A DNA stretch of 64,000 nucleotides from Diphasiastrum complanatum (taxonomy: Eukaryota > Streptophyta > Lycopodiopsida > Lycopodiales > Lycopodiaceae), in contig MU831565.1 of assembly GCA_029204225.1 (NCBI GenBank), positions 62,001 through 126,000 on the forward strand, in the 5' to 3' direction. Position numbers and translations under genes: made by a program. A model generated the notes under the pieces. It searched no databases, was not told the DNA's origin, and saw only the letters and a program-made list of their open reading frames with translations. Below, piece after piece: positions 1 through 64,000 of this stretch (positions are counted from its first letter, which is position 1; the number at the start of each line of letters is the position of its first letter).

Positions 1-38
1 TCCAACGTAGCCCTAAATTAAATTTCAACTTAAATTGA

Positions 39-158
39 ATGCATGGACAGTTGGCAGACTATGGACGTCTGCCAACTAAGGAGTACGAATTTGCCTTCAG
101 GGAATCATACGACACATTAGTCGACAAACTAAAGAGCAAGGGTCATCCTCCAATGTAA
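39..158 (+). other. Possible short coding exon, unidentified
   Basis: A 39-codon open frame starts ATG-CAT-GGA and ends in TAA, just before an AT-rich stretch that looks like an intron or 3' sequence. The peptide is charged and ordinary in composition (contains EYEFAFRESYDTLVDKLKSKG), which is unlike the low-complexity text around it. A TGA stop lies directly in front of the ATG, so if this is an exon tail its true start is outside the window. I do not recognise the family. It may equally be chance. Confidence 0.15.
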
Positions 159-277
159 TTACTAGTTTTTGTATTCATTCTAATGTGGTTTGTATTCCGA
201 CGTCAATTTTATTTAATTTAATATGATCAGGCATTAAATATTAATGTAGTTTGTTTGCTTAATTCTTTGTGACTCAG

Positions 278-436
278 GAGCTTTGTAAAATACTTGGCAT
301 CATAACTGGTGCCCTTGCCATAGATTGTCTCTCCGAGATTAGGAAAGCCAATGCTCTGTATATGCTCAGAAGAGAGGTTGATGATTGTGTAACTGCCACT
401 TTTAGATGTAAGCTTAAAGGTCTGGAATTCATCTGA
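278..436 (+). other. Possible terminal exon, unidentified
   Basis: An open stretch of 53 codons follows a splice-acceptor-like TGACTCAG and ends in TGA. It encodes a protein-like sequence containing ITGALAIDCLSEIRKANALY. Its phase does not join to the open frame at 39-158 with the nearest GT donor, so I cannot build a gene from the two. Function is unknown. It could be the tail of a host gene cut by the window edge or old transposon sequence. Confidence 0.15.
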
Positions 437-1154
437 ATAGGTTGAGTAGGTCGCTCGGATCAGGCTCTCGCTTTACTGGTCATGGAAGTGAAGACAAGGT
501 TTGTGAGGATATCCTTGGCCAGGATCAGCTGCTCGGCATAATTCTTGATACAAATCATAAAAATGTCCCCTGAATAAGGCCTAGGGGGTTTACGGTAATG
601 CAGAGAGAGCGATGAGTCATGGGTGGCCATAGTAGCAGTGATTTTAGATTGCTTTGGCAAGTTTGAAAATTCTGGAAAATTTTGACATGAACTCAAGAGT
701 AGAAATCTAAAATGAATTCGTGGAGAGAAGGGTGGAGGTCTATATATAGACTTTTTTGGTCAGGAATTCGCAACTCCACCCACAAATATTCCTCAGTGTC
801 CACGATTTTGTATTGATGGTCGCGAATTTCGAGGTAGTATTCTAAGGGTCGACAAATTTTTGTAAGTGATTTTTTGTATCTCAAAATAGAAAAAATATCT
901 GACAGTACAAAAATGTGACTAATCAGAATTCGCGGAGGTGACAAGAAAATCGTAGGAATGTTTCTAAGCTTCAGCAAATTGTCTGCAAATTTTTGAAGTT
1001 AGTATCTGATGCAAAAAACTAAATTTTTCTATTTTTGAAAAGTTTGTCTCTGAGACAGAATTCATGGAGGCTAAAAATGAATCGTGCACTGTAAAAAGGG
1101 GTCAGACGAATACTATCTGAGATGGTGAGACAAATCTTCTGAAAATAATGACTT
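437..1154. other. Unassigned DNA with a recurring GAATTC-GGAG motif
   Basis: No gene is recognised. The words gaattcgtggag (715), gaattcgcaactcc (767), gaattcgcggag (925) and gaattcatggag (1060) recur loosely, suggesting the noncoding leader or LTR of an older element. Open frames on the minus strand here have no recognisable domain. Confidence 0.3.
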
Positions 1155-4100
1155 TTGTGGTTTTCTCAGAGAAAGACTATTTGTATGCCTGATCTGACAG
1201 TATCTTGTCCTTATCAGCCTTTAAGAATGCTCATACCGAGTCTACCAGATATGACATTCGACAAAGCAGTCAGTCTTGTCACTGATGAGAGACTGATGAG
1301 AGACGAAGGAGAGAAAAGCAGTGATCAAGAAAAGGCTCTTTTCACAAAAGGAAAGAACAAGAACAAGAACAAGCCAACATTCGAGAAGACGAAGTCCTTG
1401 AATCAACATTCTTCTTTCTGCGATCACTGCCACAAACTAGGCCATATGACCAACAAATGATGGTTCAATCCAGCAATACCTTGCATGCATTGCAAGAAGA
1501 AGGGGCATTCTGCATACGATTGCAGATTCAACCCAAAAAGAAAGAACAAAACTGAGAAAGCTAACGTTGTAGAGTCATCCAAGGATGTTGATAGAGGTGA
1601 CGAAGCCTTCACGATACTCGATGAAGCTTCAACTAGCTACACTGAACACGACTATGATGTAGTCATTGATTCAAGAGAAACATCACACATCAACCTACAA
1701 CAAGAAGATCTTGATCGACTTCAAAGAGCTCAAAAACAACAGAGCAGTGATTCTAGGTGATGGGAGTAGACACGATGTAAAAGGCATCGACACTCTATAA
1801 CTGCAAACACTGTCAGACCAAGTAGAGCTTCCAAGAGCACTCTACGTGCCCTCACTTAGATTAGATCTGTTATCAGTCTCCAAGATGGCAGATTTTGGCA
1901 TTTGAGTTTTGTTTGACGGCAACACATGCCATATGATCAAGAAAACGACAACCAAGCTGCTGACGGTAGGATGCAGAGAAGGAAACCTCTACCAAGCCAA
2001 GATAATCAACAACTCTGATAGCATATAATTTGCATCAAAAAATAAAGATCAGCTCTGGCATAGGAGAATGGATCATCTGAACATGGGGAGCCTGTATGAC
2101 ATGAGCAGAAAAGACATAGTCACGAGTCTCAAGATTTCAAGGCCCAAATTTTGTGAAGCCTGTCAGAAAGGCAAACAACATTGGAATCCATTCATGCATG
2201 AGGGAAGAAGAGCCAAGGAAGTTCTTGAGCTCATCCACTCTGATGTTTGTGGACCAATGAAGATGGATTCGCTCTCAGGTTTGAGGTATTTTTAGACGTT
2301 CATAGATGATTACAGCCGGATGACCATGATCTACTACTTAAAGAAAAAATTCGAAGTATTTGATTCCTTCAAGAAGTTCATGGCAACACCTTGAAAAAGA
2401 TATAGATTCTCAGATCTGACAATGGAGGTGAATACAAAAGCAAAGCATTCTCAAAATTCTGCAAGGAACATGGGATAGAACACTCCTACATACACACCAG
2501 AGTACAATGGTGTTGCAGAAAGAAAAAATAGAATGCTAGTCGAAGGAGCCAGATGCATGATGTCACAAGCTCAATTGCCAGGTCAATTTTGGACTGAGGC
2601 AATAGCTACAACTGTACACTTGTAGAACAGATCAACAACGATAGCGCTGGATAACAAGACGTCGTACAAAATGTGAATAGGTAGAAAGTCTGATCTATTA
2701 TACGTACGTGTGTTTGGATGTGTAGCATATAAGAACATTCCAAAAGAAAAAAGAAACAAGCTCGATGACAAATCAAAGCAAACAATCATGGTCGGCTACT
2801 CGAACGGAACACAAGTGTACAGGCTCTACAACCCAACCACGAAGAAGGCTGTTTCGAACAGAGATGTGAAGTTCGATGAGTCCACATTTCTTGGACTAAA
2901 GGACAAAAGAGAGCATGAGATCTTCACATTGCTGCCTATTCAAGAGGGAGATCAAGGATAGACATCAAATTAGAATGCAGAGCCACAGACTCTAGAGCAG
3001 CAGGAAGCAAAAAATCAAACCCACAAACAAGAAACGTTTGAGCAACGACGAAACAAACCTAGAAGGTCAACAAGACAGAGAAGACCTCCAGACCATTACT
3101 CTGACAATCTTCAGTGGAGTGAAGACACAACAGTTCGAGTACTGCAGCTTCACTGAAGAGCCAACTACATATCAAGAAGCTATCCAGAGTCTAGAGGGAG
3201 AATTTGGGAAGCAGGCAATGTCAGAGGAGATCGAGTCGATGAGAAAACAGAAAAATAGTCGACTACAAGTGGGTATACAAGAAAAAGATTAAATCAGATG
3301 GCACCATTGGCCACTACAAAGCAAGGCTTGTCACAAAGGGCTACACGCAGAGATATGGTGTTGATTATTTCGACACATATTCGTCGATGGTCAAGATGAC
3401 AAGCATACGACTACTCCTTACATACGTCACACAACACAATTTGAAAATTCACCAGATTGACATGAAAATAGCCTTTCTCCACGACGATCTAGAGGAGAAA
3501 ATCTTCATGAAGTAGCTTGAAGGTTTTGAAGAACCCTACAATCGACAATATGTCTGTCAGTTGCAGGGATACATCTATGGTCTAAAACAGACATCACAAG
3601 CTTGGTATAAGAAGCTCGATGGTCTCCTGAAGTCTCTAGACTTCAATCCTACACAACCGAACTGTAATGTCTACATAAAAAGAGTAGAAAAAGACTTTGT
3701 GATACTGACAATCTTCGTGGATGATTTCCTAATGATAGGAAATTCCTTGATGCTGATCAAAGACACAAAGAGTCAGATTTCTAAGAGTTATGAAATCACA
3801 GATCTTGGAGAAGCAACAAAATGCCTCGAGCTGGAGATCAGAAGAGATCGAACAAAGGGCGAAATGCACTTGAGTCAGTCAAAATACGCCAAAAAGGTGC
3901 TCAAGCAGTACCACATAACGGACTGCAAAGAAAAGGCCAAACCAATGATAGTTGGAGCCAAGCTCACGAAGTAGGATTGCCCAAAGACGAAAGAGGAAGA
4001 ACAGAAGATGACAGATATACCTACCAAAACTTAATCAGTAGTCTGATGTACCTCACACTTTGTACCAGACCAATCTAGCTTTCTCTGTTCACGCCTTGAG

Positions 4101-4711
4101 CCAATTCTCTTCCAATCATGGCATGGCACATTGGCAAATGACAAAACGAATCCTACAATATCTAAAGGGTACCCAGAATATGAGATTAACCTATAGAGCT
4201 AAAAACAAAGAAAAAGGATTCAAGCTGCACCACTACAGTGATGCGAGATGGGCGAGCTGCAAAGATGATAACAACTTTATAGCTGGAGGATGTACCATAG
4301 CATGTAGAGTTGCAATCAGCTGGACATGCAAAAAGCAAATCTTGGTAGCTCAATCCTCTTGCGAAGTTGAATACGTTGCAACTTCAAAGGTGGCAAATGA
4401 GATAGTGTGGCTGCAAATGATGTTGGAGCCAATCGGGATACCACAAGAAGGGCCAAGCACAATGATGATGGACTCTCAGAGTACCATCTATCTGTCCCAT
4501 GATCCTGTCTTTCATTTAAAGACAAAATACATACCTCTGAAGTACCATCACATTTGAGATTTAATCTCGAAAGGAGAGCTCCAGACCCAGTATATAAAAT
4601 CAAAAGACATGATTGCAGATCTGCTCACGAAGCCGCTCGATAAGCCACTCTTTGCCAAACAAAGAAAGACAATTGGATTAAATGTGCAAAGCTACAAGGT
4701 TCAAGAAGGAG
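1155..4711 (+). pseudogene. Copia F gag-pol remnant (decayed, 5'-truncated)
   Basis: Ty1/copia polyprotein broken into many frames. Gag ends with two zinc knuckles: CDHCHKLGHMTNK near 1419, whose last Cys position is now a TGA stop, and CMHCKKKGHSAYDC near 1482. The protease core reads DSRETSH near 1668 instead of DSGAS. Integrase follows, with the His-Cys part around 2053-2190 (CEACQKGK) and a core with TFIDDYSRM near 2296. Reverse transcriptase spans about 3270-3970 with FVDDFLMIG near 3714. RNase H runs about 4200-4600 (YSDARWASC), and the ADLLTKPL end lies near 4615. The order PR-IN-RT-RH is that of copia. The 5' LTR and most of gag are absent. Stops and frameshifts make it inactive and old. 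It is unlike families A-D in sequence. Confidence 0.9.
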
Positions 4712-5400
4712 TGTCAGAAATAGTGAACTGTTGCATCTTTGCCGCAACACGAACACGAAGCGAAGGTCAAACGGAGATAATTCGTGAAAGTCAACGTCCC
4801 TTGACTCGAAGGACAAACGATTTGCGAATCATTCATGAATTGTAAACATACCTCTAGGACCACAACAACCGCAAAGGGATGCAAAACAAAAAGATACGAA
4901 AGAAACAAAAAGAACGAAAGGAAATGAAAGAGAAGAAGAAGAATCTTTCACACTGCCAGATTCCAGCCCAACAGGCTTGGAGTCATAGACTTCATGCCCA
5001 ACTGAAATGAGTAGCAACGATGGAGAGTAACTGATTACTTGATTAACATTAACTAGTCTTGTGATTCTCTGTTTTAGCTATCTTGTAAACTCCACACAAT
5101 GGAAATAAAAACTATCCTTTCTGAATCAAAAATATATAGACAGAATTTTTGTAAGAGACAGAGAGAGAGAGACATAGCGAGTAGAGCAGAAAAGAAAAAT
5201 ACTAGAAACGAAAGAGCTGTGCATGAAAGTCTGCCAACGAGTAGAACACAGCGAAAAGAGCAGAGCGTCAGGCTGCCAACGAGCGAGACACTGACGTTCT
5301 CGTTCCAAAACCAAACTGATAATACAATTGTTCAATTTTCAGTGCATCTCCTTGTCTTGTGCCATCTGATTTGATTGCTAGAATATAATGTGTTTTGTGA
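4712..5400 (+). repeat. Probable 3' LTR of copia F (right end uncertain)
   Basis: A purine-rich tract (aagaaggag) directly precedes TGTCAGAAATAG, the usual polypurine tract plus TG start of an LTR, about 95 bases past the RNase H end. An AATAAA-type signal sits near 5104 and a short GA run near 5159. No second copy of this LTR is present in the window, so the right end is only a guess. It could lie anywhere before the gypsy sequence at 5677. Confidence 0.45.
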
Positions 5401-5676
5401 TGTGCAGTCACGTGTCTAGGTTCTTGTAAAGCTTCCACGCAAAGAAATTAAACTAGTTATGGATCTGAAATTTTCAGCAACTTAATTCACTTTGAAGTAG
5501 TTGAAATTCAGGTTGCATGTTGGATCTTCCCATGTATTTGGATTCTAGGCTCTTTTGTGGCCAAATTTGGCTTGTTTTCCATGATTTTGGATAAAATTGA
5601 TCGTAGAATTCAAAATCCAGCAAGTTCAAATCAATTGGTTGGTTATAACTCTGTACATTGAATTGCATGTGGGTTA
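5401..5676. other. Unassigned spacer between copia F and gypsy G1
   Basis: I see no gene, repeat or signal. It may be host DNA, or the LTR end of copia F plus a breakpoint, because the gypsy sequence to its right starts in mid-gag. Confidence 0.3.
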
Positions 5677-8600
5677 GAAGATTCAGATGATGAGCCGAAT
5701 GTCAGTATATTGCCTTATATAGCAGGGCAGACTACTACGACATCCACCACTATTGCATCAATGAATGCCAATGCTACTGCAGAAATGATGCTCAATGAGT
5801 TCAAAAAACTTGGGAAGACCCAGCAAAAACAGATGGAAAAGTTGTAGTTGCAATTTGATGAGAAGATCAAAGCATTGGAAAATTTCCACGGAGAAGCAAA
5901 CAAGGAACCTGAGAAGTTTGCAAAGACTTTTCCTACCAGGGAAAACGTCTGGTGTTCTATTTGCACAGGAAATCACACAATGAACGAGTGTCCTCAATTG
6001 AAAAAACGAATGGAAATCAGTGTTTGCCATCTGTGCAATTCACCTGACCATGAGACTGCCTTTTGCAACTCCAACCCTTGGATGATTCAGCAACGGTATG
6101 CCCAGATGGGATATCGAGATCTACAGTATGGAGTCAATCCAGCAGCAAGACTATGACAATCTACTCTTGGATGCCCGAAGCGTCTAGCCTTGCCTGCCCC
6201 ACCAAAGCACTCCGCTCCTCCTGCCAATTTGATGGAACCAGAACCTCACGAAGGTGCTGAGCAATGGAGCTATGGTAATGATCAGGAAGGTGGATCTTCA
6301 AAAAAGTATGCCATTTATGCTGCCGCTCAACAACAAGCCTCGAGAAATTGGGCCAGAGCACCACTTGGATGCTTTGCATGTGGAGAAAATCACAGAGTTG
6401 CAAAATGCCCAAATAAAGAAAAATTTATACCATTCTGTCGTGACTGTGGATATGGGCATTGCTATAAAGACTATCCAGCAAGACCGAAGCCACCACCAGC
6501 TACAACACCTGTAAATTTGATAACAATCAAGCAAGGATTGGTAGCTCATAATAAACCAAGTGCACCCTTGATGGTGGTCACCAGAGCACAAAAGCAAAAA
6601 GAACCAGTAGTGGATTCAGTACCTGCTGATTCTATACCATTGAACGATACACCAACAACATCGGAAGTTTATCCAAATCTTAATGCAAAAAAACGAAGAT
6701 ATCAGGATATGAGACAGTGGATTAAGCATCTGCAAGAAGAAGAGGAACTTGAAGCTGCTAAAGTAACAACTGAAGTTCAATCTTCACCATTGCAGCCTCC
6801 AAAAAATTTACGTACAGATATGAATGATCAATTACATCATCACGAAGAACCGTTCAAGATGACGGAACCGGAAGCACCGCATACAGAATTACTCATGAAT
6901 ATTTCATCTAGCAAGATTAATATTTCATTGGGAGAGCTCCTAAAGTTGGTGCCAAAAGCAAAAGAAGTCTTAGCGCAAGAGTTAGCTCAAGAAGAATCAG
7001 AAGACCTTCAGGAGCCGCTCTTTTGTGTTGGATTTGAAGAATCTAACAATGTACTATATGTTGGAGCAGCTTGGGAAAGTGAACAAAAGAATATCACTCT
7101 GCCAATACAACATAGACAATTTTCTAAAGAAGCAACCGTGATAGACGGCAGTTTAGGAATTAACCTGATTTCTACAAAGCTATGTACAAAATGGGACCTT
7201 ACAAAGATTAAGCCTTCTACTTTTGCTATTAAGCTAGTTGATCAAACGACGGTTCGTCCATGAGGAATGGTGGAAGATATACCTGTCAGGATTGCAGGAG
7301 TACAGTTCGTCATTACTTTCGTCGTGATGGACTTACTAGAAGCACCAAATGTCTACTAAGTTCTCTTAGGACGTCCATGGTTACGAGTTGCGCAAGTAAT
7401 TTATAACTGGGGTACTGGCAAAATCACTTTTGAAAATCATGAACGTGCAGTTAAAATTGATCCTACGACTTGGACTATCAAGCCAGTGGCTCAAAAAGCA
7501 GATGACGATTCATCAACAACGGATCACACTTGTGATCGACCAGAGAAAAAATTGGGAGTTCACTATGATTCTCAAACGGATACTGTCAATTGGAATGAAG
7601 CTCTTGCAACAATTGATTGTACAGCAGGATATATGTGTCAACAAGATATTCAATCAGAGATGAGCGAGATTTCCTTGTTAGATCGAATTTGGATACACCA
7701 ATCACGTTTCCACTAAATGTGCTGAATGTAGTCTGGATATCAACGGAACCTATACCAGATCCAATTGAGGATGATCTCATACCAATGAGCCATGCCTTAA
7801 CTTATGATGGCAATGCAGAACTTACGGATGAACAGATTCTACATCATATGGATCCGACCAGATTTGGAGTGCGTAATGTTCCTGATGAACCAACAATCTA
7901 ATCGCCCAAAGCAGTTATATTGAAGGGAGACAAGATGATAGGTTCGATGAGAAAGAAACAAGCAAAGCAACATTATAATACGGTCCTGAAATGGAAAAAT
8001 CCCCCTCAAAAGATTGATTTAAAGGAAGTGCCACCTCTATTGGATAAAGACAAAGGAAAAGTTTAGAATGATTCTTCAAGTCAGATCTCCAGCAAGACAT
8101 CATCATCTAGGAAGTCTTCACCTGAGAAGAAAGATTTATCATCCCTCAATTCATCACCTCTATGATCAATTCTTGCTAAGAAGACTAAATGAAGATCCAA
8201 GACAAGTCCTTTCGAAAAGAACAAGCAAATGTAGTCCAACATGATATGCCAGAGCATTTTAAACGTTATACACTGGATGATGTGGTTATCATGTTACCTA
8301 AAGCACATCGTGAACCTGAAGAACACATGCCAGAATCTAAAGAGGTTTACGATGGCCCAGCTAGGACGCAGCCAATGAATCTTGCAGAACCAGGAGAACC
8401 AGAAAAGATTGTACAAGTGGGATCACAACTTACTCCTAAACAGTATCAAGCACTCCGTTTGCTACTTATTTAGTATCAAGATTGTTTTGCATGGACTTAT
8501 CAAGATTTGAAGGGTCTTCCGACATCAGTCATTGAACATACCATACCTTTAGTACCTGATGCAGTACCAAAGGTTACAAAGTTCTATCGATGTAATCCTA

Positions 8601-9600
8601 ATGTGGCAGATCTGATAAAGAAAGAACTTCAGAGTTTGCTTGATGCCGATTTCATTTATGAGATCGAGCATACCGAATGGATTTCACCGATTGTCATTGT
8701 TCCTAAGAAAAATGAAAAATTGTGAATATGTGTGAATCTCAAAGCATTGAATAAAGTGACACGGAAGGATCACTTTTTGTTACCTTTTACTGAAAGCATT
8801 TTAGATCGCCTTGCTGGAGCGGAAGCTTATAGTTTCCTAGATGGATTTAGTGGTTACAACCAGGTTAAGATTGCACCTGCCGATCGCCACAAAACTGCTT
8901 TTGCAACAGAATGGGGCACCTATGCTTACAAAGTAATGTCGTTTGGACTCTGTAATGCACCAAGTTCATTCCAAAGAGTAATGCAGTTTTCCTTTAAAGA
9001 TTATCTACAAAAATTCCTTGAAATTTACTTGGACGACTTGGGAGTTCATAGTACAGATACAGACCACCTGGATCTTTAAATCCAGAAAAATGCCAGATAT
9101 GGGTTTCTCACGGAGTGGTGCTTGGACATGTGATATCAAGACATGGTATTGCCACCGATTATTCTAAGATCAAAGTTATTGTGGAATTGCCACCGCCAGC
9201 AACAATTCGAGGAGTTTATGTGTTTATGGGTCATGCGAACTACTATCAAATTTTTATTATCTTCTTTGCGGATTTAGCACGACCTGTATACAAATTAACT
9301 ATTGTTCCTATTTGGACAGTAGAGGCATTAGAAGCCTTTGAAATGTTAAGAAAAACATTATCTTCAGCACCAATACTACATTCTCCAGATTGGACATTAG
9401 AGTTTCATGTTCATACGGACGTCTCAAAATACGCCATTGGATCAGTTTTGACGCAGCCAGGTGACTATAAGAAGGATTATCCTATACGATTTGCAAGCAC
9501 ATAGCTTATAGATCCAGAGAAGAATAATTCAACAATAGAACGTGAAGCGCTAGCCATGATTTTTTTTGTTCGAAAATTTCGTCACTATCTCATGGAAACG
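5677..9600 (+). pseudogene. Gypsy G1 gag-PR-RT-RNase H remnant, truncated at both ends
   Basis: Closely related to gypsy G2 (39200-49250), but starting in mid-gag and ending in RNase H. Gag holds four Cys-His clusters: 5953-5991, 6025-6066, 6370-6408 and one from 6436. The protease region reads IDGSLGIN near 7141. Reverse transcriptase spans about 8450-9075 with YLDDLGV near 9029, and RNase H starts near 9370 (HTDVSKYAIGS). In-frame stops interrupt it, including TAG near 5847, TGA near 8724 and TAG near 9502, all shared with G2. A deletion near 9075 removes about 47 bases found in G2. It lacks the copia D insertion, so it shows the empty site. The left edge has no LTR, and the right edge is an abrupt join to a copia integrase. 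Confidence 0.9.
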
Positions 9601-9698
9601 TCTTGTTTATGAAGCTTTCATTAAGTTCAAGTCTCTAGTAGAGAAACAACTTATTACTTCCATCAAAGCACTAAGATGTGATAATGGGCGTGTGAAGG
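9601..9698 (+). pseudogene. Copia A integrase fragment
   Basis: These 98 bases match the last 98 bases of the window (63903-64000) with only a few differences. They encode the integrase core stretch ending KALRCDNG, including the second catalytic Asp. The segment starts abruptly after gypsy RNase H and ends abruptly at foreign DNA. It is probably the left part of the copia A integrase that resumes at 10085. Confidence 0.85.
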
Positions 9699-10084
9699 GA
9701 CTTGTGGACTCCTCGCAGCCAATCTTGGTCGACCCATGTTTGGAATCTGCGTGTTCATGGATCGCCTAGAAATGCAGCTTGGTAATACACACGAGCGATT
9801 GGCAGCTGATCTTCAACTTTGTCTGAAGGTAGTGCCTTATTAACGTCAAAAAATATGGATGGGAGAAAATTGTCTCATTTAGTCTCGATCCCCATTAGAT
9901 GTTCTAAGTCCCAGGCGTAAGTGGTTGCCGCGCGGACTGTTGGATCAGGGCAATTGATATAATGGGTTGTGAATGCGGTGAGAGCCCTTCTGGCATCTAC
10001 ATCCGTAGCCCACCCATATTCTGACTGTATGATCGGCCAATTAAAATTCTGAAGTGTGATATTGTCCAGAGGGGTGCCGCATTC
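9699..10084. other. Unexplained GC-richer insert in copia A integrase
   Basis: This stretch separates two parts of one copia integrase that should be nearly adjacent (…RCDNG and …SNKMKDFC). It is visibly richer in G+C than its surroundings. On the minus strand an open frame spans it (9875-10138), containing WATDVDARRALTAFTTHYIN. I recognise no domain, terminal repeat or target duplication. About ten integrase bases seem to have been lost at the join, which suggests filler DNA captured during break repair. It could instead be a piece of host exon or of another element. Confidence 0.5.
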
Positions 10085-12923
10085 CTCCAATAAAATGAAA
10101 GACTTTTGTGAGATCAATGGCATTAAATTGCAATACACTTGTTCCTACACCCCCCAACAAAATGGGGTGGCCGAGAGGAAAAATAGGAGTCTATGTGAGT
10201 GTGCAAAGTCTTTAAGACTTGATGCATCACTTCCCATCTCATTTTGGGGAGAAGCTATAACATGTGCTAATTACTTGTGTAATAGACTTCCTAGTAGTGC
10301 TATAGATGGAATCTCACCTTATCAATTCTTGTTTGATAAGAAACCCAATGTAAAAGATTTTAAGATCTTTGGATGTATTTGTTATGTTCACATCCCTTTG
10401 GAGACAAGAAAGAAAGAAGATGCTACCTCCTTCAAAGGGATCTTTGTTGGCTATGGAGAAAATAGCAAGGGGTATAGGATATATGATCCTATATCCAAGA
10501 GATTAAAGGTAAGAAAGGATGTACTTTTTGATGAGTCACAATTTGCTAAGATCTTGTCAAATGGATCTAACCCATTGTGCATTGAAGAACTTGACAAACC
10601 CGAGGATGGAGACATATATCCAAGTCAAAAGGGGCCGAGAAGATCATCAAGAAGCAAGGCCGAGCCCTCAAGGCTCACCTATGTGGACAAGGGAAAGCAA
10701 AAGGAAGACTCTACACCTTTTACCTCTTACTCCTTCTTAGCTACATTGCTTGAAGAACCATCATCTTTTGAAGAAGCATATAAATCTAAAGTTTGGAGAG
10801 ATGCAATGCAAGTAGAGTATGATGCATTAGAAGAAAATCATACTTGGAATCTTATAAATCTTTCAAGAGGGAAGAAATCACTTGCATGTAAGTGGATTTA
10901 TAGAATAAAGTCCAATCAAGATGGATCTATTAGTAAGTACAAAGCTAGGCTTGTTACTAAGGGATTTCTTCAACTGAAAGGATTGGATTATGAAGAAACA
11001 TTTGCACCTGTAGCTAAGCTTGTAACTATTAGATTAATCATTTGCATTGCTGCTTTGTTCAAGTGGGATCTCTGCTGAATTCACACGTGTGGGATGCCCT
11101 ACACATGTATTTTTTATCTCCTAAGCCCAATAACACCATAAAGATCAAACTAGCATTAGTTGTCAATAGGAAAGCTGATCATACAAGCAATATTGTTGTG
11201 TTACAAGCAAAATCTGTCAACAAAAAATAAGACTAAGCATCATAAATGTCTCTACTCGGCTAGAGAGAGAAAATAGCAAGTACAAAACTCATGGAGAGAG
11301 AGAGGGCACAAAGAGCTTGTCTCCAAATTTGCATTACACACAAATTTCATCATTTTCTCAATGAGTGTACATCACATATATATAGATCCATGGACTCTCC
11401 TCCTACTTTGAATTGAATTGGAGTTGTGGATCCACCTCTCAAGCTATCTAGACTTATCCAAGCCACCTCACTATGTCTAATTGTGCCACATAGTCTTTTC
11501 ATGCATTAAATGTGGCATGTAAAGTACAAATGGCAATTCCTATGGTAGCTCGAGTTTCTACTTCTACCTACCTTGAATATTTTATTCTAAGATGGGTCTT
11601 TACTAAGCCAAAAGAGCTCAATTCATCTTTGGAAATTTTAGGACCCCTACTCACAACATTAGATAGATTTTTCAATATCTTGACAATCTCTACCAAATGG
11701 ATGTGACAAATGCCTTCCTGAATGGATTCTTAGAAGAGGAAATCTACATGATGCAACCCAAGGGCTTCATCAAGGTTGGTGAGGAGCAAAAGGTGTGCTA
11801 CTTAAGGAAGAGCCTATGTGGCTTGAAACAAGCACCTAGAGCTTGGTACTCTAGGTTGCATGATTTTCTCTATTCTCTTGGCTTTGTACTAAGTGCTTAT
11901 GAACCTTCTTTATATTTTAAATGTAATGAAGGAATGATCATCATTTTGGTACTTTATGTTGATGACATCATTTTGACAGGCAATGCTGATGAAAGCATAA
12001 GCAAAGTAAAAGTTGATTTATCTAGTGAGTTCAAGATGGTAGATCTAGGCTTCCTAAAGTTTATACTTGGGATAGAAGTGTCTAGAAGTAGCAATTGTAC
12101 TTTCATAAGTCAATCTAAGTATGCTACTTCCATTCTTGAAAGATTTGGTATGAAAGATCGTAAGGGGCTTGACGCCCCCATGGAGCATATTGTGAAAGCA
12201 ACTAATGAAGGTGATGAAGCATCCTTTGAGGACATCACCCTCTTTAGGAAGCTTATAAGCTCTCTAATCTATTTGACCATCACTAGACCTGACTTAAGTT
12301 TTTGTGTAAGCAAGTTGAGTCAAAGTATGCGAGCTCCTTTAGTTCATCATTGGAAAAGTGCCAAGAGAGTACTTAGATATGTTTCTAGTACTAGATTTTT
12401 TGGCATACTTTATGAAGGATCTAACTTGCACCTGAGAGCCTACTCAGATTCAGATTTTGCAGGTGACAAGATGGATAGGAAGTCTATCAGTGCATTTGCA
12501 ACATTTCTTTGTGGAGGAGTAATATCTTGGATTTCCAAAAAGCAAGATACAATCTCACTATCTTCTTGTGAAGCCAAGTACAAGGCATTGACTTCAACAA
12601 CCAAAGAGCTCCTATGGCTAAGAAGACTCTTGATGAAACTACATGTGCTAGAGGCCGAGGAGATCCCTTACATATTTTGTGACAATCAAGCTTCTCAACA
12701 AATTGCTTCAAATCCTATCTTCCATGCTAGAACAAAGCATATTGAGATAGCTCACCACTTTGTGAGGGAGAAGGTACAATCCAAGGAGGTGCAACTACAT
12801 CATGTACCGTCATCCGAATGCATAGCTGATATCTTAACAAAGCCATCATCCAAAGATCCATTGTTTAAGTTAAGATATGCTCTTGGAATTGTAGATAGAT
12901 GTACATTAGATTTGCCAAGTTAG
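10085..12923 (+). pseudogene. Copia A integrase-RT-RNase H, interrupted by a solo LTR
   Basis: Resumes in the integrase core at NKMKDFCEINGIK, then TPQQNGVAERKNR with the catalytic Glu. Reverse transcriptase starts near 10760 and is cut at 11072 by a 613-bp solo LTR. It resumes at 11691 (QMDVTNAFLNG) and carries YVDDIILTG near 11958. RNase H includes AYSDSDFAG near 12441 and DNQAS near 12682, and the C-terminal tail ends GIVDRC near 12890 before a TAG. Apart from the solo LTR the frame is open on both sides, so decay is modest. It lies just upstream of its own 3' LTR. Gag and protease are missing on this copy, but the copy at 62842 supplies the same family's gag-protease part. Confidence 0.9.
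11073..11685. repeat. Solo LTR with perfect 5-bp target duplication
   Basis: Bounded by TGCTGAA… and …TTGACA and flanked on both sides by ATCTC (11068-11072 and 11686-11690). Removing it and one ATCTC restores the RT frame of copia A (KWDLYQMDVTNAF). No internal coding part is present, so this is a solo LTR left by recombination between the two LTRs of an element, or a very short non-autonomous element. It carries a CACACGTGTG word at 11081, like the other copia LTRs here. A GA-rich tract and an ATATATATAG box near 11375 suggest promoter sequence, possibly pointing leftward by comparison with LTR-D. Confidence 0.85.
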
Positions 12924-12933
12924 AAGTGAGGAG

Positions 12934-13794
12934 TGTTGAAAATTGTCACTTCTCACTTGACATTGGTTATTCTAAATATTGATCAAACATTAGAATAATG
13001 TTGATGATCTAATTTCACACGTGTGGAGACTGTTCCCACGTGTGAAAGGATGTACTTTTCATACTTGTATATATCTAAATTGATTTTGTATCAATTTAGT
13101 TAGTGTGAACATGATATGACTAGTTTTTAGTCAAGTTGACTAGTCACCTAGAAATTAGCTTTTCCTTGCATGTGCATGAGTAAATGCTCCCACATGGCAA
13201 GTGGATGTTCACACATGTGTATAGAGTACTAAAAGATAAAATTTTACCATTTTCCTTAGATCCTATTTTGTAGGGAATATTTCTATATTCTACGAGACTA
13301 GCTTTTTGGATTTTAGCCATATTCTAAAAGGTCAACTTTGGATAAAATCAAGGATGGATCAAATGGATAGATCTGAGTGATGTGGCACTCTTCACACGTG
13401 TGAAGACCTGCTGGACTGTACCAGACTCGTGGATGTACTTGATCCATAAAAGGATCATCATTTTGCTAAGAAGATTGATGAGACTTTTGCATTCTACACT
13501 TTTGTGAGGTTTCTAGTCATTTGCCTTGTGGTTTCTATGAATGATTGCTATCTAGGATTATTGTACTTGTTGTTTTAGGTGCAGGCCATACTGTGGACAG
13601 TACTCCACACGTGTGAAGCCTCCTTCACTAATTAATGATGTGTTGATCCATTGCTCTTGCTTAAATCCAAGTGTAGTGAATCTAGATCAAGATCTAATGT
13701 GTAGAACTTGATAGATCCATTAATTAAGTATTTAATAACTCTCTATGATTGTAAAGTACAATCATTATTGCCCTTAAAACTGTAAAATTTATCA
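12934..13794 (+). repeat. LTR-A, 3' LTR of copia A
   Basis: Starts TGTTGAAAATTG after the polypurine tract gaagtgaggag and ends …TTTATCA. It is about 861 bp and matches 56563-57424 along its length. It contains several CACACGTGTG-type words, including a perfect 14-bp palindrome at 13391-13404. The five bases that follow, CTATT (13795-13799), would be its target duplication. The 5' partner of this insertion is not next to it. Confidence 0.9.
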
Positions 13795-13799
13795 CTATT

Positions 13800-14125
13800 C
13801 TAAATCATGAATTGGCTAATGCAAATAGATCTACTACTCACAGGGGGAACATACTCCACACATGTGTGATTTCCGTATCTACATCAAAATGTAAAATGAT
13901 AAAGCAACATTTTGCATTAATTTGACAAGCGATATCATTGGATTGAATTTCAATCACTTTGTAAGGTCCTTCTCCTAGAAATTTCAACTTTCTCTTGTGT
14001 GTATTGGCATTATACAAAATTGCCAATTCTCCCTTAGTGAGATCATTGGGTTCTATATAATGATTGTGCTAGGCCTTTCTACGATGTTTTTCCATGTCTA
14101 ATGTATGGAGGAAGAGATATCGAGT
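13800..14125 (-). pseudogene. Gypsy H integrase C-terminal part (minus strand)
   Basis: On the minus strand an open frame (13838-14026 and upstream to 14125) reads HKRKLKFLGEGPYKVIEI, the GPY/F module found at the end of many gypsy integrases; G2 has the matching FTGEGPYKVKEI near 50520. Upstream residues read RRKA, then a TAG, then HNHYIEPNDL. The piece is cut at 14125 by element C1. Its missing upstream half is the plus-strand fragment at 21833-22367, and the two join in frame once C1/C2 and the inversion are undone. Confidence 0.8.
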
Positions 14126-14780
14126 TGTGAAAAATACAGATCCTAAGTGGATCTAAACTCCAAGATCATTGGCTTGAATGCTTGCACTCCAAACTACATA
14201 AGCTAGGAATTGGCAACACATTCTATGCTACCTAGAATGCAAAGAACTTGATCAAAAAGCATTTATCACAAATGGAAACTTCCATAAACATCAAGTGCGG
14301 CCCAAAATAGCATTATACAGTCCATAATACATCAGCCTACCACTTTTGGAAAGCACCTAAGATCATACACAATAGCTTGAAGACAATACACACAACAATG
14401 CTCTCAATGGAGGAAGAAACAATGACAATGATCTATTGATCTCAATGAAGCATACAAAAGGTTTCTCCAACCTGTTCTCCACGACTTCCCTACTATTTAT
14501 GGATGAGGAAGATGACTCTCTCTCCTCTCTCTAGAAGGTACTTGACCCTAGATATTCCCTATATAGGAAAAATAGCTAAAAATGGCTTATATGACCAAAA
14601 TACATCAAAATGGTCTCATTTTGAAGGGTATGAAGTTTGACACTTCATCATACTGAAAAAATACAGTAAATAAAAACATTGTGGCCTGGTTCACACGTGT
14701 GAAACTCCAGAACCAAAACTATTTACAATTTTAGCCAATTTAGGCCTCAAACTAGCTAGGAAATGTTGACAATTTTCACA
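14126..14780 (-). repeat. C1 3' LTR (left end in the window)
   Basis: Plus-strand ends are TGTGAAAAATAC… and …TTTTCACA. The perfect palindrome TTCACACGTGTGAA lies at 14690-14703 in the U3 part. The element's polypurine tract adjoins its right edge. Confidence 0.95.
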
Positions 14781-14793
14781 CTCCCTCTTCAAC
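14781..14793 (-). other. C1 polypurine tract
   Basis: On the minus strand the sequence is GTTGAAGAGGGAG, directly before the TGTGAAAATTG start of the 3' LTR. This is the plus-strand primer site of reverse transcription. Identical tracts precede the LTRs of C2 and C4. Confidence 0.9.
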
Positions 14794-14887
14794 ATTGGAT
14801 GCTAGTTTCAACATAGTCTTTGAGCACATTCCAAGATTAGATCTATGCATTAAATATAGGTCCTTTCCCAATGGTTTGGTGAAGATA

Positions 14888-17800
14888 TCAGCCACACACC
14901 TTTGAAGAGACATGTTGAAGCTCCACCTCTTTGGCAATGACTTGATCTCTCACAAAATGGTGAGCAATCTCAATGTGCTTGCTCCTTGCATGAAAAACAG
15001 GATTGCTTGCCAAGCTTTGGGCTGAAAGGTTATCACAAAGTATGATTGGAGTCTTCTCTGGTTCCAGCAAGTGAAGATCCAATAACATCCTCTTGATCCA
15101 AAGAATCTCCTTGGTGCATGTTGTTAATGCCTTGTACTCGGCTTCGGTGGAAGATAGAGAGATAGTTGGTTGCTTCTTTGATAGCCATGAGACCACTCCA
15201 TCTCCAAGATAGATTGCAAAGGCACTTGTTGACTTCCTATCATTTGATCACCTGCAAAATCTGAATCTGAAAATCCACAAAGGTTAGGTGTAGTACCTCC
15301 ATACAAGATGCCAAAATCTCTAGATCCCGAGATGTATCTAAGTACTCTCTTTCCTAGCTTCCAATGAGCCTCACTAGGATCTTGCATAAATTGACTTAGT
15401 TTACCAACCACAAAGCTTAGATCAGGTCTTGTGATGGTTAACCATATAAGAGATCCTATTAGCTTTCTATAGAGAGTAATGTCCTTGAAGGATCTTTCAT
15501 TACTTCTTGTAGTTAGCTTTACATTTGATTCCATAGGAGTAGAAACAACTTTACAATCTTCCATATGAAACCTTTTTAGAATAGAGTTAACATACTTTTC
15601 TTGACATATGAATGTAGATTTAGAACTTCTAATAATCTCTATTCCTAAGATATAATGAAGTTTACCAAGATCTTGAATTTCAAACTCTCTTTTGAGTGCC
15701 ATCTTGATTTCATCTATATCTAGATTGTTACCACCACTTAAGATAATGTCATCAACATAGATCAAAAGTAAAGTGATATCATTTTCATTCAATCTAAAGT
15801 AGAGAGAATGATCATACTCACTCATAACAAAGTTTTGAGAAAGTAAGAAGGAATTGATCTTAGCATACCAACTCCTTGGTGCTTGCTTTAGCCCATACAA
15901 ACTCTTTTGGAGATAGCACACATGATTAGGCTCATCATGTGAAACATAGCCCTCGGGTTGCTCCATGTAAATATCTTCTTCAAGATCACCATTCAAGAAG
16001 GCATTAGTAACATCCATTTGCCACATATCCCAATCATAAAGAGTTGCAAGAGAGATTAGGATTCGAATAGTTACCATCTTTGCCACGGGTGCAAAGGTCT
16101 CATCATAGTCAATACCATATTCTTGAGCATACCCCTTTGCCACCAACCTTGCCTTGTACTTGTTGATTGATCCATCTTGATTTGTCTTGATCTTGAAGAT
16201 CCACTTACAACCAATTGCCTTCTTGTCCTTTGGAAGCTTTACCAACCTCCATGTGTTGCTTTTGATGAGTGCTTGATGCTCATGATCCATGGCTTGGATC
16301 CATTCCTTCTTTTGAATTGCTTCACCTACACAAGTTGGTTCATCAAAAGAGGTAAGAAAAGCAAGGTTAGAGTTGTCCACCACTTGCTTTCCTTTTTCAT
16401 CATAGGTTAGCCTTGATGGCTTAGCCCTTTGCCTTTGAGTCTTCCTTGAAGTTTGCTTTGGAGTGGCATCTCCATCTTCATCCAAGACATCTTGCACATC
16501 ATGATGATTAGTAGGCACATCAACATCAACATCAACAACATTGGAAACATTCTCTTCATGAAAGATGACATCCCTACTTATGACAACTTTCTTTGTAGAA
16601 GGAATGTACACTTTGTAAGCCTTGCTTACTTCACTATAGCCAACAAACACACCCTTCTTTGATGAAGGATCTTCTTTAGTTCTATCATCAAGTGTGATAT
16701 TGACAAAACATGTACATCCAAAGATCCTACAATGCTTGACACTCGGCCTTCTACCATAAAGAACCTCATGAGGAGTTTTACCATCCAAGGAAGCACTTGT
16801 CCATCTATTACATAGATAGTTAGCACATGCTAAAGCTTCCCCCCAAAAAGACTTAGCAAGATTAGCATGTAGTCTCATTGCCTTGGCACATTCACAAAGG
16901 GTTCTATTCTTCCTCTCGGCCACTCCATTCTGTTGTGGAGTCCTAGGACTAGACATCTCCCTCTTAATCCCATGTGCTATACAAAAGTCTTTGAACCTAT
17001 TTGAGGTGTATTCCCCTCCATTATCAGATCTTAAGCATTTGATCTTTGTATTGAATTGGTTTTCCATTTCATTCTTGAACTTGACAAATGCAGCAAACAC
17101 TTCATCCTTACTTTTAAGAAGATAGATCCAAGTATACCTACTAAAGTCATCAATGAAAGTTGCATACATCTTTGCCCCACCATTGCTAGTTGTACTAGAA
17201 GAATGAATATCAGAATGCACAAGTTGAAAAGCTTCTTTAGATCTAGAAGTAGATCTAGAATAAGCAAGTCTATGAGATTTGGACAAGGCACAATGTTCAC
17301 AAACACTATTGTTTGCAACAAGACTTTTAGGGAGACCAAGAACAAGCTCTTTCTTTGCCATTACCTCCAAAGATTTGAAGTTGGGATGGCCCAACCTCTT
17401 GTGCCAAACTTCTTGGTTTGTCAATTGCTCCCTAGCCATACATCCTTCATGATTAGAGATCACACATGCATCAAGCTTGAAAAGTTTACCATGCCTCCTA
17501 CCTTGAGCAATCAAGGATCCACATTTACTTATCAAACATGCATCTCGAATGAACTCCACATCAAGTCCTTTGACAATCATTTGACTTACACTAAGCAAAT
17601 TCTTAGTGATTGAAGGAATGTACAAAACATTTTCAAGATTTGCTTTCCTATTTGTTGAAAGGGAAATAGGAATAGTGCCTATGCCTTTGATGTCACATTG
17701 ACCATCATTTGCAGTGTAGATGATGTTACCTTCTCCCTCATAAGACAATAAGGATGTAAAGTATTCCTTATGTCTTGTCATGTGAGATGAGGCTCCACTA

Positions 17801-18726
17801 TCAATCCACCAAGGATCATTATCATCTATGTTGGCTAACAAACTTGAAGTCATAACAAGTGATTCACATGTGTTATGTTCTTCCTCATCTATTGTAAGAT
17901 TTCCTTGCCTCTCTCCTTGCTCTCTTTTCTTCTTATAACATTCATTTGCAAAATGACCTTTTATCCCACAATAAAAGCACTTGAACTTTGACTTATTGTT
18001 CTTAGTAGAAGAGGAAGAGGAAGAGTGATCATCATGATCAAAGTTACCACCTTTGGACCATTTCCCTTTGCCTTTACCTTTGCCCTTGAATTTGCCTTTT
18101 GTGAAGAAAGCCTCTTCACCTCCACCTTGCAAGGATGCACCATCAAGCTTTGATTGCAACCTATGTTCTTCAGCCAACAAGATTTCTTGCAAGTCAACCA
18201 CACTTGGCAAGACTCTTTGAATGGCAAAACTTTGCACAAGGTTAGCATGTTCATTTAGCAAACCATTCAACATAACTTGGACTATTTCACCATCTTTTAT
18301 GTTCTCATCAATGCATGCTAAATCATCACTTAGGGACTTAACTCTCAAGATAAATGCATGAGCACTTTCACCCTCTCTTTGCCTACTAGAAAATATTTGT
18401 CTCCTTAGGGTCAATACCCTAGATGTGGACTTTGATTCAAAGAGCTTCTTTAAGGCATTCCATGCCTCACTTGCACTTTGACACTTTCCAACTTCCTTGA
18501 GAAGTTCATTTGTAACATTCATTTTAATGATATGAAGAGCCCTTTTGGCCTTCTTATCAAACCTTTGTTGCTCTTGAAGTGTGAGAGGTCTCTCTTCAAT
18601 TTCTGCAACTATGTCCATGAGTTCATTCAACTCAAGTAAGGACTCCATCCTCACTTTCCAAGTAGAGTAGTTTGATGAACTCAACCTTTCACTAGACTCT
18701 AGCATGATCCCACCATTGGAAGCCAT
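14888..18726 (-). CDS. C1 gag-pol polyprotein (copia), two late frameshifts
   Basis: One open frame of 1,200 codons starts at ATG 18726 (MASNGGIMLESSERL). Gag is followed by a CCHC zinc knuckle at about residues 249-262 (CFYCGIKGHFANEC). Protease WWIDSGASSHM is near 305, integrase GHPNF near 443, with FIDDFSRY near 525 and SDNGGEY near 567. RT carries YVDDIILSG near 988 and RNase H SDSDFAGD near 1157. A missing G near 15240 shifts the frame in RNase H, so the tail continues in another frame down to 14888. There it stops early at VSSKVCG because of a second shift that C2 shares. Gag and pol share one frame, as in many plant copia elements. The usual order PR-IN-RT-RH is kept. Confidence 0.95.
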
Positions 18727-19883
18727 GATTCTAATGTTTCTTCAACTTTTAGGTTTTGTCCTAAAGCACTTAGCACTCACTTTTCTCTCAACAAATGATA
18801 GATAAAGAGATCTATGAAGATTTAGGACCCTAAAACACTTCTATCTTGAACCTAGATGGTTTCCAAGCATAGAAAGGAAGATTGAAACACATGCAACACT
18901 TTGCACACACTAAGAATGGATTACAAAATCAAACCAACCTGAACACACTCTTGCTTAAGCTCTCAAACTTTCCAGCAAGTGACCAAATCAAGTTATGGTG
19001 TGAAGAGTTACTTGCATTCTTAGAAAATACCCAAAACTAGGATGCCAAGATTACCTAGTAATGAACAAACTTGATCAACATATGATCAACACACTAAGAT
19101 ATTGATTCAACCTGTAAAACCACATGTAAACCACACTTCTAAAAGTTTATAAACTCCAGCAAGTGATAAATACAAGATTTAGAGGTGAATGAATGAGCAC
19201 ACTTAGTGAATCACAAGACTAGCTTCACTATCTTGTCAAATCTTGGTGTTTAGATGTAGATCTAAGATCACTTCACATGAGAATGTTCCTCAACCTGTTA
19301 AGAACCTGAAAACACACTTGCATAATGGTTAACACCTTCCAGCAAATGCTCCAATCAAATTACATAAGGAGAGTTACGTACATGCTCAACAAAGTACACC
19401 AAAAATTATGCCAAAATTGATGACAATCTTTACAATATGCTCTTCACAATGGAGCTTACAATATGTTCACCCAAAAAAGGGGATCTTTCATCCAAATGGG
19501 AGCTTTGCTCAGCCTTTAGGAGAATTACAACTCACTCAAAAGAGCATTTGTCATCCACTTAAGGAGAAGTTTCATCCACTTAAGGAGAGTGTTCATCCAA
19601 GAATGGAGATTGTCAACAATAGGATTGAAAAGAACATTGTTAGTATTGAATATGCACAAGCCTCACAATCACAAATGATTAGGTGTTATGATCTGATCCA
19701 AAATAGTTTCTTTTCAGCCTCTGATCTTCAATAGACCTGAAATATGCTTTTGATCCACAAGTTCAACTCACAAAACAAAGGTTAGTAAGATTTGATCAAC
19801 AAAGCAATGCAAAATCATGCTAGAACTTGATCAAACATCCAAATATCACCAAAAATGGAATACTTACTGTAAATAGAAGCCAA
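18727..19883 (-). other. C1 untranslated leader with tandem 21-bp units
   Basis: About 1.16 kb between primer site and gag start, long for copia. It holds short imperfect units (plus strand catccacttaaggagaag-like) near 19455-19620, and an open frame on the opposite strand. Confidence 0.8.
19408..19734 (+). other. Antisense ORF in the C1 leader, 108 aa
   Basis: It runs opposite to gag-pol. It starts MPKLMTIFTICSSQW and contains a run of FHP/CHP/VHP units (HPLKEKFHPLKES) produced by the 21-bp repeats. The same ORF occurs in C2, C4 and E5 with almost no change. No known domain is seen. Because the copies are young, sameness alone does not prove that it is translated. Confidence 0.4.
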
Positions 19884-19898
19884 CCAGCTCTGATACCA
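19884..19898 (-). other. C1 primer binding site
   Basis: The minus strand reads TGGTATCAGAGCTGG directly after the 5' LTR. This is complementary to the 3' end of initiator Met tRNA, the usual primer of plant copia elements. Confidence 0.95.
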
Positions 19899-20553
19899 TG
19901 TAAAAAATACAGATCCTAAGTGGATCTAAACTCCAAGATCATTGGCTTGAATGCTTGCACTCCAAACTACATAAGCTAGGAATTGGCAACACATTCTATG
20001 CTACCTAGAATGCAAAGAACTTGATCAAAAAGCATTTATCACAAATGGAAACTTCCATAAACATCAAGTGCGGCCCAAAATAGCATTATACAGTCCATAA
20101 TACATCAGCCTACCACTTTTGGAAAGCACCTAAGATCATACACAATAGCTTGAAGAGAATACACACAACAATGCTCTCAATGGAGGAAGAAACAATGACA
20201 ATGATCTATTGATCTCAATGAAGCATACAAAAGGTTTCTCCAACCTGTTCTCCACGACTTCCCTACTATTTATGGATGAGGAAGATGACTCTCTCTCCTC
20301 TCTCTAGAAGGTACTTGACCCTAGATATTCCCTATATAGGAAAAATAGCTAAAAATGGCTTATATGACCAAAATACATCAAAATGGTCTCATTTTGAAGG
20401 GTATGAAGTTTGACACTTCATCATACTGAAAAAATACAGTAAATAAAAACATTGTGGCCTGTTTCACACGTGTGAAACTCCAGAACCAAAACTATTTACA
20501 ATTTTAGCCAATTTAGGCCTCAAACTAGCTAGGAAATGTTGACAATTTTCACA
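19899..20553 (-). repeat. C1 5' LTR (right end in the window)
   Basis: 655 bp, starting TGTAAAAAATAC on the plus strand, one base different from the left LTR start. The palindrome TTCACACGTGTGAA is at 20463-20476. It would drive leftward transcription. Confidence 0.95.
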
Positions 20554-22367
<1,814 letters not shown>

Positions 22368-23022
22368 TGTGAAAATTGTCAACATTTCCTAGCTAGTTTG
22401 AGGCCTAAATTGGCTAAAATTGTAAATAGTTTTGGTTCTGGAGTTTCACACGTGTGAACCAGGCCACAATGTTTTTATTTACTGTATTTTTTCAGTATGA
22501 TGAAGTGTCAAACTTCATACCCTTCAAAATGAGACCATTTTGATGTATTTTGGTCATATAAGCCATTTTTAGCTATTTTTCCTATATAGGGAATATCTAG
22601 GGTCAAGTACCTTCTAGAGAGAGGAGAGAGAGTCATCTTCCTCATCCATAAATAGTAGGGAATTCATGGAGAACAGGTTGGAGAAACCTTTTGTATGCTT
22701 CATTGAGATCAATAGATCATTGTCATTGTTTCTTCCTCCATTGAGAGCATTGTTGTGTGTATTGTCTTCAAGCTATTGTGTATGATCTTAGGTGCTTTCC
22801 AAAAGTGGTAGGCTGATGTATTATGGACTGTATAATGCTATTTTGGGCCGCACTTGATGTTTATGGAAGTTTCCATTTGTGATAAATGCTTTTTGATCAA
22901 GTTCTTTGCATTCTAGGTAGCATAGAATGTGTTGCCAATTCCTAGCTTATGTAGTTTGGAGTGCAAGCATTCAAGCCAATGATCTTGGAGTTTAGATCCA
23001 CTTAGGATCTATATTTTACACA
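22368..23022 (+). repeat. C2 5' LTR
   Basis: 655 bp from TGTGAAAATTG to …TTTTACACA, with the palindrome TTCACACGTGTGAA at 22445-22458. Confidence 0.95.
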
Positions 23023-23037
23023 TGGTATCAGAGCTGG
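23023..23037 (+). other. C2 primer binding site
   Basis: TGGTATCAGAGCTGG directly follows the LTR, complementary to initiator Met tRNA. Confidence 0.95.
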
Positions 23038-23186
23038 TTGGCTTCTATTTACAGTAAGTATTCCATTTTTGGTGATATTTGGATGTTTGATCAAGTTCTA
23101 GCATGATTTTGCATTGCTTTGTTGATCAAATCTTACTAACCTTTGTTTTGTGAGTTGAACTTGTGGATCAAAAGCATATTTCAGGT

Positions 23187-23513
23187 CTATTGAAGATCAG
23201 AGGCTGAAAAGAAACTATTTTGGATCAGATCATAACACCTAATCATTTGTGATTGTGAGGCTTGTGCATATTCAATACTAACAATGTTCTTTTCAATCCT
23301 ATTGTTGACAATCTCCATTCTTGGATGAACACTCTCCTTAAGTGGATGAAACTTCTCCTTAAGTGGATGACAAATGCTCTTTTGAGTGAGTTGTAATTCT
23401 CCTAAAGGCTGAGCAAAGCTCCCATTTGGATGAAAGATCCCCTTTTTTGGGTGAACATATTGTAAGCTCCATTGTGAAGAGCATATTGTAAAGATTGTCA
23501 TCAATTTTGGCAT
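23187..23513 (-). other. Antisense ORF in the C2 leader, 108 aa
   Basis: The same open frame, opposite to gag, as in C1, identical in its visible translation. See the C1 copy for its repeat-rich composition. Confidence 0.4.
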
Positions 23514-24968
23514 AAATTTTGGTGTACTTTGTTGAGCATGTAAGTAACTTTCCTTATGTAATTTGATTGGAGCATTTGCTGGAAGGTGTTAACCATTATG
23601 CAAGTGTGTTTTCAGGTTCTTAACAGGTTGAGGAACATTCTCATGTGAAGTGATCTTAGATCTACATCTAAACACCAAGATTTGACAAGATAGTGAAGCT
23701 AGTCTTGTGATTCACTAAGTGTGCTCATTCATTCACCTCTAAATCTTGTATTTATCACTTGTTGGAGTTTATAAACTTTTAGAAGTGTGGTTTACATGTG
23801 GTTTTACAGGTTGAATCAATATCTTAGTGTGTTGATCATATGTTGATCAAGTTTGTTCATTACTAGGTAATCTTGGCATCCTAGTTTTGGGTATTTTCTA
23901 AGAATGCAAGTAACTCTTCACACCATAACTTGATTTGGTCACTTGCTGGAAAGTTTGAGAGCTTAAGCAAGAGTGTGTTCAGGTTGGTTTGATTTTGTAA
24001 TCCATTCTTAGTGTGTGCAAAGTGTTGCATGTGTTTCAATCTTCCTTTCTATGCTTGGAAACCATCTAGGTTCAAGATAGAAGTGTTTTAGGGTCCTAAA
24101 TCTTCATAGATCTCTTTATCTATCATTTGTTGAGAGAAAAGTGAGTGCTAAGTGCTTTAGGACAGAACCTAAAAGTTGAAGAAACATTAGAATCATGGCT
24201 TCCAATGGTGGGATCATGCTAGAGTCTAGTGAAAGGTTGAGTTCATCAAACTACTCTACTTGGAAAGTGAGGATGGAGTCCTTACTTGAGTTGAATGAAC
24301 TCATGGACATAGTTGCAGAAATTGAAGAGAGACCTCTCACACTTCAAGAGCAACAAAGGTTTGATAAGAAGGCCAAAAGGGCTCTTCATATCATTAAAAT
24401 GAATGTTACAAATGAACTTCTCAAGTTGGAAAGTGTCAAAGTGCAAGTGAGGCATGGAATGCCTTAAAGAAGCTCTTTGAATCAAAGTCCACATCTAGGG
24501 TATTGACCCTAAGGAGACAAATATTTTCTAGTAGGCAAAGAGAGGGTAAAAGTGCTCATGCATTTATCTTGAGAGTTAAGTCCCTAAGTGATGATTTAGC
24601 ATGCATTGATGAGAACATAAAAGATGGTGAAATAGTCCAAGTTATGTTGAATGGTTTGCTAAATGAACATGCTAACCTTGTGCAAAGTTTTGCCATTCAA
24701 AGAGTCTTGCCAAGTGTGGTTGACTTGCAAGAAATCTTATTGGCTGAAGAACATAGGTTGCAATCAAAGCTTGATGGTGCATCCTTGCAAGGTGGAGGTG
24801 AAGAGGCTTTCTTCACAAAAGGCAAATTCAAGGGCAAAGGTAAAGGCAAAGGAAAATGGTCCAAAGGTGGTAACTTTGATCATGATGATCACTCTTCCTC
24901 TTCCTCTTCTACTAAGAACAATGAGTCAAAGTTCAAGTGCTTTTATTGTGGGATAAAAGGTCATTTTG

Positions 24969-25615
24969 TGTGAAAAATACAGATCCTAAGTGGATCTAAA
25001 CTCCAAGATCATTGGCTTGAATGCTTGCACTCCAAACTACATAAGCTAGGAATTGGCAACACATTCTATGCTACCTAGAATGCAAAGAACTTGATCAAAA
25101 AGCATTTATCACAAATGGAAACTTCCATAAACATCAAGTGCGGCCAAAAATAGCATTATACAGTCCATAATACATCAGCCTACCACTTTTGGAAAGCACC
25201 TAAGATCATACACACAAAGCTTGAACTCAATCACTACACAATGCCAACAATGGAAGGAGAACCCAATAGAAAAATCTCTCATTAAGCAAATGAATACAAT
25301 GGATCTGCTCCAACCTGTTTCTCCACGGCCTACCTGCTATATATAGCTGAGAGACATGACTCTCTCTCCTCTCTCTAGACCCTGCTTACCTAAAATATGC
25401 CCTATATAGGTAAAATTGGCATATATGTCCAAAATACATGAAAATGGACTCATTTCGAAGGTCTTGAAGTTTGACACTTCTTCATACTGAAAAAATACAC
25501 TTACTAAAAATATCTAGACCTGTTTCACACGTGTGAAAAGTCAGATCCTAAACTATGTGCCATTTTTAGCAATTTTGGCCTAAAACTAGACAAGGAAATG
25601 TTGACAATTTTCACA
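24969..25615 (-). repeat. C4 3' LTR
   Basis: The first roughly 247 plus-strand bases (U5/R side) match C1 almost exactly. From about 25216 on (U3 side) it is clearly diverged though alignable. It keeps the palindrome at 25524-25537. Confidence 0.95.
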
Positions 25616-25628
25616 CTCCCTCTTCAAC
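25616..25628 (-). other. C4 polypurine tract
   Basis: The minus strand reads GTTGAAGAGGGAG and directly abuts the stop codon of the 1,030-codon ORF. Confidence 0.9.
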
Positions 25629-28600
25629 TTAACTTGCTAGTTTTACAACACTACTTTGTTCCAACTTAAGAATGATCTCCATCATCAGAATAGATCTCTT
25701 CTCAAGGATCCTAATATGTACAAAATAGGACACAACATAATTGATATAGATAATAGTGTCCATATAGGATGCTTCACTATTTCTTACATCAATTTTACAT
25801 AGAATCATAAAAATGGTACATGTAAAAGAACATAGAATCTCAATTAATGAATTCCTCCATGTATCCATCTCTGGTTTCTCTGTAAAATAGCAGCAAACAA
25901 GCTGTAAATGAAAGTGATCAACAAGTGTTTGCATGCCTCCTCCACATTTCACTATACATATAGTGAATGCAACATGTATCTCCATGAATGAACTTCCATC
26001 ACCACCTTGCCTTTGTAGATCTTCAATCCATGAAAGACTTTGAGTGAATGAATGCCAAAAAGATGTGTTCCCTACTCCATTTGAATGACCAAAACCTGAA
26101 CTTGAAATACTTGAAGTACCTCCACAAGATTTGCACACAACGCTTGATCCTACAATGTCAACAAGTTGCCAATTTGCCAACACTAGAATACTAGATCTTG
26201 AACTTTGTTCAAAAGAAAACATATTGACCACTTCAATACCTTTCAAGATCTGAATGAATTCATGTACTTGATCATACAAACCAGCAATGATAACTATTCC
26301 ATCTCCAAGATCCAAAGGATGCAAAACTATGGAACTAGTTTTATTGAAATTTGACAATTTCAACACATTGACATAACAATGTTCATACATGAGATTAGGC
26401 AAGTGAGGTAGAGTAAGAAGACACTTCCTTGCAGCTCCAAAGACCTTACTTGAACCTTCAAGAACCTGTAAAAACAGATCCAAAATGCCTTGACCATTTG
26501 TCTCTTCTTTGATGCTTTTCACTAGCTTCGAATTGCCACTTGTCTCTTGGTGTTGATGAAGCAATCCAAGATCAACCTCTTGATCTTCCAATAAGACATC
26601 AAAGATCTTGCATATGTGAACATCTTCAGATCTGAAACTCTGAAGATACTCCCTCTCAAACACATGATTAAGATCCCACAAGATCTCATCAATGCTCAAA
26701 TTTGACCCTTCACTATAGTTAGTGAAAACAATGCCACCATCATAAACCAAAAGATAGATTCCAACATTTCCATTTAACATGAAGTAGAGTAGGTGAAGAT
26801 GAGTATCAAACCTAATCGAAACAGCCCTCTTGAGTTCATAACAAACCTCAATAAGCTCACCAATGATATCTCCCTTGCCTTGAAGAAGTTGCCACTTGAG
26901 TTGCTCCATGTAGTCTTCTTCAACCAACCTTTTGCCATCTTGACCATGAATGAACAATCCACCACAATCATAGAATGCTTTGAGTTGATGAAGAGATGTT
27001 AGATCCATGCTTTGGATCTTCCCAAGAACCACTCTTCCATTGCCCTTTCCTTCACAAGACTCCCTCTTAATGCTAGCACCACAAAAGTTAGAAACCTCCC
27101 TCTTGATAGTTGCACCATAAGAAGTAGAAGACTCTTGAATATTAGAAGCCAAGAAAAGAATCCTTAGTACCTTCAACATAAGAGTGATTGAAGTACTCTC
27201 TCTTTTCAAACATGAACTTCTACTCAATGATTTAGGTAATGAGTCATATGATAATGATTCTTCCTCACTATCGTTCATAAAAACATCATTCAAAGTACAT
27301 CCTACTTTGAACATTTCACATACTTCTCTTCCTTTTGACTTGTGATCTCCCTCACCAAGTCTCATGATAGAAACCTTTGATCTACTCTTTTTATGAAGAA
27401 ATGTGACACCACTTGTTGCACAAATGACTTTATCACAAAAAGATGTAAAAGGACCATTTCCTTCAAGCATGCTCAAAGCACCATCATCTTTTCCCACATG
27501 ATTACATACATCAATATGAAAAGAATTAGAAAAACAACCATCTTCTTGCAAAGAATGACACTTAGCATCTCCATCTTTTTCCATATGAACAAACAAGTCA
27601 TTAGCAACAATCACTTCCAAAGAAGAATCTTCATCAACTCCATTGATGAAGTTAGCTCCTTCCTTACCTTTTCCATTTTTGCACTTGCCATCTAGCACCA
27701 TTGAAGAACCACCAAGCCTTGGAAGTCCATGAGTAGAAGAGTACAAACATGATGCTAATTTAGCTCCACATGACTCCATATGACTAGTAGGTAACACTAG
27801 TGCATCTTCAAGATCCAATGGATCCAAAAAATTGACCATAGATTCACCAAAGCTTGCCAAGTTAGCACAACAATTATCATCTCCAAGAAGTACATTAGAT
27901 CTCAACCTAGATCTAGCATTTTGTTTCTTATGGCATTCATTTGCAAAATGTCCTTTTATCCCACAATAAAAGCACTTGAACTTTGACTTATTGTTCTTAG
28001 TAGAAGAGGAAGAGGAAGAGTGATCATCATGATCAAAGTTACCACCTTTGGACCATTTCCCTTTGCCTTTACCTTTGCCCTTGAATTTGCCTTTTGTGAA
28101 GAAAGCCTCTTCACCTCCACCTTGCAAGGATGCACCATCAAGCTTTGATTGCAACCTATGTTCTTCAGCCAATAATATTTCTTGCAAGTCAACCACACTT
28201 GGCAAGACTCTTTGAATGGCAAAACTTTGCACAAGGTTAGCATGTTCATTTAGCAAACCATTCAACATAACTTGGACTATTTCACCATCTTTTATGTTCT
28301 CATCAATGCATGCTAAATCATCACTTAGGGACTTAACTCTCAAGATAAATGCATGAGCACTTTCACCCTCTCTTTGCCTACTAGAAAATATTTGTCTCCT
28401 TAGGGTCAATACCCTAGATGTGGACTTTGATTCAAAGAGCTTCTTTAAGGCATTCCATGCCTCACTTGCACTTTGACACTTTCCAACTTCCTTGAGAAGT
28501 TCATTTGTAACATTCATTTTAATGATATGAAGAGCCCTTTTGGCCTTCTTATCAAACCTTTGTTGCTCTTGAAGTGTGAGAGGTCTCTCTTCAATTTCTG

Positions 28601-28721
28601 CAACTATGTCCATGAGTTCATTCAACTCAAGTAAGGACTCCATCCTCACTTTCCAAGTAGAGTAGTTTGATGAACTCAACCTTTCACTAGACTCTAGCAT
28701 GATCCCACCATTGGAAGCCAT
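25629..28721 (-). CDS. C4 Gag fused to a diverged, catalytically dead pol-like ORF, 1,030 aa
   Basis: Starts at ATG 28721. Residues 1 to about 262 equal C1 Gag through the zinc knuckle CFYCGIKGHFANEC. The sequence then departs abruptly. About 340 residues follow without any protease DSG, integrase HHCC or DDE signature. From about residue 600 faint copia RT likeness returns: VEEDYMEQL matches C1 EEDIYMEQP, and LLVYDGGIVF at residue 660 stands where C1 has LLIYVDDIIL. NLSIDEILWDLNHVFERE follows, matching NLDIDEIKMALKREFE. The end (SWIEDLQ, …VVKLAS) resembles the RNase H end SWLSKKQ … MLKLAS. Both RT catalytic Asp of YVDD are lost or displaced, yet no stop breaks the frame. It may be a structural Gag-pol relic, a trans-acting accessory protein, or a slowly decaying pol kept open by chance. 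I recognise no other domain. Confidence 0.85.
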   Translation of the reverse strand: MASNGGIMLESSERLSSSNYSTWKVRMESLLELNELMDIVAEIEERPLTLQEQQRFDKKAKRALHIIKMNVTNELLKEVGKCQSASEAWNALKKLFESKSTSRVLTLRRQIFSSRQREGESAHAFILRVKSLSDDLACIDENIKDGEIVQVMLNGLLNEHANLVQSFAIQRVLPSVVDLQEILLAEEHRLQSKLDGASLQGGGEEAFFTKGKFKGKGKGKGKWSKGGNFDHDDHSSSSSSTKNNKSKFKCFYCGIKGHFANECHKKQNARSRLRSNVLLGDDNCCANLASFGESMVNFLDPLDLEDALVLPTSHMESCGAKLASCLYSSTHGLPRLGGSSMVLDGKCKNGKGKEGANFINGVDEDSSLEVIVANDLFVHMEKDGDAKCHSLQEDGCFSNSFHIDVCNHVGKDDGALSMLEGNGPFTSFCDKVICATSGVTFLHKKSRSKVSIMRLGEGDHKSKGREVCEMFKVGCTLNDVFMNDSEEESLSYDSLPKSLSRSSCLKRESTSITLMLKVLRILFLASNIQESSTSYGATIKREVSNFCGASIKRESCEGKGNGRVVLGKIQSMDLTSLHQLKAFYDCGGLFIHGQDGKRLVEEDYMEQLKWQLLQGKGDIIGELIEVCYELKRAVSIRFDTHLHLLYFMLNGNVGIYLLVYDGGIVFTNYSEGSNLSIDEILWDLNHVFEREYLQSFRSEDVHICKIFDVLLEDQEVDLGLLHQHQETSGNSKLVKSIKEETNGQGILDLFLQVLEGSSKVFGAARKCLLTLPHLPNLMYEHCYVNVLKLSNFNKTSSIVLHPLDLGDGIVIIAGLYDQVHEFIQILKGIEVVNMFSFEQSSRSSILVLANWQLVDIVGSSVVCKSCGGTSSISSSGFGHSNGVGNTSFWHSFTQSLSWIEDLQRQGGDGSSFMEIHVAFTICIVKCGGGMQTLVDHFHLQLVCCYFTEKPEMDTWRNSLIEILCSFTCTIFMILCKIDVRNSEASYMDTIIYINYVVSYFVHIRILEKRSILMMEIILKLEQSSVVKLAS

Positions 28722-29878
28722 GATTCTAATGTTTCTTCAACTTTTAGGTTTTGTCCTAAAGCACTTAGCACTCACTTTTCTCTCAACAAATGATAGATAA
28801 AGAGATCTATGAAGATTTAGGACCCTAAAACACTTCTATCTTGAACCTAGATGGTTTCCAAGCATAGAAAGGAAGATTGAAACACATGCAACACTTTGCA
28901 CACACTAAGAATGGATTACAAAATCAAACCAACCTGAACACACTCTTGCTTAAGCTCTCAAACTTTCCAGCAAGTGACCAAATCAAGTTATGGTGTGAAG
29001 AGTTACTTGCATTCTTAGAAAATACCCAAAACTAGGATGCCAAGATTACCTAGTAATGAACAAACTTGATCAACATATGATCAACACACTAAGATATTGA
29101 TTCAACCTGTAAAACCACATGTAAACCACACTTCTAAAAGTTTATAAACTCCAGCAAGTGATAAATACAAGATTTAGAGGTGAATGAATGAGCACACTTA
29201 GTGAATCACAAGACTAGCTTCACTATCTTGTCAAATCTTGGTGTTTAGATGTAGATCTAAGATCACTTCACATGAGAATGTTCCTCAACCTGTTAAGAAC
29301 CTGAAAACACACTTGCATAATGGTTAACACCTTCCAGCAAATGCTCCAATCAAATTACATAAGGAGAGTTACTTACATGCTCAACAAAGTACACCAAAAA
29401 TTATGCCAAAATTGATGACAATCTTTACAATATGCTCTTCACAATGGAGCTTACAATATGTTCACCCAAAAAAGGGGATCTTTCATCCAAATGGGAGCTT
29501 TGCTCAGCCTTTAGGAGAATTACAACTCACTCAAAAGAGCATTTGTCATCCACTTAAGGAGAAGTTTCATCCACATAAGGAGAGTGTTCATCCAAGAATG
29601 GAGATTGTCAACAATAGGATTGAAAAGAACATTGTTAGTATTGAATATGCACAAGCCTCACAATCACAAATGATTAGGTGTTATGATCTGATCCAAAATA
29701 GTTTCTTTTCAGCCTTTGATCTTCAATAGACCTGAAATATGCTTTTGATCCACAAGTTCAACTCACAAAACAAAGGTTAGTAAGATTTGATCAACAAAGC
29801 AATGCAAAATCATGCTAGAACTTGATCAAACATCCAAATATCACCAAAAATGGAATACTTACTATGAATAGAAGCCAA
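28722..29878 (-). other. C4 leader, nearly identical to C1
   Basis: Contains the antisense ORF 29403-29729 and the 21-bp units. Only scattered base changes from C1 were seen, in sharp contrast with the diverged pol region and U3. Confidence 0.85.
29403..29729 (+). other. Antisense ORF in the C4 leader, 108 aa
   Basis: Same ORF as in C1 and C2 with two visible residue changes (HPHKES for HPLKES, and FDLQ for SDLQ at the end). Confidence 0.4.
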
Positions 29879-29893
29879 CCAGCTCTGATACCA
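29879..29893 (-). other. C4 primer binding site
   Basis: The minus strand reads TGGTATCAGAGCTGG next to the 5' LTR. Confidence 0.95.
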
Positions 29894-30540
29894 TGTGAAA
29901 AATACAGATACTAAGTGGATCTAAACTCCAAGATCATTGGCTTGAATGCTTGCACTCCAAACTACATAAGCTAGGAATTGGCAACACATTCTATGCTACC
30001 TAGAATGCAAAGAACTTGATCAAAAAGCATTTATCACAAATGGAAACTTCCATAAACATCAAGTGCGGCCCAAAATAGCATTATACAGTCCATAATACAT
30101 CAGCCTACCACTTTTGGAAAGCACCTAAGATCATACACACAAAGCTTGAACTCAATCACTACACAATGCCAACAATGGAAGGAGAACCCAATAGAAAAAT
30201 CTCTCATTAAGCAAATGAATACAATGGATCTGCTCCAACCTGTTTCTCCACGGCCTACCTGCTATATATAGCTGAGAGACATGACTCTCTCTCCTCTCTC
30301 TAGACCCTCCTTACCTAAAATATGCCCTATATAGGTAAAATTGGCATATATGTCCAAAATACATGAAAATGGACTCATTTCGAAGGTCTTGAAGTTTGAC
30401 ACTTCTTCATACTGAAAAAATACACTTACTAAAAATATCTAGACCTGTTTCACACGTGTGAAAAGTCAGATCCTAAACTATGTGCCATTTTTAGCAATTT
30501 TGGCCTAAAACTAGACAAGGAAATGTTGACAATTTTCACA
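29894..30540 (-). repeat. C4 5' LTR
   Basis: 647 bp, palindrome at 30449-30462. It is followed directly by the target duplication TTTTG and the remaining C2 gag. Confidence 0.95.
30262..30271 (-). promoter_or_regulatory. Likely TATA box of the C4 5' LTR
   Basis: CTATATATAG in the U3/R part of the 5' LTR, with transcription expected leftward. C1 and C2 have weaker ATAAATAG and CTATATAGG words in the matching part. Confidence 0.5.
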
Positions 30541-33500
30541 TTTTGCAAATGAATGTTATAAGAAGAAAAGAGAGCAAGGAGAGAGGCAAGGAAATCTTAC
30601 AATAGATGAGGAAGAACATAACACATGTGAATCACTTGTTATGACTTCAAGTTTGTTAGCCAACATAGATGATAATGATCCTTGGTGGATTGATAGTGGA
30701 GCCTCATCTCACATGACAAGACATAAGGAATACTTTACATCCTTATTGTCTTATGAGGGAGAAGGTAACATCATCTACACTGCAAATGATGGTCAATGTG
30801 ACATCAAAGGCATAGGCACTATTCCTATTTCCCTTTCAACAAATAGGAAAGCAAATCTTGAAAATGTTTTGTACATTCCTTCAATCACTAAGAATTTGCT
30901 TAGTGTAAGTCAAATGATTGACAAAGGACTTGATGTGGAGTTCATTGGAGATGCATGTTTGATAAGTAAATGCGGATCCTTGATTGCTCAAGGTAGGAGG
31001 CATGGTAAACTTTTCAAGCTTGATGCATGTGTGATCTCTAATCATGAAGGATGTATGGCTAGGGAGCAATTGACAAACCAAGAAGTTTGGCACAAGAGGT
31101 TGGGCCATCCCAACTTCAAATCTTTGGAGGTAATGGCAAAGAAAGAGCTTGTTCTTGGTCTCCCTAAAAGTCTTGTTGCAAACAATAGTGTTTGTGAACA
31201 TTGTGCCTTGTCCAAATCTCATAGACTTGCTTATTCTAGATCTACTTCTAGATCTAAAGAAGCTTTTCAACTTGTGCATTCTGATATTCATTCTTCTAGT
31301 ACAACTAGCAATGGTGGGGCAAAGATGTATGCAACTTTCATTGATGACTTTAGTAGGTATACTTGGATCTATCTTCTTAAAAGTAAGGATGAAGTGTTTG
31401 CTGCATTTGTCAAGTTCAAGAATGAAATGGAAAACCAATTCAATACAAAGATCAAATGCTTAAGATCTGATAATGGAGGGGAATACACCTCAAATAGGTT
31501 CAAAGACTTTTGTATAGCACATGGGATTAAGAGGGAGATGTCTAGTCCTAGGACTCCACAACAGAATGGAGTGGCCGAGAGGAAGAATAGAACCCTTTGT
31601 GAATGTGCCAAGGCAATGAGACTACATGCTAATCTTGCTAAGTCTTTTTGGGGGGAAGCTTTAGCATGTGCTAACTATCTATATAATAGATGGACAAGTG
31701 CTTCCTTGGATGGTAAAACTCCTCATGAGGTTCTTTATGGTAGAAGGCCGAGTGTCAAGCATTGTAGGATCTTTGGATGTACATGTTTTGTCAATATCAC
31801 ACTTGATGATAGAACTAAAGAAGATCCTTCATCAAAGAAGGGTGTGTTTGTTGGCTATAGTGAAGTAAGCAAGGCTTACAAAGTGTACATTCCTTCTACA
31901 AAGAAAGTTGTCATAAGTAGGGATGTCATCTTTCATGAAGAGAATGTTTCCAATGTTGTTGATGTTGATGTTGATGTGCCTACTAATCATCATGATGTGC
32001 AAGATGTCTTGGATGAAGATGGAGATGCCACTCCAAAGCAAACTTCAAGGAAGACTCAAAGGCAAAGGGCTAAGCCATCAAGGCTAACCTATGATGAAAA
32101 AGGAAAGCAAGTGGTGGACAACTCTAACCTTGCTTTTCTTACCTCTTTTGATGAACCAACTTGTGTAGGTGAAGCAATTCAAAAGAAGGAATGGATCCAA
32201 GCCATGGATCATGAGCATCAAGCACTCATCAAAAGCAACACATGGAGGTTGGTAAAGCTTCCAAAGGACAAGAAGGCAATTGGTTGTAAGTGGATCTTCA
32301 AGATCAAGACAAATCAAGATGGATCAATCAACAAGTACAAGGCAAGGTTGGTGGCAAAGGGGTATGCTCAAGAATATGGTATTGACTATGATGAGACCTT
32401 TGCACCCGGGGCAAAGATGGTAACTATTCGAATCCTAATCTCTCTTGCAACTCTTTATGATTGGGATATGTGGCAAATGGATGTTACTAATGCCTTCTTG
32501 AATGGTGATCTTGAAGAAGATATTTACATGGAGCAACCCGAGGGCTATGTTTCACATGATGAGCCTAATCATGTGTGCTATCTCCAAAAGAGTTTGTATG
32601 GGCTAAAGCAAGCACCAAGGAGTTGGTATGCTAAGCTCAATTCCTTCTTACTTTCTCAAAACTTTGTTATGAGTGAGTATGATCATTCTCTCTACTTTAG
32701 ATTGAATGAAAATGATATCACTTTACTTTTGATCTATGTTGATGACATTATCTTAAGTGGTGGTAACAATCTAGATATAGATGAAATCAAGATGGCACTC
32801 AAAAGAGAGTTTGAAATTCAAGATCTTGGTAAACTTCATTATATCTTAGGAATAGAGATTATTAGAAGTTCTAAATCTACATTCATATGTCAAGAAAAGT
32901 ATGTTAACTCTATTCTAAAAAGGTTTCATATGGAAGATTGTAAAGTTGTTTCTACTCCTATGGAATCAAATGTAAAGCTAACTACAAGAAGTAATGAAAG
33001 ATCCTTCAAGGACATTACTCTCTATAGAAAGCTAATAGGATCTCTTATATGGTTAACCATCACAAGACCTGATCTAAGCTTTGTGGTTGGTAAACTAAGT
33101 CAATTTATGCAAGATCCTAGTGAGGCTCATTGGAAGCTAGGAAAGAGAGTACTTAGATACATCTCGGGATCTAGAGATTTTGGCATCTTGTATGGAGGTA
33201 CTACACCTAACCTTTGTGGATTTTCAGATTCAGATTTTCAGGTGATCAAATGGATAGGAAGTCAACAAGTGCCTTTGAAATCTATCTTGGAGATGGAGTG
33301 GTCTCATGGCTATCAAAGAAGCAACCAACTATCTCTCTATCTTCCACCGAAGCCGAGTACAAGGCATTAACAACATGCACCAAGGAGATTATTTGGATCA
33401 AGAGGATGTTATTGGATCTTCACTTGCTGGAACCAGAGAAGACTCCAATAATACTTTGTGATAACCTTTCAGCCCAAAGCTTGGCAAGCAATCCTGTTTT

Positions 33501-33700
33501 TCATGCAAGGAGCAAGCACATTGAGATTGCTCACCATTTTGTGAGAGATCAAGTCATTGCCAAAGAGGTGGAGCTTCAACATGTCTCTTCAAAGGTGTGT
33601 GGCTGATATCTTCACCAAACCATTGGGAAAGGACCTATATTTAATGCATAGATCTAATCTTGGAATGTGCTCAAAGACTATGTTGAAACTAGCATCCAAT

Positions 33701-33713
33701 GTTGAAGAGGGAG
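33701..33713 (+). other. C2 polypurine tract
   Basis: GTTGAAGAGGGAG directly before the 3' LTR, identical to that of C1 and C4. Confidence 0.9.
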
Positions 33714-34368
33714 TGTGAAAATTGTCAACATTTCCTAGCTAGTTTGAGGCCTAAATTGGCTAAAATTGTAAATAGTTTTGGTTCTGGAGTTTCACACGTG
33801 TGAACCAGGCCACAATGTTTTTATTTACTGTATTTTTTCAGTATGATGAAGTGTCAAACTTCATACCCTTCAAAATGAGACCATTTTGATGTATTTTGGT
33901 CATATAAGCCATTTTTAGCTATTTTTCCTATATAGGGAATATCTAGGGTCAAGTACCTTCTAGAGAGAGGAGAGAGAGTCATCTTCCTCATCCATAAATA
34001 GTAGGGAAGTCGTGGAGAACAGATTGGAGAAACCTTTTGTATGCTTCATTGAGATCAATAGATCATTGTCATTGTTTCTTCCTCCATTGAGAGCATTGTT
34101 GTGTGTATTGTCTTCAAGCTATTGTGTATGATCTTAGGTGCTTTCCAAAAGTGGTAGGCTGATGTATTATGGACTGTATAATGCTATTTTGGGCCGCACT
34201 TGATGTTTATGGAAGTTTTCATTTGTGATAAATGCTTTTTGATCAAGTTCTTTGCATTCTAGGTAGCATAGAATGTGTTGCCAATTCCTAGCTTATGTAG
34301 TTTGGAGTGCAAGCATTCAAGCCAATGATCTTGGAGTTTAGATCCACTTAGGATCTGTATTTTTTACA
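33714..34368 (+). repeat. C2 3' LTR
   Basis: 655 bp from TGTGAAAATTG to …TTTTTTACA, with the palindrome at 33791-33804. The five bases beyond are ACATG. Confidence 0.95.
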
Positions 34369-34399
34369 ACATGAAGATGCCACAATTTTGATACCCCTT
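34369..34399. other. Short host sliver between C2 and E5
   Basis: Only 31 bases separate two family C elements of opposite orientation. It starts with ACATG, the target duplication of the original C2 insertion. Confidence 0.7.
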
Positions 34400-36802
34400 T
34401 GTGAAAAATACAGATCCTAAGTGGATCTAAACTCCAAGATCATTGGCTTGAATGCTTGCACTCCAAACTACATAAGCTAGGAATTGGCAACACATTCTAT
34501 GCTACCTAGAATGCAAAGAACTCGATCAAAAAGCATTTATCACAAATGGAAACTTCCATAAACATCAAGTGCGGTCCAAAATAGCATTATACAGTCCATA
34601 ATACATCAGCCTACCACTTTTGGAAAGCACCTAAGATCATACACAATAGCTTGAAGACAATACACACAACAATGCTCTCAATGGAGGAAGAAACAATGAC
34701 AATGATCTATTGATCTCAATGAAGCATACAAAAGGTTTCTCCAACCTGTTCTCCACGACTTCCCTACTATTTATGGATGAGGAAGATGACTCTCTCTCCT
34801 CTCTCTAGAAGGTACTTGACCCTAGATATTCCCTATATAGGAAAAATAGCTAAAAATAGCTTATATGACCAAACCTTTGTTGCTCTTGAAGTGTGAGAGG
34901 TCTCTCTTCAATTTCTGCAACTATGTCCATGAGTTCATTCAACTCAAGTAAGGACTCCATCCTCACTTTCCAAGTAGAGTAGTTTGATGAACTCAACCTT
35001 TCACTAGACTCTAGCATGATCCCACCATTGGAAGCCATGATTCTAATGTTTCTTCAACTTTTAGGTTTTGTCCTAAAGCACTTAGCACTCACTTTTCTCT
35101 CAACAAATGATAGATAAAGAGATCTATGAAGATTTAGGACCCTAAAACACTTCTATCTTGAACCTAGATGGTTTCCAAGCATAGAAAGGAAGATTGAAAC
35201 ACATGCAACACTTTGCACACACTAAGAATGGATTACAAAATCAAACCAACCTGAACACACTCTTGCTTAAGCTCTCAAACTTTCCAGCAAGTGACCAAAT
35301 CAAGTTATGGTGTGAAGAGTTACTTGCATTCTTAGAAAATACCCAAAACTAGGATGCCAAGATTACCTAGTAATGAACAAACTTGATCAACATATGATCA
35401 ACACACTAAGATATTGATTCAACCTGTAAAACCACATGTAAACCACACTTCTAAAAGTTTATAAACTCCAACAAGTGATAAATACAAGATTTAGAGGTGA
35501 ATGAATGAGCACACTTAGTGAATCACAAGACTAGCTTCACTATCTTGTCAAATCTTGGTGTTTAGATGTAGATCTAAGATCACTTCACATGAGAATGTTC
35601 CTCAACCTGTTAAGAACCTGAAAACACACTTGCATAATGGTTAACACCAAAATTTATGCCAAAATTGATGACAATCTTTACAATATGCTCTTCACAATGG
35701 AGCTTACAATATGTTCACCCAAAAAAGGGGATCTTTCATCCAAATGGGAGCTTTGCTCAGCCTTTAGGAGAATTACAACTCACTCAAAAGAGCATTTGTC
35801 ATCCACTTAAGGAGAAGTTTCATCCACTTAAGGAGAGTGTTCATCCAAGAATGGAGATTGTCAACAATAGGATTGAAAAGAACATTGTTAGTATTGAATA
35901 TGCACAAGCCTCACAATCACAAATGATTAGGTGTTATGATCTGATCCAAAATAGTTTCTTTTCAGCCTCTGATCTTCAATAGACCTGAAATATGCTTTTG
36001 ATCCACAAGTTCAACTCACAAAACAAAGGTTAGTAAGATTTGATCAACAAAGCAATGCAAAATCATGCTAGAACTTGATCAAACATCCAAATATCACCAA
36101 AAATGGAATACTTACTGTAAATAGAAGCCAACCAGCTCTGATACCATGTAAAAAATACAGATCCTAAGTGGATCTAAACTCCAAGATCATTGGCTTGAAT
36201 GCTTGCACTCCAAACTACATAAGCTAGGAATTGGCAACACACTCTATGCTACCTAGAATGCAAAGAACTTGATCAAAAAGCATTTATCACAAATGGAAAC
36301 TTCCATAAACATCAAGTGCGGCCCAAAATAGCATTATACAGTCCATAATACATCAGCCTACCACTTTTGGAAAGCACCTAAGATCATACACAATAGCTTG
36401 AAGACAATACACACAACAATGCTCTCAATGGAGGAAGAAACAATGACAATGATCTATTGATCTCAATGAAGCATACAAAAGGTTTCTCCAACCTGTTCTC
36501 CACGACTTCCCTACTATTTATGGATGAGGAAGATGACTCTCTCTCCTCTCTCTAGAAGGTACTTGACCCTAGATATTCCCTATATAGGAAAAATAGCTAA
36601 AAATGGCTTATATGACCAAAATACATCAAAATGGTCTCATTTTGAAGGGTATGAAGTTTGACACTTCATCATACTGAAAAAATACAGTAAATAAAAAACA
36701 TTGTGGCCTGGTTCACACGTGTGAAACTCCAAAACCAAAACTATTTACAATTTTAGCCAATTTAGGCCTCAAACTAGCTAGGAAATGTTGACAATTTTCA
36801 CA
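34400..36802 (-). mobile_element. Copia E5, internally deleted family C element
   Basis: The left LTR (34400 to about 34873) lacks its U3 end and runs straight into gag codon 57 or so at a CAAA microhomology. All of pol and most of gag are lost. The remaining N-terminal Gag frame is 34850-35038. The leader has a further deletion near 35648 of about 70 bases and keeps the antisense ORF. Primer site 36132-36146; right LTR 36147-36802 with the palindrome at 36712-36725. It is flanked by a 4-bp duplication CCTT. It has no enzyme genes and is a dead deletion derivative. Confidence 0.9.
35656..35982 (+). other. Antisense ORF in the E5 leader, 108 aa
   Basis: Fourth copy of the leader ORF, intact although E5 has lost almost all sense coding sequence. 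Its visible translation equals that of C1. Confidence 0.4.
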
Positions 36803-37478
36803 CCTTGACTCTAGGAGGCATGGCTAAATAGTGTCTATTAATGTTAACAATATTCTAGGCCTTTTTGCGGGACTTTTTAATGTCGTAGAGCCTAAATGTC
36901 AAGTTAGTGAATAAAGTTGAGTTTTCCTCCAATTTTGATGGTTCCCACACTTTTTTAAATTTGAATAAAAAGAGAGGCAAGACTGGACCAATAGGATTCA
37001 GAGGCCAGGGTCCTCCTCTCTATTATAAAAAGGGACCAACTCGAGTTGCTCCTCATGTTCAATTCCTCATTTCAATAAAGCAGATTGGTTCTCTTTAGAA
37101 ATGGATCGATGAATGTCCTTGCTCTTCTTCTCTTTTCCTCCATTTCTCATGCTTTCTTTGTATTTTGCTAATTGTTGGATCTGATCATTATTGGGATTGC
37201 TATTTCTTATGCTTTTTGTGAGAGAGAAAGGGAGAGAGAGAAGAGTAAGTTTCTATCATTGCTGCTGATTTAGGGTTAATGGAAGTAGGGTTAATGGATG
37301 TAGTGCTAATGTTTAGTGTTAATGGATGTTAGTGTTAGATCCTCCATTCATGTTGAAATCTAAACTATACTATCACTCTCATGGGAACAAACCTCTGTGT
37401 GACAACTAACTTCGTCTCTTTGATGCTAGATTGACTAGATCTTGGATTCAGGTTAGGTAAGGAAAGAAACCCACTACA
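36803..37478 (+). repeat. Gypsy G2 5' LTR (left end uncertain)
   Basis: A TATTATAAAAAG box at 37021 and TCAATAAAG at 37071 give a promoter and polyadenylation signal in LTR order, and the sequence ends …CCACTACA just before the primer site. The left part is disturbed by element E5 (insertion at 36802) and the inverted C1/C2 interval, so the U3 start may lie in the rearranged DNA. No 3' partner is seen. Confidence 0.55.
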
Positions 37479-37482
37479 ATTT

Positions 37483-37500
37483 TGGCGCAGTTGCCGGAGA
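37483..37500 (+). other. Gypsy G2 primer binding site
   Basis: TGGCGCAGTTGCCGGAGA resembles the TGGCGCCGTTGCCGGGGA site common in plant Athila/Tat-type gypsy elements, with a few changes that fit decay. Confidence 0.75.
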
Positions 37501-38666
37501 GCTACGCCAATTTTTCAGTTTGCAGCATCTTTGGCTGATGGTTAGCTTGCATTAGGCATCTTGTCGTGGCATGAATAGTGTTAAAACTGCATTGTAGGGA
37601 TAGTTTGGGATTGATTTTGCTAGATTTTGAGTGGATTTGCTTGTTTGAAATCTAATCTGATTATTAAATAGGAAAAACTATTCAGATCACTAATCTTAAG
37701 ATCCATTTGGATCTGAGATATCAGAGAAAATAACAAAAATCGGTCAAATTTGTCAAATTTGATCAAAAAGAGGCAAAAAGCGTCATCAGAGCCCAAAACT
37801 TTTTACCCTCTTTCAGGAAACCTTCACCGAGTTGCAGACACCTTCGGTTTTGTTTACAAAACCTTCAGTTTGAAGGGCAAAGATTAATTCTTAGCAAATT
37901 TCCAGAAACATCAGAAAAACCACCAAAAAACACCAAAAATTATCAAAATCTTAAAAAAATACAGAAAAAGAACCTTTGCCCAGTTCATTGTGCTTAGATG
38001 TGATTCAGATCTATCCACTGCCAGGTTGGCGAAGAATAATATCAAAAATAGAAAGATTTTCAGAGCATCAGTTGTCATATTGTCATATTTTTGTCAAAAA
38101 AGTCACTTTTTTGCAAAATTACCAGTATTACTCTTGATCCTTCGCCAGAACCTTCGCCGAGTTTTCAGAACATTCTATTTATATAAAAGTACTATTTTTG
38201 AGTTCGGCAAAGATTTATCTTGATCAGATCACAAAAAATCTTGATTTTTACCCTCGCTAGATCACAAAAACTGTATTTTCTTGTGTCAGAAACCTTCGTC
38301 TGGTTGTCCATAGTTTTATTTGTGTCAGATCTTCCATCTGAGAAATTGCCAAAAAAGTGTTCAGAGAGTTTTTTTTTTTTTCCAAAATAGCATTGTTGAA
38401 CCTTCGCCTAGATAATCTTCGTCAGTCCTATTTTTAGTTTTTGATTTTCTAGATCAAGTCTCTGTCAAAACTTGGATCAGATTTGATATATTCTGAATTG
38501 GACTCTGAGAGATTTATCATTTTTGAGAAGTATTGATTGATCGAATTTTGGGACGTTTTTCATCATATAGAATCAGATTCTTGAAAAGTGGAATAGAGCT
38601 AGCAGATCTAATCTGAGATAGTTTTTGAAAAAATCTATATCCAATCACATTATCAATTTGATCTAA
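37501..38666 (+). other. Gypsy G2 leader with repeated AACCTTCGCCGAG words
   Basis: No long coding frame. Variants of AACCTTCGCCGAG occur near 37816, 37969, 38141, 38152, 38288 and 38398. Similar words reappear in the noncoding stretch after integrase (50888-51215). Confidence 0.6.
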
Positions 38667-41294
38667 ATGGTTGCCCGTGGAGCTGCTCCACAGGAGGTCA
38701 ATCTAATTATTGTTAGAAGAGCACACCGATTGGATCTACCCAAATATAATGGATTAACCGATCCAGTATGATTTCTTCAGATCTATGTTGAATCCTGTGA
38801 GGTCTATGGTGAGATTTATCCTCAAGATAAAGTTACGGTGTTTCCTATGGCCTTAACAAGCGTAGCACAAGATTGGTACTATAACCAAGATGAAACTGAG
38901 CGTACAGATTGGGAGGCTGTTAAACGAGCCCTTATCACACGATTCAAACTGCGAAAGTTTATGGAAGACCCTTTCCTACTTTTAAGTAAAATTAAAATGG
39001 AAAAACGAGAAATGGTTTGAGATTACATCGAAAGAGTGAAACGTCTTAGATCTGAATGTGAGCCTGAGCTGATTAATGAAAATGCCATGATTATGTGGTT
39101 TTTGTCAGGTCTACCTAGACGATCAGTCGTGAACTGAAACGCCATAATGAGTACGCACTTTTGCAAAATGCGATGGACGATGCAATTCGGGAGGAGGATG
39201 AAGATTCAGATGATGATCCAAATGTCAGTATATTGCCTTATATAGCAGGGCAAACTACTACGACATCCACCACTATTGCATCAACGAATGCCAATGCTAC
39301 TATAGAAATAATGCTCAATGAGCTCAAAAAACTTGGAAAGACCCAGCAAAAACAGATGGAAAAGTTGTAGTTGCAATTTGATGAGAAGATCAAAGCATTG
39401 GAAAATTTTCACGGAGAAGCAAACAAGGAACCTGAGAAGTTTGCAAAGACTTTTCCTACCAAGGAAAATGTCTGGTGTTCTATTTGTACAGGAAATCACA
39501 CAGTGAACGAGTGTCCTCAATTGAAAAAACGAATGGAAATCAGTGTTTGCCATCTATGTAGTTCACCTGACCATGAGACTGCCTTTTGCAACTTCAACCC
39601 TTGGATGATTCAGCAATGGTATGTCCAGATGGGATATCGAGATCTACAGTATGGAGTCAATCCAACAGCAAGACTACGACAATCTACTCTTGGATGCCCG
39701 GAGCGTCTAGCCTTGCCTGTCCCACCAAAGCACTCCGCTCCTCCTGCCAATTTGATGGAACCAGAACCTTACGGAGGTGTCGAGCAATGGAGCTATGGTA
39801 ATGATCAGAAAGGTGGATTCTCAAAACAGTATGCCATTTATGCTGCCGCTCAACAACAAGCCTCGAGAAATTGGGCCAGAGCACCACTTGGATGCTTTGC
39901 ATGTGGAGAAAATCACAGAGTTGCCGAATGCCCAAATAAAGAAAACTTTATACCATTCTGTCGTGACTATGGATATGGGCATTGCTATAAAGACTATCCA
40001 GCAAGACCGAAGCCACCACCAGCTACAGCACTTGTAAATTTGATAACAATCAAGCAAGGATCGGTAGCTCATAATAAACCAAGTGCACCCTTGATGGTGG
40101 TCACCAAAGCACAAAAGCAAAAAGAGCCAGTAGTGGATTCAGTACCTGCTGATTTTATACCATTGAACGATACACCAACAACATCGGAAGTTTATCCACA
40201 TCTTAATGCAGAAAAACGAAGATATTAGTATATGAGACGGTGGATTAAGCATCTGCAAGAAGAAGAGGAACTTGAAGCTGCTAAAGTAACAGCTGAAGTT
40301 TAGTCTTCACCATTACAGCCTCCAAAAAATTTACGTACGGATATGAATGATCAATTACATCATCACGAAGAACCATTCAAGATGACGAAATCGGAAGCAC
40401 CGCATACAGAATTACTCATGAATATTTTGTCTAGCAAGATCAATATTTCATTGGGAGAGCTCCTAAAGTTGGTGCCAAAAGCAAAAGAAGTCTTAGCGCA
40501 AAAGTTAGCTCAGGAAGAATCAGAAGACCATCAGGAGCCACTCTTTTGTGTTGGATTTGAAGAATCTAACGATGTACTACATGTTGGAGTAGCTTGGGAA
40601 AGTGAACAAAAGAATATCACTCTACCAATACAACATAGACAATTTTCTAAAGAAGCAACCGTGATAGACGACAGTTCAGGAGTTAACTTGATTTCTACAA
40701 AGCTATGTACAAAATGGGACCTTACAAAGATTAAGCCTGCTACTTTTTCTATTAAGCTAGTTGATCAAACCGGTTCTTCCATGAGGAATGGTGGAAGATA
40801 TACCTGTCAGGATTGCAGGAGTACAGTTCGTCATTACTTTCGTCGTGATGGACTTACCAGAAGCACCAAATGTCTACTGAGTTCTCTTAGGACGTCCATG
40901 GTTACGAGTTGCGCAAGTAATTTATAACTGGGGTACCGGCAAAATCACTTTTTAAAATCGTGAACGTGCAGTTAAAATTGATCCTACGACTTGGACTATC
41001 AAGCCAGTGGTTCAAAAAGCGGATGACGATTCATCAACAACGGATCACACTTGTGATCGACCAGAGAAACAATTGGGAGTTCACTACGATTCTCAAACGG
41101 ATACTGTCAATTGGAATGAAGCTCTTGCAACAATTGATTGTACAGCAGGATATATGTGTCAACAAGATATTCAATCAGAGATGAGCGAGATTTCCTTGTT
41201 AGATCGAACTTTGGATACGCCAATCGCGTTTCCACTAAATGTGCTGAATGTAGCCTAGATATCAACGGAACCTATACTAGATCCAATTGAGGAT
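38667..41294 (+). pseudogene. Gypsy G2 gag and protease
   Basis: Starts ATG at 38667 (MVARGAAPQEVNLIIVRRAHRLD). The capsid part includes ALTSVAQDWYYNQ and DYIERVKRLRSE, typical of gypsy Gag. Four Cys-His clusters follow: CSICTGNHTVNEC, CHLCSSPDHETAFC, CFACGENHRVAEC and a decayed fourth (CRDYGYGH). A protease-like stretch near 40660 reads IDDSSGVNLIS, and LLGRPWLR follows in a shifted frame near 40885. In-frame stops and shifts (TGA near 38768 and 39018, a gap near 39135, TAG near 39367) inactivate it. Several stops are C-to-T type and some are shared with G1. Copia D interrupts it at 41294. Confidence 0.9.
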
Positions 41295-41976
41295 TGTAAA
41301 AATTACAGCAAATAAGCATCCTAAAACACTTGAAATGATGAGGGAAACAATAGATTATTATTTCATAAGATTAGCACAAGTTGAACCATCAAAATCCATC
41401 AAAAATCTATGTTTGAACCTCACTAAATGGCCCAAATCCTTGAAGAAGGCTTCACACGTGTGAAAGAACAGCCTCCCACAGTCTGAGTACTGTACACTAG
41501 ACCTACATTCAATTCTATAATCTTTAGTAATCACAAGTACTCAAACAATTATGAACATAGAGAGCAATTGCACCATTATGAGAGAAAAAACATGAAATTG
41601 CTTGATTGATTTTGGTGAGATATCATCACCTATATATACATGATCCATCACGGTTTTGGGCAGGTATGAGTAGCCCTAAACCTATCCCTAATGCTAATTT
41701 TGGTGGATCTTTCATCCCTACCAAGTTAGGGTTGGAATCTTGGAGATCCCTCAACAATGCAAAAACTACCAAAAATAGCTCCTATTTTTTCTCCCTTGTA
41801 TCTAAGCATAATTTGGACTCATTCCAAAGGTTCTAACACTTAGGTCTACTTGAGAAAATCCTTATGAATGGAATCCTATGCTATTTGGCACGTGTGACAA
41901 GCCACATCATGACCATCTAACTATTTACAAGTCATATGACCAAAACTAGTCAAGCTAGAATTGTGAATTTTTAACA
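41295..41976 (-). repeat. D 3' LTR
   Basis: Plus-strand ends TGTAAAAATTAC… and …TTTTTAACA, with the palindrome TTCACACGTGTGAA at 41451-41464. The polypurine tract (minus strand AAGTGAGGAGGAG) abuts it at 41977-41989. Confidence 0.95.
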
Positions 41977-41990
41977 CTCCTCCTCACTTT

Positions 41991-44900
41991 CTAGCTTGGT
42001 TCAATCATTGCTTTACTAATCACTCCAAGTGATGATATGAACTTCATAAAAGGTGTCTTTTGAAGTGGTTTAGTAAGTAGATCAGCTACACATTCATTGC
42101 TTGGAACATGCTCCAAAGCAATCTCCTTGGCTTGCACCATTTCTCTCACAAAGTGATGGCATATCTCAATGTGCTTAGATCTTGCATGGAAGATTGGGTT
42201 AGATGCAAGGTGTTGGGCTGATATATTGTCATTGTAGATGATTGGTGCCTCCTCTGAATCCATGATCTTTAGTTCCACCAATAATCTCTTGATCCAAAGT
42301 ACCTACTTTGTAGTGGTTGTCAAAGGTTTGTACTCGGCCTCGGTTGAAGATAGAGATATAGTTTCTTGCTTTTTTGAAAGCCATGAAACCACACCTTCTC
42401 CTATGAAAGTTGAATAGGCACTTGTTGATTTCCTATCCCTCTTGTCCCCTGCAAAATCTGAATCACTAAATGCATGATGGCTAATCACATCTCCTCTATA
42501 TAGAATCCCAAAATCCAATGTACCCGAGATGTATCTTAGAATCCTCTTAGCCTTTTTCCAATGGATATTCAATGGCTTTTGCATGGATTGGCTCAACCTA
42601 CATACACTAAAGCTAAGATCTGGTCTAGTTATAGTGATCCACATTAAGGAACCTATAAGTTGCCTAAACAAAGTGATGTCCATGAAGGATCTTTCATCAT
42701 CTTCATTTGGCACTTTTACATCTTGCTCCATTGGTGTGTCAACACTTTTGCATACTTCCATCTTAAACTTCTTCAAAAGACTTTGAGCATAGTTTACTTG
42801 ACTTATAAAGATAAAATCAGACCCTCTAAGTACTTCTATGCCTAAGATGAAGTGAAGACACCCTAGATCTACCATCTTGAACTCTAAGGATAGATCTATC
42901 TTGATTTTTTCAATACCATCAATACTATTTCCACTAATGATGATGTCATCTACATAAATGAGTAAAAGTACAATACCAACATCATCAAACTTAATGTACA
43001 GAGTGGGATCATATTCACTTTGAACAAAAGAAAGTGAAATAAGATAGCAATGTAGTCTTGAATTCCAAGATCTCGAGGCTTGCTTCAAGCCATAGATGCT
43101 TCTTTGGAGATGGCATACTTTGTTCTCCATTCCATGCTTGATGAACCCTTGTGGCTGCTCCATATAGATATCCTCTTCCAAAAAACCATTCAAGAAAGCA
43201 TTAGAGACATCCATTTGACATAGAATCCATCCAAATGTGATGCAAGTGCAATGATTAGTCTTATTGTGACCATCTTGGCCACGGGTGCAAAAGTTTTCTC
43301 ATAGTCTATCCCTCTCTCTTGAGCATAACCTTTTGCAACTAATCTTGCTTTATGTTTGTTAACACTCCCATTTGCATTCAACTTAAGCTTGAAGACCCAC
43401 TTGCATCCTATTACATTCCTTTGAGGTCTCTCAACAAGCAACCAAGTTTCATTCTCAATCAAGGCTTCATACTCATCCAACATAGCTTTATACCATTCTT
43501 TGGAGTTCAATGCATCTTCAACATTAGACGGTTCTTCAAAACTAGATAAAGCATAAGAAGTGGATGAGATACCCTCAACTTGCTGTCCTTTGCCTTGATA
43601 TGTGAGCCTTGATGGCTCCACTTTTGCCCTTGAAGATCTCCTTGGTGTGATAGGTGGGTTTGGTGCTTGCTCCTCCATGAGCTCCTCCTCAAAACCAAGA
43701 TCTTGCTCCTCGACCATCTTCTTCTTGATTGTTGGAGCACTTGAGCCTTCTTCAAGCATATGCATATGATGTTCATCAAAGATGACATCCCTTGAAACAA
43801 CAAATTTGTTCAAGGATGGGAAATAGACTTTGTAGCCCTTGCTTGAGCTTGCATATCCAAGCATGATCCCTCTTGTGGAAGATGGATCCTCCTTGGGTCT
43901 TGTTTCCAATGGCACATGCACATAACATATACACCCAAAAACTTTCAAGTGATTAAGATTGGGTTTCTTTCCATACAACATCTCATAAGGAGTTTTGCCT
44001 TCAATGGCTTTGCAAGACACCCTATTCATCAAGTAGTTTGCACATACAAGAGACTCACCCCAAAAGGATTTGGGCAAACAAGCATCTAATCTTAAAGCCT
44101 TAGAACATTCACATAATGTTCTATTCCTTCTTTCAGAAACTCCATTTTGTTGAGGAGTGTAAGGACAAGAAGTCTCTTTCTTGATCCCTTCCTCCTCACA
44201 AAAGGCCTTGAACTCATTGGAGATGAATTCTCCACTATTGTCACTTCTAAGAATCTTGATGCTATGATTATGATGCTTTTCCACAAACAGCTTGAACTTT
44301 ACAAAAGTATCAAATACTTGAGACTTGAAGGAAAGTAAGAACACCCAACAATATCTTGATTAGTCATCAATGAAGGTTAAAAACATGGATGAACCTCCAT
44401 TAGATTTGGTGCTAGCAATGTGCACATCCGAGTGTATGAGTTCAAGAGGATGAGATGACTTTGTGATGGAGTTAGGAAACACCTTCTTATGTGCCTTGGA
44501 TAAGGCACAAGCTTCACAAACCTTGTCTTCCTTCCCAATAGACCTTGGTAGGCCTAAAGCATACTCCTCCTTGATCATAGCCTCCATGGAACCCGAGTTG
44601 ACATGTCCAAGTCTTTTGTGCCATAAAGTAAAGGTAGATATCTTGCTCTTCTCGGCCAACATGACAACATTAGTATCCACAAATGCATCCAACTTATAAA
44701 GTTTGCCAAGTCTAGTGCCCTTAGCCACTGTCTTACCCTTCTTCTTGATGAAACATTCATTTGAAGCAAAGTCAACATTGAAACCATTGTCTACCATTTG
44801 GCCAACACTTAGTAGATTCTTTGTTATTGTAGGAATGTACAAAACACCTTCTATGTTGATCTTTTTGGAAGATCCTAAGCAAAGGAAAATGCTACCAACC

Positions 44901-45958
44901 CCTTCAATCTTACAAGCTTCATCATTTGATGTATAGATAGACTTTATAGGTCCATCATAAAATAAGAGAGAAGAGAAAAACTCCCTTTTACTAGTCATGT
45001 GTGAACTAGCACCCGAGTCAATCCACCAAGGATCTTCTCCTTTGAAGCTTGTTGAAGAAAATATGGACATCATGAGAGAGTCCTCATGTGAACCCTCCTC
45101 CTCCTCCTCTTTGCTCATGTTGGCTTGGCTTTGATCTTGCTTCCTCTTGAAGCATTCCGAGGCATAATGCCCCATCTTGCTACAATAGTAGCACTTCACC
45201 TTTGATTTGTCCTTCTTGACTTTGGTGGTTGATGGAGATGCCTTTGGGGGTCCTTCTTGATCTTGAAGCTTTGTAGACTTCTTGAATGTTGATCCTTTGC
45301 CTTTGGACTTGCCTTTGCCTTTGGTCAAGAGAGCTTGGTCATCTCCACCTTGGATGGAAAGCCTATCCATCCTCTCTTGCATTTGGCTCCTTCTTGATTC
45401 CTCGGCCATGAGTGTGCCTTGGAGTTCTTCAAGTATGGGTAGCTTATCCATAATTGCATATCCCTAAACCAAATTGTCAAATTCAAAGCTTAGTCCATTC
45501 AATATGAGTTGAACAAGCTCTTCATCCTTGATAGGGTTACCTATAAAGGCTAGCTCTTTGTTCAATTCCTTTACTCTTAGGACAAAAGTATGTGCACTCT
45601 CTCCTTTCTTTTGATAGCTTCTATAGATTTGATTCTTCAAAGCTAACATTCTAGTTTGGTTCTTGGATTTATAGACCTTTTTCAAAGTCTCCCAATCATC
45701 TTGAGCTGAAGTGCAATCTCCTACCTCTCTTAAGAGTTCATTTGCAACATTCATTTTTATGCAATGTAGTGCAACATTGCACCTCTTGATGTATTTGGCT
45801 TTTTCTTGAGGATGAATAGGTTCACCCTCCTTACCATTTACAATTTTCATCAGATCTTGCATGATCATGATAGATTCCATTCTAACTTTCCATATGGAAT
45901 AGTTAGTTTTGTTGAGCCTTTCATTAGTATCCAAAAGATATGCATTTATAGATGCCAT
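41991..45958 (-). pseudogene. D gag-pol (copia) with a few stops and one frameshift
   Basis: Gag starts at ATG 45958 (MASINAYLLDTNERLNKTNY). A TAG near 45467 splits Gag, and reading continues through the zinc knuckle CYYCSKMGHYASEC, protease WWIDSGASSHM and integrase (GHVNSGSME) to FIDD, where a TAA near 44359 stands for the expected Tyr codon. The next frame (43190-44344) holds the DNSGEF and NGVSERRNR integrase residues and the start of RT. A shift near 43210 leads into 42303-43214 with YVDDIIISG and SDSDFAGDK. A TAG near 42300 precedes the RNase H end (41991-42281, DNISAQ … ADLLTKPL). All domains are present, so the element was autonomous before these lesions. Confidence 0.95.
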
Positions 45959-46754
45959 CTAGTCTCCTAATCAAGGACTTGACACAAATGAAGGTTACTT
46001 CTATTGATTTGATTGAAGGTCTAGCTTATCCCACTTCTTAGGGACCTGAAAAGATCAGTAATAGACTTCCTATAAAGATCTAAGAATGATCTCTAACAAA
46101 ATCAAATCATAGAATACTAGAAACAATGCACTTGCTTGATTGAAGTAGACAATACTAGTAGAGTTGCCCCTCTTTCTATAAAGAACATTAAAGCTTCCAA
46201 ATGATCTGATCAAGAGTGAATTTCAGCAACCTAATATACTTCCAAAATCACTTGTAAAAGATCTAAATGGAACTTAATGAGGATGCAACACCATCTACTA
46301 TCCAATCACAAGCAAAAAATGATCAAAATTGATGAAAAATTGATCTAATTTAGTGCATAAGTCAAGCAATGGTTGGACTGAACCTAAATCACTTTAGGAG
46401 GTGTCTACTACACCTTAGAACAGCCTTGAAGAGTCCCCAAAACTCTGATCTTGCCTCTCCTTGAATGCTAGAAAGCCTCCTCTATGAAATCACCTCCAAA
46501 ACTTGCTTAGAAATCAATGCTTGGAGCAAGCAAAACTTGCTATCTTGGTAATGTGAATTGAATTCAACTTTGCCTCTGGTTTTAGACACCTAAACACCTT
46601 CAAATGAAGTCACATAACACCAATCTCCAATGTATTTGACTCACTTTGAGTTCTAGAATCAATACTAGATGCTAAGATCCAATCTACACAAGATTTAGAT
46701 CAAAAATTGTGATCAAATTGAATGAAAACCAAGGATTTAGCTCATTTCAGCCTT

Positions 46755-47444
46755 TAGGCTCTGATACCATGTAAAAATTACAGCAAATAAGGATCCTAAA
46801 ACACTTGAAATGATGAGGGAAACAATAGATTATGATTTCATATGATTAGCACAAGTTGAACCATCAAAATCCATCAAAAATCTATGCTTGAACCTCACTA
46901 AATGGCCCAAATCCTTGAAGAAGGCTTCACACGTGTGAAAGTACGGCCTCCCACAGTCTGAGTACTGTACACCAGACCTACATTCAATCCTATAATCATT
47001 AGTAATCACAAGTACTCAAACAATTATGAACATAGAGAGCAATTGCACCATTATGAGAGAAAAAACATGAAATTGCTTGATTGATTTTGGTGAGATATCA
47101 TCACCTATATATACATGACCCATCACGGTTTTGGGCAGGTATGAGTAGCCCTAAACCTATCCCTAATGCTAATTTTGGTGGATCTTTCAACCCTACCAAG
47201 GTAGGGTTTGAATCTTGGAGATCCCTCAACAATGCAAAAACTACCAAAAATAGCTCCTATTTTTTCTCCCTTGTATCTAAGCATAATTTGGACTCATTAC
47301 AAAGGTTCTAACACTTAGGTCTACTTGAGAACATCCTTATGAATGGAATCCTATGCTATTTGGCACGTGTGACAAGCCACATCATGACCATCTAACTATT
47401 TACAAGTCATATGACCAAAACTAGTCAAGCTAGAATTGTGAATT
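46755..47444 (-). repeat. D primer site and 5' LTR (right end clipped)
   Basis: The primer site on the minus strand is TGGTATCAGAGCC at the left edge of this stretch. The LTR starts at 46770 and ends …TTGTGAATT at 47444, lacking the final bases present in the 3' LTR. Palindrome at 46926-46939. Confidence 0.9.
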
Positions 47445-50400
47445 CGGATGAATCCACATCATATGGATCCGACCATATTTGGAGTGCGTAATATTTCTGA
47501 TGAACCAACAATCAAATTGCCCAAAGCAGTTATATTGAAGGGAGACAGGATGACAGGTTCGATGACAAATAAACAAGCAAAGCAACATTATAATACGGTA
47601 CTGAAATGGAAAAATCTCCCTCAAAAGATTGGTTCAAAGGAAGTGCCACCTCTATTGGATAAAGACAAAGGAAAAGTCAAGAATGATTCTTCAAGTCAGA
47701 TCTCCAGCAATACATCATCGTCTAGGAAGTCTTCACCTGAGAAGAAAGATTTATCATCCCAGAAGTCATCACCTCCACGATCAATTCCTGCTAAGAAGAC
47801 TAAACAAAGATCCAAGACAAGTCCTTTAGAAAAAGAACAAGCAAATGTAGTCCAACATGATATGCCAGAGCATTTTAAACGTTATACACTGGATGATGTG
47901 GTTATCATGTTACCTAAAGCACATCGTGAACCTGAAGAACACATGCTAGAATCTAAAGAGATTTACGATGGCCCAGCTAGGACGCAGCCAATGAATCTTG
48001 CAGAACTAGGAGAACCAGAAAAGATTGTACAAGTGGGATCACAACTTACTCCTAAACAGTATCAAGCACTCTGTTTGCTACTTATGAAGTATCAAGATTG
48101 TTTTGCATGGATTTATCAAGATTTGAAAGGTCTTCCGACATCAGTCATTGAACATACCATACCTTTAGTACCTGATGCAGTACCAAAGGTTACAAAGTTC
48201 TATCGTTGTAATCCTAATGCGGCAGATCTGATAAAGAAAGAACTTCATAGATTGCTTGACGCCGATTTCATTTATGAGATCGAGCATACCAAATGGATTT
48301 CATCGATTGTCATTGTTCCTAAGAAAAATGAAAAATTGTGAATCTGTGTGAATCTCAAAGCATTGAATAAAGTGACACAGAAGGATCACTTTCTGTTACC
48401 TTTTATTGAAAGCATTTTGGATCTCCTTGCTGGAGCGGAAGCTTATAGTTTCCTGGATGGATTTAGTGGTTACAAACAGGTTATGATTTCACCTTCCGAT
48501 CGCCACAAAACTGCTTTTGCAACAGAATGGGACACCTATGCTTACAAAGTAATGTTGTTTGGACTCTGTAATGCACCAAGTTCATTCCAAAGAGTAATGC
48601 AGTTTTCCTTTAAAGATTATCTACAAAAATTCCTTGAAATTTACTTGGACGACTTGGGAGTTCATAGTACAGATACAGACCACCTGGATCGATTGGAAAA
48701 AGTCTTTGAAAGATGCCACAAATATCAGATTTATCTAAATCCTGAAAAATGCCAGATATGGGTTTCTCACGGAGTGGTGCTTGGACATGTGATATCAAGA
48801 CATGGTATTGCCACCGATTATTCTAAGGTCAAAGTTATTGAGGAATTGCCACTGCCAGCAACAATTCGAGGAGTTTATGTGTTTATGAGTCATGCGAACT
48901 ACTATCAAATTTTTATTATCTTCTTTGTGGATTTAGCACGACCTATATACAAATTAACTATTGTTCCTATTTGGACAGTAGAGGCGTTAGAAGCCTTTGA
49001 AATGTTAAAAAAAACATTATCTTCAGCACCAATACTGCATTCTCCAGATTGGACATTAGAGTTTCATGTTCATACAGACGCCTCAAAATACGCCATTGGA
49101 TCAGTTTTGACGCAGCCAGGTGACTATAAGAAGGATTATCCTATACGATTTGCAAGCACATAGCTTATAGATCCAGAGAAGAATAATTCAACAATAGAAC
49201 GTGAAGCGCTAGCCATGATTTTTTTTGTTCGAAAATTTCGTCACTATCTCATGGAAACGCACTTTGCATTTTATATGGATCATCAACCGTTACTTTACTT
49301 GGTAAATAAGACGTGTAATACTGGACGTATTGCAAGATGGTTATTATTATTGATTGAATTTGACTTTTGAATTGTGGTCAGAAAGGGGAAGCAACATTAT
49401 CTAGCCGATCACGTTTCACGAATTGAATCCGCACCAGTTAATATTGAAGTGGATGATGAATTGCTAGATGCTGCGTTGTTCTATGTTGAAGCAGTACCTG
49501 AGTAAGCGGCATATATTGTTGAGTACCTGATGCTAGGACAACCGAATGACTCTTTGACAAAAGTACAGAAAAGACAATTGATTCATAAGACTAAACCTTA
49601 TCAATTAATTGCAGGACAATTGTATCCTCGTGGATCAAATAATATTTTACGAAGATGTGTGTTACCGCATGAAGTACCAGATATAATTATGTTTTCACAT
49701 GATGGCATGGGTGGAGGACACTTCTCTACAGATATTACTATTCGTAAACTTTTGCAATCCGGTCGTTGGTGGCCTACGCTTCATAAGGACACAAAATTTT
49801 ATTCAGACATGTGATGTCTGCCAGCGAGCACGACGGCCTACTCGACAGAATTATGAACCCTTACATCCGGTTTTATTGCAAGCACCATTTGAAAAATGGG
49901 GACTGGATTATGTTGGTCCTATTCATCCCGTTGCTCAAGGATCTCAGGCTCGCTACATTATTGTCGCAACTGATTATATGACCAAGTGGGTTGAAGCCAA
50001 AGCTGTCCAAGTAGCTGATGCGAAATCTACAGCTAAGTTTCTATACGAAAATATTATAATCAGATTTGGATGTCCGATTGAAATTGTCAATGATCGGGGT
50101 ACACACTTTGTTAATCAAACAATAAAGTGTTTACTGAAAGATTTTTTTGTTATACACAGATTTAGTACTCCCTATTATCCCAGAGAGAATGGCCAAGCTG
50201 AATCTTCCAATAAGATTCTCTGCACCATTATGACAAAGACAGTTGAAGCGAGTCGGTTTGATTGGGAACATAAATTGTATGTAGTATTATGGGCATTCAA
50301 AACCGCTTACAAAAATAGTACAAATCAAACACCTTTGCAACTGGTTTATGGTCAAGATGCTTTTATGTCAATTGAATTTTTAATCCCATATTTATGCATA

Positions 50401-50640
50401 GCAGCAACGAAACGATTAAATGATGATCAGGCACAATCGGCGATTGCATCAGAAAGATCTGAAAGCAGGAGATCTTGCATTGATGTACAAAACCAAGCTG
50501 ATCAAGGGTAAGTTGAAGTTTACTGGGGAAGGCCCATATAAAGTGAAGGAAATCCTGAACTATGGCGTAGTAATTCTTGAGCACTTGGATGGGAAATGAT
50601 TTGATACTCCGGTAAATGGCAGCCGATTATGCAAGTTTTG
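47445..50640 (+). pseudogene. Gypsy G2 RT-RNase H-integrase
   Basis: Continues gypsy pol after copia D. RT: HTIPLVPDAVPKVTKFYRC, KFLEIYLDDLGVHSTDT with the catalytic YLDD near 48640. RNase H: HTDASKYAIGSVL near 49072, then the STIEREALA stretch. Integrase zinc part: HDGMGGGHF near 49698 and CDVCQRARR near 49815 after a frameshift. Core: GLDYVGP near 49900, NDRGTHF near 50090, NGQAESSNK near 50192 give the D, D, E residues. A GPY/F module (GEGPYKVKEI) lies near 50525 in another frame. Stops (TGA 48339, TAG 49161, TGA 49368, TAA 49504) and two shifts inactivate it. The order RT-RH-IN is that of gypsy. Confidence 0.92.
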
Positions 50641-51376
50641 ACAGCCTGCTCCGCCAGTTTAGCAAGCCCGATCTCAATATTTTTCTTTTATTTTTTTTTA
50701 ATTTTTTGTTTTCAGTATTTAATTTGTTGACTTTTTTTTGGAAAAAGACAGTTGAAAAAAAAAATAAGAAAAGACTGATGAGCAAAAGTCAGGAAGTCAT
50801 CAACATAAGGAAACGGAAACACGGTATTTTTTTTTTATGGAAAATGACTTAGAAAACCACTGTTTTGGGCCGATTTGGCCAATACAGTATCAGAAACCTT
50901 TGCTGATTTATCTAAATTGAGGTGGGCAAAGGTTTCTGACAAGAGAAAATTCAATTTTTAAGTCAGACGAATGTTCAATGATATGCCATTTTGGGAACCT
51001 TCGCCGAGCATCATAACGTCATTATGAACCTTCACGAACCTGCTAGATGATCTTAAAATGTCAAAATTAGGTTGTCCATAGATTCAGATTGTGGAAAAAA
51101 GCATTTATGACAGTACTTGGGTGAAGGACCCTCCTGGGGGAAGGTTCATCCTTCGCCAGCCCTGAAAAACGTTCGTTTGATAAGTTCAGATCCCTAGAAA
51201 CCTTCGCCGAGATTTTTATAGCCTATTTTTACATTACTGTACATGTCTACAAATTTTTGTTCGGAACTGATCAGCCCAACTACTATTCAGTGTAATGGAC
51301 CCACCAAATTCACCTATAAGTTGGCTGAATTCGATTCAATCCTCACTTGTGCTAGCGAAGCTCTTGCAAATTTTTC
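50641..51376 (+). other. Noncoding spacer between G2 integrase and ORF3
   Basis: T-rich runs near 50690-50740, then CCTTCGCCGAG-type words at 50888, 50997, 51155 and 51198 that match the 5' leader words. No domain is recognised in the open frames here. Confidence 0.5.
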
Positions 51377-51454
51377 TTGCGACCAAAGCCTTCCAAATTT
51401 CCTACATTGCCTTCTGATACATTCTCACGCGGTTATAATTCCTCTCTGATCATC

Positions 51455-53034
51455 ATGTCTTCTACCGATACTTCTCAGTCTCCGCGCTATACTATCCATC
51501 GTGATGTCCCATCTACAACGGACATCATGATTCTTCCTAGCACAAGCATGGTCACTCAGTGGATGACCCTTGCGGAGCCGCTACTTACTACAATGGGTAT
51601 TCATGAGAGAGCCTTTTTGGGATGCATCAATATGGATTTCATCACTCTTGCCTTCAGTACGTGGAAGGAAGAGAAATCCAAGTTTTACATCACCTTCCAA
51701 GGAGCCACACACAAGATGCACGTCACTGAGGCCGCACTTGCAGTTATAGGAATCTCATCCAGTACGCATGCCTCACCCAATCATAAGCACACCAAACAGG
51801 CCATCAAGCCATACATTGACCTCACCAATGATCTGCATTGGACTAATGATAGTTACCTTCTGGAAGCCATCACTAAGCCTTCAATCCACGCTGCTGCCCA
51901 ATTGTTGAATCATTTCCTGATGGTTGGCAACCTCACGAAAGACTGCATCACATCTCAAATCCTTCACAGGATAGTGGAGTCCCACATCAAGTTGGCCTAA
52001 ACCCCTCTTGAACCATATAATTGGTTCAATAATGTTTCTGGTGAGCTCAAGCAAGCTATTAAGGCCAATACAAAGCAACAGTTCACCGCTGGCTCTCTAT
52101 TGTCCCTCTTGGCTGTTTCTCACTTAGAAAATAGAATCCATGGCTTCCACCTGTGCTTTCGGTTTACGAAGAAGCACCAGCCGAGTCATCTCACCAGGCC
52201 TCACGTTCTCATAGTCGTCGTCGTCCACGCAGCGAGATCGTAATTCTTGGCTCGCCTTCCGCGTCACGACGTCGTACTAGGCATACCTTGTCAGCTGCGC
52301 TTCAACCCCCTGCTGCTGTTCACACTGAACTTCCCATTCCCCTCGTTTCTGATGCTCTCCTCGTCTCTGATGCTTCCCTTGCCTCTGCTCCCATACAAGA
52401 ACAGTCCGTGACCATTGGGCCTACCATTTCCATCACAGCTGTCCAGGCCGCCTCACGCCCGCACACCGAAGCAACCTCACCCAACACACAGTTCTTCATG
52501 GATATGTTCGATGATTTCGACCCCCTTGGGGCCATCAAAATCTTTGAAATGCCCCAGAGACCAACACCCTTTGAACCCCAATCCCCTGGAAGAGGATTCA
52601 GACATATCCATGAAGCTATTGTTGGTGTCGAAGATGCCAGTCAGCAACCACCCACACAGGGTAGCCCAGCCACACTTCGGGCCGACACAGCTGTCAAGTC
52701 ACCAAAGCAGTTCGATGCCACGGTGCCTGAAGGGTTTGAAGATGAGGATATTTTTGAAGCCCAGCCACACTTCGGGTCGACACAGTTGTCAAGTCACCAA
52801 AGCAATTCGACGCCACGGTGCTTGAAGGGTTTGAAGACGAGGATATTTTTGAAGAAGAAGAGACTTTGGCACCTATTCCATGCCTACCACGGACAGTACC
52901 ATCAGGGTCTCCTGTTGCTGCCACCTCCACGACTGTCGATTCTAGTGATGCTCTCGGATTAGTTTCGAGCCTTGGGCAAGTGATCCAATCTATGTTGGAT
53001 AAAAAAAAGAAATGGAACAGAGGATCTCTGTTTT
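51455..53034 (+). pseudogene. G2 third ORF after integrase (env-position ORF)
   Basis: The first frame starts ATG 51455 (MSSTDTSQSPRYTIHRD) and runs to 52000. It contains FYITFQGATHKMHVTEAALAVIG, a layout like the proteins found between integrase and 3' LTR of plant Athila/Tat gypsy elements (putative plant transposon protein type). After a stop, a Ser/Pro/Arg-rich second part (52153-52962) includes SRRRPRSEIVILGSPSASRR and the acidic EGFEDEDIFE. A 95-bp tandem duplication (52667-52761 and 52762-52856) is not a multiple of three and throws the C-terminus out of frame; the original end is read at 52818-53036. No transmembrane segment or signal peptide is evident, so an envelope role is not supported. 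Function unknown. Confidence 0.6.
52667..52856. repeat. 95-bp tandem duplication in G2 ORF3
   Basis: Two copies, each beginning CAGCCACACTTCGGG, about 90 percent alike by eye. The period is not divisible by three. Confidence 0.9.
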
Positions 53035-53054
53035 AGGATCCGCAAACACTCTGA

Positions 53055-53660
53055 TCAGCCAAAAATCTGTGATTTCGTAGTTTTCGGAAATCTGACTCTT
53101 CGTGTCTTTCCTATCATCAACGAATCATCCATGAAAATGGTCAGTATCACAAAATCTTTTCCTACTCTTTTGATGTAGACATTCAGTTTGGTTGAGTAGG
53201 ATTGAAGTCTAAAGACTTCAGAAAGGCTAGATAGTGATATTATAATCACATATTGGTCAAATAATTTGCTCCTAAGATGTAACTTAGAATCTATGTCTCT
53301 CACTTCATATAGCATTCTAAGTATATCCCATACTTCATTTGAAGTTTAAGCTTGAGTTGCATTTAAAGTTGGTCTGAGTATCAAATATGATAAGAATGAT
53401 TAAACCGATTGCTTTACCATTCGTCAATTTCCATTTGGAGATGATTGTGTCATTTACATCATTAGGTTTACTTCTATGCCCGTGTCAACATCCCATAGTT
53501 TCTTGGCCATTAGCACAGTTCTCATTATGAATTTCCATAAATGTCAATTAAGTTCATCTAGCTTATCTATTGTGAGACCAGTTTTACCTTGTGAATACAT
53601 ATGGAAATCTATATTAAGTATATGCAAATTTCATATCGTACATTTGAGATTCGCAATGAT
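53055..53660 (-). pseudogene. Copia F-type gag and RT fragments (minus strand)
   Basis: Read from right to left, a Gag-like stretch (LDELNWHLWKFIMRTVLMAKK near 53560, then EVWDILRMLYEVRDIDSKL near 53310) passes directly into RT (NVYIKRVGKDFVILTIF, then MDDSLMIG near 53120). The RT piece closely matches copia F (NVYIKRVEKDFVILTIFVDD at 3670). Protease, integrase and most of RT are missing, so this is a deleted remnant of the same or a sister family. Confidence 0.8.
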
Positions 53661-54021
53661 CTCTCAATGACCAATGAATGTATGTTATTATTCTAAAATC
53701 AAATATATATCACACAAAATAAACACATTTAGCTACCATGCTGGATAAATCTGTGGATAACAAGTGGCTTTTGTTGGAGAATTGAAGAACACAAAGACGT
53801 TTGATGCCCTTGCTACACCATTTGACAATAGAACGTCTTAAGGTAAGCATTGCTTTCTAAGTTTCAACAAGTATATTTTGTAGATGGAAGATTATAGACA
53901 CTCAAACCTTGATATTAATATGCACTAAATAATTAAGGTACAAAGAAGAGTGGGGGGGGGTGGGGAAGGGGGTGCTTAATTGTTAAATTTGATAAGCAAG
54001 CCATCAACAAGCTTTAGCTAT
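53661..54021. other. Spacer with a G-rich run
   Basis: AT-rich, no gene seen. At 53952-53974 a G9-T-G4-AA-G5 run could fold into a G-quadruplex. This is the region downstream of the peptide gene at 54053-54429. Confidence 0.4.
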
Positions 54022-54027
54022 TTTATT
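54022..54027 (-). terminator. Polyadenylation signal of the peptide gene
   Basis: The minus strand reads AATAAA 25 bases after the TAG stop, the right place for a plant near-upstream element. Confidence 0.55.
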
Positions 54028-54052
54028 AATCAACTTATCACCAACACAAACA

Positions 54053-54429
54053 CTACAATTGGCAGCAGTAAGGCGACAATACGTTGTGGAACTCAAATTC
54101 TTTGCAATAAAACCCCGATGGACACATGACACATGAGCTAGTTGATTCACCTGAAAACAAGATTCATAGTGGGTCACTCACAAAATGGATGTTGATCATG
54201 ATCTAAAAGGTAATACTTCAAAAATAAAAAATGAGAAATAAGTAGTTCATGATTGGCTTTGGAAGCTGGATGAAGATGTAGACTTACAGATCCCGTTGAA
54301 TCTTGCACTGTGTCTGGTAATGGAAATACCTCGCTCTTGTGGCTGGTGCAATGTTGTTGCCGATTGGAGGTAAATACTTAAGATCATGAGGAAAATAGCC
54401 AAGCGGAAGATTTTGGTGTGTGATTCCAT
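54053..54429 (-). CDS. Small secreted cysteine-rich peptide, two exons, 79 aa
   Basis: Exon 1 (54429 down to 54288) starts MESHTKIFRLAIFLMILS, a clear signal peptide with a hydrophobic core at about residues 8-20 and a likely cut near residues 25-28. It ends at a strong donor GTAAGT. A 137-bp intron (54287-54151) ends CTTGTTTTCAG. Exon 2 (54150-54053) joins in phase and stops at TAG. The mature part has six Cys in the spacing C-x5-C-x2-C-x5-C-x12-C-C (NGICESTSSC, CPSGFYC, PYCCQL). That the splice keeps the frame and adds five of six Cys argues for a real gene. A TATA-like box, a CT-rich 5' UTR and AATAAA frame it. The product should be secreted and disulphide-bonded, perhaps a signalling or defence peptide. 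I do not recognise the family. Confidence 0.7.
54151..54287 (-). other. Intron of the peptide gene
   Basis: 137 bp with GTAAGT donor and TTTTCAG acceptor, in phase 1. AT-rich, as plant introns are. Confidence 0.65.
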
Positions 54430-54444
54430 TGCTTATTCTTACCA

Positions 54445-54612
<168 letters not shown>

Positions 54613-54634
54613 GATGCCTTTGATTGTTACATCT

Positions 54635-54642
54635 CTTAAATA
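54635..54642 (-). promoter_or_regulatory. TATA-like box of the peptide gene
   Basis: The minus strand reads TATTTAAG, 27 bases before the (TC)n tract, so transcription would start at or in the CT run. Confidence 0.4.
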
Positions 54643-54649
54643 GTTTGAT

Positions 54650-55430
54650 GGGAAAAGCTCCCCTCATCTTATTCCCAAGAGCCGATGGGCTTGGTGGATC
54701 CTTTGTCTTTGCTCTGTCATAGGTAATTAAGTTAAGATGTTTGTGATGCTTTTGACTAGACTAGACTTAAGAAAAATTTTCATGGAAAAGAATTCCCTTG
54801 CCATCACGTTCCCAAGGCCCACAAGCTTAGGTGACCCAAGTATTCTTGGCTAGTTATTGGATTTTTGGTAGGTTCTCAACAATACTTGGCTCCCCTTGCC
54901 TTATTCCCAAGGGCCGGCAGACAAGTTGTTGTAATAACTTGGGATGTTTTTGATGCTTTTGATTAAACTAAACTTCAAGAAAGAGTTTGATGGACAAGGA
55001 TCCCCTTGCCATCACCTTTCCAAGGCCCACAAGCTTAGGCAAGCCAAAAATTGTTGGCTAGGTATTGGATTTTTGGTAGATTCTCAACAATAATTGGCTC
55101 CCCTTGTCTTATTCCCAAGAGCCGACAGACAAGTTGGTGGATCCCTTATCTTGGCTTCGTGGCAAGTTATCAACTTAGGATGTTTGTCATGCTTTTGACT
55201 AGACTAAACTTGAGAAAAATTTTGATGGAAAAGGATTTCCTTGCCATCACGTTTCCAAGGCCCACAAGCTCAGTGGACCCAAGTATTATTGGCTAGGTAT
55301 TGGATTTTTGGTAGATTCTTAACTCAAGTGAAAAAGCTTGATGGAAAGGAATCTGTTTTGCATCACATTCTAGGGCCAATAGGCCTAGTGGAACTAGCCA
55401 TTGTTGGTTGGGTAATGAATTATCTATATT
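54650..55430. repeat. Tandem repeat array, units of about 205-235 bp
   Basis: Units share CCTTGCCATCACGTTTCC, then AAGGCCCACAAGCT, GGCTAGGTATTGGATTTTTG and a GATGCTTTTGACTAGACTA stretch, with starts near 54798, 55005 and 55237 and diverged partial units at both ends. No coding pattern is kept across units. The array lies upstream of the peptide gene and could include its promoter. Confidence 0.8.
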
Positions 55431-56562
55431 TGATAGTTAATTATTGAGATGAAATATTCCTATCATTCAAGATAAGGTATTTTATGATTTGAAAAAAGTA
55501 TGGTTTATATTAGTGTTGGATGCTCATTACTGACTTTTTTTTATCTGTAATATCAATACATCGTCTCCTATTTTTTTTTAAATTGGAATTATGAAATTTC
55601 TTTTAAAAGAGGGAGATGAAGTGATAGGAATAATCATTTCAAAGAATTAACCGGTTGGATAGATTTACTTTTAGAAAAATCTAGTGAATGTGCAGAGATT
55701 GAACTATCCGAGTGAAATAGAGGAACTCTCTAGAGATTATTTTGAATAATATGGAACTAGAGGATTTTTGGGTATTGAATTGTGAGTTATTCACGAGGAT
55801 AGGAGAGGTAAAGATTAAATTTAGCTTCAAGATCGGTTTTACAAAGTACTGTTTTGTTATGGATTAGATTAGGCTGGAATAAAACTCTAATCTTAGCCCT
55901 ATAGCCAAATATGTCTACGTAAGTCGACCTAATCTTGGTAAAAATACTAAGATCTCCTGTAGGTTGATTGAGTTGAAAAAAATTTCTTGTTGAAAGTCTG
56001 ATGGTTGGAAAACTTGTGAATGTAAAATTATTCACTTCAAAGATTTTCCATATATGTTATTTACTGATGAGGAATAGAGTTCTTTAGTAACAGAGTTGCA
56101 AGATTCTCAATGACTTAAGTGAGTAACATATGTAGTTTAGGGTTTAAGGTCTATGGTTTAGGGTAGAGAGAGAATAGACCAAAAGTATGTAAATAAAAAA
56201 CTTGATTAACTCACAAAATCGTTCTAGTAGAATGAAACTCCACATCCATATAGTGGTGGCTCGAGCTCCTACTCAATAAGGCATGTAGTCATCTCTAAAC
56301 ATGATTGGATCCATGATTTGCACCTCATATTTTGATTGGACCCCAAAAGTCAATGTGATGATGAATTTGTCCTATGGTGTACTCCCTCCCAATTTACACT
56401 TCTACACTTTATGACATGTGTCAACACCTCTTAGGACTCGATATGGATGTGTACTAGCCTATCCCAAACATGCATTTTGATTTGTACAAATCATAACCTC
56501 ATGATGACACTTGGCATGCTTCTACATGACTAGTTTCACATTGCTTTGAAAAACAAGCTATT
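55431..56562. other. AT-rich DNA, partly an old repeat; no gene seen
   Basis: Resembles part of 21000-21350 near 55880-56030. The rest is unassigned. The last five bases (CTATT) border LTR-A. Confidence 0.4.
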
Positions 56563-57424
56563 TGTTGAAAATTGTCACTTCCCACTTGACACTGGTTATG
56601 GTAAATATTGATCAAACATTAGAATAATGTTGATGATCTGATTTCACACGTGTGGAACCTGTTCCCACGTGTGAAAGGATGTACTTTTCATACTTGTATA
56701 TATCTAAATTGATTTTGTATCAATCTAGTTAGTGTGAACATGATATGACTAGTTTTTAGTCAAGTTGACTAGTCATCTAGAAATTAGCTTTTCCTTGCAT
56801 GTGCATGAGTAAATGCTCCCACATGGCAAGTGGATGTTTACACGTGTGTATAGAGTACTAGAAGATAAGAGTTGACCATTTTCCTTAGATCCTATTTAGT
56901 AGGGAGTATTCCTATATTCTAGGAGAATAGCTTTTTGGATTTTAGCCATATTTTAGAAGGTCAACTTTGGATAAGGATCAAGGATGGATCAAATGGATAG
57001 ATCTGAGTGATGTGGCACTCTTCACACGTGTGAAGACCTGCTGGACTATACCAGACTCGTGGATGTACTTGATCCTTAAAAGGATCATCATTTTGCTAAG
57101 AAGATTGATGAGACTTTTGCATTCTACAGTTTTGTGAGGTTTCTAGTCATTTGTCTTGTGATTTCTATGAATGATTGCTATCTAGGATTATTGTACTTGT
57201 TGTTTCAGGTGTAGGCCGTACTGTGGATAGTAATCCACACGTGTGAAGCCTCCTTCACTAATTAATGATGTGTTGATCCATTGCTCTTGCTTAAATCCAA
57301 GTGTAGTGAAGCTAGATCAAGATCTAATCTGTAGAACTTGATAGATCCATTGATTAAGCAACCAATAACTCTCTATGATTGTAAAGTACAATCATTACTG
57401 TCCAAAAAATTGTAAAATTTATCA
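56563..57424 (+). repeat. LTR-A (5' LTR position)
   Basis: 862 bp, TGTTGAAAATTG … TTTATCA, closely matching 12934-13794. Palindrome at 57021-57034. Directly followed by a primer binding site, so it acts as a 5' LTR. Confidence 0.92.
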
Positions 57425-57440
57425 TGGTATCAGAGCCAAG
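57425..57440 (+). other. Primer binding site after LTR-A
   Basis: TGGTATCAGAGCCAAG, complementary to initiator Met tRNA. Confidence 0.95.
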
Positions 57441-58244
57441 TAAGAGAGTGATCATTGAATCATAAATCTTGTAAAGATCATTGGCAAAATTTGTTTTTGG
57501 CCAATACTAGTGAGGGCGAGTTCATCTAGAGTGATAGCTTGAATTCATTTGGATCAAAATGACTTGGAGGCTGTGTATGTACTTTTCACACGTGTGAAAT
57601 CGTATAACAACTTTCATTTCAAGTTACTTTGTGTTGTTGGTCCCAAAATCACAATACTAGTTCTTTTGTTTGTGCTTTTTGAAGCATAGTATTGATCTAG
57701 ATTCAATCTAGCTAATGCCTATGACCAAAAAGAGTTTTGGATCATTGATTCAGATTAGTGTGTAAAGTTCAAAAGTACTTCGCATACGTGTGAGAGGCTG
57801 CTGGAGTTGTACTTTCACCAAAACTTTGTGTTTTTTTCAATATTTGAGCTTCAAACAAGTTGTGTAGAGTGAAACTAGTGACGTGCCTATGAAAAACCAT
57901 TGTTTCCATTATAGATTTGATGAGTGAATGGTGTTAGAATCTTATTAAACCTACAAACCCTTGTGAGAGAGTTTGAGGCTTATGTTTTTAGTTCAAGAGT
58001 GAAACTAAAACCAATTCTAAACATCATAGGAAGGCATTGGCACTTCCAAAAATCAAATCCAAGGTTCTAAGTGAATAGATTGTGTAGAATACACTTTCTC
58101 AAATCTTTTTGAGTTCAAGATCATTATAGATCTTGCTTCTTGAGTCTAGTGAGATTCAAGAAAGTAGCATTTTAGCTAAATTATGAGAAAGAAAGAAGAA
58201 AGAGCCTTTGAATAGTACATTTGTTGTATTTGTTACTAGTTAGA
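57441..58244 (+). other. Leader of the LTR-A / body-B element
   Basis: About 0.8 kb without long frames. Contains another perfect palindrome TTCACACGTGTGAA at 57585-57598, here outside an LTR. No counterpart of the family C antisense ORF. Confidence 0.7.
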
Positions 58245-61200
58245 ATGGGTTCAATTGGAGCCTATCTTCCTGAGGCTAGTGAAGGGTAAATTCTAATAAT
58301 TATTCAACTTGGAAAGTAAGAATGGAGTCACTACTAGTGCTCCAAGATATATTTGATCTTATCATAGGAGAGGAAGAAGAACCTCAAGGAGGTCAAGATC
58401 AAGTGAGGTACAAAAAAGAGAGCTAGACTAGCATTACATTGCTTGAAAATGAATGTTAGTAATGAACTTCTAAAGGAAGTAGCATCTTGTACCTCGGCCA
58501 AGGAGGCATGGAACTACCTCAAAGGGATTTATGAATCCAAAAATACCTCTAGATTGCTTATGATTAAAAATAAAGTTCTTCAAAGCATTAGAGGGAGTGA
58601 TGAGAGTGCTCAAGAGTATGTCTTGAGAATTAAATCTCTGAACAAAGAACTTTCCATCATTAGTGAGGGTATTCATGATGAAGAACAATCATTTTGAATG
58701 GTCTTGGAGATGAGTTCTCCAATCTTGTACAAAGCTTTGCTATTCAAGATGCACTACCTTCCATAGACAACCTTCATAGTGTGCTTGTAGCCAAGGAGAG
58801 TAGGATCCTTCATGTCAAGCAAAGGATTGGATCCTTAAAGTTGCATGATGGTGATGAGAAGGCAAACTTCTCAAGCAAGGGAAAGGCAAAGTCAAAGAAG
58901 AAGATCCAACACAAGGAGACCAGGAATGATGATCAACCATCAAGCTCCAAAGGTGGAAAGAAGAATAAATCCAAACTCAAGTGCTTCTTTTGTGGAAAGA
59001 AGGGGCACTTTGCATCCGAGTGTTTCAAGAAGAAGAATGCACAAGGAGAGAGCAAACAAGGCAACCTCACTCTTGAGGAAGATGAGGATGAAGTGGATTC
59101 ATCCTTGATGGCTTCTACATCAACATCAAAGAGCTACTCCAATGACACATGGTGGATTGATAGTGGGGCTAGTTCCCACGTGACATTCCAAAAGGATTCT
59201 TTCTCAACTCTTGTACCTTTTGTAGGTTGCAAAAAGTCTATTCTAATAGCAAGTGATCAAGAATGTAGAATAGATGGAGTGGGAACTATTCCCTTAAGTC
59301 TTGGATTCTCTAAAAGAGTAGATCTTGATAATGTACTCTATGTTCCTACACTCACTAAGAATTTGTTAAGTGTAGGACAAATGATGGATGATGGTTTAGA
59401 TGTCCATTTTAAGCAAGGAGTTTGCTCCATAATGATGAATACTTGCATTGTAAAGGGATTCAAGCAAGGAAGGCTTTTAAGCTAGATGCTAATGTTTTTC
59501 TTGGAAGTGTGAACATGGTGAAGGAGGAGCTCAATCAAGTGGAGCTTTGGCATAAGAGGTTGGGCCACCCCAACTTCAAATCTATGGAGATGCTATGCAC
59601 CAAGTATCTTGCTCTCGGCCTTCCAAAGACACTCTCAAAGTGTGGAAAAACTTGTGAAGCTTGTAGCCTCTCAAAGGTACATAAGCTACCTTTTGATATC
59701 TCTTCCACTAGATCTACAAAAGCATTAGATCTTATTCATAGTGATGTGCACTCTTTTTCTCAAGAATCTAATGGAGGTGCATCTATGTATGTATCTTTTA
59801 TTGACGATTACTCTAGATACACTTGGATTGAACTTTTGGATTCCAAAAGTAAAGTGTTTGGAGCTTTTGTTAAGTTCAAAACTCTAGTTGAAAATCAACT
59901 TGATGCTAGAGGAGTGATAATGGTGGAGAGTATATCTCCACCAAGGTGATAGAGTTTTGTAAATCCAATGGCATTAAGAGAGAACTTACATGTACTTATA
60001 GTCCCCAACAAAATGGAATAGCCAAGAGGATGAATGGAACACTATGTGAGTGTGCTAAGGCTTTAAGGTTAGATGCATCTCTACCTAAGTCCTTTTGGGG
60101 AGAGGCTATTATTTGTGCAACTTATTTGTGTAATAGATTGCCATGTAAGCCCATTGGAGGCATAACATCTTATGAGGCTCTATCTTGTAAGAAGCTGAAT
60201 CTTAAAGATCTAAGAATTTTCAGATCTACTTGCTATGTTTTTCAAGCATTAGATACAAGAAAAAAGGATGATCCTACTTCTATTAAAGGGATCTTTGTTG
60301 GTTATGCTGAAAATAGCAAAGGATATAGAGTCTATAATCCTATCACTAAGATTTTAGTGAGTAGAGATGTTACTTTTTATGAGGTAACTAATTCAAGTTG
60401 AATGAGAAAGCTTCTAATCCATCTTATGTCAAAGGAACTTGTAAGGTTTGAGGAGGAGCCTACATGTGATCAAGATCTTGAAGATCCATCTCAAGATCCG
60501 AGGACTCCAAGGAGATCTACAAGAAGGAAGGTCGAGCCCTCAAGGCTCACCTATGTTGACAAAGGTGAACAAAGGGAATATCTACATTCACTTACCTCTT
60601 ACACTTTTCTAACTTCTATGTTTGATGAGCCAAGTTGCTTTCAAGAAGCTATGGAGTCACAAGAATGGAGGGATGCCATGCAAAAGGAGTATGATGCTCT
60701 TATGGAGAATCATACATGGAAGCTTGTGGATCTTCCTCAAGGAAGAAAGCCACTTGATTGCAAATGGATCTATAGATTGAAGTACAATCAAGATGGGAGC
60801 ATCAACAAACTCAGGGCAAGGCTAGTGTCAAAGGGGTTCTTGCATACCAAGGGAGTAGATTTCGATGAAACTTGTGCTCCTGTTGCTAAGTTAGTTTCCA
60901 TAAGGTTGATTATTTCTCTTGCAACTACTTTCAATTGGCCTCTATTTCAACTTGATGTGACTAATGCTTTTCTCAATGGATATTTGGAAGAGGAGATTTT
61001 CATGAGGCAACCCGAGGGCTTCATCAAAGAAGATCAAGAGAAAAAAAGTGTGTTTGTTGCTAAGAAGCCTTTATGGGCTTAAGCAAGCACCTAAAGCTTG
61101 GTACTCTAGGTTGAATACCTTCTTAAACTCTATTAAGTTTGTTGTAAGTGCTTATGATCCTTCTTTGTACTTAAGATTTAATGATGATAAAATCATCATT

Positions 61201-62157
61201 CTCATTTTGTATGTTGATGACATTATCCTTAGTGGAAATGATCTTGACGGTATACAAGAAGTGAAAGTAGCATTGTTTAAGGAGTTTAAGATGGTAGATC
61301 TTGGTAATTTTCATTTCATATTAGGAATAGAAGTTTCAAGAGGCAAGGATTTGAGTTTTATTTGTCAATCCAAATATGCTTCTTCTATCTTAGAAAATTT
61401 TGAAATTAAAGATTGTAAAGGAGTAGAAACTCCTATGGAGCAAATTGTAAAAGTTTCCAATAGTGATGATGAAGCATCCTTTGAGGACATCACACTATAT
61501 AGGAGACTTGTAGGCTCCTTGATCTATCTTAGTATAACTAGACCTGATCTAAGTGGCAAACTAAGCCAATCTATGGAAAATCCATTAGTTTGTCATTGGA
61601 AAATGCAAAAAGGGTGTTGAGGTACATCTCGGCCACCAAGAACTTTGGCATTTCATATGATGGATCTAATCTAGCCTTAAGGGCATATATGGATGCTGAT
61701 TTTGCAAGTGATAAGGTGGATAGGAGGTCCATAAGTGCTTTTGTTACCTTTCTTTGCAATGGCATAGTGTCTTGGCTTTCCAAAAAGCAAGATACTATCC
61801 CTCTATCTTCAATTGAATCGGAATACAAGGCACTAACATCCACAACAAAAGAGATTCTATGGTTGAAGAGACTTTTGGTAGAGTTGCAAGTCATGGAGGC
61901 CGAGGAGCAACCAATAATATTTTGTGACAACCAATCAAGCCAAGCATTAGCAACCAATCCCACATTTCATGCAAGGAGCAAGCACATAGAGATTGCTCAC
62001 CATTTTGTGAGGGAAAAGATTCAAGCAACGGAGAACATCATGTGTCTTCTTCAGATTGACTTGCTGATCTACTCACTAAAGCCTTGCCAAAGGCTTCATT
62101 TATCAAGTTAAGATCAGCCTTAGGTGTTGTAGATAGATGTACTATAATTGTATCATG
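58245..62157 (+). pseudogene. Copia B gag-pol, many frameshifts
   Basis: Gag starts MGSIGAYLPEASEG at 58245 and is broken near 58290, 58410 and 58690. The zinc knuckle CFFCGKKGHFASEC (58980), protease WWIDSGASSHV (59151) and integrase GHPNFKSME (59560) follow. The second integrase Asp region (RSDNGGEY type) near 59915 is scrambled by a shift, and the Glu region reads NGIAKRMNG. RT has YVDDIILSG near 61210 after a shift near 61050. RNase H carries YMDADFASDK near 61687, where the family usually has SDSDFAGD, and ends with a shifted tail near 62030. About ten lesions make it the most decayed of the copia elements with both termini. The gag N-terminus may derive from family A and the rest from family B. 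Confidence 0.9.
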
Positions 62158-62174
62158 AAAAAATTGAGGAGGAG

Positions 62175-62841
62175 TGTTAGAATTTACCAATTTTCACATG
62201 GTTTTTATGAATATTAGACATCTATGTGGATCCACACATGTGAGGACCTGTCCACACGTGTGAAATGACACTTGTAATATTCAGATCCATTTTTATTAGC
62301 TTTCATTTGAGTCTAATGTGACATCTCCTAAATTATAGGAGTTAGGTGCTACATTTTAGGAATCTAGATGGTCAACACAAACCACCAATGGATGATGTGG
62401 CAAACTTGATAGATCTTATCCAAAGTGGATATGGATAAGTACAATGAGCTGTCCCACACGTGTTGGATGTAGCTTAGAGAGAGATTATAGTGAATTTGTA
62501 CTTGATCCACGATGGATCCATTATTGAGCTAATGATGAGAAATCTTGGTTTTTGAAGCTATCATTGTGTTTTGACTCTCTTAAGCACTTTCTTTTTGAAT
62601 GAATGCTTTATAAATGATAAGTAAACTATTTCTCTATTATCAGGCCGTACAGAAGCTGTTCTTCACACGTGTGAAGCCGTGGATCATCTTTTTTTATTGT
62701 TCTTGCTTGGAAACACAAAGATTGTCAAGTATAAGCTAGATTTGGAAGCTAGTCTTGATATAGATCAAAATCCCAAGCTACCAATCACTCTTTGTGATCA
62801 TTTGTAGATCAATTTCAGTCCATAAACTTTGAAATTTGACA
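62175..62841 (+). repeat. LTR-B, 3' LTR of body B
   Basis: TGTTAGAATTTACC … AAATTTGACA, 667 bp, preceded by the polypurine tract AAAAATTGAGGAGGAG. Only distantly like LTR-A. Palindrome at 62662-62675, with further CACACGTGTG words near 62253. It abuts copia A gag in the middle of a codon run. Confidence 0.85.
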
Positions 62842-64000
62842 GAGAGTAGGCTTCTACACCTCAAGACAAGAAGGGATGGCATGTCACTTAATGGAGGAGA
62901 GGAGAAAGCAAACTTTACATCTAAAGGCAAGAAGAAGCAACATCCATTCAAGAAGAATCAAGGCAAGGAGGCCGAGATGAAGAATGGAGGATCTACTTCC
63001 AAAGGCAAGGTAAAGAATAAGGCAAAACTCAAGTGTTTCTTTTGTGGAAAGAAAGGACACTTTGCCTCAGAATGCTACTTGAAGAAGAATCAACAAGCCA
63101 ATGGAGATCAAGGGAACATTGCTCAAGAGGAAGAGGATGAGGATGGATTCAACACATCCTTAGCGGTTGCATCTACACCAACTTCAAGTCAAGACACATG
63201 GTGGATAGGTAGTGGGGCTAGTTCCCACATGTCTTTTAGCAAGCATTATTTTTCTACTCTTCTATCTTGTAATGACTCTAAGAAGTCAATATACACTGGT
63301 GGTGATCAAGCATGCAAGATAGATGGCATAGGATCTATACCTCTTTGCTTAGGCACATCTAAAATGATAGATCTAGATAATGTTTTGTATGTTCCTACCA
63401 TTTCAAGAAACTTGCTTGGTGTAGGAAATTCAATGGACAATGGACTAGATGTACATTTCAAGAATGGAGTTTGTTCCATCTTGAAAAATGATAAGTGCAT
63501 AGCTAGTTGCATTAAGCAAGGTAGACTTTTCAAGTTGGATGCTAATGTTGCAAATGAAAGTGTGAACTTGGCTGGGGAGGAGCTAACTCAAGTGGAGCTT
63601 TGGCATAAGAGATTAGGCCATCCTAATCTTCAATCTATGGAGTCAATGGCAAGCAAGGAACTAGCTCTCGGCCTACCAAGAGCTTTCAAGAAGTGTGGAA
63701 AGATGTGTGAGGCATGTGGCCTTGCAAAGTCAGACAAATCTTCTTACAAGAGATCTTCATCAAGATCTCTCTCTCCCTTGGATCTCATACATTCTGATGT
63801 ACATAGGTTTTCACATGCAAGTAATGGAGGTGCCTTGATGTATGTAACTTTTATAGATGATTGTACTAGATTCACATGGATTGAGCTACTATCAAAGAAA
63901 GGTCTTGTTTATGAAGCTTTCATTAAGTTCAAGTCTCTAGTAGAGAAACAACTTAGTACTTCCATCAAAGCACTAAGATGTGAAAATGGGCATGTGAAGG
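62842..64000 (+). pseudogene. Copia A gag-protease-integrase, cut by LTR-B and by the window end
   Basis: One frame stays open from the LTR-B border to base 64000 (an ATG lies at 62881). It starts inside Gag (ESRLLHLKTRRDG), equivalent to B Gag AKESRILHVKQR. The zinc knuckle CFFCGKKGHFASEC is near 63034. The protease reads WWIGSGASSHM near 63199, with the catalytic Asp replaced by Gly. The integrase zinc part has HKRLGHPNLQ … CEACGLAKS, and the core has TFIDDCTRF near 63850 and KALRCENG near 63972, where the second catalytic Asp is Glu. The last 98 bases match 9601-9698, which keeps the Asp (RCDNG). No stop has yet arisen in about 386 codons, so decay is recent or the changes are isolated. 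Confidence 0.9.

Follow-up and report, generated by a model that had tools for sequence, protein, structure and literature searches.

A non-autonomous copia retrotransposon of Diphasiastrum complanatum joins Gag to a long open tail containing a reverse transcriptase remnant

Several LTR retrotransposons with incomplete coding sets have been described. AT5TE33540 of ATCOPIA63, an example of the TR-GAG type, consists of two LTRs and a single Gag frame without enzymes, transposes in ddm1 Arabidopsis, and has a potentially autonomous relative proposed as its helper (PMC8704663). Pol-less Athila families of Arabidopsis are non-autonomous, possess intact frames, and recombine with distant families, with hybrid Gag as a result (PMC2410132). 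The copia element Tos17 is without Gag and uses the proteins of a relative, and BARE-2, also a copia element, is without Gag according to a title cited in the same source (PMC3977881). The sunflower TR-RTE classes TR-RT, TR-RT-RH, TR-RH, and TR-INT-RT contain partial domain sets and are transcribed (PMC9784723).

Here, we describe C4, a non-autonomous Ty1/copia LTR retrotransposon with two LTRs, a primer-binding site, a polypurine tract, a 5-bp target site duplication (TSD), and a copia-type Gag, located in a window of 64,000 nucleotides (the whole stretch of DNA that was analyzed). C4 resembles AT5TE33540 in possessing two LTRs and a single frame with Gag and no enzymes, but the GAG of the latter has 562 aa, whereas C4 adds a 762-aa tail with a reverse transcriptase (RT) remnant and is one of a group of elements whose 5' parts are interchangeable (PMC8704663); where a TR-GAG holds Gag and nothing else, Gag makes up 268 of the 1030 aa in C4. 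Like the Athila families, the C4 family is non-autonomous and recombinant with intact frames, but the Gag and Env retained there are under purifying selection, whereas the extra frame of C4 is partly pol-derived and probably only weakly constrained in amino acids (PMC2410132). C4 also is a copia element with one function missing that likely uses a relative's proteins, as in BARE-2 and Tos17, but those are missing Gag, whereas C4 keeps Gag and is without pol enzymes (PMC3977881). The sunflower elements, with their partial domain sets, are comparable to C4 but have one transcript per class, whereas the C4 3' module is found behind three 5' parts (PMC9784723). In the open-access literature, we found nothing resembling a fusion of Gag with a long frame of dead RT that several element types have in common.

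The element, its ends and signals, and the reference copy of the related family C are located as follows:

24969..30540, minus strand: C4, whole element, type A (LTRs, TSD)
30541..30545, no strand: TSD copy upstream of C4, CAAAA on the minus strand (sequence comparison)
29894..30540, minus strand: 5' LTR (LTR comparison)
29882..29893, minus strand: primer-binding site TGGTATCAGAGC, identical in family C
28722..29893, minus strand: leader, matching family C at 99-100% identity (windows of 100 bases)
25616..25628, minus strand: polypurine tract GTTGAAGAGGGAG, as in family C
24969..25615, minus strand: 3' LTR (LTR comparison)
24964..24968, no strand: TSD copy downstream of C4 (sequence comparison)
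14126..20554, minus strand: family C copy C1, LTR to LTR, standing for the presumed helper family (LTR comparison)

C4 is inserted in the gag of C2, another family C copy (22368-24968 and 30541-34368). The exact TSD given in the initial annotation is present, CAAAA at both ends (TTTTG on the plus strand), and the LTRs are near-identical as stated there, with 3 mismatches in 647 bases. Compared with the family C LTRs in 100-base windows, identity is 66-90% on the U3 side and ~96-100% on the U5 side. The primer-binding site, common to C4 and family C, is taken here to resemble initiator tRNA-Met. By the identity profile, C4 is modular: U5, leader, and Gag are essentially those of family C, and U3 and the tail are its own. 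Nearby, Rfam microRNA matches at 34311-34457 scored below the gathering score and were rejected; two LTRs meet head to head there.

The coding part comprises the following features:

25629..28721, minus strand: open frame, Gag plus tail, 1030 aa (ORF call)
27918..28721, minus strand: Gag with zinc knuckle, type A, that of family C (Pfam PF14223, E 1.1e-22; identity profile)
26924..27917, minus strand: tail 5' half, residues 269 to ~599 (sequence searches)
25632..26923, minus strand: tail 3' half, the module common to type D (copy L066), 88.4% (alignment)
26628..27017, minus strand: RT remnant, residues 569-698 (blastp, pairwise alignments)
26733..26744, minus strand: YDGG in the position of the catalytic YVDD (alignment to copia pol)

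The 1,030-codon frame reported initially was recovered in full and divides into 268 aa of family C Gag and the 762-aa tail; the Gag, earlier called exact, is nearly so (99.25% identity to family C Gag over 267 aa). No stop occurs in the tail, compared with a mean of 50 and a minimum of 34 per 762 codons in 500 runs of a first-order Markov model based on the tail, and the openness of the frame is far beyond chance. As the initial annotation held, the tail is without protease or integrase: Pfam gave nothing near the cut-off (best E 0.15 for one piece of the tail, 0.5 for the tail from residue 275), and Pfam, blastp, and pairwise comparison found no protease, integrase, RT, or RNase H of C4's own, the RT remnant apart. 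None of the 7989 best-word candidates from a 5.8-billion-protein set matched the tail at E <= 1. For the 5' half, which contains a 36-base tandem duplication at 27060-27129, these searches found no relative except for the start of the RT remnant. Structure prediction produced no confident fold (pLDDT 31 for the tail alone; 43 for the RT remnant with 8 rows).

The faint RT likeness proposed for the tail stands in pairwise comparisons and not in profile searches. Pfam RVT_2 was not detected, and a custom profile built from 106 copia RT-RNase H sequences scored the tail at -1.6 bits, compared with 1.7 for its own reverse and 3.9 for the best of 2000 shuffles; because these plain-RT profile searches failed, pairwise evidence was needed. 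By blastp, residues ~569-698 match family C at E 7e-6, and the same segment scored z>5 against 20 of 106 copia pol proteins, compared with 2 of 106 after one shuffling of the segment and 1 of 106 after its reversal. The reported replacement of YVDD by YDGG agrees with the alignments, in which the two are opposite each other in 50 of the 106 proteins, family C among them (a raw register count with no chance control); the tail has no catalytic YVDD-type motif, with YDGG in C4 and YDGD in L066. The suggested RNase H likeness did not hold up, as no segment after residue 698 rose above shuffled or reversed controls against the 106 pol proteins. In these comparisons, the copia RT likeness is restricted to residues ~569-698.

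The modular build extends to other members of the C4 family. Among 30 copies sampled without regard to tail score, Gag is type A (that of family C) in 21 and type B in nine, with no other type. Type B, 79% identical to type A (163 of 786 aligned nt differ; protein 79%), is placed between the same leader and the same tail, as an exchanged cassette with breakpoints near 28870 and 27940, and on this comparison is not from family C. Type D, of which one copy was read (L066), has a C-type Gag, an integrase, and the start of RT, and then enters the tail 3' half in frame: 1132 nt that span family C integrase up to the beginning of RT, at 99.7%, are followed by the tail module at 88.4%. Its Gag start (301 bases read) is 99.0% identical to family C, and equally to C4, and its U3 is 75-77% like that of C or C4. 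The parts of these elements accordingly show incongruent relationships (identity profile, Gag types, L066), and the alignments place three different 5' parts ahead of the tail or of its 3' half. The peptide EEDYMEQ, part of the match between C4 and family C, sits where type D is joined.

C4 is not a single copy: 59 tail matches were scored, one 91-base stretch has at least 40 exact matches, and the family is young, with probably hundreds of copies. Twenty-one copies on 11 contigs were examined, and the frame is full-length in 20. Recent movement follows from their LTRs, with 0-4 mismatches in 647 bases in all 21, and from identical TSDs in 18, in line with the initial claim of movement without enzymes, for which Pfam finds no domains in C4.

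Family C is the likely helper, as judged by the cis signals it has in common with C4 and by the length of its frames: an open frame of 1322 aa was counted for 85 of the 150 copies scored (by eye; 150 scored of 114273 candidates), and the earlier suggestion that C4 depends on this family is probably correct. Since sister elements carry a C4-type tail behind front parts largely from a working relative, C4 most likely lives off that relative. On balance, and with somewhat more confidence than doubt in the whole account including template switching, we favor C4 as a Gag-carrying, helper-dependent parasite that is rebuilt by recombination and whose tail is selected mainly for readability. Family C proteins would mobilize the C4 family in trans, with C RNA and tail-lineage RNA co-packaged in C particles. 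The minus strand would begin on the tail RNA, copying its own U3 and tail, and then switch template to C RNA, gaining C sequence towards the 5' end and renewing the coding region that has to be compatible with the present helper. The tail itself would descend partly from a copia RT with the catalytic residues lost. The main reason for it to stay readable would be that a stop codon following Gag leaves ~2.3 kb untranslated on an RNA serving as both messenger and genome, exposing it, for example, to nonsense-mediated decay.

More tentatively, and with somewhat more doubt than confidence, we propose that the dead-RT tail and its own U3 form a parasitic 3' module that outlasts bursts by repeatedly re-acquiring its 5' coding part from any copia family active at the time, being selected for translatability and not for its protein; if true, the frame would be coding and yet encode no function. 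To our knowledge, how non-autonomous retrotransposons track changing helpers is an open question. In this genome, a single 3' module occurs with three different 5' parts alongside an abundant family whose frames are uninterrupted, which makes the direction and frequency of exchange measurable. The C4 tail also separates selection for an open frame from selection on protein sequence, which are usually mixed.

Alternatively, the tail could be a working accessory or structural protein that, fused to Gag, enters C particles and favors its own RNA, with its sequence under selection; we consider this unlikely. The 762 open codons and the travel of the tail 3' half with three different 5' parts speak for it, as does a deep comparison of this half between a C4-type copy and the single type D copy (~12% divergence). 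None of the ~135 differences (96 N : 39 S) creates a stop, versus 7.3 expected (P 5.6e-4, with differences treated as independent), both gaps are multiples of three, and a plain NG86 dN/dS of 0.61 (bootstrap 0.43-0.92) indicates some protein-level selection. Against the observed mutation spectrum (103 singletons of the 30-copy sample, taken as neutral), however, the ratio is 0.80 (0.55-1.19), not significantly below 1 and far above the 0.116 between Gag A and Gag B, which reflects purifying selection on Gag. Inherited tail variants (20 N : 6 S, excluding three found solely in L045 and L046) give omega 1.08 (0.42-3.3), and a gag-like omega is rejected (P 1e-7); these 26 shallow variants stem from few events, and their lack of stops falls short of significance (P 0.24). 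Further counterevidence comes from a widespread second tail haplotype with 9 N : 4 S within 107 nt (tail nt 115-221), from a second variable tract with 8 N : 0 S, and from the Pfam and protein-set searches and the structure predictions, in which domain, homologue, and confident fold all were not found. The anticipated dN/dS below 1 is thus seen with plain NG86 and is lost with the observed spectrum and the inherited variants; the accessory protein under strong protein-level selection, as first envisaged, is not borne out by the present values next to that of Gag. By these counts, the amino-acid sequence of the tail is probably only weakly constrained, and its frame stays open. In 20 copies ranked by tail-protein score, with per-region counts for type A only, singletons were 16 S : 5 N and no variant was shared; this count was set aside because of that ranking.

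Conversely, the tail might be a passenger, recently captured and still open for want of decay time, with no selection at all, which appears distinctly improbable. Private tail substitutions number 74 N : 25 S : 4 stop, in agreement with neutral expectation (71/23/5 %), the copies are very young, and a stop or frameshift is already present in eight of the 30 tails sampled without regard to tail score. The stop-free differences and in-frame gaps at 12% divergence, however, argue against it, and so does the 30-copy sample, in which no frame-breaking change is common to independent copies. L045 and L046 have a common 47-nt tail deletion, but these loci have the same 3' flank and are most simply read as a duplicated locus, so that they were dropped as a candidate for a broken tail that multiplied.

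Maize Bs1 captured host coding sequence, and a similar origin of the tail 5' half, or of the whole tail, is conceivable but very improbable. Base composition by codon position is coding-like, codon usage correlates with that of family C pol at 0.935 (a weak point, since the tail +2 frame reaches 0.897), and residues 269-568 are without pol likeness in the comparison with the 106 copia pol proteins; but a copia RT remnant occupies residues 569-698, and no homologue was found although the protein set searched includes plants. Finally, nested near-identical copies make the window prone to assembly errors, but a mix of two elements is refuted, as the 21 copies examined repeat the same structure at many sites on several contigs with different TSDs.

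C4, a non-autonomous Ty1/copia element, carries LTRs of 647 bp that differ at 3 positions and is flanked by an exact target duplication, bearing out both features as initially annotated. Its primer-binding site and polypurine tract are those of family C, the copia family presumed to be its helper, and its frame of 1030 aa consists of a C-type Gag (268 aa) followed by a tail of 762 aa. Identity to family C in 100-base windows is 66-90% on the U3 side, ~96-100% in the U5 and leader, and ~100% in Gag. The window features concerned are:

24969-30540, minus strand: C4, within the gag of family C copy C2
15124-18726, minus strand: frame-broken family C copy (C1)
30641-33370, plus strand: frame-broken family C copy (C2)

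The C4 tail contains 0 stops, compared with a mean of 50 in first-order Markov sequences of tail composition and equal length. No database protein reached E <= 1 among 7989 candidates. Tail residues 569-698 resemble copia reverse transcriptase (E 7e-6 against family C): their YDGG falls opposite the YVDD of 50 out of 106 copia proteins, a count made without a chance control, and z exceeds 5 for 20 of the 106, a value that a single reversed and a single shuffled control reach for 1-2 of the 106; the flanking motifs agree in a multiple alignment. Because of this pairwise and alignment likeness, the tail likely holds a dead RT remnant. The profile searches initially proposed did not detect it: Pfam gave no match near the cut-off, and against the copia profile the tail was outscored both by its reversed sequence and by the best-scoring of 2000 shuffled versions. 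Of the faint RT and RNase H likeness first described, the RT part is likely and the RNase H part is not shown, the tail outside 569-698 showing no likeness to C pol or to the copia RT-RNase H region.

The search for further C4-type copies, also suggested at the outset, found many in the same genome (1.745 Gb). Of 19148 candidates in a protein search with the tail, 59 received a score, and every one of these has an open tail; their list is ordered by tail-protein score and is therefore uninformative on tail decay. In a set of 20 loci from the list plus C4, identical target duplications flank 18 of the 21 copies, LTR mismatches range from 0 to 4 per 647, and the frame is full-length in 20. A 91-base mid-tail query gave at least 40 exact matches (40 scored of 1023 candidates), and among those listed 27 lie on genome contig C1 (101.6 Mb) and 13 on genome contig C2; the density on the former would imply some 460 copies genome-wide. 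In a 30-copy sample picked independently of tail score (L029-L058, some also in the tail-protein list), 22 tails lack any stop or frameshift and 8 carry one (L030, L035, L039, L043, L045, L046, L050, L052); the first 23 nt of the L051 tail are unaligned.

One 3' module is common to three 5' parts, as the structures of type A (C-type Gag), type B and locus L066 demonstrate. In type B, found in 8 of the 21 copies and 9 of the 30 (type A, 21), leader and tail are those of type A but enclose a different Gag. The two Gags share 79% identity at both the DNA level (163 differences over 786 aligned nt) and the protein level, with dS 1.08, dN 0.125 and omega 0.116, and are therefore both old and maintained by selection. 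L066, reached via a tail variant seen in L034 and read as a structure in one copy only, matches C at 99.7% over 1132 nt, from integrase up to where RT starts, and there passes directly into the tail 3' half (88.4%), the piece being open for 796 codons. Over 301 b at the start of Gag, L066 shows 99.0% identity to both family C and C4, and in U3 it resembles each at 75-77%. The L034-variant tract has at least 40 exact matches (817 candidates), and these include recombinant tails, L034 and L043 for example. Some type B copies carry a second tail haplotype, differing at 13 positions over 107 nt (9 N : 4 S):

tail nt 115-221: second tail haplotype, loci L039, L048, L050 and L063-L065

Among the 9 type B copies of the 30-copy sample, 3 have it whole and 2 in part; none of the 21 type A copies has it. 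The tract has at least 40 exact matches, which suggests that another, more divergent tail lineage exists, so far known only from this fragment.

Over 31 tails (C4 and the 30), private changes number 74 N, 25 S and 4 stops, in keeping with the proportions predicted when selection is absent (71.4/23.2/5.4%). For shared changes the counts are 22 N, 7 S and 0 stops; they cluster in two tracts and thus represent few events. Omitting three confined to two loci of one duplicated site leaves 20 N : 6 S (omega 1.08, 0.42-3.3). These counts are incompatible with an omega like that of Gag (P 1e-7), and 0 stops among 26 is not significant (P 0.24). Deeper divergence was examined in the tail 3' half of L009 (C4-type) and L066 over 423 codons, the first 10 aligned junction codons omitted: 96 N, 39 S and 0 stops versus 7.3 expected (P 5.6e-4), both gaps being multiples of three. 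The tail frame is maintained. For dN/dS below 1, the check originally proposed, NG86 gives an omega of 0.61 (bootstrap 0.43-0.92), and use of the observed spectrum gives 0.80, with an interval that includes 1 (0.55-1.19). The answer lies between these two values, and we read them as weak constraint, the amino acids being weakly constrained or free. The open frame most plausibly reflects a penalty on stops immediately behind Gag, the RNA being both messenger and genome; NMD is one candidate route.

C-like sequence lies 5' in all three element types, limited in type B to the U5 and leader. In minus-strand synthesis the U3 and 3' coding part are copied first. Applying such established retroelement biology to the mosaic of the C4 family, a template switch to co-packaged C RNA would yield recombinants with their own U3 and tail and a C 5' part. 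Each of the two C copies in the window loses its frame within RNase H, though not at the same point, so the candidate helper would sit elsewhere in the genome. A search using 231 aa of the C RT scored 150 of 114273 candidates, and a 1322-aa open frame surrounds 85 of the 150 (counted by eye). One family C match (contig C2, 69291086-69291778) lies, according to the search table, in an oddly long open frame of 4524 aa.

The nearest described kinds are TR-GAG (PMC8704663), pol-less Athila (PMC2410132), BARE-2/Tos17 (PMC3977881) and partial-domain elements of sunflower (PMC9784723); PMC11963269 was also consulted. The literature search found no described element with a dead-RT tail as a module common to several 5' parts.

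At L062 (contig C1, ~94.761 Mb), a second tail end lies directly upstream of the 5' LTR of the C4-type copy L046, which suggests an LTR-internal-LTR-internal array; L045 and L046 have a common 3' flank. In the window, a candidate microRNA at 34311-34457 was rejected, its Rfam matches falling below the gathering score and being caused by an LTR palindrome, which is the head-to-head meeting of two family C LTRs, those of C2 and of fragment C3 (34399-36803).
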